DNA of 36,358 nt. Source: Balneola sp. (GTDB taxonomy: Bacteria; Bacteroidota; Rhodothermia; Balneolales; Balneolaceae). Positions 1 to 36,358 of this stretch are shown piece after piece; positions within the stretch are counted from its first letter, which is position 1, and the number at the start of each line of letters is the position of its first letter. A program made the translations under genes and the position numbers. Where the stretch lies: the NCBI GenBank assembly GCA_002696035.1, contig NZQV01000012.1:1-36358 (forward strand), in the 5' to 3' direction. The notes below the pieces were generated by a model, which ran no database searches, was not told the DNA's origin, and worked only from the letters and a program-made list of their open reading frames with translations.

Positions 1-1075
1 ATGTAACTAAAGGCTTTTCATCCCTGCCATCATCCATACTCATACCGCCCCAAACATTTAATTCCGATCTTTTCGGTGATGAGAATGAGGCCTTATCGTT
101 GAGCTGATCGACCGTTGCAGAATTGGCCACCTTCGTCTTTTCGGCATCCGTAAAGGCATTGGTGTCATCGTTCGATTCGTAACGTGATTTAACCTCAGTA
201 GCCGTGAGCTGAGTGTCTGTTTGAATAGCATTAATAGCTTGCTTAATTCTTTGAGGTGACCACCTCCTTATACTGACTTCTGTTCCCGCCTCAGCTTCGA
301 CCTGAGTCGCTGCCGAAACTTGATTATTATAGGCTTCTTCAATCTCTTGATTTGATTGATCTGCCGTAGCCTCAGACTCAATTCCAGAAAGCTTTTGTTT
401 TTCTGAATTAGTGAAATGTTTGTTTTCTTCTCCGTTATTTATAGAGTCTAAAGTGTCTGAGGCCTTATCAAAAACTGTATCACTAAATTCGTAACCAGAT
501 TCATCATCCTTTACAGTGGGGAATTTCCCCGCATCACCAGATGTTATTGGAGGCAAATTTACACCTGCAGCCGCTGCTTCTGCTGCATCTTTAGCCGCCT
601 CCGCTTCATTCTTATACTGAACAGCCAGGGCCATGATATTGGTGGCACGTTCGCCCGTAGCCGCGTCGGTTGAATCAGTGATGGTTATTATCCATTCATG
701 AGGCGTTCCGGCCTCTCCTGCCCCCGAAAGCCTAACCATTGTAGATATCAATGATGATTTAGTGTTTGGATCATCATTACGCTCCGTCCATACCTCAAGG
801 AAGTACCGGCCTCTTTTTACATCCATGGTAGAGGCATCAATAACACCGGATATAATGTCATTATTTGATGCGGATGAACTTGACAGAGCCAGGCCACCAC
901 CATCTGTAGAAATAGAGAACACATTATCGTTACCGTCCGTCAATAACGTAGTTATATTAGAAAAAGAACTTAAATCGTAGTGCCCGGAATCTTCCTTGAA
1001 CTGGATCGAGAATGAGAACTCATCCGCGCTCTTAATTCGCGGAGTCTTATCTAATACAACCGGTGTAGCGAACAT
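1..1075 (-). CDS. Tail fibre / receptor-binding protein (C-terminus outside window)
   Basis: I read this frame directly: it opens with ATG at 1075 and stays open through base 1, giving 358 codons with no stop. Residues 1 to about 130 form a beta-rich N-terminal domain resembling the attachment domains of phage baseplate or fibre proteins. An Ala/Glu-rich helix follows at about 145-170. Next come fibre-type motifs: FTNSEKQKLSGIESEATADQ, then RRWSPQRIKQAI, then a second FTDAEKTKV copy. These are typical of trimeric phage tail fibres. It is the last gene of the tail block, just past the tip protein and a small coiled-coil protein, where a host-recognition fibre is expected. The fibre role is strongly supported. 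The receptor and C-terminal tip are unknown because the gene runs off the window. Confidence 0.85.
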   Translation of the reverse strand, partial: MFATPVVLDKTPRIKSADEFSFSIQFKEDSGHYDLSSFSNITTLLTDGNDNVFSISTDGGGLALSSSSASNNDIISGVIDASTMDVKRGRYFLEVWTERNDDPNTKSSLISTMVRLSGAGEAGTPHEWIITITDSTDAATGERATNIMALAVQYKNEAEAAKDAAEAAAAGVNLPPITSGDAGKFPTVKDDESGYEFSDTVFDKASDTLDSINNGEENKHFTNSEKQKLSGIESEATADQSNQEIEEAYNNQVSAATQVEAEAGTEVSIRRWSPQRIKQAINAIQTDTQLTATEVKSRYESNDDTNAFTDAEKTKVANSATVDQLNDKASFSSPKRSELNVWGGMSMDDGRDEKPLVT

Positions 1076-1138
1076 GATTTTTTAATTTTAGATTATGCAT
1101 TTACTAATAATGTATAGAACTGCGAAATCCGACTCATC

Positions 1139-1693
1139 CTATTTTTTCAGGTCAGAAGATTCTTTACTCATATCCTTAAGCATGAACGATATTTTCGCAA
1201 GCTTGTCTGGGGATATGGAGTCAGGAAACCAACTAGGATCCGCGTAATGTGGATCGGGTACTCTTGAAGGCTCCCTGCTAAGTATCACATCGTTTCGATC
1301 CTGTCGCTCTCGGTCTTCTTTAATAGCTTTGGAGAATTTATCCTCCAGTTTTCCCAGTTCCCTTGAAAATCGCTCTTGATCGGTTACGTTCTTCACGAAT
1401 CGGTCTCCGTTAGTATCAATCTGCTCGACTCCACCACATTTTTTAGCGAGCTCCATTCTTTCAGTATTGTAGGCTTTCATTTCCTTCGATGCCTGCTCCA
1501 TTAAGTCCTGAATAACACCAACGGCCCTTTTGTAATTGTCTATGTTGAAAAACAAAGCCATACGGGCATCCCGGTGTTCATCTGTCTCACACCTAAAGTT
1601 TGCCACGTCTAATAACGATTCATGCCGAACTAATATCCTGTTCAGCGTGAGTTTCTCTTCCTGTTCGAAAATGTCAATCTTTTCTTCTTCCAT
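1139..1693 (-). CDS. Hypothetical coiled-coil tail-associated protein, 184 aa
   Basis: Not a family I recognise. The protein is very rich in Glu, Lys, Asp and Arg, with long predicted helices (about residues 60-150) and no membrane segment or signal peptide. It begins 12 bases after the tip-protein gene ends and is followed by the fibre gene, so it is probably translated from the same message. Position suggests a fibre chaperone, a fibre-tip adaptor or a small structural protein. That is inference from context only. The stop region overlaps a partial match to the 23-nt element seen elsewhere in the genome. Confidence 0.7.
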   Translation of the reverse strand: MEEEKIDIFEQEEKLTLNRILVRHESLLDVANFRCETDEHRDARMALFFNIDNYKRAVGVIQDLMEQASKEMKAYNTERMELAKKCGGVEQIDTNGDRFVKNVTDQERFSRELGKLEDKFSKAIKEDRERQDRNDVILSREPSRVPDPHYADPSWFPDSISPDKLAKISFMLKDMSKESSDLKK

Positions 1694-1705
1694 TATGTTT
1701 TCTTG

Positions 1706-4700
1706 TTATTGTTCTCTGGTTACAATTTCTAATTCAGCCTTGCTGCCATCTGGGAGCACACAGTACAGATTGCTATTCTTGATACCTATAAACTCGATAG
1801 TGTTTGATTTGATCTTACCGCCCCCGGTTGTCATATCTATGTAGTTCAATGGCGATTCATATGCGAACAAACCATTATTTCCAAGCTGCACCTGCCCCTT
1901 AAATGTTATGGTTTCAAAAGCATCAACATACAGTGGAGCAATAGGTGTGCTTCCCTGCTGAGGACTGTAACCCTCAAATTGAATACGAATTTCACTAGCA
2001 TCATCTTTCACTACAAAGGGTACTTCAACAGTATGCCAGGTGTCTTCATCACCAATGCTTCCGCTTGGAACAGTTACATATTTTTGTACCATCAGAAATG
2101 ACCCTGCAAATACATCTAATCCGGAGACTATAAAGCCTCCATCAAAATCATCAAATCCGCCATCCTCATCTTCATATATAATAGAGAACAGGCAACTAGG
2201 CTGTATATAGCCTCCCACCTGATCGACCCATTTAGTCCTAAACCGTATCATAAGTGTTTCTCCCCGGTAGGCAGACACATCTATATCCTGATAGGCAGTT
2301 TTATTCATATAGTAGGTGCCGTCTCCATCTACACGGACAGCATAAGATCCTGAATACTCATAGGTGGAATCTCTGTTGAATGTACCCCCATCATCTATTC
2401 TGTTGGCATCTATCCAGTCATAGGTCCCTGCAGTAGTAACAGGTGGTGATCCGTTTTCAAAACCTGCGTTACCTATAAGGGATTCGCTGACTTCTAAGGA
2501 TGAGGGCTGTGCTGCAGTAAAGTCTCCAAACCGAACAATCTTGTTAGAACTCCCATCCTCTACATACATTTCTGTATCATCGAACTTCATGCCCGCAAAT
2601 ACACCGGTACCAGTCCCTCCATCAGCGCTGAAAATTGGATTAGCTTCTGGCCCTACACGAATTTGCTCTGCATCAGAATCCACATATAAATTAGTCACAT
2701 CCACTAAGAAGTAGGTGTCATTCATAATGTAGGCACCGGATTCTGCTTCTAATGAAGAGCCAGCGCCCATCGTAAGTGTATTGGATATAGTAGCCGTTTC
2801 TGCAAGCAGGTCATTAATAAGCGCATTGCTTGTAACGACTAAGTTCTCGGTGCTTATAAAACCTCCTGAGTTGCCGGAGGGGTAGAGGTAGAGGGACTTG
2901 ATAAGCTCTTCAATTTGGGCTGAGCTATATCCGCCTAAACTATAGATGTTGGCTTGTGCTAACCTGCATCCTGTTCTGTTTTCCGTACCTCCCAAAGTTC
3001 CATTACCAAAACGCAACACTTCTGTAGTACTAATTGAGCCTGAAGCAGAAGTGGAATCAGTATCTTCACGAACTCCATTAATCCACAACTGTTGCTTATT
3101 CACGGATTCATTTGGATTATATACCCATGCAACATGATACCAAGTGTTTGTAGAAATGTTATAATTTTGTGTAATAATGTTATTTGAAGCATCTCTTGTT
3201 CCTGCTCGTAGCGTCCCGTTATCATAATAAATACCGTAGGATTCATCATAATTACCTTTTCCCATTAACCAATATACACCTGTTGCACTATCAACCTTAA
3301 CCCATATTGAATACATAAATGAGTCGGTATTTGAAAATTCTATACCTGAATATGAGGGTGCAGTTAGCCTCGCCGAATTATTTAGAACAACAGCCCGATT
3401 AGATGGGCTATCTCTTGTATATGCAGGTTCATCACCCAAAGAACTTGCACTATAATCAAGTGATGATGTCGAGAATTGATTCAGTAAACTGTTTTCAAAT
3501 GAAAACTTAGCCTTTCTTCCTTTCTCACTCACTCTCGGAAGGGAGGTAACGTCTATGTCCGCACCCTTAACATAAATACCATCCTCGGTCGCTCGGATAT
3601 AACTTCCACTGGTGTAATTACCGGCCCCCATACCATAAGTGTCAGAAGTGACACCATACCACCCTTTTAAATTACCGGAGACCATACGCGCTTCAATCGC
3701 ATCATATGCCGTGCCGGTTCGCTCCATAAAAGCGATTGCAGGACCGGATGTTGTTACTCCAGTCTTCAAAGAGTTGATGGCATACATGTCAATGAACCCA
3801 GCTCCTGTAGTGCCGGTGTTGAAAATACCATCACCCTCAGACCAACTATTTGACCCGGAACCATCTAAATTACGGATTACATCATAGGTGTACGTGCCAT
3901 CCCCGTTATCGGTAGAAGCAGAATCAACCCGCATAAACTCCACCTGTAACTCTTTCTCCAGGTGTATTACATCCCCATCATTCAAATTACTGTATCGTAC
4001 AGTAATGGAGGTGTCACTCGTCCCAATACCGGTATCAAGTATATTTCCAAGACCAACATTGAACCGCCCACCCTGCGTAACTCTGCGCTCCGAAACGGTC
4101 ATGAGTTCTACATACATCTCAGCAATATGAGCGCTTAAGAATTTCTTATTTGCAGCCCCTAAATTGGATGTGTAATTCGTCTCCGGATAAATATCAGCGC
4201 CAAATTCTGCCAATGATCCGGCATAAAAAGCACCGGTACTGATAGAGGTAGCAGACAATAGCCCTGAAGAATTGTAAGTCAACCCGCTTCTCGTCTCATA
4301 CCAGTCATTAGTGGCATTCCAAACCGCAATTCCGTTATCAGATGGAGCATCAGGGCGCGTTGCAATAGCTTGCAGGGTATCACCTTCCCAACCTACACGG
4401 GCAATAGCTCCATTATCTACTCCAAACACAACATTATTGGTGCCATCAGCCTTTAAGACTTTGTGTCCGGCAATATCCCCGGAAGGAATAGCAGCCACCG
4501 CCCCTTCTCTCGAAATAATGAAATCCTTCGTCGTATATATCTGTTCGGCATGAGTCTCATAGGCTTCACCGCTCTGGATGATATCCCCGTTGAAAGTAGA
4601 AGTGCCTTCAAATGTAGCGTCATTGAATGATACATCATCACCAGTGTATACTGGATCATCCGTATACTTATCATCAACAGTAACCGTATCACTTACAGCA

Positions 4701-7657
4701 TTTGTCGAATAATTCCCACTCGTGTCAATAGCCTTAATCCGATAGGTGAAATTCCCAGAAGTCACAATAGCCGTAGTTAGCGTAGTTCCCTTCGTCCGGT
4801 CCACCAAAGTGGCATCACTCCATCCGGTTCCACCCACACGTATTTCATACTCCCCAATATCAGGATCGCTGTTCTCATCCCATTTATGGCGAATCTGTGT
4901 TTTGTCAACAGAAACTGAATAGTTGGAAACGTCAGATGGAGCCTCCCCTTTCCCAACAACGGTATGCGTAGTGCTAACCCATCCGCTTACCTGGTCATAG
5001 TTACGTGATCGAATTTGCACTTCATATACTTGCCCTTGTTCTACATTGGTAAGTGCAATATTTCCATTTATGGCATCGGTAACCTCAAATATCCTCCAGC
5101 TACCATTACTGCCATTTACCCGCGCTCTCGCTTCAATCTGTAAGGATGGGAATCCCTTCGCTGCGCTGAAATCAATGGATAGCGTCAGTCGCCTGCTTCG
5201 GTCACTGTCTTGATATAAAACGGTCGTGTCACTGCGAATATCATCTATCACAGGCTCAGGCGGGGTCAGGTCCGTAATATCCAAAGGCTCTGTCAAATTA
5301 CTGTCAAAAGGCGGGATTGTGCCTGAGTCAGCATCGTATATCTCAGGGGCATCATCTACCAGTAAAAGCGTAGCTCGCAGATCATCCTGAGCCTGAATAG
5401 CTGTTATCTTTAAGTTCGTTGTCTCCTTATTTACTTCTCCAAACATGTACAGGTCACCGGCTGCTATATCAGCTACTTCCGGGGTGATAGAAAGGGTATT
5501 GTATTCCCCTGCAGACGTTGTTGCCACTGATAATTCATGACTGCTTCCATCTGTACCGCGAACCCGTAATACATAGTCGGTTGCGGCCTGAATGGTTACA
5601 ACATCATCAAGTACAACTTCAGTGACTTCACTGCTGCCGTTTAGAGTAAACGACTTGATCCTTCCGTACCCACTGCCCCACAATGGCACGTCATGGGTAA
5701 CCTTCACCAGATCACCACGGTTGGCAATTAAATGTTCAAAATCAACTTCAAGACTGTACACTTCCTGCCGCAGCTTGGCTTCTGCTAAAATATACCGGCC
5801 GGTCTTCCACGCCTGATCCCAGTTTGTGATCCCAAGAAAGCTAATAGTCTCAAACTTAGTGGCCTGCTCATCTTCACCGGAACCATCTGCATTGTAGCCA
5901 TCATCATACACAATAGCTTCGTCCTGCTGCCAGTCCTTGTCAGGATTGATAAACCGCACTTTAAGCGCATGGGGATTGTCTGGGAATATCCGGGTTGAAC
6001 TGAAATTGATGCTGTTTCGCGGGGTAAAGTGCTGCACCGGGGTAGTCTTCTCAATATCTACAACAGGTAGGTAAACTCCGTCAATTTCCTGGATACTCGC
6101 TCTCCCATAGCTCGATACCTCTTGCAGAAGGTCTTTAACCGTAGTAGAACTATCAACTACCATATTACACTCATCACCACGGGTATCGCATCGATCAGCC
6201 CACGCCTTGAATGCGTCCGCATCTATCTTACTCTTAGCCAATGCCCCGGAGTTCGCATTTCCGGAAATAATATCGGCTGCTATCCAGGCTGGGTTTGAGG
6301 TGGCCGGTGAGTTTGGGTCTCCATTGGTATATGATGTCGGATCACTCCATGATGAACCATTATATTCCGATAACTGACTTTCTACTTCTACAGAGAATTG
6401 CTCAAGAGTGTTTGAAATATTGCCTTGCGCCTTTACTCGCATTGCGAGATAAACGATATTCTCAGTGTTTACAGGCGACACATATTCCACAGATTTAAAC
6501 GAAGACCAGGTGCAATCATCAACATCATTAGATGAAGATGAAGATGCATTTTTCTTCGTTACCCTGATTTCATACTGCCCTTTTGATGGCAGTTTACGCC
6601 GTATACCGCATCGGTGTGTTTCTCTGGCTGCGTTCTTTGTCTCAAACCCAGCCCCCAACGGACTTGCGGAAGGATATAGGTCACAGTTTATGAACTGTAA
6701 ACCATCATTTAAATCAAAAGAAGCATCATTCCATGTAGTCTCGCCAACTTCTCTGTAGTGTACATCAAAGGCATAAAAAGCCGTTTTTGTCTTACCGTTG
6801 TCTTCGCGGTACAGTCCGCTTGGAAAGGTAAGGGTTACGGAAAATTCATCAGTGTCAACAGAAGTTGTCTCAATGAAGGCGTCACCGGCATCTACAAAAC
6901 TATCACCGGGAACGATTTCATCCACATCATTCGCATAAATGGAAGGGCGTTCACCTATTTCTATTTCTACATCTTCATAATTATCGTTACTGTTGAAATG
7001 ATAAGTTCCCCCGTCTGTATTAAATACAATGTCCCCTATACTGGTATCACCTACTTTAGGAACGGAAGGTATCAATGGGCCATATCCGAGACAAAACAGA
7101 ACCCTTAAATATTGTTCATTGCCAATGACTTCCGTAAATGGCTTTCCTGCAATGGAAGGGTATATTTTCCGCTTACCATATACTTTAGGAATTACACCAT
7201 AGGCATTCGCTCTGTTTCTTGATCCTGTAACATTTCCCAGCCTGTTGAAATCTGCTTTTTCAACTGATTGTGTCTTCGACATCAGGAAGCTACTTCCTAC
7301 GTTCAGCGCAGCAACAGCTATACCGGTTTTAGCTCCGGCCCAAGCTCCACCCCAGAACCCCACACCGGCCCCGGCACCAATCCCACCCGTTAGGGCAGCA
7401 CCCAACACCGTGGCACCGATCATAATAGCCTTCTGCGTATTTTCCTGACGATCTCCGGTGCCTTTAGGCACTAAGGTAATATCAACTACGTCCTTTTCGT
7501 GTAGTGGCGTTAGGTCGTCAAATTCTCGCCCATTAACAGAAACATGAAACCAGCTCCGGTCCTCCGGCAGAAGTTGAGCAAGCGTAGCCCCTCCCGGAAC
7601 GCTGAACTGATGGCGCTCTTGCTTAAAAGGATGTGGTTTGATGTTAATTATAGGCAT
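1706..7657 (-). CDS. Tail tip / host-specificity protein J-like, 1983 aa
   Basis: This giant protein closes the tail tip and usually directs host contact. Visible modules in order: a beta-grasp-like N-terminus (about 1-70); a Gly/Ala-rich hydrophobic stretch (about 76-126), as in lambda I/J-type proteins; the core tip region, with an NRANAYGVIPKVYG segment near residue 150; two fibronectin type III-like domains (about 800-1000); a LamG/concanavalin-like lectin domain (about 1420-1590); and a jelly-roll carbohydrate-binding-like domain (about 1727-1917). The start ATG has a GAGGG site and overlaps the NlpC/P60 gene by 14 bases, the usual K-J coupling. The fused glycan-binding modules suggest recognition of a surface polysaccharide. 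The tip assignment is firm. Domain limits are approximate and were read by eye. Confidence 0.9.
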   Translation of the reverse strand: MPIINIKPHPFKQERHQFSVPGGATLAQLLPEDRSWFHVSVNGREFDDLTPLHEKDVVDITLVPKGTGDRQENTQKAIMIGATVLGAALTGGIGAGAGVGFWGGAWAGAKTGIAVAALNVGSSFLMSKTQSVEKADFNRLGNVTGSRNRANAYGVIPKVYGKRKIYPSIAGKPFTEVIGNEQYLRVLFCLGYGPLIPSVPKVGDTSIGDIVFNTDGGTYHFNSNDNYEDVEIEIGERPSIYANDVDEIVPGDSFVDAGDAFIETTSVDTDEFSVTLTFPSGLYREDNGKTKTAFYAFDVHYREVGETTWNDASFDLNDGLQFINCDLYPSASPLGAGFETKNAARETHRCGIRRKLPSKGQYEIRVTKKNASSSSSNDVDDCTWSSFKSVEYVSPVNTENIVYLAMRVKAQGNISNTLEQFSVEVESQLSEYNGSSWSDPTSYTNGDPNSPATSNPAWIAADIISGNANSGALAKSKIDADAFKAWADRCDTRGDECNMVVDSSTTVKDLLQEVSSYGRASIQEIDGVYLPVVDIEKTTPVQHFTPRNSINFSSTRIFPDNPHALKVRFINPDKDWQQDEAIVYDDGYNADGSGEDEQATKFETISFLGITNWDQAWKTGRYILAEAKLRQEVYSLEVDFEHLIANRGDLVKVTHDVPLWGSGYGRIKSFTLNGSSEVTEVVLDDVVTIQAATDYVLRVRGTDGSSHELSVATTSAGEYNTLSITPEVADIAAGDLYMFGEVNKETTNLKITAIQAQDDLRATLLLVDDAPEIYDADSGTIPPFDSNLTEPLDITDLTPPEPVIDDIRSDTTVLYQDSDRSRRLTLSIDFSAAKGFPSLQIEARARVNGSNGSWRIFEVTDAINGNIALTNVEQGQVYEVQIRSRNYDQVSGWVSTTHTVVGKGEAPSDVSNYSVSVDKTQIRHKWDENSDPDIGEYEIRVGGTGWSDATLVDRTKGTTLTTAIVTSGNFTYRIKAIDTSGNYSTNAVSDTVTVDDKYTDDPVYTGDDVSFNDATFEGTSTFNGDIIQSGEAYETHAEQIYTTKDFIISREGAVAAIPSGDIAGHKVLKADGTNNVVFGVDNGAIARVGWEGDTLQAIATRPDAPSDNGIAVWNATNDWYETRSGLTYNSSGLLSATSISTGAFYAGSLAEFGADIYPETNYTSNLGAANKKFLSAHIAEMYVELMTVSERRVTQGGRFNVGLGNILDTGIGTSDTSITVRYSNLNDGDVIHLEKELQVEFMRVDSASTDNGDGTYTYDVIRNLDGSGSNSWSEGDGIFNTGTTGAGFIDMYAINSLKTGVTTSGPAIAFMERTGTAYDAIEARMVSGNLKGWYGVTSDTYGMGAGNYTSGSYIRATEDGIYVKGADIDVTSLPRVSEKGRKAKFSFENSLLNQFSTSSLDYSASSLGDEPAYTRDSPSNRAVVLNNSARLTAPSYSGIEFSNTDSFMYSIWVKVDSATGVYWLMGKGNYDESYGIYYDNGTLRAGTRDASNNIITQNYNISTNTWYHVAWVYNPNESVNKQQLWINGVREDTDSTSASGSISTTEVLRFGNGTLGGTENRTGCRLAQANIYSLGGYSSAQIEELIKSLYLYPSGNSGGFISTENLVVTSNALINDLLAETATISNTLTMGAGSSLEAESGAYIMNDTYFLVDVTNLYVDSDAEQIRVGPEANPIFSADGGTGTGVFAGMKFDDTEMYVEDGSSNKIVRFGDFTAAQPSSLEVSESLIGNAGFENGSPPVTTAGTYDWIDANRIDDGGTFNRDSTYEYSGSYAVRVDGDGTYYMNKTAYQDIDVSAYRGETLMIRFRTKWVDQVGGYIQPSCLFSIIYEDEDGGFDDFDGGFIVSGLDVFAGSFLMVQKYVTVPSGSIGDEDTWHTVEVPFVVKDDASEIRIQFEGYSPQQGSTPIAPLYVDAFETITFKGQVQLGNNGLFAYESPLNYIDMTTGGGKIKSNTIEFIGIKNSNLYCVLPDGSKAELEIVTREQ

Positions 7658-8027
7658 AGAATCCCTCTACACGTGAAGCCCACTTTTTGCTTGTAAAATC
7701 TTCTATACATGCGTTTATGCCTTTGGCTATATGCAACATCTTCCGGTTATCCAACACCACGCCCACATGCAAAGGCATACCGCCAATAGAAAAAACAACC
7801 ACATTTCCGGGTTCGGGGGTGTCCACCTTCTTCCAGTTGGGTCGCTCTTTGGCCACCAATAGCGGTATGTTGAACTTGTCATGGGCATGGATGTATTCAT
7901 CACTAAAGTCAGGTAACTTGTGCCCACATTCATCCTCTAAAACACGGACACAAAGTCCATAACAATCATACTTAGGACCACGACCACGGTCCTCAAACTC
8001 CAACCCTATGTACTTACTCACATCCAT
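7644..8027 (-). CDS. NlpC/P60-family tail peptidase (lambda K-like)
   Basis: A 127-aa cysteine peptidase domain that acts at the tail tip, expected to cut peptidoglycan peptides during DNA entry. The catalytic triad can be seen: Cys22 in YDCYGLC, His87 in PLHVGVV, and His99 as the third residue. The PEPGNVVVF segment before the His is also typical of the family. The length equals a bare NlpC/P60 domain, without the JAB domain fused in lambda K. It lies between the DUF1833-type tail protein and the J-like protein, the standard order. It overlaps the J start, suggesting translational coupling. Confidence 0.92.
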   Translation of the reverse strand: MDVSKYIGLEFEDRGRGPKYDCYGLCVRVLEDECGHKLPDFSDEYIHAHDKFNIPLLVAKERPNWKKVDTPEPGNVVVFSIGGMPLHVGVVLDNRKMLHIAKGINACIEDFTSKKWASRVEGFYAYN

Positions 8028-8037
8028 AAATCATCCA

Positions 8038-8508
8038 TCAAAATATGCCCGGTGTATTCTGTGGAGTAAACTGATCTTTCGGGAACTGCTCGTTTAAAAA
8101 GTCTTCCTGATATCCAATAGTCCCGGTTATGGTGAATTTGTCGTAATCGAATTGCTTTAAAACCATTTCATACGGGCCGACTTCTACCGTATCTGGGTCA
8201 GAGGCGCGTATAACGCTTATGGTTAGGTCAGGCGCGTTTTGAAGAGGTCGAAGTGCTGCAATGATGCTTTGGTCTACATTGTCGATCTGTATGCGCACCT
8301 GTGGTACTTCATCGTCTTCACTCGGCAACTGAATGCGAAAAGCACTCGCCTTGTAGGTGCCATCACTCCGCACAATATCTTCGTTGTTGTCTACAAAAAG
8401 CAGATCACTGGCAAGGCTCGCATGGCTTATCTTCACAATGTGCAGATATACTTCCCCTGTTTGGGCGGCCAGCATGTCTTGTACAGCATCAGCGCTTAAA
8501 TTTCTCAT
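8038..8508 (-). CDS. DUF1833-type minor tail protein, 156 aa
   Basis: The sequence follows the DUF1833 pattern: a VDNNEDIVRSDGTY segment, VRIQIDNVDQSI in the middle, VEVGPYEMVL, and a C-terminal DQFTPQNTPGIF ending. Proteins of this family sit at the tail tip of siphoviruses directly before the NlpC/P60 peptidase, exactly as here. They correspond in position to lambda L. There are no membrane segments. The ATG overlaps the preceding stop as ATGA, and a GGAG site lies eight bases upstream. The structural tail-tip role is known for the family by position. I see no catalytic motif. Confidence 0.85.
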   Translation of the reverse strand: MRNLSADAVQDMLAAQTGEVYLHIVKISHASLASDLLFVDNNEDIVRSDGTYKASAFRIQLPSEDDEVPQVRIQIDNVDQSIIAALRPLQNAPDLTISVIRASDPDTVEVGPYEMVLKQFDYDKFTITGTIGYQEDFLNEQFPKDQFTPQNTPGIF

Positions 8509-8876
8509 GGCAATCGCTCCATGTATACCGTTACATCTACAATTCTGTCATTGGGGTTGGAAGCACCGGAAACAATATTCCAGTCGTAGGTTTCTTCGGT
8601 CAGGAATCGCCACTCATACTCAACATCATCCTGTGGGTCATCCATGTTAAAAGCCAAACTCCCTTCTAAAGTCGTAGTGTGATAAAAGGTTTTGAAGGTC
8701 TCGAATTTATCCCCTGGTATCTGCATGGTGAATTGCATGGGCCTGGCGGTAGCCGTAGTCCTCCTGCGCACTTTAGCCGGACCAACATCCATTTGTGTAC
8801 GCAATGCCCCGCTTTCGGGTTTTCCGCCTACTGGAGTTGGTATCGGTATGCTTGAAGGCCAATCTATACTTGCCAT
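8505..8876 (-). CDS. Minor tail protein (lambda M-like position), 123 aa
   Basis: A small beta-rich protein beginning MASIDWPSSIPIPTP, immediately downstream of the tape measure gene and before the DUF1833-type protein. This is the slot occupied by lambda M-type distal tail proteins. The proline-rich start, the repeated beta-strand pattern and the EYEWRFLTEETYDW segment fit phage tail distal proteins. The start is supported by a GAGG site, and the gene is stop-start coupled to its neighbour. No enzymatic motif is visible. Tail membership is secure from context; the exact M equivalence is inferred. Confidence 0.78.
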   Translation of the reverse strand: MASIDWPSSIPIPTPVGGKPESGALRTQMDVGPAKVRRRTTATARPMQFTMQIPGDKFETFKTFYHTTTLEGSLAFNMDDPQDDVEYEWRFLTEETYDWNIVSGASNPNDRIVDVTVYMERLP

Positions 8877-8877
8877 A

Positions 8878-11304
8878 TTATCCTCTGTTTACACCACTTC
8901 TTCTGATTCCATAATTACCGCCCATTACACGATCCATTTCACCCCGGTTGAACATGTCTTTCACTTTATTTTTAACCAATACATCAATGTTCATTTGTCC
9001 ACCCGGTCCTTTACTTTGCCTTGTCTCAACCTGAGATCCATTCTGATTGAAAATGTTTAAGTTCACTTTTTGGCTTAACGATGGGGCTGCAGAACTTTTA
9101 ACGGGCTGCATGATCGGCATGCTTCCTGAAGTAGTCGCTGCACTTGTAGTAGCTCCATAAGTACCACCTTGCGACCAGCTATCAAAGATGGAGCTGTCTC
9201 CCGTTACCTTTAGATTTGAAGATGTTCCTCCACTGTTAAAGAATAAGCCCAATGCATCCATTAAGGGGTTCGTGAAATTCTCACGCAATAATAAACGAGC
9301 AATATCTTCAAACAAGCCAGATAGAACGTTCCCAAAACTTTCAAGAGCATCCTCTGTTTTACCGATAGATATAACAGCATCCTCAAAAGCACTCTTGAAG
9401 GCAAAATCCAATTTTCGTGTAGACTCATTCTGTTCATTCGTTACCCCGGTAAGTCTTTTAATCCGTTCCTGAAGTCCTTCAATCTCATTTTGATAGGTTC
9501 TTATTTCTTGGGGATCAGTCAGGTATTGAATTTCGTCTTGTAGTTCTGAAACACGTTCACGCAAACTACCAATGGAGCCTGGAGGGAATATCTTCTCGCC
9601 AAGGTCAAGATCAGCACCATTTATCGCTTCCTCAATTTTATCCATCTCACTGATGATCTCGTCTTCGGGAATGGTTACAGGTATGCGAATGCCTCCGTGT
9701 ACCGCAGGGATGTCAAGTTCCAATAACTCTGGATCGATGATCACATCCCGTTCTGCTATCTCCTTCATCATTTTAGCGAACTCATCCGCCTTTGCTGTGT
9801 TAAGGGATATATCTGCCTCTGATGCACTCTGATAAAAAGCCTCGACCTCTTTAACTTTTGCCAGATAATCCCTCATCTTTTGAAGCTCTTCTTCAGTAAC
9901 AATCAAGCCAAAGTCTGGCACCTCTATATCTCTATCTTCAAATTCTTTGACAAGTTGATCGTATTCGGAGGGGATTAAATTAAAGGCTTCCCCAAACTTC
10001 TTAACGAAAGACAGGCTCATGTTCACGATTTTACCGTCTATCTTATCCATTGTGGTAAACCAGTTGTCCTCAAAGACGTTAAGCTCAGTATCCATGGTTC
10101 CGTTAAACTTCTTCATCATGGTTTCCATTCTTCCAAATGTGAACTCCATGGTTTTAAGGACAAACCCAAATGATTGTTCTGTCTTCTCCATTAAGAAGTC
10201 CCCATACTGATCCCATATCCCAGTAACAATATCAACGGTCTCTGATGATATGCTCTTAATACTTTGCCACATCTCATAGCCACCACCGGAAGTAAAATAT
10301 TCTTCGATTTCCTCCCAGTTCCGGATGATCGCACTCGTTCCAACCGCAACACCGGCTGCAACCGCAGCCATCGGCCCACTGATTGCACCAATAGCCACAC
10401 TAAGTGACCCAAGCAGGAAGATAGCCGGACCTAATGCAGCAGTGATCGCAGTAAGGGTGATAAGCATCTTCTGTTCAGACTCGGAAAGCTCATTAAACCA
10501 CTCGGCCGCCCTGTCAATCTGCTCCACCACTTCACGTAACACGCCTTTAAGGTCAAGTACTTCAGTGATCGTTTTACCCAACTTACCCAAAGCAAGATCA
10601 GTGGAATCAAGGAAGTTTGACCAGATGCCGCCCATGGTGTCAGACAGCTTCTCCATACCGTTTTCATACATGCCTCCGGCTGCCGTTGCCTTCTCAAAAG
10701 CATCAATAAGTACTTCAAAGCTAATTTCTCCGGCAGAGGCCATGTCAAAGATCTTGTTCTCTGCAACGCCTAACGAATCAGCCAACAAGCCAATAATAGG
10801 AACCCCGTTGGATACCAACTGTCGAAGATCTCTGGTAAGTAGTTTGTTCTCTGCTCTCGCTTCCCCGGTAATACGGGCAAGGGTTTTAAGATCGGCACCG
10901 GAAACGGCAGCAATGTCACCAAGGGTGTTCAGTAACCCAAAGGTTCGTTCCACACTCAGCCCAAAACCCAAAAGCATGTTGTTGGCACTCGTAATTCCTT
11001 CCAGCTCAAAAGGAGTGGTCGATGCAAATTCGGTAAGCCGCCCAAACACTTGCTCGGCCTTTTCTGCACTCCCCACCAATACTTCAAGCTGGGTTTGCAG
11101 TCGTTCATATTCAGAAGCAGTCTTCACAGCCATGGCGCCTGCACCCAGAATAGGCGTGGTCACATAAAGCGACATGTTCCGGCCCAGTCGTTGTGCCGTC
11201 TTACCCACCTTATCCGCTTGGTTCTGAAAGCGAGACAGATCAGACGTAGCAGTCTTTACCTGCTTACTGTCTATCTCTAATCCAAGTTTGGCAATATCAA
11301 CCAC
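8878..11304 (-). CDS. Tail tape measure protein, 808 aa
   Basis: The tape measure sets tail length and is extruded through the tube during infection. The N-terminal 200 residues match the tape-measure N-domain: a helical start, then SLYVTTPILGAGAMAVKTAS, a region rich in FASTTPFELEGI-type motifs, and ARITGEARAENKLLTRDL. A hydrophobic block lies near 285-330, followed by long amphipathic helices. The C-terminus has the Gly/Ser-rich tail common to these proteins. At 808 aa, about 0.15 nm per residue would predict a tail of roughly 120 nm, an estimate from the general rule only. The start is GTG with a GAGG site, and it overlaps the end of the frameshift chaperone by eight bases, as in lambda. 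Confidence 0.93.
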   Translation of the reverse strand: MVDIAKLGLEIDSKQVKTATSDLSRFQNQADKVGKTAQRLGRNMSLYVTTPILGAGAMAVKTASEYERLQTQLEVLVGSAEKAEQVFGRLTEFASTTPFELEGITSANNMLLGFGLSVERTFGLLNTLGDIAAVSGADLKTLARITGEARAENKLLTRDLRQLVSNGVPIIGLLADSLGVAENKIFDMASAGEISFEVLIDAFEKATAAGGMYENGMEKLSDTMGGIWSNFLDSTDLALGKLGKTITEVLDLKGVLREVVEQIDRAAEWFNELSESEQKMLITLTAITAALGPAIFLLGSLSVAIGAISGPMAAVAAGVAVGTSAIIRNWEEIEEYFTSGGGYEMWQSIKSISSETVDIVTGIWDQYGDFLMEKTEQSFGFVLKTMEFTFGRMETMMKKFNGTMDTELNVFEDNWFTTMDKIDGKIVNMSLSFVKKFGEAFNLIPSEYDQLVKEFEDRDIEVPDFGLIVTEEELQKMRDYLAKVKEVEAFYQSASEADISLNTAKADEFAKMMKEIAERDVIIDPELLELDIPAVHGGIRIPVTIPEDEIISEMDKIEEAINGADLDLGEKIFPPGSIGSLRERVSELQDEIQYLTDPQEIRTYQNEIEGLQERIKRLTGVTNEQNESTRKLDFAFKSAFEDAVISIGKTEDALESFGNVLSGLFEDIARLLLRENFTNPLMDALGLFFNSGGTSSNLKVTGDSSIFDSWSQGGTYGATTSAATTSGSMPIMQPVKSSAAPSLSQKVNLNIFNQNGSQVETRQSKGPGGQMNIDVLVKNKVKDMFNRGEMDRVMGGNYGIRRSGVNRG

Positions 11305-12030
11305 TGTTATTCCTCTTTAAGTATGCAATGTCAATCCTTTTGATAAGGCGTATTTCAAACGGTGTCGGCCGGTTGCCGGTCAGTTCCATCCATGACTTGA
11401 TCTCGGTGTATGAGATCCCGCCTTGTCCGCGTCCTGCACTCAGGTCTAAAAACCACTCCCATACATGTGCTACAATGCCTGGGAACGGCTTGCCTTCAAT
11501 CTCCGAGTAATCACCGGTTTGCTCTGCTATGGCTGTAAGGTGATCCAGCTTGGTTATATTGGATCCCTTCATCGGCTGCTGTAACTCAAACCGATGGTCG
11601 GCCGCTTCTACCAGAGCTTCGGTTACTTTCCCATGAAATTAGCTCGGTCTGCCATGAACTCTTCTACCTGTTCACGGATCCACGGAAGCTTCGTGTACAC
11701 CATCTTCACGTTTTCAGGTGTGCATTCAAGCTCTTTACCATCCAGGCCAATATTCTGCCAGTCTGCCGTTGCAGCAACGTCCATATCCAATGCCCTTGCT
11801 TCTAATTGCTCAGAACTAATGGACATATTCTTACGCTTCACACCGTCTTTCAGTGCTTTGTTGCGAAACTTTCGTTGCAGCTCCGTTTGCGCCTTTGAGT
11901 CTGGGCCGTGAATAGTGATCGTCACTTCATTGCCATCTTCATCAGTCAAGGGGGCATGAGTAGTCGGGTGAAGCACTGTAAGTACTGCCGTTTGGTTTTC
12001 GGGGTCTACAGATAAATTTGATAAGTCCAT
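11297..12030 (-). CDS. Tail assembly chaperone GT (minus-one frameshift product), 244 aa
   Basis: Ribosomes that slip back one base at GGGAAAG near the end of the G-like frame continue with GTA ACC GAA and reach the second frame. This adds 109 residues to the 135-residue upstream protein. The T-like part ends with a helical segment (SYTEIKSWMELTGNRPTPFE, then IDIAYLK) characteristic of the T domains of siphovirus chaperones. In lambda, gpG coats the tape measure and the T domain recruits tail tube subunits. The first in-frame Met of the T part is at 11572, but no separate start is needed. The slippery site, frame arithmetic and gene order all agree. Confidence 0.85.
11589..11632 (-). promoter_or_regulatory. 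Programmed minus-one frameshift signal (GGGAAAG plus hairpin)
   Basis: The heptamer G GGA AAG occupies 11632-11626 in the correct phase, directly before the TAA stop of the G-like frame. It is the same slippery sequence as in lambda G/GT. Just downstream, AACCGA (11624-11619) can pair with TCGGTT (11594-11589), with an inner TGGT/ACCA stem, giving a bulged ten-pair hairpin. Spacing from the heptamer is short, so the stimulatory role of the hairpin is uncertain. The heptamer itself is clear. Confidence 0.85.
11623..12030 (-). CDS. Tail assembly chaperone G-like protein, 135 aa
   Basis: The unshifted chaperone, encoded between the tail tube gene and the tape measure. It has a small beta-rich N-terminus (VLTVLHPTTHAPLTDEDG, typical of tail chaperones describing the tube-binding fold) and then helices ending in EEFMADRANFMGK. 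The stop follows the slippery heptamer at once. It starts one base after the tail-tube stop with no clear ribosome site, so it is probably translationally coupled. The role is to keep the tape measure soluble and guide tube polymerisation. The product does not remain in the virion in lambda-type phages. Confidence 0.85.
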   Translation of the reverse strand: MDLSNLSVDPENQTAVLTVLHPTTHAPLTDEDGNEVTITIHGPDSKAQTELQRKFRNKALKDGVKRKNMSISSEQLEARALDMDVAATADWQNIGLDGKELECTPENVKMVYTKLPWIREQVEEFMADRANFMGK

Positions 12031-12031
12031 A

Positions 12032-12973
12032 TTAAGCTGCGTTTGAACGTGTTAGGGTTAATGCTGTTGATTCCCCGGAGTCATACTGTGCCACAAAGGG
12101 GAGTACCACGTCAAGGGTGTCATTGTTGTTGTTCAGGTTCCCGCCATTGTAGTTAATGTCGTGGAAGTCAAACGTCAGAGAATCGGAACCGCCTTGATCA
12201 TTCAATACCACCTGCAAACTGGATGAAGTATCATTTTTGAACTTGTTCAGTAAAGCTTCATCCCTGAATCGTGCGGTAAGCGTTCCTTCTACCTGAATCA
12301 TGCCGTTGTTAGGCACATCCCCTTCATCACTGCCCACCAATCGACCAATATTACGGTTGTTATTGATAGTCAGGCTCAGCGAAGTCACAATGGCAATAGA
12401 TGAACCGCCTTCCTGCAATGAAGCATTAGCCAGCCCGTCAAAAGGTTCGTTGGTGGCTACATCGGTTGCAGAACCAAGGGAAGATGAGGTGAGGGCATCA
12501 TGAGCCATACCGATCACACCGAAGTCACCTGTCACAATCCCTTGCGGGTTGATCTCAAGGTTCCAGGTATTTGGAATAACGCCTCGAAATACTTCATACT
12601 CGGAAATGTCCGGGAAACCGCGCTCTACCGTAAAGGTCTTGATGGCATTCCCGATCTTTAGTATTTCAGGCGTTCCTGCGGTCTCTGTAGACCATGCACC
12701 ACCTAAAAGGGCCTCAATCCAGGCATCAAAAGCGCCATAGCTCAACTCATGAGGCAGGCTGCCGCCCACACCTTTAAAAGCATGTCGGTTCATAGCCAAC
12801 TGCCGGTGTGAATAGGGTTGCTCAGTCTGCAGGGCTTCCGTTTGTGACTGAATAGCCAACGGATCGGTCGTCCTGAATTTTAGCATCGATGGGGAACTGG
12901 GTGTAGTCCCGGGAGTAGTCTCTTCAACAAAGCTGAGAAACGACTGTTTAAAATCTGAATTTGGATTAGACAT
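12032..12973 (-). CDS. Major tail tube protein, 313 aa
   Basis: The tube subunit polymerises around the tape measure. The sequence begins with the typical FLSFVEETTPGTTPSSPSM start of phage tail tube proteins, followed by FRTTDPLAI and a beta-sandwich-rich body with alternating Thr/Ser/Gly strands. It ends with a VVLPFVAQYDSG strand. At 313 aa it is in the range of tube proteins that carry an extra surface domain. Position before the G/GT chaperones and after the tail terminator confirms the role. The ATG has a GAGG site eight bases upstream. Confidence 0.88.
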   Translation of the reverse strand: MSNPNSDFKQSFLSFVEETTPGTTPSSPSMLKFRTTDPLAIQSQTEALQTEQPYSHRQLAMNRHAFKGVGGSLPHELSYGAFDAWIEALLGGAWSTETAGTPEILKIGNAIKTFTVERGFPDISEYEVFRGVIPNTWNLEINPQGIVTGDFGVIGMAHDALTSSSLGSATDVATNEPFDGLANASLQEGGSSIAIVTSLSLTINNNRNIGRLVGSDEGDVPNNGMIQVEGTLTARFRDEALLNKFKNDTSSSLQVVLNDQGGSDSLTFDFHDINYNGGNLNNNNDTLDVVLPFVAQYDSGESTALTLTRSNAA

Positions 12974-12986
12974 GGTCTTACCTCGT

Positions 12987-13421
12987 TTAGTTTATGGAAA
13001 ATGTTATGTATTCAATGCGAATCGGTATCCGATACCATGGACTGGAGGATGATTCCTGCTGCAGGTCTGAAATCCCCTTCGTTCCGCTAAGTACACGGGA
13101 TCGCTCGATTCGCACAAGCCCTCCAAGAACCGATCCGGGAGGGAAGGCATCTTTAATGGCATCTGCTATTTCTTCAGCATCGTATATTGCTGAGTCAATG
13201 GGAACGAAGTAATCAAACTGACAAATACCTACAGCCTGAAGCTCTCCGTTCGCAGATTGCCGTTCATCACCGCGTAAAAGCTTCTCACGAAGCCATGGGG
13301 TGCCTTTCTTTGGCTCAAATACTTTATTCTCCCAGGCGCGGTTTTCTTCATTCGGAATACCAACAACAGTTTCAATCTTATACCGAAACTGAGCGCGTAC
13401 ATCTTTGTTGGAAATACTCAT
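12987..13421 (-). CDS. Tail terminator / tail completion protein (DUF4128-like), 144 aa
   Basis: A small alpha/beta protein with the helix-strand layout of tail terminators (lambda U / DUF4128-like). It has an N-terminal helix (DVRAQFRYKIET), strands around GICQFDYFVPI, a helix AEEIADAIKDAFP and a C-terminal strand YRIPIRIEYITF. The terminator caps the finished tail and joins it to the head. It overlaps the upstream HK97 gp10-like gene by ATGA and is followed at once by the tail tube gene, the expected order. Confidence 0.78.
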   Translation of the reverse strand: MSISNKDVRAQFRYKIETVVGIPNEENRAWENKVFEPKKGTPWLREKLLRGDERQSANGELQAVGICQFDYFVPIDSAIYDAEEIADAIKDAFPPGSVLGGLVRIERSRVLSGTKGISDLQQESSSSPWYRIPIRIEYITFSIN

Positions 13422-13819
13422 CGGATCTCCCTTTTTGTGTCCTGTGCGGCCTGCTGAACAATGCCGGGATAGTTGCGCAGCGTAATAGCTACCATACCTT
13501 CCGGAGCCTGATCAGAACTGCCTTCTTCCAGGTACTTGATGTAATCCACATTATTGGTAATGAAGTAGGAATCACCGCCCTTCAACTGGCTTATGATCGC
13601 TTTCGCTCGTTCCAACACCGTTACATCACGTGCCGGAGAAACAGAGGGGTCCACATTGTTAACCCCTGCATTCCAGTTTGAGCGGGCTCTTCCGGTATCT
13701 ACCGGAGTTTTTAACACCACAGACCGTGTGACATCCTCAGATATCTTCTTGAAGACCAGGTCAATACGACCGTTCGCCTTCTCAACAAATTTCGATATGT
13801 CTATGGCCCAGGTGGACAT
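13418..13819 (-). CDS. HK97 gp10-like head-tail connector / neck protein, 133 aa
   Basis: The VLKTPVDTGRARSNWNAG motif (residues about 36-53) is the diagnostic core of HK97 gp10-like neck proteins. It is followed by an ERAKAIISQLK helix and the NNVDYIKYLEEGSS segment typical of the family. These proteins join the head-completion ring to the tail. The ATG directly follows the stop of the preceding membrane-protein gene. Its distance from the other connector genes is odd, because the lysis genes are inserted between them. Confidence 0.9.
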   Translation of the reverse strand: MSTWAIDISKFVEKANGRIDLVFKKISEDVTRSVVLKTPVDTGRARSNWNAGVNNVDPSVSPARDVTVLERAKAIISQLKGGDSYFITNNVDYIKYLEEGSSDQAPEGMVAITLRNYPGIVQQAAQDTKREIR

Positions 13820-14395
13820 CTATTTACCGTCCCCATTTATATCAATGGTAATGCCAAACTTTTTAAAAGTGGCTTCTACAAAGTCTACAAGCTGATCAAA
13901 TAGCTTAGCCTTCTCTGAAGCAGAAACCTTCTTGCCTCCTTCACTTTCTGGTAGTCGCGCTTTCTTGAACTCCTGCCAGATATCGATAAATTCTTTCTTC
14001 ATGGAAGAAGTGAACCACTTCTTACCAGCTGCAAAAGAAGCGAAGGCCATCACTACAAGCCCGGCCAAAAGCATAAGTATAGATTCGATGTTTAACTGTC
14101 CAAATTGCTCAATAAACTGCTCCATGGGTGGTACTCCTATTATGGGGTTGATGATTGCAGAGATATCTACACCGGTCACTACTCCAATTGCACCGGTAAT
14201 TACTCCTGCGATCGTTTTACCTGTCTTGTTCTTCAGTAAAATGGTTCTGCCAAAGGCCGTGTCTTTAAATTTCTTTTTAGGCTCCCTGAAGTAAGGCTCT
14301 CGCTCCGGACCATCCACATAAGCATCATCAAGATCATGCAATGGCATTTCACCATCACTCACATATTCATTCGGTATGTCTTTATCGTTGCTCAT
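13820..14395 (-). CDS. Membrane protein in the lysis cassette, 191 aa
   Basis: Two hydrophobic stretches are visible: residues about 60-88 (Gly/Ile/Val rich, TIAGVITGAIGVV) and about 103-124 (ILMLLAGLVVMAFASFAAG). An acidic N-terminus precedes them, and a charged helical C-terminus ends in the calcium-site-like DINGDGK. It sits directly after a holin-like gene and an endolysin. A role as second holin, antiholin or lysis accessory protein is plausible from context. No family is recognised and there is no signal peptide. Confidence 0.65.
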   Translation of the reverse strand: MSNDKDIPNEYVSDGEMPLHDLDDAYVDGPEREPYFREPKKKFKDTAFGRTILLKNKTGKTIAGVITGAIGVVTGVDISAIINPIIGVPPMEQFIEQFGQLNIESILMLLAGLVVMAFASFAAGKKWFTSSMKKEFIDIWQEFKKARLPESEGGKKVSASEKAKLFDQLVDFVEATFKKFGITIDINGDGK

Positions 14396-14399
14396 TTCG

Positions 14400-14702
14400 C
14401 TATTTATTACCTAATTTCTCAATGGCGTTTGTAAGTGCCTCAATGGTGCTGTTAAAGTCCTTTCGGGTCTCAATATTCTCTTTTAATAGCACTTGAAATT
14501 TTTGATCTAATTCGGCATTGTCTTCTTTGCTGTTTTTGTATTCACGGAACAGAACAACGATAACAACAACCAACAGACCAAGGCTAAATAGCTGGTCAAA
14601 GGCTTGGTTGATTATGCCTCCGTATTCTGCCGCCTGTGCAAATATCCAAGCGGTTACAATGGCTAAAATGTTGAACGATTTAGTTGCTATGATATCAGTC
14701 AT
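14400..14702 (-). CDS. Putative holin, 100 aa
   Basis: A small membrane protein with a hydrophobic segment at about residues 9-26 and a strong one at 38-54 (SLGLLVVVIVVLF). A charged coiled-coil C-terminus follows. Size, topology and position right after the M15 peptidase fit a class II or III holin, which would form inner-membrane holes to release the endolysin. An AAGGA site lies eight bases before the ATG. Holins diverge too far for a family call by eye, so this rests on topology plus neighbours. Confidence 0.7.
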   Translation of the reverse strand: MTDIIATKSFNILAIVTAWIFAQAAEYGGIINQAFDQLFSLGLLVVVIVVLFREYKNSKEDNAELDQKFQVLLKENIETRKDFNSTIEALTNAIEKLGNK

Positions 14703-14706
14703 TGGT

Positions 14707-15075
14707 TTAATCCTTGTAGTAATCCCATACTACTTGTTGATCTTTGTCTTGGTCGAAATCTACATGGATAAAAGTTTTGCCAACCCCTATTCGCGTAAAT
14801 CCTGCCTGTAGCAAACCATGTAATATCCTAAACCGTACACGACTTAGCGTACACTTTAAGTCAACAGCCAAACCCTTTGTATGTGAGCTTGAACCATCCC
14901 TTCCTTTTGACTTCTCATACTCAACCGTTCGGTATGCAGAGTTCACTATAAATGGCACCCTCGCTATCTCACGGGCTAAATCAAGCTTCTCCATGAACTC
15001 TTCATCCATGTCAGACATCTTGCATACCGGAATAGCAGTATCAAAATCGTTCTGTGAAAAATAATCGTATCTCAT
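14707..15075 (-). CDS. Endolysin, M15-family peptidase (L,D- or D,D-carboxypeptidase-like), 122 aa
   Basis: A zinc peptidase that cuts peptidoglycan peptide cross-links for lysis. The family signature is clear: NSAYRT (45-50), SSHTKGLAVDL with ligands His65 and Asp72, and the FIHVDFD segment with ligand His104. A final WDYYKD completes the domain. I chose the ATG at 15075, not an earlier GTG at 15099, because it has a GGAGGG site and overlaps the previous stop as ATGA. The length equals a bare M15_3 domain with no wall-binding module. It lies before the holin-like gene. Confidence 0.9.
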   Translation of the reverse strand: MRYDYFSQNDFDTAIPVCKMSDMDEEFMEKLDLAREIARVPFIVNSAYRTVEYEKSKGRDGSSSHTKGLAVDLKCTLSRVRFRILHGLLQAGFTRIGVGKTFIHVDFDQDKDQQVVWDYYKD

Positions 15076-15437
15076 CCTACCCTCCCCTGCACTACCCACG
15101 TAGCAGTATCAGGATCTCTTTCAGGTATGCCCACCACCATATAACTATCGCCTTCAATCGTAATGGTGTCCCCTTGTTTGGGTTCGGTGCCTAATGGCTT
15201 CGCTATCATTAATATCTTCCTCGTATTCGCCTCAACAGCCCCACTTTCAACCAGGTAAGCAGCCCAATCCTCAACAATACCCTCTGTGGTGTAAGTATCT
15301 GGATCCGCTCCGTCCCTATAGCTGTCAGTAGGAGGATCATAATCCCCTTTATTCTCACGGGTCAGCGTCACCGGCTTTAATTGCCCGCTAAAAGCATCTG
15401 ATACTATACCCTGTATGTCTACGCCAAAAATGCTCAT
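15072..15437 (-). CDS. Head closure / minor structural protein, 121 aa
   Basis: A small beta-rich protein with the pattern of head-completion (stopper) proteins: a short N-terminal helix, VTLTRENKGDYDP, and a closing strand pair around GDTITIEGDSYMVVGIPERD with TWVVQGRVG. That KxGDxI...V..I.. core is shared with many head closure proteins. It is coupled by overlaps to both neighbours and lies between the adaptor-like protein and the lysis cassette. No enzymatic residues are seen. The exact fold is inferred. Confidence 0.7.
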   Translation of the reverse strand: MSIFGVDIQGIVSDAFSGQLKPVTLTRENKGDYDPPTDSYRDGADPDTYTTEGIVEDWAAYLVESGAVEANTRKILMIAKPLGTEPKQGDTITIEGDSYMVVGIPERDPDTATWVVQGRVG

Positions 15438-15919
15438 CCTTTATACATCCGGGTCATGCCCCGGCCTCCTTTGGTTAACTTGACTAAAATCAGGTCTGCG
15501 TAGTCATAATGGGTTCTTGTTGGAGCCATATCATCATATTCAACCTCAACAGATCCAGCCTTCACACTTTTTATCGCAGAGTTCCGGTTTCTTTTAGGAA
15601 GTATCCCTCCGTCAGCAAGCACCTGTTCGGCTATGTAAGCCGTAGCATCTTTAACAGCATCAGGAATAACATTACCGCCTATGGTCCGTCCGTCTTTATC
15701 TACCACATTCAGCCGTGGCCACGAAAGCTTCTGACTGTTACCGGGGTGATTACCTAACCAGCTATAATGCTTATCCACATACTGGGTAGCAGCACGAAGA
15801 GCTTTTTCTTTGTCTGCCTCCGATGCCGTAGCCCAGTTAGTACCACCGGTGTTTTCATCCCAGTAGGTATTGGCATTGGCAAGGCTGATATAGGTATCTG
15901 TTCCAACGGTTAAGGCCAT
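15434..15919 (-). CDS. Head-tail adaptor (DnaT-like domain family), 161 aa
   Basis: The segment from YISLANANTYWDENTGG through KALRAATQYVDKHYSWLG to SWPRLNVVDKDG is the hallmark of a phage connector family often labelled DnaT-like. Its members occupy the adaptor slot below the portal, where they extend the DNA channel. The DnaT label is historical and does not imply primosome activity. The ATG overlaps the stop of the preceding 73-aa gene, and the stop overlaps the next gene, so the connector block is tightly coupled. Confidence 0.85.
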   Translation of the reverse strand: MALTVGTDTYISLANANTYWDENTGGTNWATASEADKEKALRAATQYVDKHYSWLGNHPGNSQKLSWPRLNVVDKDGRTIGGNVIPDAVKDATAYIAEQVLADGGILPKRNRNSAIKSVKAGSVEVEYDDMAPTRTHYDYADLILVKLTKGGRGMTRMYKG

Positions 15920-16140
15920 TATTCTTCTGTGTCCTCTGGTTCAGGGTTTGAAAGGTCCAGTTGCGTAACCTTTGCTATTCCTTTGTAGCGCTCGGCAATG
16001 TGTGGGTGTGGGCCCACAATAACGACCTCCGAAGCTGTATGATCCACGCGGGTATCGTTAGGGGATGCAAAAAGGAATGTCCCCTCGATTTTGTCCACCA
16101 CTTCATCTTGTCTTGATTTTGCACAATACACGATCTTCAT
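15919..16140 (-). CDS. Hypothetical small head-region protein, 73 aa
   Basis: A soluble 73-residue protein with no recognised motif: mixed strands around EVVIVGPHPHIAERY and a very acidic C-terminus (NPEPEDTEE). It is packed between a 158-aa helical protein and the head-tail adaptor, with a start-stop overlap. Context makes it a probable minor head or connector component. Confidence 0.6.
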   Translation of the reverse strand: MKIVYCAKSRQDEVVDKIEGTFLFASPNDTRVDHTASEVVIVGPHPHIAERYKGIAKVTQLDLSNPEPEDTEE

Positions 16141-16142
16141 GG

Positions 16143-16619
16143 TTAACCCCCCAGTTTCTCTTCAGCCTCAGCAGCCGCTTTCTTGCCTTTTACAACGCTT
16201 CCGTTGCTCAGGAAGTAATGGCCTGAATACCAGTGATGAGGAAACTCTACATCAGCTTGAGGAAGAAGTTCAGAATAAGCTTCTTTGGCTTTTTCATCGT
16301 CAATACCTTCGGGATAGCTTATTTCATCGCTATTGTCGGTATTGGTCTCTTCCTCCTCTGAAACCGGTTTTTCTGGCTCCGGGGTAGGGTTTCCCTTTTC
16401 ATCACTATCGGAAGATTCAGCCTCAGCAGCCGCTTTCTTGCCTTTTAGAGCCTTAATCTCATCTTCACTCAAAAAGTGAAGATCAATCGACTTGGCTTTT
16501 TTCACGGCTTCCAGAGTGGCGTATCCATAAGCAAGCAGCTTGTCAGCTACTCGCTCATTGATTCCAAACTCTTCGGATAATGCTCGTTTTCGTTGTCTGT
16601 TAAATCCTGTAAGTCCCAT
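16143..16619 (-). CDS. Hypothetical head-region protein with internal duplicated segment, 158 aa
   Basis: Residues about 10-58 look like a helix-hairpin-helix region (INERVADKLLAYGYATLEAV). A low-complexity acidic linker follows, rich in Glu, Ser and Pro. A KGKKAAAEAE segment occurs twice, near residue 59 and again near the C-terminus, and is encoded by a perfect 32-bp direct repeat. Between the copies is an unusual PHHWYSGHYFLSNG stretch. There is no known family. Its place between the decoration-like and adaptor genes suggests a head-assembly or DNA-contacting role, which is inference. Confidence 0.62.
   Translation of the reverse strand: MGLTGFNRQRKRALSEEFGINERVADKLLAYGYATLEAVKKAKSIDLHFLSEDEIKALKGKKAAAEAESSDSDEKGNPTPEPEKPVSEEEETNTDNSDEISYPEGIDDEKAKEAYSELLPQADVEFPHHWYSGHYFLSNGSVVKGKKAAAEAEEKLGG
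16161..16192. repeat. 32-bp direct repeat, copy 1
   Basis: Perfect match to 16416..16447. It encodes the C-terminal KGKKAAAEAE-like segment of the 158-aa protein. Confidence 0.9.
16416..16447. repeat. 32-bp direct repeat, copy 2
   Basis: Perfect match to 16161..16192, 255 bases apart and in the same reading frame. Identity over all 32 bases, including third codon positions, points to a recent duplication rather than protein-level convergence. Confidence 0.9.
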
Positions 16620-16641
16620 AATAGAGGTTCTTTAATGGTGA

Positions 16642-17259
16642 TTATTCGAATGCCACGTAGTGAACAATGTCACCGGCTACTGGATCGGTCGCCCCGCCAA
16701 AGTTCAATAACAGGCGATTAGGCCCGGTTTCGGCTGTAGCCAAAAACGTAGCGGCATCTGTGAGTCCTGTTGAGGTCCTTAGATTTACCACAAACCCACT
16801 TGCTGCAAACGGTAGTCCGATATTGATCTCATCAGCCAGTACATCTTGAGCTGTCACCGTATAGTTGCCAACGACGATTTTCTTGCGTCCTTCGTCTTTA
16901 CCGTCGTGCATGTTCTCAACGGTTACATTGGCGGCACTGTCGGTTTCTACGGAAAGGTTTCCATCAGAACCTGACTCATCAGCCACAAGAATCACACTTG
17001 ATCCTTCATCGGATAGAACGGCCGTTACTTTGGGGGCATCCTTACGAACATCACCGTTAACAGCGGCCGCAAAGCTTGTAGCACTGTCAGCGGTACTCGC
17101 GCCGTTGGTAAATACACCATTTTCAGCGTCAGCCGTATCAGCTTCGGTATATACCTTACCACCTATAGTGATGGTAGATGCCGCCTCTGCTACACCATTG
17201 AAGTCAACAACGCCTACTGCGTTCTGACCTGGATAGGATGTTAGGGTTACATTACTCAT
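16642..17259 (-). CDS. Probable capsid decoration / head fibre-like protein, 205 aa
   Basis: This Ala/Thr/Ser/Val/Gly-rich beta protein has a repeat-like unit: TITIGGKVYTEADTAD, then SATSFAAAVNGDV, then VILVADESGSDGNLSVETD. That pattern is common in phage surface decoration and fibre-like domains. The C-terminal half (about 125-205) looks like a second beta domain ending GDIVHYVAFE. It is encoded two genes after the major capsid protein, where decoration proteins often lie. The product is predicted to be soluble and structural. Assignment is by composition and position, not by a firm family match. Confidence 0.6.
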   Translation of the reverse strand: MSNVTLTSYPGQNAVGVVDFNGVAEAASTITIGGKVYTEADTADAENGVFTNGASTADSATSFAAAVNGDVRKDAPKVTAVLSDEGSSVILVADESGSDGNLSVETDSAANVTVENMHDGKDEGRKKIVVGNYTVTAQDVLADEINIGLPFAASGFVVNLRTSTGLTDAATFLATAETGPNRLLLNFGGATDPVAGDIVHYVAFE

Positions 17260-17279
17260 GTTAAATCTCCTTTTATAAA

Positions 17280-17636
17280 TCAGTTATTTTCGATCAGTAG
17301 TCGCCATCGTGGAACAATATGTGTTCTCGTAAAAGTGATGTCTTCTGATCGTATGTCAATTATTTGCACGGTAATCATGCGTCCGTCTATCGCTTGAATG
17401 GTCCCCCGAAGGTTGTACAGGTTGACACTTTGGCCTACTTCCCATTCCGGGTAATCCGTATTTGAAGAGGCAATATCACTGCCAGCTACTATACAGGACC
17501 CGTTAATCACATCTCCATAGGTCAGGTTTTCAACGCGATACAGCTCGGGGTTACCAAGCGAAACGATATCGGATATCACACCCTGCCATCCACCTCGGGC
17601 AGATGTCAGGGTTACGATATCGTCAATCTGTTGCAT
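17280..17636 (-). CDS. Hypothetical head-region protein, 118 aa
   Basis: A small all-beta protein with SH3/KOW-like strand spacing (WEVGQSVNLYNLRGTIQAID, then MITVQIIDI) and a basic C-terminus. No family is recognised. The ATG shares a base with the major capsid protein stop (TAATG), so translation is coupled to capsid. A head-stabilising or cement role is possible from position alone. Confidence 0.62.
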   Translation of the reverse strand: MQQIDDIVTLTSARGGWQGVISDIVSLGNPELYRVENLTYGDVINGSCIVAGSDIASSNTDYPEWEVGQSVNLYNLRGTIQAIDGRMITVQIIDIRSEDITFTRTHIVPRWRLLIENN

Positions 17637-18625
17637 TACCCGTTAGTGACTAACTTGGTAATCAGGATATTTTTATCCTCGTACTTCTTCGTGTAGTTGC
17701 TTCCGTCCTTCAGCTCAGCCACAGTTGGGCTCTTGCCTGCAATAGACCCGGTAAAGGCAACGCCTCGGGGGTGAACTACGAAGTGACGACGGGTTACAAG
17801 AACCGTATCACTTGCAAGGATATCGCGGTCACTTTCAAACGCTTCATTCTCATCCAGTGATTTCTCACCAAACCCGAAAGCGCCATTACCAAAGAGGTAT
17901 GAAGTGTACTTGGTACCGGATGTACTACCGGCTTCCGTGGGAAGCCCGTCATCCACAATAACCTCACGTCCAAGGAATCGGGGGATCTCAATGTCCTGCT
18001 CGCTGATAGGCTCAAAAGTGATGAGATCATCTTTCTGCATTTGACGGAACACTGTTGAGTGTACCGCAAGCGCCCTCACTTTATTCCAGTGGTCGCCCAG
18101 CTTACCAATGGTATCGATGATAGCATCGGAGCTTACCAGGTTAGCAGCACTACCATTATTGACATAATCCTCGCTGGAAATGTCATTTACGTGTGTTGAA
18201 GACAATGCAGTTGCAAACACACCGGTAAGAGTAGGAATCAGGATGTCTTCCTGCATTCTTTCGCTCCACCACTTAGCCCATGCTTGTGCAACGGCTTCTC
18301 CTGGATCATCACCTGAAAGGTGTTTTGCCAAGTCATTCCAGCTTCTGGCATCACCAACAAGGTGCTTGATCGCTTTATCCTGAGCGCCAGACACTTTACG
18401 AACAGTAAGTGAGCCGGTGTCAGATAATTGCTGTAGTGATCCACCAAGAGCTTGCCAGAAAGGCATGTTAATAATTGATCCACCGCCCTGAACTTCGTCT
18501 CGAACTTCGGGGTCGTTGAAAATGATACCGCTTTGAAAGAGCCGATTTAGCTTCGTGCTCATTTCGCGGAAATAGGGTACCCAAATCTCAGGTACAATAA
18601 CGTCAGATACTAATGTCTTAGCCAT
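17636..18625 (-). CDS. Major capsid protein, 329 aa
   Basis: The sequence has the typical start of HK97-fold coat proteins of the gp13-like group: SDVIVPEIWVPYFREMSTKL, then a segment resembling the E-loop and spine helix (GGGSIINMPFWQALGG), and a long middle with DKAIKHLVGDARSWNDLAK. The C-terminal RRHFVVHPRGVAF strand is also typical. It follows the scaffold, separated by a tRNA-like element. A GAGG site is seven bases from the ATG. No N-terminal protease domain is present, in keeping with a separate scaffold. Confidence 0.9.
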   Translation of the reverse strand: MAKTLVSDVIVPEIWVPYFREMSTKLNRLFQSGIIFNDPEVRDEVQGGGSIINMPFWQALGGSLQQLSDTGSLTVRKVSGAQDKAIKHLVGDARSWNDLAKHLSGDDPGEAVAQAWAKWWSERMQEDILIPTLTGVFATALSSTHVNDISSEDYVNNGSAANLVSSDAIIDTIGKLGDHWNKVRALAVHSTVFRQMQKDDLITFEPISEQDIEIPRFLGREVIVDDGLPTEAGSTSGTKYTSYLFGNGAFGFGEKSLDENEAFESDRDILASDTVLVTRRHFVVHPRGVAFTGSIAGKSPTVAELKDGSNYTKKYEDKNILITKLVTNG

Positions 18626-18783
18626 CTTGTAGCCTCTATTGTGTTTTATTTATGGTTTGTTTAATCGCTTCATCTGTCGCGTCACGCTGCACGTCAGAAG
18701 CTGTGCGACTACCAATCCATTGCCGCTTCACGCTGCACAATACAGGCCATTAGGCCTTTAGGTAGGTCAGTATGTAAATAAGT

Positions 18784-18812
18784 GCTATTACCGTATCACA
18801 CTGCGTAATAGC
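18784..18812 (-). other. Hairpin just 3' of the tRNA-like gene
   Basis: GCTATTAC and GTAATAGC form a perfect 8-bp inverted repeat with a 13-nt loop, starting five bases after the tRNA-like 3' end. It lacks a U-run, so a processing or stability element is more likely than a terminator. Confidence 0.5.
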
Positions 18813-18816
18813 TTTG

Positions 18817-18887
18817 TGGCGAGGGCCGGAATCGAACCGACGTCGGCAGGGTTATGGGCCCCGCTTGGAACACAGCACCTCCTCGCA
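18817..18887 (-). tRNA. tRNA-Met-like gene (anticodon CAT), D-arm degenerate
   Basis: On the minus strand: a T arm GTCGG-TTCGATT-CCGGC, an anticodon arm CGGGG-CCCATAA-CCCTG, and a seven-base acceptor with six good pairs. Two features resemble initiator tRNA: an unpaired 1:72 position and three G-C pairs at the base of the anticodon loop. Two features are abnormal: base 33 is C rather than T, and only 17 bases lie between acceptor and anticodon stems, too few for a normal D arm. CCA is not encoded. It could be a reduced tRNA, a decoy or a decaying gene. Confidence 0.6.
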
Positions 18888-18890
18888 GTA

Positions 18891-18922
18891 TAAAAACCAT
18901 AAGGCCAATCAAGCCCTTATGG
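18891..18922 (-). terminator. Intrinsic terminator after the scaffold gene
   Basis: On the minus strand CCATAAGG pairs with CCTTATGG across a 10-nt loop and is followed at once by TTTTTA. It lies about 20 bases past the scaffold stop and only four bases before the tRNA-like gene. It would reduce flow from scaffold into tRNA and capsid, or mark the processed 5' flank. Confidence 0.75.
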
Positions 18923-18941
18923 AATAATCAAGAGAGATTCA

Positions 18942-19808
18942 TTAATTATTAAAATATTTATCAGGATTAAACCCAGCTTGCCGCATCAGTGACTTAGCTT
19001 TATCAGGGTTTTCCCTGTATAGTTTCCCGGCCGCCGTAATATTCAGCGTGCCGTCTTCTTTCTTCAATTTGTTGGATTCAGCCTTACTTGCTGCTCCATT
19101 GTTAGAAGCTCCACCGCCCGAATTGTCAGCAGCAGGCTTGTAGTCTTTCACTACATCTTTGGATGCCACTCGTTCGAGTACCTCCAGTGCTCCATCAGGA
19201 TCTTTCAAGTCACCACCAACAATGCGGATATCTCCGTTGTCGTCGGTTACTTCGATAGAGTCCATCGCACGCTTCAGATCAGGAAGCTCACCGGTTTCAA
19301 TATCAAGCATCAACCACCGGAGGCGTTTAGGATCACTAAATCCGTACTTCTCCGCCATCTTCTGCTTGATCCAGTCCTTTTTAAATCGTTCAAGAAGAGT
19401 GCTTTCTTTTTCCTTTAGCTGCTCTTCTTTAGTCTCATATTCCTTATCAAGCCGTTCCTTGATCTCCCGCTCTTTCTCCCTAACCTCTTCAGATACAGCC
19501 TTATTAAAAGCCGCCTCATCCTTGGGATCGATCTTTCCTCCACTGGGAGGATTATCAGGGTCAATATCTTTCAGCTTATCCCATTTATCAGCGTCAAAGT
19601 TGTCAGGGTACTTGGAGAGCTTTCTTGTTAACTCTTCATTGGTATCACGTTCTTTCTCAAGGGAAGCTTTCACCCGGTCAATATCGGCCTGAGTTTTAAC
19701 CCCGCCTTCCAGCTTTATCTTATACGAGCCATCAGCTTGCTCGGTGTAATGTTCAGCCAGACCTTCTGGAATTTCCTCTTTGGTCTTGTAAATCGCTTTT
19801 AAGCTCAT
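18942..19808 (-). CDS. Capsid scaffolding protein, 288 aa
   Basis: This highly charged helical protein, with a coiled coil at about 45-150 (KEREIKERLDKEYETKEEQL), is typical of phage scaffolds. These fill the procapsid and guide capsid assembly before exit. The N-terminus SLKAIYKTKEEIPEGLAEHY is shared with many scaffold proteins next to coat genes. The C-terminus has a Gly/Asn/Ala linker and a small basic helical end, the usual coat-binding tail. It sits directly upstream of the major capsid gene. No protease motif is seen. Confidence 0.85.
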   Translation of the reverse strand: MSLKAIYKTKEEIPEGLAEHYTEQADGSYKIKLEGGVKTQADIDRVKASLEKERDTNEELTRKLSKYPDNFDADKWDKLKDIDPDNPPSGGKIDPKDEAAFNKAVSEEVREKEREIKERLDKEYETKEEQLKEKESTLLERFKKDWIKQKMAEKYGFSDPKRLRWLMLDIETGELPDLKRAMDSIEVTDDNGDIRIVGGDLKDPDGALEVLERVASKDVVKDYKPAADNSGGGASNNGAASKAESNKLKKEDGTLNITAAGKLYRENPDKAKSLMRQAGFNPDKYFNN

Positions 19809-19879
19809 GAAATAGGATTAGATTAAATAGTGCGTTCCGCATTGTGTACGCAGTTATACTAATCAAGAGCCCATTTACA

Positions 19880-19902
19880 TTCATCCTAAAGAATTGGGGA
19901 TA
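19880..19902 (-). promoter_or_regulatory. 23-nt conserved element, copy A (upstream of scaffold)
   Basis: The plus strand reads TTCATCCTA, seven variable bases, then GGGGATA. The same blocks with identical total spacing occur at 23835..23857 and 30982..31004. It lies about 70 bases before the scaffold ATG. Read on the transcribed strand it is an ATCC...GGAT inverted repeat, suggesting a phage promoter part or operator. Confidence 0.6.
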
Positions 19903-19911
19903 AATAAAAGG

Positions 19912-20118
19912 CTATACCCCTTCTATCAATCCCTCAGACTCTACCTTATCAATAAACTCATCCCTTAGCTTCATAAACTTCTGCATTTTGGTTTCTCGTC
20001 CCGGAGGCACCTCACTCCCAGTGTAGCTTGCTGCGGGAATAGATCCTAACTCTCCCTTTGCACGCTCCCAAGCCATTGTTCGTATACTTTGCAATAGTTC
20101 ATTATTCGATCGTTCCAT
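19912..20118 (-). CDS. Hypothetical helical protein, 68 aa
   Basis: A small, soluble, mostly helical protein (LLQSIRTMAWERAKGELGS, then KMQKFMKLRDEFIDKVESEG). A good AAGGAG site precedes the ATG. Similar short helical proteins occur near early or regulatory genes in many phages, but I cannot name a family. It follows the HTH protein gene by eight bases, so they probably share a message. Confidence 0.65.
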   Translation of the reverse strand: MERSNNELLQSIRTMAWERAKGELGSIPAASYTGSEVPPGRETKMQKFMKLRDEFIDKVESEGLIEGV

Positions 20119-20126
20119 GTTTCTCC

Positions 20127-20588
20127 TTATTTATTTGATTTAAGCATGAAATAAAACATAGCCTTCACCGGTTGGCTCATGGGTCGTTTCCCATTAATCC
20201 ATGCAGAAAGGTTGGTTTTATCTATACTGGTAGTCCCTTCTATTTGCTTGAGGCTAATTTTCCGGTCATTCATGCGCTTCTGTATCCACTCCGGGGTTAC
20301 ATTATCTGCCGGCGGTCGCTGATAAGGTTTAGGGCGAATATGAATATCATGATCGGGGTAAAAGTGACTGAATAGTTTTTTCCCACGGTCCACAAGACCA
20401 GATGTGTTCTGGTATTTATCACTGGCGTTTTTGCCTTGTCGTACTTCAATAACCAATTCATCATCATCGACCTTCAATACCTTAAAAGTGATGTTGGCGT
20501 TAGCTGCATACATTCCGGCAGATTTATCCAGGTTCTTTTTATCCTGTTCGGATAGGTTTAGATAATGGATGTTTTTTAGTGTGCTCAT
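20127..20588 (-). CDS. Helix-turn-helix regulator-like protein, 153 aa
   Basis: Residues about 98-148 form a Cro/CI-type helix-turn-helix: VTPEWIQKRMNDRKISLKQI, then TTSIDKTNLSAWINGKRPMS, with the expected turn and recognition helix. The N-terminal 90 residues are a separate mixed domain (SEQDKKNLDKSA, then DDDELVIEVRQGK) that I do not recognise. There is no peptidase motif as in LexA/CI. A GNRA-looped terminator lies just upstream, so it may have its own promoter. It probably regulates phage genes. It could be a repressor or an accessory regulator. Confidence 0.75.
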   Translation of the reverse strand: MSTLKNIHYLNLSEQDKKNLDKSAGMYAANANITFKVLKVDDDELVIEVRQGKNASDKYQNTSGLVDRGKKLFSHFYPDHDIHIRPKPYQRPPADNVTPEWIQKRMNDRKISLKQIEGTTSIDKTNLSAWINGKRPMSQPVKAMFYFMLKSNK

Positions 20589-20594
20589 AATGGT

Positions 20595-20620
20595 AAAAAT
20601 TTGGGAGGGTTGCCCCTCCC
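20595..20620 (-). terminator. Intrinsic terminator-like hairpin with GCAA tetraloop
   Basis: On the minus strand GGGAGGG pairs with CCCTCCC around a GCAA loop (a stable GNRA tetraloop) and is followed by AAA then TTTTT. It lies directly after the 113-aa gene and before the HTH gene. The three-base offset before the U-run makes it slightly imperfect. Confidence 0.65.
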
Positions 20621-20627
20621 GTTGATG

Positions 20628-20969
20628 TTAAATAATGATCAGTTCCTGTTCTTCTAAATCGAAGATGGCGAACTGTTGGTTCAACTTTCCAAAGCCAATG
20701 GCTTCTTTTTTGTTATTGATAACCTTCACAGCATCCCAGTAGAATTTTTGATTGTCCTCTGAGAACCACCCGCCAATACTCAGGTCGTTTTCGATGGCAA
20801 ATTCGGCTACGTTTTCGAGCCCTTCTTCACCAAAAGAATCCTGAGTGTCGATTACAGCAACGGCAAAACCCTTGCTTATGTGGTTCATGTTGAGGTCAAC
20901 TGTAAAACCCTGAGGCTGGGTTTGTGAAAGTTGCTTTAGAGAGTTGATTAGTTCTTCTTTGTTTTTCAT
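20628..20969 (-). CDS. Stand-alone accessory (moron-like) protein, 113 aa
   Basis: A small soluble alpha/beta protein. A middle segment GFAVAVIDTQDSFGEEGLEN with a following helix suggests a compact fold with conserved Asp residues, but I recognise no family. It is the only gene here with both a likely promoter and operator upstream (21034-21066) and a terminator right after, so it can be expressed independently of the phage late operon. That layout is typical of lysogenic-conversion or superinfection genes. Function unknown. Confidence 0.68.
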   Translation of the reverse strand: MKNKEELINSLKQLSQTQPQGFTVDLNMNHISKGFAVAVIDTQDSFGEEGLENVAEFAIENDLSIGGWFSEDNQKFYWDAVKVINNKKEAIGFGKLNQQFAIFDLEEQELIII

Positions 20970-21033
20970 AACTGTTTGGCTTTTTGTATCCCGTTGCCAG
21001 CGGATTTGTTAGGGTGCTTAATTGCACTGCTTT

Positions 21034-21066
21034 AATATATTGATATTGTTTGTTATTTACAAACAA
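21034..21066 (-). promoter_or_regulatory. Sigma70-like promoter overlapping a palindromic operator
   Basis: On the minus strand TTGTAA (21062-21057), a 17-base gap, then TATATT (21039-21034). The -35 lies inside a perfect inverted repeat TTGTTTG-N7-CAAACAA (21046-21066). That position fits repression by a dimeric regulator. It would drive the 113-aa gene. Confidence 0.6.
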
Positions 21067-21094
21067 AACAAGTAAAGAAAGGGAATTATTTCCA

Positions 21095-21553
21095 CTAAAA
21101 TTCAGCCAATTTTTTATACCCAAGCTCTTCAAAAATGGCCTTGATGTTATCCATACTCACAAAGCTTATTCTTCTTCCATTGTGAAGGATGTCTTCTTGC
21201 TGAAAGCGTTCGAGTTCTTTGTATATTTTTTCGGTGTTAGTATCTACCGGATCAACCCTGCTCCATACCTCGGGTTCTTCTTGACAGGACATAATTTGTT
21301 GCTTTTTTATTTTATCCATATCAATTTTGTTTTTAAAGATCCTGTCATAACCCTCATCATAGTTTGATTTGCTATCATCAAACGGTGTTACTGGTTTTAA
21401 TTGTGAATCTAAACCACGAACTAATTCCGTAAAGTTTTTCTTAGCACTGTCTGAAAGTGCTGATTTCTCATTAGGCAGTAAAGAATATTCGCATTTCTCT
21501 TTTAGACTTGATCCAGCTTTAATTTCTTCAGGTAATTCGTATTTCATTCTCAT
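21095..21553 (-). CDS. Hypothetical protein, 152 aa
   Basis: A charged, mainly helical soluble protein with no recognised motif. The C-terminus (FVSMDNIKAIFEELGYKKLAEF) resembles a short helical docking element. It follows the methyltransferase gene by eight bases and so belongs to that operon. Function is unknown. Its co-location suggests an accessory of the modification module. Confidence 0.6.
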   Translation of the reverse strand: MRMKYELPEEIKAGSSLKEKCEYSLLPNEKSALSDSAKKNFTELVRGLDSQLKPVTPFDDSKSNYDEGYDRIFKNKIDMDKIKKQQIMSCQEEPEVWSRVDPVDTNTEKIYKELERFQQEDILHNGRRISFVSMDNIKAIFEELGYKKLAEF

Positions 21554-21561
21554 AGTTTTTA

Positions 21562-22995
21562 TTAAATCTTCTCCGGCAGCGGAAACCCTTTGATCTCTGC
21601 TACGCGGCGGTTAAACATTTCCCATACTTTTTCATCTTTGAACCAGCAGTGAAGAGTTCCTTTCTTGTAGCCACGGACTTCAAAGAATCCCCAGTCGTAT
21701 TTGGTGTGAAAGTCGAGATCTTCATAAGCATCCTTCTGGTTCCTGTCATACTCAACAAGGTTTCCATTTTGGGCCCGGGACTGGTTTATAGGAACCGTTT
21801 CTTTGTGCTGACCGGTGATGTAGCTAAGAGCCTTGGTTAGGTCCATAAGCTTCTCGGCATTTCCCCAAGAACTGATCTTAAATTTCATTTCTCCACGGAA
21901 TCCAGGCTCTACCACGTTCGGAAGTATAAACTTCTCATTGATCAGGTAGTGGGAATTGGTTTTCCACCCTTCAAGATGGTACCTGTTATCATGATAGTGC
22001 ATGGTGATCTTATCGAACGCCTCTTCCAGTGCCCGGTCCATGGTCTGGCCTCGGGTCTGGATGATCACATCCAGCATCCGGTAGATGTTCTTCATCGTGA
22101 ATGGATACTTGGATTGCGTTTCCACGAACTTGTTAATGTCTTCCATCACTCCGGAGGTAACATACTTACCCATGTTCATTTTACTGAAGATGTGCTTCCA
22201 ACACGTTTTTTGCAGCTCCTTGGAAAAATCAAGCTTAGTGGTCACTTCATTGTTGTACCCTACTTTGTAAGAGAATCCATCGGTAAGGCCAACAGGATTC
22301 ACAAGCTGATCCATTCGATCAGACACCTCCTTAAACTCATCGAAACATTTCACAGCACCAATGTATCGTTCTACAATAGATCGTATTTCATTGTATGGCA
22401 TCAATCCTTCCGCTTGTATTTCTCGGGGCTCTTCTTCCATAAAAAAGCCTTCATAATCAAAATCATCAGAGACAATAGGCTTGAACAGCTTCACTAGCGT
22501 GACTTCAACACCGGTCTTTCTTTCAGATTTAGAAAAGCAGTCCCCAAGATTCTGAGAGGCATCCCCATAATCCTTGATCACAGTCCCGAGCCGTTTTCTG
22601 TACGTGGTATATTGATTGTTTACCGTTTCAGAGTTGCACAGGGCTATTATTTGGCATCCTTCCGGTGCTACGTCCCAAGCGTGTAGTATGTGCTGCTCAT
22701 CCCGGGAGAAAGGCGGGTTCATAATGATAAAATCAATGTGCGAAAGCTGCTCTTTGGTTGCCTCCATAAAATCCCGGCCCAGGTACTTACTCTTATCCAT
22801 CACAATGGTTGCGAGGTCTTCGTTCTTCTCGAAGGTCAGGACCTGATCGGCTCCAAGTCGGTTGAGCTCATCCACGATGTTTCCCTTTCCGGCACTGGGC
22901 TCGAGTACTGACTTACCGGATATATCCACACCGGTCAGCATTTGAGTTATTACATCGGGAGGGGTAGGGAAGAAATCTTTATCGAATATGCTCAT
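21562..22995 (-). CDS. N6-adenine DNA methyltransferase with DUF4942 domain, 477 aa
   Basis: A class I SAM-dependent methyltransferase. Motif I is VLEPSAGKGNIVDEL (30-44) and the catalytic motif IV is NPPF (93-96), the form used by N6-adenine enzymes. The opening FFPTPPDVITQML is typical of phage and plasmid members. The C-terminal half (about 200-470) matches the DUF4942 companion domain (IIQTRGQTMDRALEEAFDKI, HYHDNRYHLEGWKTN). It likely protects phage DNA from restriction or marks it for another process. There is no partner nuclease nearby, so it is probably an orphan. The ATG overlaps the next upstream gene's stop. Confidence 0.88.
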   Translation of the reverse strand: MSIFDKDFFPTPPDVITQMLTGVDISGKSVLEPSAGKGNIVDELNRLGADQVLTFEKNEDLATIVMDKSKYLGRDFMEATKEQLSHIDFIIMNPPFSRDEQHILHAWDVAPEGCQIIALCNSETVNNQYTTYRKRLGTVIKDYGDASQNLGDCFSKSERKTGVEVTLVKLFKPIVSDDFDYEGFFMEEEPREIQAEGLMPYNEIRSIVERYIGAVKCFDEFKEVSDRMDQLVNPVGLTDGFSYKVGYNNEVTTKLDFSKELQKTCWKHIFSKMNMGKYVTSGVMEDINKFVETQSKYPFTMKNIYRMLDVIIQTRGQTMDRALEEAFDKITMHYHDNRYHLEGWKTNSHYLINEKFILPNVVEPGFRGEMKFKISSWGNAEKLMDLTKALSYITGQHKETVPINQSRAQNGNLVEYDRNQKDAYEDLDFHTKYDWGFFEVRGYKKGTLHCWFKDEKVWEMFNRRVAEIKGFPLPEKI

Positions 22996-23369
22996 TAAAT
23001 GATCTTTAATTGGAAATTATTACGGTATTCAGGGATGTACCAAGAGTTTTCACTGTCAACAATCCCGTTCCACTCCTCCCTCGCTTCTTCTTCCGTGTGC
23101 CACTCAAATGTTTGATAGCAAACACCTGCCTCTCTATCATCCCAATACCTTTCTTCACAATGACTGCACTGGTACATGTAATGGGGAACAATAGTGCTGT
23201 CTTTGATGGTTTTTGCGAATTTCCGAACTAACAATTCGGGCTTATTCCTACAAATAAAGCATGGTTTTATAAGTTCAGGAAGAGGTAGAGGAGCTGAATT
23301 TTGTATAGATATGGTCTGAACTATTTTGTCCTTCCCTTTACCAATTGTAATTTCCTTGAACCACTTCAT
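22995..23369 (-). CDS. Lar-like zinc-ribbon protein, 124 aa
   Basis: Two CxxC pairs, C37/C40 and C68/C71, form a zinc ribbon. They are followed by THEEEAREEWNG-like spacing (here HTEEEAREEWNG) toward the C-terminus. This C..C...C..C...A...WN layout resembles the restriction-alleviation (Lar) family carried by many phages and prophages. It overlaps the adenine methyltransferase by one base. The pairing with a methylase supports an anti-restriction theme, but the Lar call is by pattern only. Confidence 0.65.
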   Translation of the reverse strand: MKWFKEITIGKGKDKIVQTISIQNSAPLPLPELIKPCFICRNKPELLVRKFAKTIKDSTIVPHYMYQCSHCEERYWDDREAGVCYQTFEWHTEEEAREEWNGIVDSENSWYIPEYRNNFQLKII

Positions 23370-23617
23370 GCTAAATTATACCCGTGGTCATAAAGCCACT
23401 TTTGTATTTCTCGTTGTTCTTGTTTGATGCGTCCTCGGAGTTCTGAGGCCTTAGTAACCCTTGGATCAGTGTTGATATACATCCTTGCAGCCATACCGTC
23501 TTCATATTCAATATGAGCTCTCCGGTAGTTTGATAGCTTGCGTAACCGACGCTCTAATAACCAGTAGCGCTTCTTTCGGTTTAATACCGGGTTATTTGAG
23601 AGGGATAGATTACTCAT
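23366..23617 (-). CDS. Hypothetical basic protein, 83 aa
   Basis: A very basic helical protein (RKKRYWLLERRLRKLSNYRR, then ELRGRIKQEQREIQKWLYDHG). I chose the ATG at 23617, not an upstream alternative, because it has an AGGGGG site seven bases before it and overlaps the end of the ribbon-helix-helix gene. High Lys/Arg suggests nucleic-acid contact. No family is recognised. It is in the same operon as the Lar-like and methylase genes. Confidence 0.65.
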   Translation of the reverse strand: MSNLSLSNNPVLNRKKRYWLLERRLRKLSNYRRAHIEYEDGMAARMYINTDPRVTKASELRGRIKQEQREIQKWLYDHGYNLA

Positions 23618-23777
23618 TCTTTTCCCCCTTGATATACTTCTCATGAATAGCATCCCGGATAATTTGGGCACGGGAAGCACCCTTTTCTTTGGCGATCTTC
23701 GTTAGTTTCTCCTGCCACGCAACCGGATACTGAAAGTTCTCAATAACCTGTGGTATATCTTGTTCTTTGTTAGGCAT
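23610..23777 (-). CDS. Ribbon-helix-helix (CopG/Arc-like) regulator, 55 aa
   Basis: I read this short frame directly. It starts with ATG (MPNKEQDIPQV) and ends in TAA that overlaps the next start. Residues 15-50 fit the ribbon-helix-helix plan: a short strand (FQYPVAW), helix A (QEKLTKIAKEKG), the turn ASRAQ and helix B (IIRDAIHEKYIKG). Such proteins are small DNA-binding dimers acting as repressors or antirepressors. It is the first gene after a copy of the 23-nt element, so it may control its own operon and perhaps that element. Confidence 0.75.
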   Translation of the reverse strand: MPNKEQDIPQVIENFQYPVAWQEKLTKIAKEKGASRAQIIRDAIHEKYIKGEKNE

Positions 23778-23834
23778 TACAGTCTATTTAATTGTGTAAT
23801 TGTTACACCTAACTTACCTAAGACTTAAAGGGTT

Positions 23835-23857
23835 TTCATCCTATGATATTAGGGATG
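23835..23857 (-). promoter_or_regulatory. 23-nt conserved element, copy C (upstream of RHH gene)
   Basis: The plus strand reads TTCATCCTA, then seven variable bases, then AGGGATG, with the same spacing as the other two copies. It lies about 58 bases before the ribbon-helix-helix start, in an otherwise empty gap. Confidence 0.6.
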
Positions 23858-23866
23858 TATATGCGG

Positions 23867-25012
23867 TTATAACCCCAACGCCTCAAACACATCGGCTTCT
23901 TTCCTGCGCAGCTGCTCGATGGTAAGAACATTCCCTCTTCTGTTCGTGAAAGCCGTGACCGATAGTTCACCATCTATGAATATCTTGGCTTTGGTTTTAC
24001 CCAGCGCATCTTCGACTACCTCTCGCCTTCCTGCATTGGCCTGTTTACGCAACCACTGGTTGTAGGTCATCGATTCCGGGACTTGTCCATCCATACTGGC
24101 CCGTGTACTTGCCGGGGCTTCATCCAGATCAATTCCCAATTCTCTCCATGACTTCACAATCGCTACTTTCAGACACCGGCAATTTGGATGAACCGGAGCT
24201 TGTGGACCTTTCCCAAGATCATAGGGCGAATCGGCTTCTGCTGCCATGCAGGTAGGACATGTTCTCGTGTCCAGCGTCAGAATCCACATTTCCCCCTTAT
24301 ACAACTCCTCATTCTGCCGGTAAAAGGCTTGGCTGGCCTGATCGTTGGCAAATATAGTGGCAGATCGAGCGATAGACAGCGCGTGTCGCCTTGTGGTATT
24401 AAGTATGCCATCTTTATAGTTCTGCGCCCGTGTGCCCCGAATCCTGCGTGCTATGGCGTCGTTAGACTCTCCATTGATGAGCCCAATCCGTATTTCCTTG
24501 TTTATCCGGGCAGAAGTAGCGGTATCAATATCATCAAACCACTCTTTAAGCGGCTTACCGTCCATAGGTTGGGTTTTCAAATAGCTTTCAAGCTGACTTT
24601 CAGACGGGATCTTAAAGTTATACTCGATCGGAATAGTCTGCTGCACCAAGCGGTGTTCAAAGTCGAGCTCATTCATCGCTATTCTCTTTAACCTGGAGAA
24701 GAACTTCTCCTGAAACCCTACCATAAAAGAAGCGCCAATAGCCGTTACTTCCTGCGATAACTGGCTCAACATGCTTTGCTGCTGAACAGATAATACACCC
24801 GCACCGGTAGAAGCTTCTTTCAATCTACCAATAGCCTTATACACTTCATCCTTTACTCGCGGAAAGTACTGCTTATCAAACTGCTCCCCGGCCCAGTTTG
24901 CCTCACTTGTTTGGAGGCCGACTAAATATAAAAGATGTCTTATCATTCGGTCGAGTAGAACTTCGTTTACCGAATCTGGGCTTGGATCTCTTCGCGGGTC
25001 TTGCCTTGCCAT
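23867..25012 (-). CDS. Mu F-like minor head protein (SPP1 gp7-type), 381 aa
   Basis: A minor capsid protein packaged with the portal. The C-terminal Mu F domain is seen at about 185-285: RGTRAQNYKDGILNTTRRHA, then LDTRTCPTCMAAEADSPY with Cys252 and Cys255, and HPNCRC (275-280). These Cys/His residues probably bind metal. The N-terminal half is helical. I start it at ATG 25012 (MARQDPRRDP), not an upstream TTG, because of a GGAGG site and an exact TAATG overlap with the homing-endonuclease stop. It normally follows the portal directly. Here it is separated by an HNH gene and several small genes. Confidence 0.88.
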   Translation of the reverse strand: MARQDPRRDPSPDSVNEVLLDRMIRHLLYLVGLQTSEANWAGEQFDKQYFPRVKDEVYKAIGRLKEASTGAGVLSVQQQSMLSQLSQEVTAIGASFMVGFQEKFFSRLKRIAMNELDFEHRLVQQTIPIEYNFKIPSESQLESYLKTQPMDGKPLKEWFDDIDTATSARINKEIRIGLINGESNDAIARRIRGTRAQNYKDGILNTTRRHALSIARSATIFANDQASQAFYRQNEELYKGEMWILTLDTRTCPTCMAAEADSPYDLGKGPQAPVHPNCRCLKVAIVKSWRELGIDLDEAPASTRASMDGQVPESMTYNQWLRKQANAGRREVVEDALGKTKAKIFIDGELSVTAFTNRRGNVLTIEQLRRKEADVFEALGL

Positions 25013-25563
25013 TAAATATGCCTCCAAGTTTCCCTTTTAACGATTCTGCTTATTGTTCTTCTGTGTACATTGAACCTTTCAGCAAGTGTTTTTATCATGA
25101 TATCACTATTATCAAAAATGTCTCGTATTTGTATTACTTGCTGTTTTGATAACTCTGCAAATGAGTTCTGCTCACCCTTATTGGGCGTTAATCCCGTTTG
25201 CGAGGCATGTAGCATATTTTCTTGATGAGTAGCCCACTCCAGGTTCTTGTAGAAATTATTAAGCTTATTCCCGTCTTTATGGTTGACCTCGGGTTTATTA
25301 TCTGGGTTAGGAATGAAGTGTTTTGCTACAAGGGTGTGTACTGTAAAGTAGTTACCCCTACCAAAAGCAACACCCCGATAATGCGGCCCAACACTACCTT
25401 TTAGTATTTTTGGCTTTTTAGCCCTTTTCAGTGGTAAATTATTCACCCTGTAACTACGAACTCTTCCGTAATTGGATATTTCATAAAAATATTCAAAGCC
25501 TTTTACAGGCTTCCAAATTTCTTGTTCTTGTGTAGTAGAAATGCGTACTTTTAAATTAGCCAT
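25012..25563 (-). CDS. HNH homing endonuclease with NUMOD4, 183 aa
   Basis: A free-standing homing endonuclease. Residues 16-40 form a NUMOD4 DNA-binding motif (IWKPVKGFEYFYEISNYGRV). The HNH core spans about 72-118, with VHTLVAKHFIPNP, VNHKDGNKLNN (His95, Asp97, Asn99) and LEWATHQEN. The C-terminal 155-183 looks like a helix-turn-helix module (LAERFNVHRRTISRI). The ATG at 25563 is preceded by GGAGG five bases away, so I prefer it to earlier starts. Such genes move between phage genomes. This one sits between head genes and ends exactly where the Mu F gene begins. Confidence 0.87.
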   Translation of the reverse strand: MANLKVRISTTQEQEIWKPVKGFEYFYEISNYGRVRSYRVNNLPLKRAKKPKILKGSVGPHYRGVAFGRGNYFTVHTLVAKHFIPNPDNKPEVNHKDGNKLNNFYKNLEWATHQENMLHASQTGLTPNKGEQNSFAELSKQQVIQIRDIFDNSDIMIKTLAERFNVHRRTISRIVKRETWRHI

Positions 25564-25675
25564 TACAGCCTCCATCTTAGGTTGTTTGGTTAGAGCCGGA
25601 ACGGTGTTTGCGCACCCTTTCGGCTTGTTTTTTATATGGTTTAATATACTGATTTTGTATGTATTTATCAGCATT

Positions 25676-26038
25676 TTAGCCATGCTTCTCCTTCTTAAGC
25701 TTATCCAAGGTCTTATAAACTCGATTCACCGCCCATCCCAATAAATAACATTCTGCCTCATCATTGTGAGTATCAAGAAAAACCCCACAATCATGAAAGA
25801 CATGATTAACAAAGTGCTTGCACTCATGAGCAATAATTCCGGGCTCTGTTTCATGTTCAAAGATCACATAGTGTTCTAATCCATTCTGGAAACAACCGCC
25901 GTCAAACATGGAGAGATCTCTTCCTTGGGTATCAAACTCTAAAGAGGTGTGCTTTTCTGCTTCTTCAAGGTTATCGCAAAAGAGAACAAACAACCGTCCA
26001 CCGTAAATGGGTATTTTATAGGATCGTTTAAATATCAT
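25676..26038 (-). CDS. Putative small zinc metallopeptidase-like protein, 120 aa
   Basis: It contains a clear HExxH motif, HECKH at 71-75 in a hydrophobic GIIAHECKHFVNHVF context. About 20 residues later there are candidate third ligands in the NDEAECYLLGWAVN helix, the arrangement of gluzincin-type enzymes. No signal peptide is present, so it acts in the cytoplasm or virion. It overlaps the preceding cysteine-peptidase-like gene. The substrate is unknown. It may also be a metal-binding structural protein. Confidence 0.68.
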   Translation of the reverse strand: MIFKRSYKIPIYGGRLFVLFCDNLEEAEKHTSLEFDTQGRDLSMFDGGCFQNGLEHYVIFEHETEPGIIAHECKHFVNHVFHDCGVFLDTHNDEAECYLLGWAVNRVYKTLDKLKKEKHG

Positions 26039-26492
26039 CCAGCACCTCCTCCATTTTCATCACGCTACCATGCTTACCAATCACAATACCGTTCGGGAAT
26101 ACCATACTTACAACCTGCATTCTGCCAAGCCCAAGCGCTCTCTGATTGGGGTTAGGATCGTGAACCACGTTTAGTTTAGAATCTACCACCACAGCATGAG
26201 TGCCGCCTTCATAGGTCATGCTGTGGATTGAGGCATAGAAGAAGCCCCCAACCCCACTGTCCAGCGCAATAGCCTTGTTGATAAGATCAGGCTCGTGCCG
26301 TTTCACACCCACAACCGTAGCGTTGGGATAGCCCTGAACCTCAAAGTAATCCAAGAGCTTCTCGGTGTATCGTTCTCGGTACTCTACAAAGTTAGGAACC
26401 TCTTCCAGTTCTTTGCCAAACAGCGAAGCAATAGCAGCCTGTGCGCAGTTGCCGTCTTCTGAGTCGACTATGGTTTGGTATACTTTCTTCAT
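26028..26492 (-). CDS. Papain-like cysteine peptidase-fold protein, 154 aa
   Basis: The N-terminal GNCAQAAIASLFG (Cys16 at the start of a helix) and the GGTHAVVVDSKLNVVHDPNP segment (His99 and Asp112) give the Cys-His-Asp order of papain or C39-like folds. The family is common in phage genomes as an uncharacterised protein. It is encoded between a small hypothetical gene and an HExxH protein, close to the portal, with overlapping starts on both sides. It may process a head protein or act on a host target. No direct evidence. Confidence 0.65.
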   Translation of the reverse strand: MKKVYQTIVDSEDGNCAQAAIASLFGKELEEVPNFVEYRERYTEKLLDYFEVQGYPNATVVGVKRHEPDLINKAIALDSGVGGFFYASIHSMTYEGGTHAVVVDSKLNVVHDPNPNQRALGLGRMQVVSMVFPNGIVIGKHGSVMKMEEVLDDI

Positions 26493-26704
26493 TCCCCCAC
26501 CATCTTCTCTGGCTTCTCGAAATCATCCACCATGGGCTCGAAATCAACCACGTTCAATACCTGCTTGCCTCGGGTATCCTCCCAGATCTTATCAATGTCG
26601 TTCCACCGGGCCGGTTGCTTAAGGGTATATCCGTAATCATTCACATAGTGGACCAACTGTAATTTGGTCTTTCCACAGTGTACATCTGGCATTTCTTTAA
26701 TCAT
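26489..26704 (-). CDS. Hypothetical protein, 71 aa
   Basis: A small soluble protein, acidic at the C-terminus, with no recognised motif (segments HYVNDYGYTLKQPARWNDID and VVDFEPMVDDFEK). It overlaps the cysteine peptidase-like gene by four bases, so the two are probably coupled. Position between the portal and peptidase-like genes suggests a minor or early role. Confidence 0.55.
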   Translation of the reverse strand: MIKEMPDVHCGKTKLQLVHYVNDYGYTLKQPARWNDIDKIWEDTRGKQVLNVVDFEPMVDDFEKPEKMVGE

Positions 26705-26705
26705 G

Positions 26706-26897
26706 TTATCTCGAGTTTAGTATTTCAATGCATTTAAGAGTATTTGATTGCGAGTGCTGGTACAATTCAAAAGCATGAATAGCTGTATCAAGTGTTTCAT
26801 TGGCATTTTTTTCGCCTGTTTGTCGGCCAAGTATGAAAAAGCTTGAACACAAACAGATGATAAGAAGAAGGTTCCAGTACTTATTTTTCATATCCAT
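26706..26897 (-). CDS. Small single-span membrane protein, 63 aa
   Basis: One N-terminal hydrophobic segment (about residues 9-24, LLLIICLCSSFFIL) is followed by a soluble helical tail. The ATG shares its A with the portal stop (TAATG). The layout could fit a type II membrane protein or a lipoprotein-like product, but the Cys positions do not give a good lipobox. It could be a spanin component, but it is far from the lysis cassette. Function unknown. Confidence 0.55.
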   Translation of the reverse strand: MDMKNKYWNLLLIICLCSSFFILGRQTGEKNANETLDTAIHAFELYQHSQSNTLKCIEILNSR

Positions 26898-28333
26898 TAC
26901 ATCTCCGGTGGTCTGTCGGTTTCTAATTTTGCTTTACGGTCTTCATCGGGAATAGACGGATCAACGATCTCATTCTGGCGCGCCCACCATAGCAGATCAT
27001 CTACCAGGTATCCACCACTTTGCACAGACTGAATCATCTTCAATAGATCATCCGGTGTAGCCTGAAAAGGAATGAAGTCGGTGTTTAGCTTGATCTCAAT
27101 ATCATCTTCAGCAATACCCATCCACCGCGCAGCAAACTTCATGGCTTTGGTCAGACACTGGCTTACGAGCTTTGATACATCCGCAAGGCTACTGTTTTCG
27201 CCCTGCTTTTTAATCACGTACTCCGTGGCGGTCTTGTCACTTTCGTTTCCTTCAGGCATTAACATTCGCGCTCCAAGGTTTGCCATAAACGCCTCGAGCT
27301 TATCCAGTAGCTTTTCAGATGGAATAAGACCGTTTCCGCTTGCTTCAGCCACACCTACTTCAGCCTCTGGATTTGGGAAATTCCAAAACTCCTGACCCCC
27401 TAAAACCATTTCTTCAGGCAACTCTTCGTCTTTCACCCCAGTGGCATAGAATTGAGCCCGGTTTGCAGTAAACACTCCATGCCGGTGATCAGCATACCCC
27501 ACATAATGTGACAGGTTAGCATTTACAAGATCGATCAAGTGAGGTGTCCGGTAGTCATACCCACCAACCATATAGAACGGAATCTCTTCAATGTACTTCC
27601 CGTCCATAAGCGGGTACGTTCGAAGTTTTTCAACCTCTGCCCACCCGGTCTTTTCATCCTTTTCTTTTCGGAATATTCGTTGCCTGTAAACAAGGGGCCC
27701 AGAATATTCTTTCTCATCTTCAACACCTTCCGGTATAGACAAATCAAGCACCCGTATTTGTTCGGCTTCTTTTGTCTCAAACTCATCATCTCCGGAGACT
27801 TCGTACATCTCTTTGAGACGCACGCGAACAAGCACCGTTTTATTACCAACACGCCCAGTCTTTGCTTCAAGTATATTTTCTGCCTCGTATGAAACCAGAT
27901 ACGACCGGTTCCCCATAGCCTCCGCTTCCGCTTGCGATAGCTCAAACCCTGTTTGATCCGGATGGTCTACCAATACACCAAATCGTGAAGTCTTAAGCTC
28001 TTCACATACCACCTTTTCACTATATTCTTCAAGGGATGTACCTGACAGTGTGCAGTCTTCCAGAAACTCTTCGATATTCTTCCCATTTATATCCGGCTCT
28101 TTTCGGAATATCAGGCCTTTGAACGCACTGTAAGTCCTTCCGGTAGCATTATAGAACAGAGCTGCTTTCTTGTATTTTGTGTACATGCCATTGGTCCAGC
28201 CAGCAGGTTTGGGAAGATACTCTTCTCCTTTGTCATGAATACGATCCTGCCCTTTTATGGCGTCCCTGCTACGGGTCCACTGGGAAAGGTGTTCGTTATA
28301 CTTTTCAGTTGTTTCAGCTACGGCCTTGCTCAT
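26897..28333 (-). CDS. Portal protein (DUF4055 family), 478 aa
   Basis: The portal is the dodecameric DNA channel at one head vertex. The DUF4055 pattern is visible: an N-terminal helix (YNEHLSQWTRSRDAIKG), EEYLPKPAGW, YTKYKKAALFYNATGRTYSA then FRKEPD, a GRVGNKTVLVRVRLKE strand region, and a long C-terminal helical part with ENSSLADVSKLVSQCLTKAM. Length is normal for the family. It begins 17 bases after the large terminase gene, the classical terminase-portal order. Confidence 0.92.
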   Translation of the reverse strand: MSKAVAETTEKYNEHLSQWTRSRDAIKGQDRIHDKGEEYLPKPAGWTNGMYTKYKKAALFYNATGRTYSAFKGLIFRKEPDINGKNIEEFLEDCTLSGTSLEEYSEKVVCEELKTSRFGVLVDHPDQTGFELSQAEAEAMGNRSYLVSYEAENILEAKTGRVGNKTVLVRVRLKEMYEVSGDDEFETKEAEQIRVLDLSIPEGVEDEKEYSGPLVYRQRIFRKEKDEKTGWAEVEKLRTYPLMDGKYIEEIPFYMVGGYDYRTPHLIDLVNANLSHYVGYADHRHGVFTANRAQFYATGVKDEELPEEMVLGGQEFWNFPNPEAEVGVAEASGNGLIPSEKLLDKLEAFMANLGARMLMPEGNESDKTATEYVIKKQGENSSLADVSKLVSQCLTKAMKFAARWMGIAEDDIEIKLNTDFIPFQATPDDLLKMIQSVQSGGYLVDDLLWWARQNEIVDPSIPDEDRKAKLETDRPPEM

Positions 28334-28350
28334 TGTTCTGCCTCAGTTAA

Positions 28351-29796
28351 TTAAAATCCTTGTAGTTTTTTCTTGGTTACTTTCTTCGATGTCTTCGCAC
28401 TCATACAGAAATACCGCGCTTCATCCGCAATGTGATCTTCCGCATCGGTGTCTAAATCATCGGGGTCTCGGTCGCTTACCTGTAACACCGGAACAGTTCG
28501 TATAAATTGGCGGCAGTTATCCATGATCCACATGCCCGGCTTCTCGGCCCGGTCTTCAAGACTTTCCTCCATGAACCCCTTCATTGTATCCCAGCCGGTC
28601 GTTCGTGTGTTATCTGCCCTGTCCCATTGCAGTATAACTCCTTCTTCTTTAGCCCCTCTGTAGATCTTATCATAAATACTTTCCCCTCCGTCTTCTGCCC
28701 AAATGGATGGATCAGCTACACCACTACTAATAAGCCGGTGACGTTCTTCTACACGCTTATATGCTTTAGCAATTTCCTTACCGACTCTCTCAGCGGTATA
28801 TTTCAATCCGGTATTGGGCTCAACGTCCCCATTCTTATCCTTCTTAACGGTATAAAGCTCATCAACTCGAACTACGCTACCACGCGGAAAAAACTTACCA
28901 TACCCATCGATCTGCGTGCCATCTGTAACAGCCCAAATACCAAGTGAGGCAGGTTTACTGCTTCCCCAGTCAAAAGAAGCGTACAATTTCCACCCGTCCG
29001 GAGTCTTACTGTAGGGTATAACCTGCCGGTCTCTGTCCCAAAAACTTGAAAAGAACCCACCAACACCTACTATATCCCAACGACCATGAGCCCACGCAAG
29101 GCGTTTATTTTCGTCTTTTTGACCAAATATGTTTTTCAGATACTCCGGGTCATTGTCAAGCAAGTGCCTGTTCTCCCAGATAGTACCACGAATACGCACC
29201 CGCTTCCTGCCTTGCTCATCCGTTGCAATCGTTCCGGCCGGACCTACATCAATAAACTTCTTCTTTACCCAATGATGCCCTTTACCCCATGGATTTGCTG
29301 TGGACCTGAACTTCCTGGGCATTCCCGGATGGGAGGAACGGCATACAGACTTCATCGACTCATAGAAGTTATCATCTTCCCACGTGGTGAGCTCTTCAAA
29401 ACCAATCCACGGATATTCATGACCGTGATAGTCCCAGTAATCCTCTTCTTTCTTGGCATACCGAAACAATAACTCCTCGCCATCAGGAAACCGCCACTTC
29501 AACTCAGAAGGACTTTCCAAAAACTTGGCATTCGGGAATATCTGCCAGTACCATTTCTTTGATTTCTTTATAACATCAGCAAGCTCTTTGTACTCCCTTC
29601 GAAATAGTATACCACGCCATTCAGCACCAAAACCACGCCCAACATGCTGAAGAAAGTCCATAAGAAGCGCGTCTGTTTTTCCTGGTCCCCTCGTTCCTTC
29701 ATACAGGCACTCGAAGATCGGGCAAGACATAAACTGGCTCTGACTCCCGGGGTGTGGCTGCCAAACAATGTTATGTTCCAATTTCTTAGCCCCCAT
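28351..29796 (-). CDS. terL: Terminase large subunit, 481 aa
   Basis: The ATPase-nuclease motor that packages DNA. Walker A is GTRGPGKT (34-41), with the adenine motif region LFRREYKELADV after it. Walker B with catalytic Glu is YPWIGFEELT (128-137), and the coupling motif is FRSTANPWG. The nuclease domain begins LYASFDWGSS with Asp276 and ends with VADPSIW and the ADEARYF region. All catalytic parts are intact and length is normal. It overlaps the small terminase gene by 11 bases. Confidence 0.95.
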   Translation of the reverse strand: MGAKKLEHNIVWQPHPGSQSQFMSCPIFECLYEGTRGPGKTDALLMDFLQHVGRGFGAEWRGILFRREYKELADVIKKSKKWYWQIFPNAKFLESPSELKWRFPDGEELLFRYAKKEEDYWDYHGHEYPWIGFEELTTWEDDNFYESMKSVCRSSHPGMPRKFRSTANPWGKGHHWVKKKFIDVGPAGTIATDEQGRKRVRIRGTIWENRHLLDNDPEYLKNIFGQKDENKRLAWAHGRWDIVGVGGFFSSFWDRDRQVIPYSKTPDGWKLYASFDWGSSKPASLGIWAVTDGTQIDGYGKFFPRGSVVRVDELYTVKKDKNGDVEPNTGLKYTAERVGKEIAKAYKRVEERHRLISSGVADPSIWAEDGGESIYDKIYRGAKEEGVILQWDRADNTRTTGWDTMKGFMEESLEDRAEKPGMWIMDNCRQFIRTVPVLQVSDRDPDDLDTDAEDHIADEARYFCMSAKTSKKVTKKKLQGF

Positions 29797-30295
29797 TGCC
29801 CTCAGCCTCAGTTAGCTCTTTTACTTTCTGCTGGTAGGTAACAACATCCTGTGCCCACTGTTCAGGATCTTGCTGTTGCGGGGATACTAATACTCCGCCA
29901 ATGGATCCACTGTGATCAAGTTTCTTCTCGTTCGTAAACGCCCCACCTACTTCCTTGGCAGCCTGCTCAATCGTTTCGTTGGCTCCCTTGTAGTTTCGCA
30001 TTTGCTCCATTCGCTCAAGGTTCTTCTGAAGCTTCTTTAGCCTGAATGCCTGGCTTGCTATCGGTATGTCTGATATCTCAGTATTAAAACGGTGCCTTGC
30101 CTCGTTAAAAAGATCTATCCATTTACCGGCCAGTTTGTCTGCTTGTGACCCTTTCGCGTTGTAATAAGCAATCTGAGAAAGACTTATCTCTGTGCCATAT
30201 TCTTCTCTAAAGGATGTTTGAACCTCTGTCGGCGTCTCGTAGCACGCTAAACGTACAATTATAAACGTCTTATGTTTGTCTGATAGTGAGGCCAT
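29786..30295 (-). CDS. terS: Terminase small subunit (DUF2280-like), 169 aa
   Basis: It recognises the packaging start site. The DUF2280 pattern is seen: KHKTFIIVRLACYETPTEV at the N-terminus with a helix-turn-helix-like fold (ISLSQIAYYNAKG), then a helical oligomerisation part with SQAFRLKKLQKNLERM and a flexible C-terminus rich in Gln. It directly precedes the large terminase with a short overlap. The packaging site would be expected in or near this gene. Confidence 0.88.
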   Translation of the reverse strand: MASLSDKHKTFIIVRLACYETPTEVQTSFREEYGTEISLSQIAYYNAKGSQADKLAGKWIDLFNEARHRFNTEISDIPIASQAFRLKKLQKNLERMEQMRNYKGANETIEQAAKEVGGAFTNEKKLDHSGSIGGVLVSPQQQDPEQWAQDVVTYQQKVKELTEAEGNGG

Positions 30296-30327
30296 TATTT
30301 CTCTTTATTCAAACTGATTCAAATTCA

Positions 30328-30948
30328 TCACGCCACCTTCTTCTGACAGGTCCCGCACAGGCCCTCTATCTTTGCAGGGGCAATGGAGGGACCTTTGTTT
30401 GCCGCATCTACTATTTCTTTAATACCCGTGGCCTCTGCTCCATATCGTTGTACAACACCAATAAACTCCTCCACATCATGGGCTCGAATGGCAAAAAGTG
30501 GCTTTCCGGTTTCACTACTAAAGCGTGGTGCTCCAAATTCGTCATGAGCTTGCCCGCAGTGATAGAGTTCATGTTCGATTAGTGCAAAACGTTCCGGGTT
30601 GGAGGCTGATCTCCAAAAGTGAGCATCGATCGTGATTATGAAATCCGGTATTCCCCCAAACCAATCCCGAAGCTGTTGTTCCTGCCTGCCTTTTACCCAC
30701 TTATTCGAACGGGCATTGAATATCTCAGCCATACCAAGTACACGCTTGCCTTTTGTTACATTATTGCACGTAGTCCATATAAATCCAATAGAGCCAGATA
30801 TTAGATGTGAATGATCTTCATTAAAAAGCTTCGACTTGGGCTTGATAAACATATTACCCACCCACTCGTGAAGTTCTTCACTGGGCATGAAGTCTATATC
30901 AAAGCGATCTATAAGATTATTTGGAGGATGTGGTATACTATTAGCCAT
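30328..30948 (-). CDS. Phage metallopeptidase-like protein with HExxH, 206 aa
   Basis: Residues 126-130 form HELYH within LIEHELYHCGQAHDEFG, matching a family known as putative phage metallopeptidases. A following ARHDVEEF-type segment (here RAHDVEEF) holds a possible third ligand. The C-terminal LCGTCQKK adds one CxxC pair. The family is common next to phage terminases, as here. It is the first gene after a copy of the 23-nt element, so it probably leads the packaging operon. The substrate is not known. Confidence 0.8.
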   Translation of the reverse strand: MANSIPHPPNNLIDRFDIDFMPSEELHEWVGNMFIKPKSKLFNEDHSHLISGSIGFIWTTCNNVTKGKRVLGMAEIFNARSNKWVKGRQEQQLRDWFGGIPDFIITIDAHFWRSASNPERFALIEHELYHCGQAHDEFGAPRFSSETGKPLFAIRAHDVEEFIGVVQRYGAEATGIKEIVDAANKGPSIAPAKIEGLCGTCQKKVA

Positions 30949-30981
30949 GGTGTAACCAAGCTAACAGCGAACAGATAGGCT

Positions 30982-31004
30982 TTCATCCTATTTTTTGGGG
31001 GATA
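30982..31004 (-). promoter_or_regulatory. 23-nt conserved element, copy B (upstream of packaging operon)
   Basis: The plus strand reads TTCATCCTA, then variable T-rich bases, then GGGGATA, with the same spacing as the copies near 19.9 and 23.8 kb. It lies about 34 bases before the metallopeptidase ATG. Confidence 0.6.
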
Positions 31005-31022
31005 AGCGGAGGAATAGAATGA

Positions 31023-31253
31023 TTAATCTTTCGGGAGAGCGATTAATTCTTGTCGACTCATATTTGGATATAATAGCAGCGCTTTATCAATAGAGGGTAT
31101 TTTTTTGAATATGCAGAGATCCCACGTTACTGATATTAACTGAAAAAGACCTTCGTCTAATTTCAATGGATCTAAATAAAGAGGTTTGTCTCTCAAATAC
31201 TCTTCGATAATGCTTCCATTTTCGTCTTTTATAACAATGTGAGTTTTAGCCAT
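31023..31253 (-). CDS. Hypothetical protein, 76 aa
   Basis: A small mixed protein (VIKDENGSIIEEYLRDKPLY, then VTWDLCIFKKIPSIDKALLLY) with no known family, no membrane segment and no metal motif. It overlaps the preceding zinc-ribbon gene by eight bases. Probably an early accessory gene of the three-gene cluster to the right of the packaging operon. Confidence 0.55.
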   Translation of the reverse strand: MAKTHIVIKDENGSIIEEYLRDKPLYLDPLKLDEGLFQLISVTWDLCIFKKIPSIDKALLLYPNMSRQELIALPKD

Positions 31254-31443
31254 TATCTTCCTTTTCTACTATCTCATCCAACCTTCTCAGGTGGTCTTCG
31301 TTGATATTTGCGTCATTCACTTTCTTCTCCACCGAATCCCCACACCGCTTGCACTCAAATACACCGATGATGGCATCCCGGTCTCTGGCTACATAGTTCT
31401 TTACCCACTTAAGTCTGTGCCCAAATATGCTGCAAACATTCAT
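31246..31443 (-). CDS. Small zinc-ribbon-like protein, 65 aa
   Basis: Contains CKRCG near residue 33 and an N-terminal Cys/His pair (NVCSIFGH) that could complete a metal site, in the style of small phage zinc proteins. The ATG overlaps the previous stop as ATGA, showing translational coupling in this early cluster. No specific function can be assigned. Confidence 0.58.
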   Translation of the reverse strand: MNVCSIFGHRLKWVKNYVARDRDAIIGVFECKRCGDSVEKKVNDANINEDHLRRLDEIVEKEDNG

Positions 31444-31730
31444 TCAATATCCTTTGTGTTACTATAAACCAGCCGTTCTATATCCTTCTCCGAAAAGAAG
31501 TACCTTTCCGATAGTCGTCGTTTTAGATCTTTTGGTAGTCGGTGGCCACTTCTCTTGTACTCCTGCCTGGAAGCCTCCAGTATCTCAAGCTTATCCGCCT
31601 CCCTCTTGATACATTGAATTATGTTAAGTCCTTCCCTAGCCACACCTCGCTCTTCGGCTATTTCCCTTGCAGCTCGCTCAAGCTCTGCAAACGATTTCCC
31701 TATGGTCATAAAAGAATCAGATTGGCTCAT
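31440..31730 (-). CDS. Hypothetical helical protein, 96 aa
   Basis: Two long charged helices (GKSFAELERAAREIAEERGV, then GLNIIQCIKREADKLEILEA) and a basic middle region (RLPKDLKRRLSERYFF). It resembles small early phage proteins of unknown role. It starts 48 bases after the tiny Cys-rich frame that follows intI, so the phage early genes run on from the integron. Confidence 0.6.
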   Translation of the reverse strand: MSQSDSFMTIGKSFAELERAAREIAEERGVAREGLNIIQCIKREADKLEILEASRQEYKRSGHRLPKDLKRRLSERYFFSEKDIERLVYSNTKDIE

Positions 31731-31777
31731 GGCATAATATGTTTATTTTCTCGGTCAATTGCTTACTAAAGGCAGTT

Positions 31778-31867
31778 TTAGTCTTTCTTTGGGAACGGGC
31801 TACACCCGGCCTCGCTACAATAGGCACCGCAGCAGGTTTCTGGTTTAGGCTTGGGTTTATCACTCAT
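31778..31867 (-). CDS. 29-aa cysteine-rich protein coupled to intI
   Basis: I read this short frame directly (MSDKPKPKPETCCGAYCSEA and nine more residues). Its ATG overlaps the integrase stop as ATGA. It has a Lys/Pro-rich start and four Cys in a short span (CC-x3-C-x4-C). Tiny Cys-rich proteins with a basic Pro-rich leader occur in many phages. Too short for certainty. The stop-start coupling is the main support. Confidence 0.45.
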   Translation of the reverse strand: MSDKPKPKPETCCGAYCSEAGCSPFPKKD

Positions 31868-32814
31868 GCTATTTCCCTCAACAAACTTTCAACCGGGCTT
31901 TCAATCCGTTCCTTGACAATTACGTGTGTGTACCTCTCAGTGGTACGGATGTTCTTATGCCCGAGTAGTTCTTGCACGGTACGAATATCAACCCCGCTTT
32001 TTAGTGCTTGGGTGGCAAAAGAATGGCGAAGGGTGTGTGTGCTTACTTTCTTGTGGATGCCAGAGACCCGAACGGCTCTCTTCAAAGCCTTTTGCACCGT
32101 ACTGGGTGAAATGTGATATCGTTTCCCTTTACTGATCTTTGAAGACGGGAATAGATACTGCCATCCGGTTTCTTTCGAGGCATTCGGGTATTTCTTAGCC
32201 AATGCTTTTGGTAGAGGTGCTTCACCATATCCACGCACCTTATCCTTTTGGTTGCGCTTGGTAGCTCGTATTACTTGGTTTGTGAGTGCCTTTTTCAGCA
32301 TATCCGGCAGCAAGGTCGTGCGATCCTTCAACCCCTTCGCATTCCGCACATAGATCTGTCCGTTCTCAAAGTCGATGTCATTGATCCTGAGTCGAACCAC
32401 CTCAGATATACGCATTCCGGCACCGTACTGAATGAACGCAATGAGTTTCGGTCGGCCACTCATTCGAGATAGTATCGCTCGTACTTCTTTTGGAGATAGC
32501 ACGGTTGGCAGATGTTTGGATTCCTTTGCTTGCTTTAACCCATTTAAACCCTTCATATCCTTATCCAGACAATCAAACAGAAACTTCACCGCACACAACG
32601 CCTGATTATGAGTTGAACCCGAAACGGATCTTTCTTCTGACAGGTAATTCAGGTACTCCACCACCTCATCCTTGCCAATATCATCCACGCTGTTCTCAGA
32701 ATGATACCCAAAGAAGTCGGTGATCCAGTGGATGTAGCTTTTTTCGGTTCGGGATGCGTAGTTCCTTCTCCTTATCTCCTTTCTAACTAATTCAACTGCT
32801 TTTCGCTTATTCAT
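31864..32814 (-). CDS. intI: Integron-type tyrosine recombinase (IntI-like), 316 aa
   Basis: A tyrosine recombinase with the full catalytic set: Arg135 (GAGMRISEVVRLR), Lys in GLKDR (about 160-163), His260 and Arg263 (THTLRHSFATQAL), His286 (LLGHKNIRTTERYTH) and nucleophile Tyr295. Between Lys and His is the extra IntI segment, LPKALAKKYPNASKETGWQY at 201-220, which ordinary phage and XerCD recombinases lack. Length is close to known IntI proteins (320-340). It should join attC single-strand hairpins to attI. It is the only integrase in the window and may serve the integron, phage integration or both. There is no clear ribosome site or promoter, so co-transcription with the cassettes is likely. 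Confidence 0.93.
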   Translation of the reverse strand: MNKRKAVELVRKEIRRRNYASRTEKSYIHWITDFFGYHSENSVDDIGKDEVVEYLNYLSEERSVSGSTHNQALCAVKFLFDCLDKDMKGLNGLKQAKESKHLPTVLSPKEVRAILSRMSGRPKLIAFIQYGAGMRISEVVRLRINDIDFENGQIYVRNAKGLKDRTTLLPDMLKKALTNQVIRATKRNQKDKVRGYGEAPLPKALAKKYPNASKETGWQYLFPSSKISKGKRYHISPSTVQKALKRAVRVSGIHKKVSTHTLRHSFATQALKSGVDIRTVQELLGHKNIRTTERYTHVIVKERIESPVESLLREIA

Positions 32815-32870
32815 AATGGGTTGGTTTTAATTAATGTTCTTATCCGGATCGGTGTAAGGTTATGTTATAA
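32815..32870. other. attI-like site with core GTTATAA
   Basis: The 50 bases between intI and the first cassette end in GTTATAA (32864-32870). This core matches the reverse complement of R'' (TTATAAC) at the end of cassette 1, so it is where that cassette joined. No attC-like hairpin partner lies on its left, as expected for attI. Accessory direct repeats were not clear to me. Confidence 0.65.
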
Positions 32871-33020
32871 ACACTCCGCTCTCTTTTCCTTCCATTCTTT
32901 AAACAGGTAAACAACTTCTCTCTGTCCCATTCTGGTTAAGTCGTAATATTCTCCACTTACTTCATCATATATTTTGCCGTTTTTGACATCCTCAAAAAAT
33001 TGGCTTACTTCATCTAACAT
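32865..33020 (-). CDS. Cassette 1, hypothetical protein, 51 aa
   Basis: I read this frame directly: MLDEVSQFFEDVKNGKIYDE and on to KEWKEKRAECL. Its TAA stop is formed by the first three bases of the cassette, the core site itself. The start overlaps the 57-aa frame by 11 bases, with a GGAG site before it. No family is recognised. It is a compact acidic-basic helical protein with a YYDLTRMGQREVVYLF core. It reads toward intI. Confidence 0.6.
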   Translation of the reverse strand: MLDEVSQFFEDVKNGKIYDEVSGEYYDLTRMGQREVVYLFKEWKEKRAECL

Positions 33021-33183
33021 CGTTCGCTCCGTTTTTTATAACAATAGTATCAACTGCGGACGCGGTTTCTGCCCGTTGTTGAAGTGCTTCTATTAAAAAT
33101 TGCTCTAAATCAATTTGAATTTTATCATCTTCTGGATAATCTGTTTTAATACGGTCTATATATTTATCTATTATTTTTTGCAT
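33010..33183 (-). CDS. Cassette 1, attC-embedded protein, 57 aa
   Basis: The start (MQKIIDKYIDRIKTDYPEDD) lies inside the loop of attC site 1, with an AAGGA site seven bases upstream. The attC left arm is translated as RAETASAVDTIV, the same peptide as in the cassette 6 protein. The rest is helical. No family is recognised. The gene is coupled to the 51-aa gene. The short length and its location inside a recombination site make function uncertain. Confidence 0.58.
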   Translation of the reverse strand: MQKIIDKYIDRIKTDYPEDDKIQIDLEQFLIEALQQRAETASAVDTIVIKNGANDVR

Positions 33184-33239
33184 ATCTAATCCTTTAAAAG
33201 TTACTGTTTACCGCGCCCGTTATACTTTCACCGTTATAT
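33036..33239 (+). other. attC site 1 (204 bp)
   Basis: R'' TTATAAC and R' GTTATAT lie at the ends. Left arm AGTAT (33046-33050), unpaired C33051, AAC, GCGG, unpaired A33060, CGCGGT (33061-33066). These pair with ACCGCG (33210-33215), CCC, GTT and ATACT (33222-33226). The long loop contains the start of the 57-aa gene. Confidence 0.85.
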
Positions 33240-33244
33240 TTACT

Positions 33245-34399
33245 TTAACCTTTTATCACAGCAAGGGGCTTTAGCTCGATCTCTATGTCAACCAAATCAG
33301 TTTGATAGCCCATTACTTCCTTGATGTCTTTATAAGAGCTTGGGGCTTCATCCAAATCATTTTCAGACCTGATTGCGTGAATAACTCCCATTTCATCAAG
33401 TCGTCTCGTTTCCTCTTCAACACTTAGCGTATTTCTTGCTTTTGTTCGGCTCATTACCCTACCGGAACCATGCGAACAGGATTCAAATGATTCTGCATTA
33501 CCCTTTCCTTTCACGATATAAGAGCTTGTGCCTTGCGAACCTGGTATCATGCCCAATTCTCCTTCACGTGCCCTGGTTGCTCCTTTTCGGTGGATGATTA
33601 CGTTTTGCCCAAAGTGATTTTCCCACGAAGCAAAATTGTGCGGCTTATTGATGAAATCAGAAAATTCTACATTTGGTATCACATTGCTGAACGCATTTTT
33701 GACCCGTTCCATCATCAACTTTCGGTTGCTCAATGCAAACTCGATGCAGTAGTTCATCTCATTCAGGTAATTTGTGAACTCTTCCGTACCAACAGGAAAG
33801 AATGAAAGGTCTTTTGGTACCGTACTAAACCACAATTCATTTATTTCTTTTGCTTTTTCGTTGTAATGTTTCGCTACGGTATAGCCAATATTTCTTGATC
33901 CAGAATGAATCATAATCCAAATAAACCCATCAGAGCCTTTCTGTATTTCAATGAAATGGTTCCCACCGCCCAAAGTGCCAACTTGGTACATAGCTTTTTC
34001 ATATTCCTGTTCTACGATAGGAAGCGATTTATCGGATTTGGGCATCCATTTTGCATCCTGCTTTTCTGATTGATGATTAAAACCAACGGGCACCGTTTCC
34101 CTTACAACACACATTATCTTTTTAAGGTTATCGGTGTCAACTTCTTCCAGATTGGTTCGCAAAGAGCACATACCACAACCTATATCAACACCAACTGCAT
34201 TAGGAATTATCGCACGTTCAGCAGCTAAAACACCTCCTATTGGCATTCCATACCCTTGATGTGAATCGGGCATTATCGCAATGTGTCGAAAAGCAAAGGG
34301 TAAATTCGCTAAGTCCTTAGCCTGTTCTAAAGCCCCCTCTTCAATATCTTGAAGCCATAATTTCACTGGTAGTCGTTCGGTAGTAATTACTTTTTCCAT
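33245..34399 (-). CDS. rtcB: RNA-splicing ligase RtcB (cassette 2), 384 aa
   Basis: RtcB joins 2',3'-cyclic or 3'-phosphate RNA ends to 5'-hydroxyl ends using GTP and manganese. Family motifs are intact: metal-site AVGVDIGCGM (Asp72, Cys75), LGGGNHFIEI (His148), HSGSRNIG (His165), His254, and the guanylated histidine His310 in SCSHGSGRVMSR. At 384 aa it is a compact full-length member. It is the sole gene of a 1.3-kb cassette and reads toward intI. A phage copy would repair tRNAs or mRNAs cut by host toxins or anticodon nucleases, which is inference. No strong ribosome site is present between R'' and the ATG. Confidence 0.95.
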   Translation of the reverse strand: MEKVITTERLPVKLWLQDIEEGALEQAKDLANLPFAFRHIAIMPDSHQGYGMPIGGVLAAERAIIPNAVGVDIGCGMCSLRTNLEEVDTDNLKKIMCVVRETVPVGFNHQSEKQDAKWMPKSDKSLPIVEQEYEKAMYQVGTLGGGNHFIEIQKGSDGFIWIMIHSGSRNIGYTVAKHYNEKAKEINELWFSTVPKDLSFFPVGTEEFTNYLNEMNYCIEFALSNRKLMMERVKNAFSNVIPNVEFSDFINKPHNFASWENHFGQNVIIHRKGATRAREGELGMIPGSQGTSSYIVKGKGNAESFESCSHGSGRVMSRTKARNTLSVEEETRRLDEMGVIHAIRSENDLDEAPSSYKDIKEVMGYQTDLVDIEIELKPLAVIKG

Positions 34400-34412
34400 A
34401 ATTAAAGCGTAA

Positions 34413-34540
34413 ATATAACAATCGCATCAACGGGACAGGCACACTGTTCCGGTAACACAATCGTTGGTTAATATTAGTATTTCAGTTGTATTAAAATTCA
34501 TAGCTCAAAAGCCTGACCCGTTATGCGTCCCACGTTAAAC
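34413..34540 (+). other. attC site 2 (128 bp)
   Basis: Best-formed site. R'' is ATATAAC and R' is GTTAAAC, an exact GTTRRRY core. CGCAT (34423-34427), unpaired C34428, AACGGG, mismatched A34435 and CAGGC pair with GCCTG (34511-34515), A, CCCGTT and ATGCG (34523-34527): 16 base pairs. Confidence 0.9.
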
Positions 34541-34897
34541 GCACTCCGGCTCCAACTGTGCAGGGGTTTGTATAATCTCATCAATCATAAAAGGGAACAT
34601 TAGTTGGTTCGGATCATCAGGTTCCGGTTCTGTTGGTTCCTCTCCAGCTCCACCGTCCCATTTCTGCCACTTGGTGCAAATAGGCCAGCCTTCTTCATCG
34701 TAAACCCATTCTTTAGGGTATTCTTCGTCGGTCAAATCATAAGCCATAGTCATCGCAACTATTTCACAATCTTGGCAACGGTCGTGAAAGCATTGATCAC
34801 AAAATGCCTCTACAAATATCATCCCCTCAGTACCGTTGCTTGGTCGGTATGGTTGTCCGGCTTTACTTTCGTATTGGTTCACAGCTCTTGGGTACAT
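34535..34897 (-). CDS. Cassette 3, phage-type protein with Cys-rich N-half, 120 aa
   Basis: The protein resembles a small family common in phages: GTEGMIFVEAFCDQCFHDRC at about 23-42 (a CxxC-x4-CxxC-like cluster that could bind zinc), then YDLTDEEYPKEWVYDEEGWP and CTKWQ, and an acidic Pro-rich end. The ATG has a GGAGG site only a few bases after the core site. The TAA stop is the first three bases of the cassette. Function is unknown. The family's wide phage distribution is my recollection. Confidence 0.72.
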   Translation of the reverse strand: MYPRAVNQYESKAGQPYRPSNGTEGMIFVEAFCDQCFHDRCQDCEIVAMTMAYDLTDEEYPKEWVYDEEGWPICTKWQKWDGGAGEEPTEPEPDDPNQLMFPFMIDEIIQTPAQLEPECV

Positions 34898-34911
34898 ACC
34901 CGCCTCCGTGC

Positions 34912-35042
34912 GTTTAACAATAGCATCAACGGTGGACAGGCAAGCTGTCCCCGAATCACTATCGTGATTCTTATTTTAGTTTAGTTGTTGTTTCAAAATT
35001 CATAGCCTTTTAAGCCTGCCAGTTATGCTTTCACCGTTATTG
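34912..35042 (+). other. attC site 3 (131 bp)
   Basis: R'' GTTTAAC (exact RYYYAAC) and R' GTTATTG. AGCAT (34922-34926), unpaired C34927, AAC, extra bases, TGG, unpaired A34936 and CAGGC pair with GCCTG (35014-35018), CCA, GTT and ATGCT (35025-35029). The loop holds a perfect GAATCAC-TATC-GTGATTC hairpin (34953-34970). Confidence 0.88.
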
Positions 35043-35049
35043 GCACTTC

Positions 35050-35298
35050 TCATATAAAACGTCTGGCTAATTTTACATACCACTTTGCATCGTAGTAATT
35101 TAAAAATTCGGTAATCATTACAGCCATTTTATCTTTTACATTTTCCTCAGTAAGTTTTCCGTGGCTGTAAAATCCACCAAGCTTTACAAACTCCCAAGCC
35201 ATGTTAATCAAATCATCTCTCATATCACCAGTGCCAATAACAATGGCTTCAACGTCGGACGCTGTCGCGTCCTTGGCAGGTTTCTTACTATCATTCAT
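35050..35298 (-). CDS. Cassette 4, hypothetical protein, 82 aa
   Basis: The start (MNDSKKPAKDATASDVEAIV) lies inside attC site 4, and the attC left arm is translated as DATASDVEAIV. The body is helical (DLINMAWEFVKLGGFYSHGK, EENVKDKMAVMITEFLNYYD) and ends basic (KLARRFI). An AAGGA site precedes the ATG. The stop lies 13 bases inside the cassette. No family is recognised. It may be an early phage protein. Confidence 0.62.
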   Translation of the reverse strand: MNDSKKPAKDATASDVEAIVIGTGDMRDDLINMAWEFVKLGGFYSHGKLTEENVKDKMAVMITEFLNYYDAKWYVKLARRFI

Positions 35299-35357
35299 AA
35301 TTCTATCCTTTGGTTAGTTAATAATCTCAGCGCGCGGTTAAGCCTCCACCGTTATAA
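35235..35357 (+). other. attC site 4 (123 bp)
   Basis: R'' CAATAAC, R' GTTATAA. GGCTT (35245-35249), unpaired C35250, AAC, GTCGG, unpaired A35259 and CGCTG pair with CAGCG (35328-35332), CGCG, GTT and AAGCC (35340-35344). A nested GGACGC-TGTC-GCGTCC hairpin (35257-35272) could compete with the full fold. Confidence 0.82.
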
Positions 35358-35360
35358 ACA

Positions 35361-35591
35361 CTACTCAGTCGTAGAACCAGAAACCACAATAGTGTTTTTA
35401 TTTCCCCACTCAATCACACAAATCTTCATTCCATAACAAGTAAGTGAATCTTTTTCGGGTCTCAATATTCCATCAATATTATTTAACTCATTAAGCGTTG
35501 TTCTGTCTATATTCAAAAACTCAGGCTTTACGTGGTTTCTTACGCAATCCCTTTTTGCTTCCATTATTTTGTCTAATAATTCATCAGCCAT
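35361..35591 (-). CDS. Cassette 5, hypothetical protein, 76 aa
   Basis: I start it at ATG 35591 (MADELLDKIMEAKRDCVRNH), not the GTG nine bases upstream, because GGTGA is well placed. The protein has a helical N-half and a strand-rich end (CYGMKICVIEWGNKNTIVVS). This looks like a small phage accessory protein but I cannot name a family. The stop is nine bases inside the cassette. The start lies just 15 bases from R'' of site 5. Confidence 0.6.
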   Translation of the reverse strand: MADELLDKIMEAKRDCVRNHVKPEFLNIDRTTLNELNNIDGILRPEKDSLTCYGMKICVIEWGNKNTIVVSGSTTE

Positions 35592-35605
35592 TTTAATCAC
35601 CGTGT

Positions 35606-35729
35606 TTATAACAATAGCTTCAAAGCGGACGCTGTTGCGTCCGGCAAATCACTATCGTGATTTATGTTTTAGTTTGTATTTCAATTTAAAGTCCTAATCT
35701 CAGCGCCGTTTAAGCTTTCACCGTTAGTA
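35606..35729 (+). other. attC site 5 (124 bp)
   Basis: R'' TTATAAC, R' GTTAGTA. AGCTT (35616-35620), unpaired C35621, AAA, GCGG, unpaired A35629 and CGCTG pair with CAGCG (35701-35705), CCG, TTT and AAGCT (35712-35716). The loop holds AAATCAC-TATC-GTGATTT (35646-35663), close to the hairpin in site 3. Confidence 0.86.
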
Positions 35730-35737
35730 GCGCTCCA

Positions 35738-36085
35738 TTAACTTTTTGGCGGTCTTGGTACATGCATCCAGTGTGTAACACCTTTAAACTCTATACCTTC
35801 ATCAGTTTCCCAACTAAATTGTCCATCTTCCATATTGTAGTAAGCACCACAAACTTTAATTGAAGCCCTTGGTCTGTATATAATTACAGGCTTTCCAAAA
35901 CAATTTAATTTGCTTGGTAACTGCTCATAAACACTAATCCATTCCGCGCTACTAACAATAGTATCAACTGCGGACGCGGTTTCTAAGCGTTGTTCAAGCC
36001 ACTCTGCATAATCCCCCTTTGGCACACCACCATAGTTGTATGCAGATAATCCTGTTTCTTTTTCAAATTCTTTTCTTAAGTTCAT
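35738..36085 (-). CDS. Cassette 6, DUF551-domain phage protein, 115 aa
   Basis: The C-terminal half is a DUF551 domain: EWISVYEQLPS near residue 50, then a VIIYRP strand, CGAYYN, FSWETDEGIE and the signature VTHWMHVPRPPK. DUF551 proteins are typical early accessory proteins of phages. The N-terminal RKEFEKETGLSAYN and DYAEWLEQRLE segment is common in the same proteins. The two parts are joined by ETASAVDTIV, encoded by the attC left arm. The likely start is ATG 36085, inside attC site 6, rather than an upstream TTG. Function of DUF551 is unknown. Confidence 0.82.
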   Translation of the reverse strand: MNLRKEFEKETGLSAYNYGGVPKGDYAEWLEQRLETASAVDTIVSSAEWISVYEQLPSKLNCFGKPVIIYRPRASIKVCGAYYNMEDGQFSWETDEGIEFKGVTHWMHVPRPPKS

Positions 36086-36142
36086 ATTTCTATCCAATTA
36101 TTAGTTACTGTTTACCGCGCCCGTTATACTCCACCGTTAAGT
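35950..36142 (+). other. attC site 6 (193 bp), nearly identical in both arms to site 1
   Basis: R'' TACTAAC, R' GTTAAGT (exact GTTRRRY). AGTAT (35960-35964), unpaired C35965, AAC, TGCGG, unpaired A35974 and CGCGGT pair with ACCGCG (36114-36119), CCC, GTT and ATACT (36126-36130). The loop holds the start of the DUF551 gene. Confidence 0.86.
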
Positions 36143-36358
36143 GTACTTTTTTGGTAATACGCTTAAATCTACTGCCCCGCCAGCGCCCATAAATAGTTTC
36201 CAAGATATTCGCCCGTGGGGTTTTTCTTCTGGTTCTTGCTCGTTACCATATTGGTCCATGTTAATACCACAAGCCCCGCAATGCTCTATAATAGCCTGTA
36301 CTAAAGTTTCCATATCATCCGCTTCTTTAATCCACGGTATAGCTATTAAATCAAGGTC
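36137..36358 (-). CDS. Cassette 7, phage-type protein (N-terminus outside window)
   Basis: I read this frame directly from the right edge to a TAA stop formed by the first three bases of the cassette. The visible 73 residues have DLDLIAIPWIKEADD, an EEKPHGRISWKLF segment and the end VDLSVLPKK. This DLDLxAxPW...KPHGRxxW...DLSV pattern is a common small phage protein family of unknown function. The start and any following attC lie beyond the window. Confidence 0.75.
   Translation of the reverse strand, partial: DLDLIAIPWIKEADDMETLVQAIIEHCGACGINMDQYGNEQEPEEKPHGRISWKLFMGAGGAVDLSVLPKKYT

Follow-up and report, generated by a model that had tools for sequence, protein, structure and literature searches.

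What is the small tRNA-like gene that lies just ahead of the capsid gene in this Balneola sp. contig, and is it a working initiator tRNA? The stretch of DNA analysed here (the window, 36,358 nucleotides of NZQV01000012.1) is an entire contig of a 3.97-Mb bacterial genome, and an IMG/VR record of the same length contains it. All ORFs read as phage genes lie on the minus strand, and the source element, as judged from its sequence, is an SPP1-like phage. The initial annotation had offered three options for the gene: a reduced functional RNA, a decoy for host factors, or the decay of a normal tRNA. In the direction of transcription the putative scaffold gene is followed by a terminator-like hairpin, 4 nt, the tRNA, 4 nt, an 8-bp hairpin and the capsid gene. 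The features of this locus were as follows:

17636-18625, minus strand, major capsid protein (SPP1 gp13-like); PF20036 at E 2e-10, above the cut-off, and 39.9% identity to the SPP1 coat protein
18784-18812, minus strand, hairpin that follows the tRNA, its 8-bp stem perfect and its loop 13 nt long (GCTATTAC/GTAATAGC; fold z -2.64)
18817-18887, minus strand, initiator-type tRNA gene, tRNA-Met CAU, no encoded CCA (ARAGORN; Rfam tRNA model 23.4 bits; covariance models R1 62.8 and R2 54.9 bits)
18892-18922, minus strand, intrinsic-terminator-like hairpin with a T5 tail, upstream of the tRNA (CCATAAGG/CCTTATGG; fold z -3.66)
18942-19808, minus strand, putative scaffolding protein, assigned by position and size only; sub-threshold Pfam match to DUF3482

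The earlier placement of the gene was reproduced with two amendments. The tRNA starts 4 nt after the T5 end of the terminator-like hairpin, as had been stated, and the hairpin that follows it is indeed a perfect 8 bp, but it begins 4 nt past the discriminator base rather than the five bases given before. Of the two flanking genes, the capsid identity was borne out by the Pfam and SPP1 matches, whereas that of the scaffold follows from position and size. A sigma-70 promoter scan near the tRNA found no promoter, and a comparison of the surrounding intergenic DNA with phages gave no match. The motif TANNTTTG was rejected, as it showed no excess over shuffles. We also observed that the terminator tail (18889-18902) can pair with the capsid-gene leader (18650-18663) at 12 of 14 positions, spanning the tRNA, and an alternative structure of tail and leader across the tRNA is possible. 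The leader carries an 18-nt direct repeat (18675-18692 and 18721-18738) with 16 of 18 positions identical.

ARAGORN, which had been proposed as a check, called a tRNA-Met(cat) at 18887-18816 on the minus strand, the only tRNA gene in the whole window. The Rfam score of the gene was below the gathering score of 29, so the tRNA is unlisted at the default threshold. Read 5' to 3', the RNA consists of U1, acceptor strand GCGAGG, connector A, the segment GGUGC-UGU-GUUCC, AA, anticodon arm GCGGGG-CCCAUAA-CCCUGC, variable region CGAC, T arm GUCGG-UUCGAUU-CCGGC, acceptor strand CCUCGC, C72 and A73, with no CCA. Its arms were located as follows:

18825-18841, minus strand, T arm of 5 bp (sequence, Rfam and ARAGORN)
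18846-18864, minus strand, anticodon arm with a 6-bp stem GCGGGG/CCCUGC and loop CCCAUAA; C33 at 18857, anticodon at 18856-18854
18867-18880, minus strand, one-nt connector (A) and possible mini D-arm, read from sequence and the ARAGORN drawing; one U.U mismatch, one G.U, layout resembling that of the compact class

The initiator features named in the initial annotation were all found: the CAU anticodon, which ARAGORN read as well, three G:C pairs next to the anticodon loop (29-31:39-41) and an unpaired 1:72 (U1.C72). The C33 that it had named as an exception was found too. In the available text of PMC9976931, the E. coli formylase is described as depending on an unpaired 1-72, with A73, G2-C71, C3-G70 and G4-C69 as minor determinants. 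The window tRNA has every one of these signals, with U1.C72 rather than C1.A72. For the E. coli initiator the same text also names U33 as one of the features that MetRS reads, and the window tRNA, having C33, could be charged less well. In the host, the initiator tRNA (L031) has the canonical form, with the loop CUCAUAA and a D region of 19 nt.

Viral contigs were scanned for an initiator core with C33, which gave at least 120 loci. The C33 set comprised 121 matches (two incomplete) and 102 unique sequences, 96 of them with an acceptor score of 5 or more, the window excluded. Among the matches listed, these 96 unique tRNAs had a 1:72 position that was not Watson-Crick in 76 cases, G2-C71 in 88, C3-G70 in 84, G4-C69 in 73 and A73 in 90; the search pattern had required none of these acceptor signals. 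The viral C33 initiator-type tRNAs listed mostly keep the formylation signals. A second scan, with positions 32, 33, 37 and 38 left free, gave at least 120 matches, of which 116 were counted and which may include host sequence. The loops of these 116 cores, among the matches listed, were CUCAUAA (75), CUCAUAU (11), UUCAUAC (7), CCCAUAA (6), UUCAUAA (4), CCCAUAC (3) and others (10). C33 occurred in 10 of the 116 (14 of 120 if the four uncounted stretches are added, which are already-collected loci, probably from the C33 scan), and position 38 was not A in 30 of the 116, again among the matches listed. Among 296 genomes of the host phylum, a C33 core was present in one, the window itself, and a U33 core in 256; a core without A38 was present in one, in a prophage-like region of genome G043.

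BLAST matches of the window tRNA were followed into six records (five regions), one of them that of Pseudomonas phage D3. This phage carries an initiator-type tRNA with C33, and near-identical matches came from four more Pseudomonas phages and another D3 isolate; the D3 tRNA shares the type and C33 with the window tRNA but has a normal D arm and an encoded CCA. MT835930 gave a partial match. Matches in Mesorhizobium phage P1, Vibrio phage VH7D and Streptomyces phage TunaTartare were set aside, their D arms being ordinary as read by eye.

The D region had been called overly short. It is shorter, yet the stretch from acceptor to anticodon stem measures 17 nt in the window tRNA against 19 in the host initiator, and 18-20 nt in 70 of the 85 unique C33 phage tRNAs with a clear acceptor register (among the matches listed, window included), so the shortening is small. 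The features absent are U8 (position 8 is A), A14, GG and a clean 4-bp D stem. The possible D stem GGUGC/GUUCC forms four of five pairs, G.U counted, with one U.U, and its UGU loop has no GG. The minimum-energy fold of the isolated RNA was not a cloverleaf, but lay only 0.4 kcal/mol below it. In the ensemble the D, anticodon and T pairs had probabilities of 0.12-0.17, the U.U none and the acceptor near 1, and the D-stem register, on which an R11:Y24 pair depends, is uncertain. A minimum-energy fold that likewise differs was obtained for three of the 11 core members (L097, L280, L281) of the viral class described below.

Some viral initiator-type tRNAs have a short and differently built D region. 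A mini D-arm pattern run on viral contigs gave 18 loci, 14 of them unique. Ten were kept; the other four (L276, L278, L282, L285) were dropped, being canonical tRNAs that had matched out of register. When the pattern was loosened to require C33 and an A after the acceptor, it matched 26 loci, which added L295 and recovered L139 and the window. The resulting class, A1, has 11 members of equal length with an average identity of 68%, two of them being 96% identical. These 11 distinct viral tRNAs share a compact layout, which covariation supports: a one-base connector (A), a D stem of 3-4 bp, a loop of 3-5 nt and, in 10 of the 11, an anticodon stem with a sixth pair. Paired cells made up 98.6% of the A1 alignment, and the covariation score was 0.576 versus a shuffled mean of 0.132, and also far above slid controls. 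In three of the four D-stem pairs both partners vary. A count of doubly changed pairs was less decisive (10 versus a shuffled mean of 7.5, reached in 23 of 500 shuffles). Columns fixed by the pattern are uninformative (G2, C3, A8, the first D pair, GG, the GGG/CCC stem, CATA and most of the T loop), and the GG in the D loop was fixed in this way for 10 of the 11 members. As a control on the D stem, perfect pairing with a match's own partner strand occurred in seven of the 14 unique matches, versus three of 182 pairings with another's.

RNAalifold, given no structure, predicted a 7-bp anticodon stem for the compact class. The first pair of this extension was present in 10 of 11 members, with five double changes, and the second in seven of 11; the equivalent first pair was found in one of 20 canonical C33 tRNAs. 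ARAGORN also called four of the tested members (L056, L227, L269, L295) tRNA-Met. The looser pattern, with C33, gave nine matches in 84,980 bacterial and archaeal genomes. Seven were ordinary, with D stems of 4-5 bp and loops of 7-8 nt, and in the other two (L287, L292) the acceptor paired poorly in every register tried, L292 having a 3-bp hairpin with a 5-nt loop; hence no clear compact tRNA with C33 was found in these genomes. The compact shape thus does not appear here as a bacterial housekeeping tRNA, as far as a pattern with C33 can tell. The two poorly pairing C33 initiator-like cores come from two Lachnospiraceae genomes and are possibly pseudogenes or another layout.

Two covariance models were then compared, R1 built from the 11 compact tRNAs and R2 from 20 canonical C33 tRNAs. 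The window tRNA favoured R1 by 7.9 bits. All 34 canonical tRNAs preferred the canonical model, by 22-46 bits, and three training members preferred the compact model by 34-39 bits, a lead far larger than that of the window tRNA. Among 11 other short-D candidates, eight preferred the compact model (by 6-31 bits) and three (L180, L222, L152) the canonical one. When 61 further viral loci, most of them with U33, were searched with the compact model, two reached E 1e-10 or better: L198, a U33 tRNA (62.5 compact versus 46.8 canonical, +15.7), and L228, which scored evenly (61.3 versus 62.6). The compact model by itself is not specific: it matched 283 of the 296 phylum genomes, mostly at ordinary initiators by scores and lengths, with the window as the best match. 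The second-best phylum match, L308 (genome G209, 1501-1574), scored 62.0 compact versus 54.8 canonical (+7.2). It has a D hairpin AGGAG-CGG-CUCCU (5 bp, CGG triloop) after a longer connector, has U33 and lacks GGG:CCC, and is missed by ARAGORN; its neighbours are small DNA-binding-type ORFs that look phage-like by eye.

The window tRNA shares with the compact class the connector A, the short D region and the 6-bp anticodon stem, and differs from it in the U.U mismatch of the D stem and the loss of GG (UGU loop). Its 19-nt anticodon arm, with A, C or T allowed at 38, was found in viral contigs only in the window itself, L227 and L284, the last two having a single compact-D core member in common. 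We take the window tRNA as a probable diverged member of the compact class, with decay as the main rival.

Known tRNAs were compared with this layout. With bacterial tRNA-fMet the window tRNA shares CAU, GGG:CCC, the unpaired 1:72, A73, G2-C71, C3-G70 and G4-C69, but it has C33 instead of U33, one connector base, no U8, a possible mini D-arm and a 6-bp anticodon stem. The available text of PMC7609411 describes a single connector, a small D loop, a longer anticodon stem and a three-nt variable region in Methanosarcina tRNA-Pyl and mammalian mitochondrial tRNA-Ser(UCN); neither "phage" nor "initiator" occurs in that text. The window tRNA resembles tRNA-Pyl of the Methanosarcina type in its single connector nucleotide, predicted small D loop, 6-bp anticodon stem and short variable region. 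It differs, as far as the passages available describe tRNA-Pyl, in having CAU not CUA, A73 not G73, an unpaired 1:72 not G1:C72 and a 4-nt variable region, and in being phage-encoded; the anticodon, discriminator and first pair rule out that it is a tRNA-Pyl. Type I mitochondrial tRNA-Ser(UCN) likewise has the single connector, small D loop and 6-bp anticodon stem, and the viral class keeps GG and TTC (PMC7609411, in part), but its isotype is another, and the window D loop lacks GG and its variable region is 4 nt. The available text of PMC6337575 describes ZtRNA, a synthetic tRNA-Pyl scaffold whose D loop has GG and whose T loop has UUCRA, as active in E. coli; the same GG and UUCRA are seen in core members of the viral class. 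In the accessible passages of the open-licence literature on phage initiator tRNA, position 33 and D-arm loss, we found no description of a compact-fold initiator-type tRNA, and those of the phage literature contained only brief mentions of initiator tRNA. The Shigella phage of PMC12482277 has no tRNA-fMet according to the text available.

The anticodon arm, the acceptor signals and the compact-like layout of the window tRNA are supported by computation. We put at about even chance the reading that the gene is a real phage tRNA of initiator type with a reduced core, which would start translation late in infection and be a poor target for host nucleases. The reduced functional RNA of the initial annotation is thus the best supported of its three options, since compact-D tRNAs recur in distinct viral contigs with compensatory changes and C33 tRNAs mostly keep the formylation signals. 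In the available text of PMC11551756, a tRNA wholly without a D arm was charged and used by the E. coli machinery in vitro, and in vivo after mutation of a nuclease gene, so a compact core would be no bar to function. In the proposed course of events, head-gene transcription that reads through the upstream terminator would include the window tRNA, which host RNase P and 3' nucleases would excise and to which the host would add CCA. Charging with Met and formylation would follow, and the tRNA would serve in initiation late in infection. Host nucleases that recognise the anticodon loop of the initiator would cut it poorly, owing to C33 and the remodelled core.

The role considered most likely would be that of a phage-owned start tRNA less exposed to tRNA-cutting defences. 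This idea draws on a published hypothesis, the range of loop variants seen, the host's PIN-domain matches and a phage RtcB. Phage tRNAs with anticodon-loop changes have been proposed to evade tRNases, and phages are said generally to avoid encoding tRNA-fMet where VapC targets it, in the available passages of PMC10264068; an enteric VapC cuts the initiator tRNA at 38/39 according to the accessible part of PMC4105405. The tRNAs treated in PMC10264068 are, like the window tRNA, phage tRNAs with an anticodon loop unlike the host's, but its available passages describe no compact core, and tRNA-fMet is generally avoided there (the S. flexneri case). The window tRNA keeps A38, which counts against evasion. 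The host genome gave 11 PIN-domain matches, one with an internal stop, and such matches also occurred in 10 of 14 control genomes. The RtcB gene on the same 36-kb phage contig is:

33245-34399, minus strand, RtcB RNA ligase (PF01139, E 4.9e-112; DIGCG and GTLGGGNHF motifs)

RtcB is a possible partner of the phage tRNA and could repair other cut tRNAs. As far as is known, the usual substrates of RtcB do not fit the ends left by PIN nucleases. RtcB was found beside other viral initiator-type tRNAs in one of 246 loci, these loci being fragments.

A wider proposal, which we hold only tentatively, is that phages evolved a compact start tRNA on a tRNA-Pyl/mitochondrial-Ser scaffold, with altered loops, as a private initiator for use while the host initiator is destroyed, and that the window carries a diverged member. 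Natural compact phage initiator-type tRNAs would suggest that bacterial initiation already accepts such a fold. Such tRNAs would also be a source of candidate orthogonal initiators, and with them the tRNA-evasion hypothesis could be tested at the initiation step.

The strongest rival, though in our view the lesser prospect beside a working tRNA, is that the gene is a decaying pseudogene, a normal initiator-type tRNA acquired by the phage whose D arm is eroding. The D-stem mismatch, the lost GG, the missing CCA and the sub-threshold Rfam score are what decay would leave, the D region is merely 2 nt shorter than the host's, and other short-D forms score between the compact and canonical models. 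Relatives were sought at the capsid locus. A capsid bait retrieved from viral contigs the window's own contig and three relatives (L002-L004), in whose stretches neither ARAGORN nor either covariance model found a tRNA; in L002, 54 nt separate the scaffold-like gene from the capsid gene. The capsid search of 195 related genomes, its own included, gave only the window's own match and none in the other 194, a terminase bait in viral contigs matched only itself, and no close relative of the window tRNA was found. A prophage-like region of G043, a genome from the same bacterial family, has a capsid-like gene followed directly by an initiator-type tRNA whose D arm is normal and which has U38 (L313, 16643-18743). 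From its translations we read this region as a probable Mu-like prophage and its 308-residue ORF as the putative capsid protein. A tblastn search (E up to 1e-3) with 45 window proteins against 40 kb of G043 matched only a peptidase (58% identity) and the adjoining small protein (28%). Given the mismatch, the lack of a close relative and this normal-D tRNA, decay keeps a real share of the probability. However, no pair is missing from the acceptor (6 bp), anticodon (6 bp) or T stem (5 bp, with G.U included), and the signals for formylation are all present, so erosion would have to be confined to one arm. In addition, the connector and the length of the anticodon stem, besides that of the D region, match the compact class.

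A rather improbable reading makes translation irrelevant: the tRNA shape would be a place for RNase P to cut and so create a new 5' end of the capsid mRNA, which the downstream hairpin would protect. The acceptor and T arm, which suffice for RNase P, are intact, and the tRNA has a terminator-like hairpin on one side and, on the other, a hairpin just ahead of the capsid gene. However, the initiator anticodon arm, CAU and the 1:72 mismatch would be left unexplained, and compact and short-D tRNAs elsewhere have varied neighbours, including endolysin, methyltransferase, virion protein and many without an assigned family (30 ORFs, by hand). A comparison of 95 near with 95 far ORFs, of 238 and 348 made by crude gene calls, showed portal, terminase and head families among the near ORFs (first 25 of 92 near and of 132 far families).

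The decoy, which would bind a host factor (formylase, IF2 or an anticodon nuclease) with no role in translation, is very improbable: initiator signals on an altered core and the host PIN-domain matches fit it, but it has no specific support, and a nuclease decoy should keep the recognised loop unchanged. A chance tRNA-like sequence is unlikely in the extreme, despite the low Rfam score, because 400 first-order Markov copies of the window (14.5 Mb) gave one ARAGORN call, a tRNA-Leu, and the window tRNA reached E near 1e-12 (a rough value) under two covariance models built without it.

Two further observations were made in the window. Dispersed repeats of 45-46 nt lie around the RtcB gene and the contig end (33039-33084, 34915-34960 and 35953-35998; 33182-33226 and 36086-36130). 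A tyrosine recombinase at 31864-32814 on the minus strand was called an integron integrase (TIGR02249, 341.8 bits, cut-off 265), a type of recombinase that is, to our knowledge, unusual for a phage.
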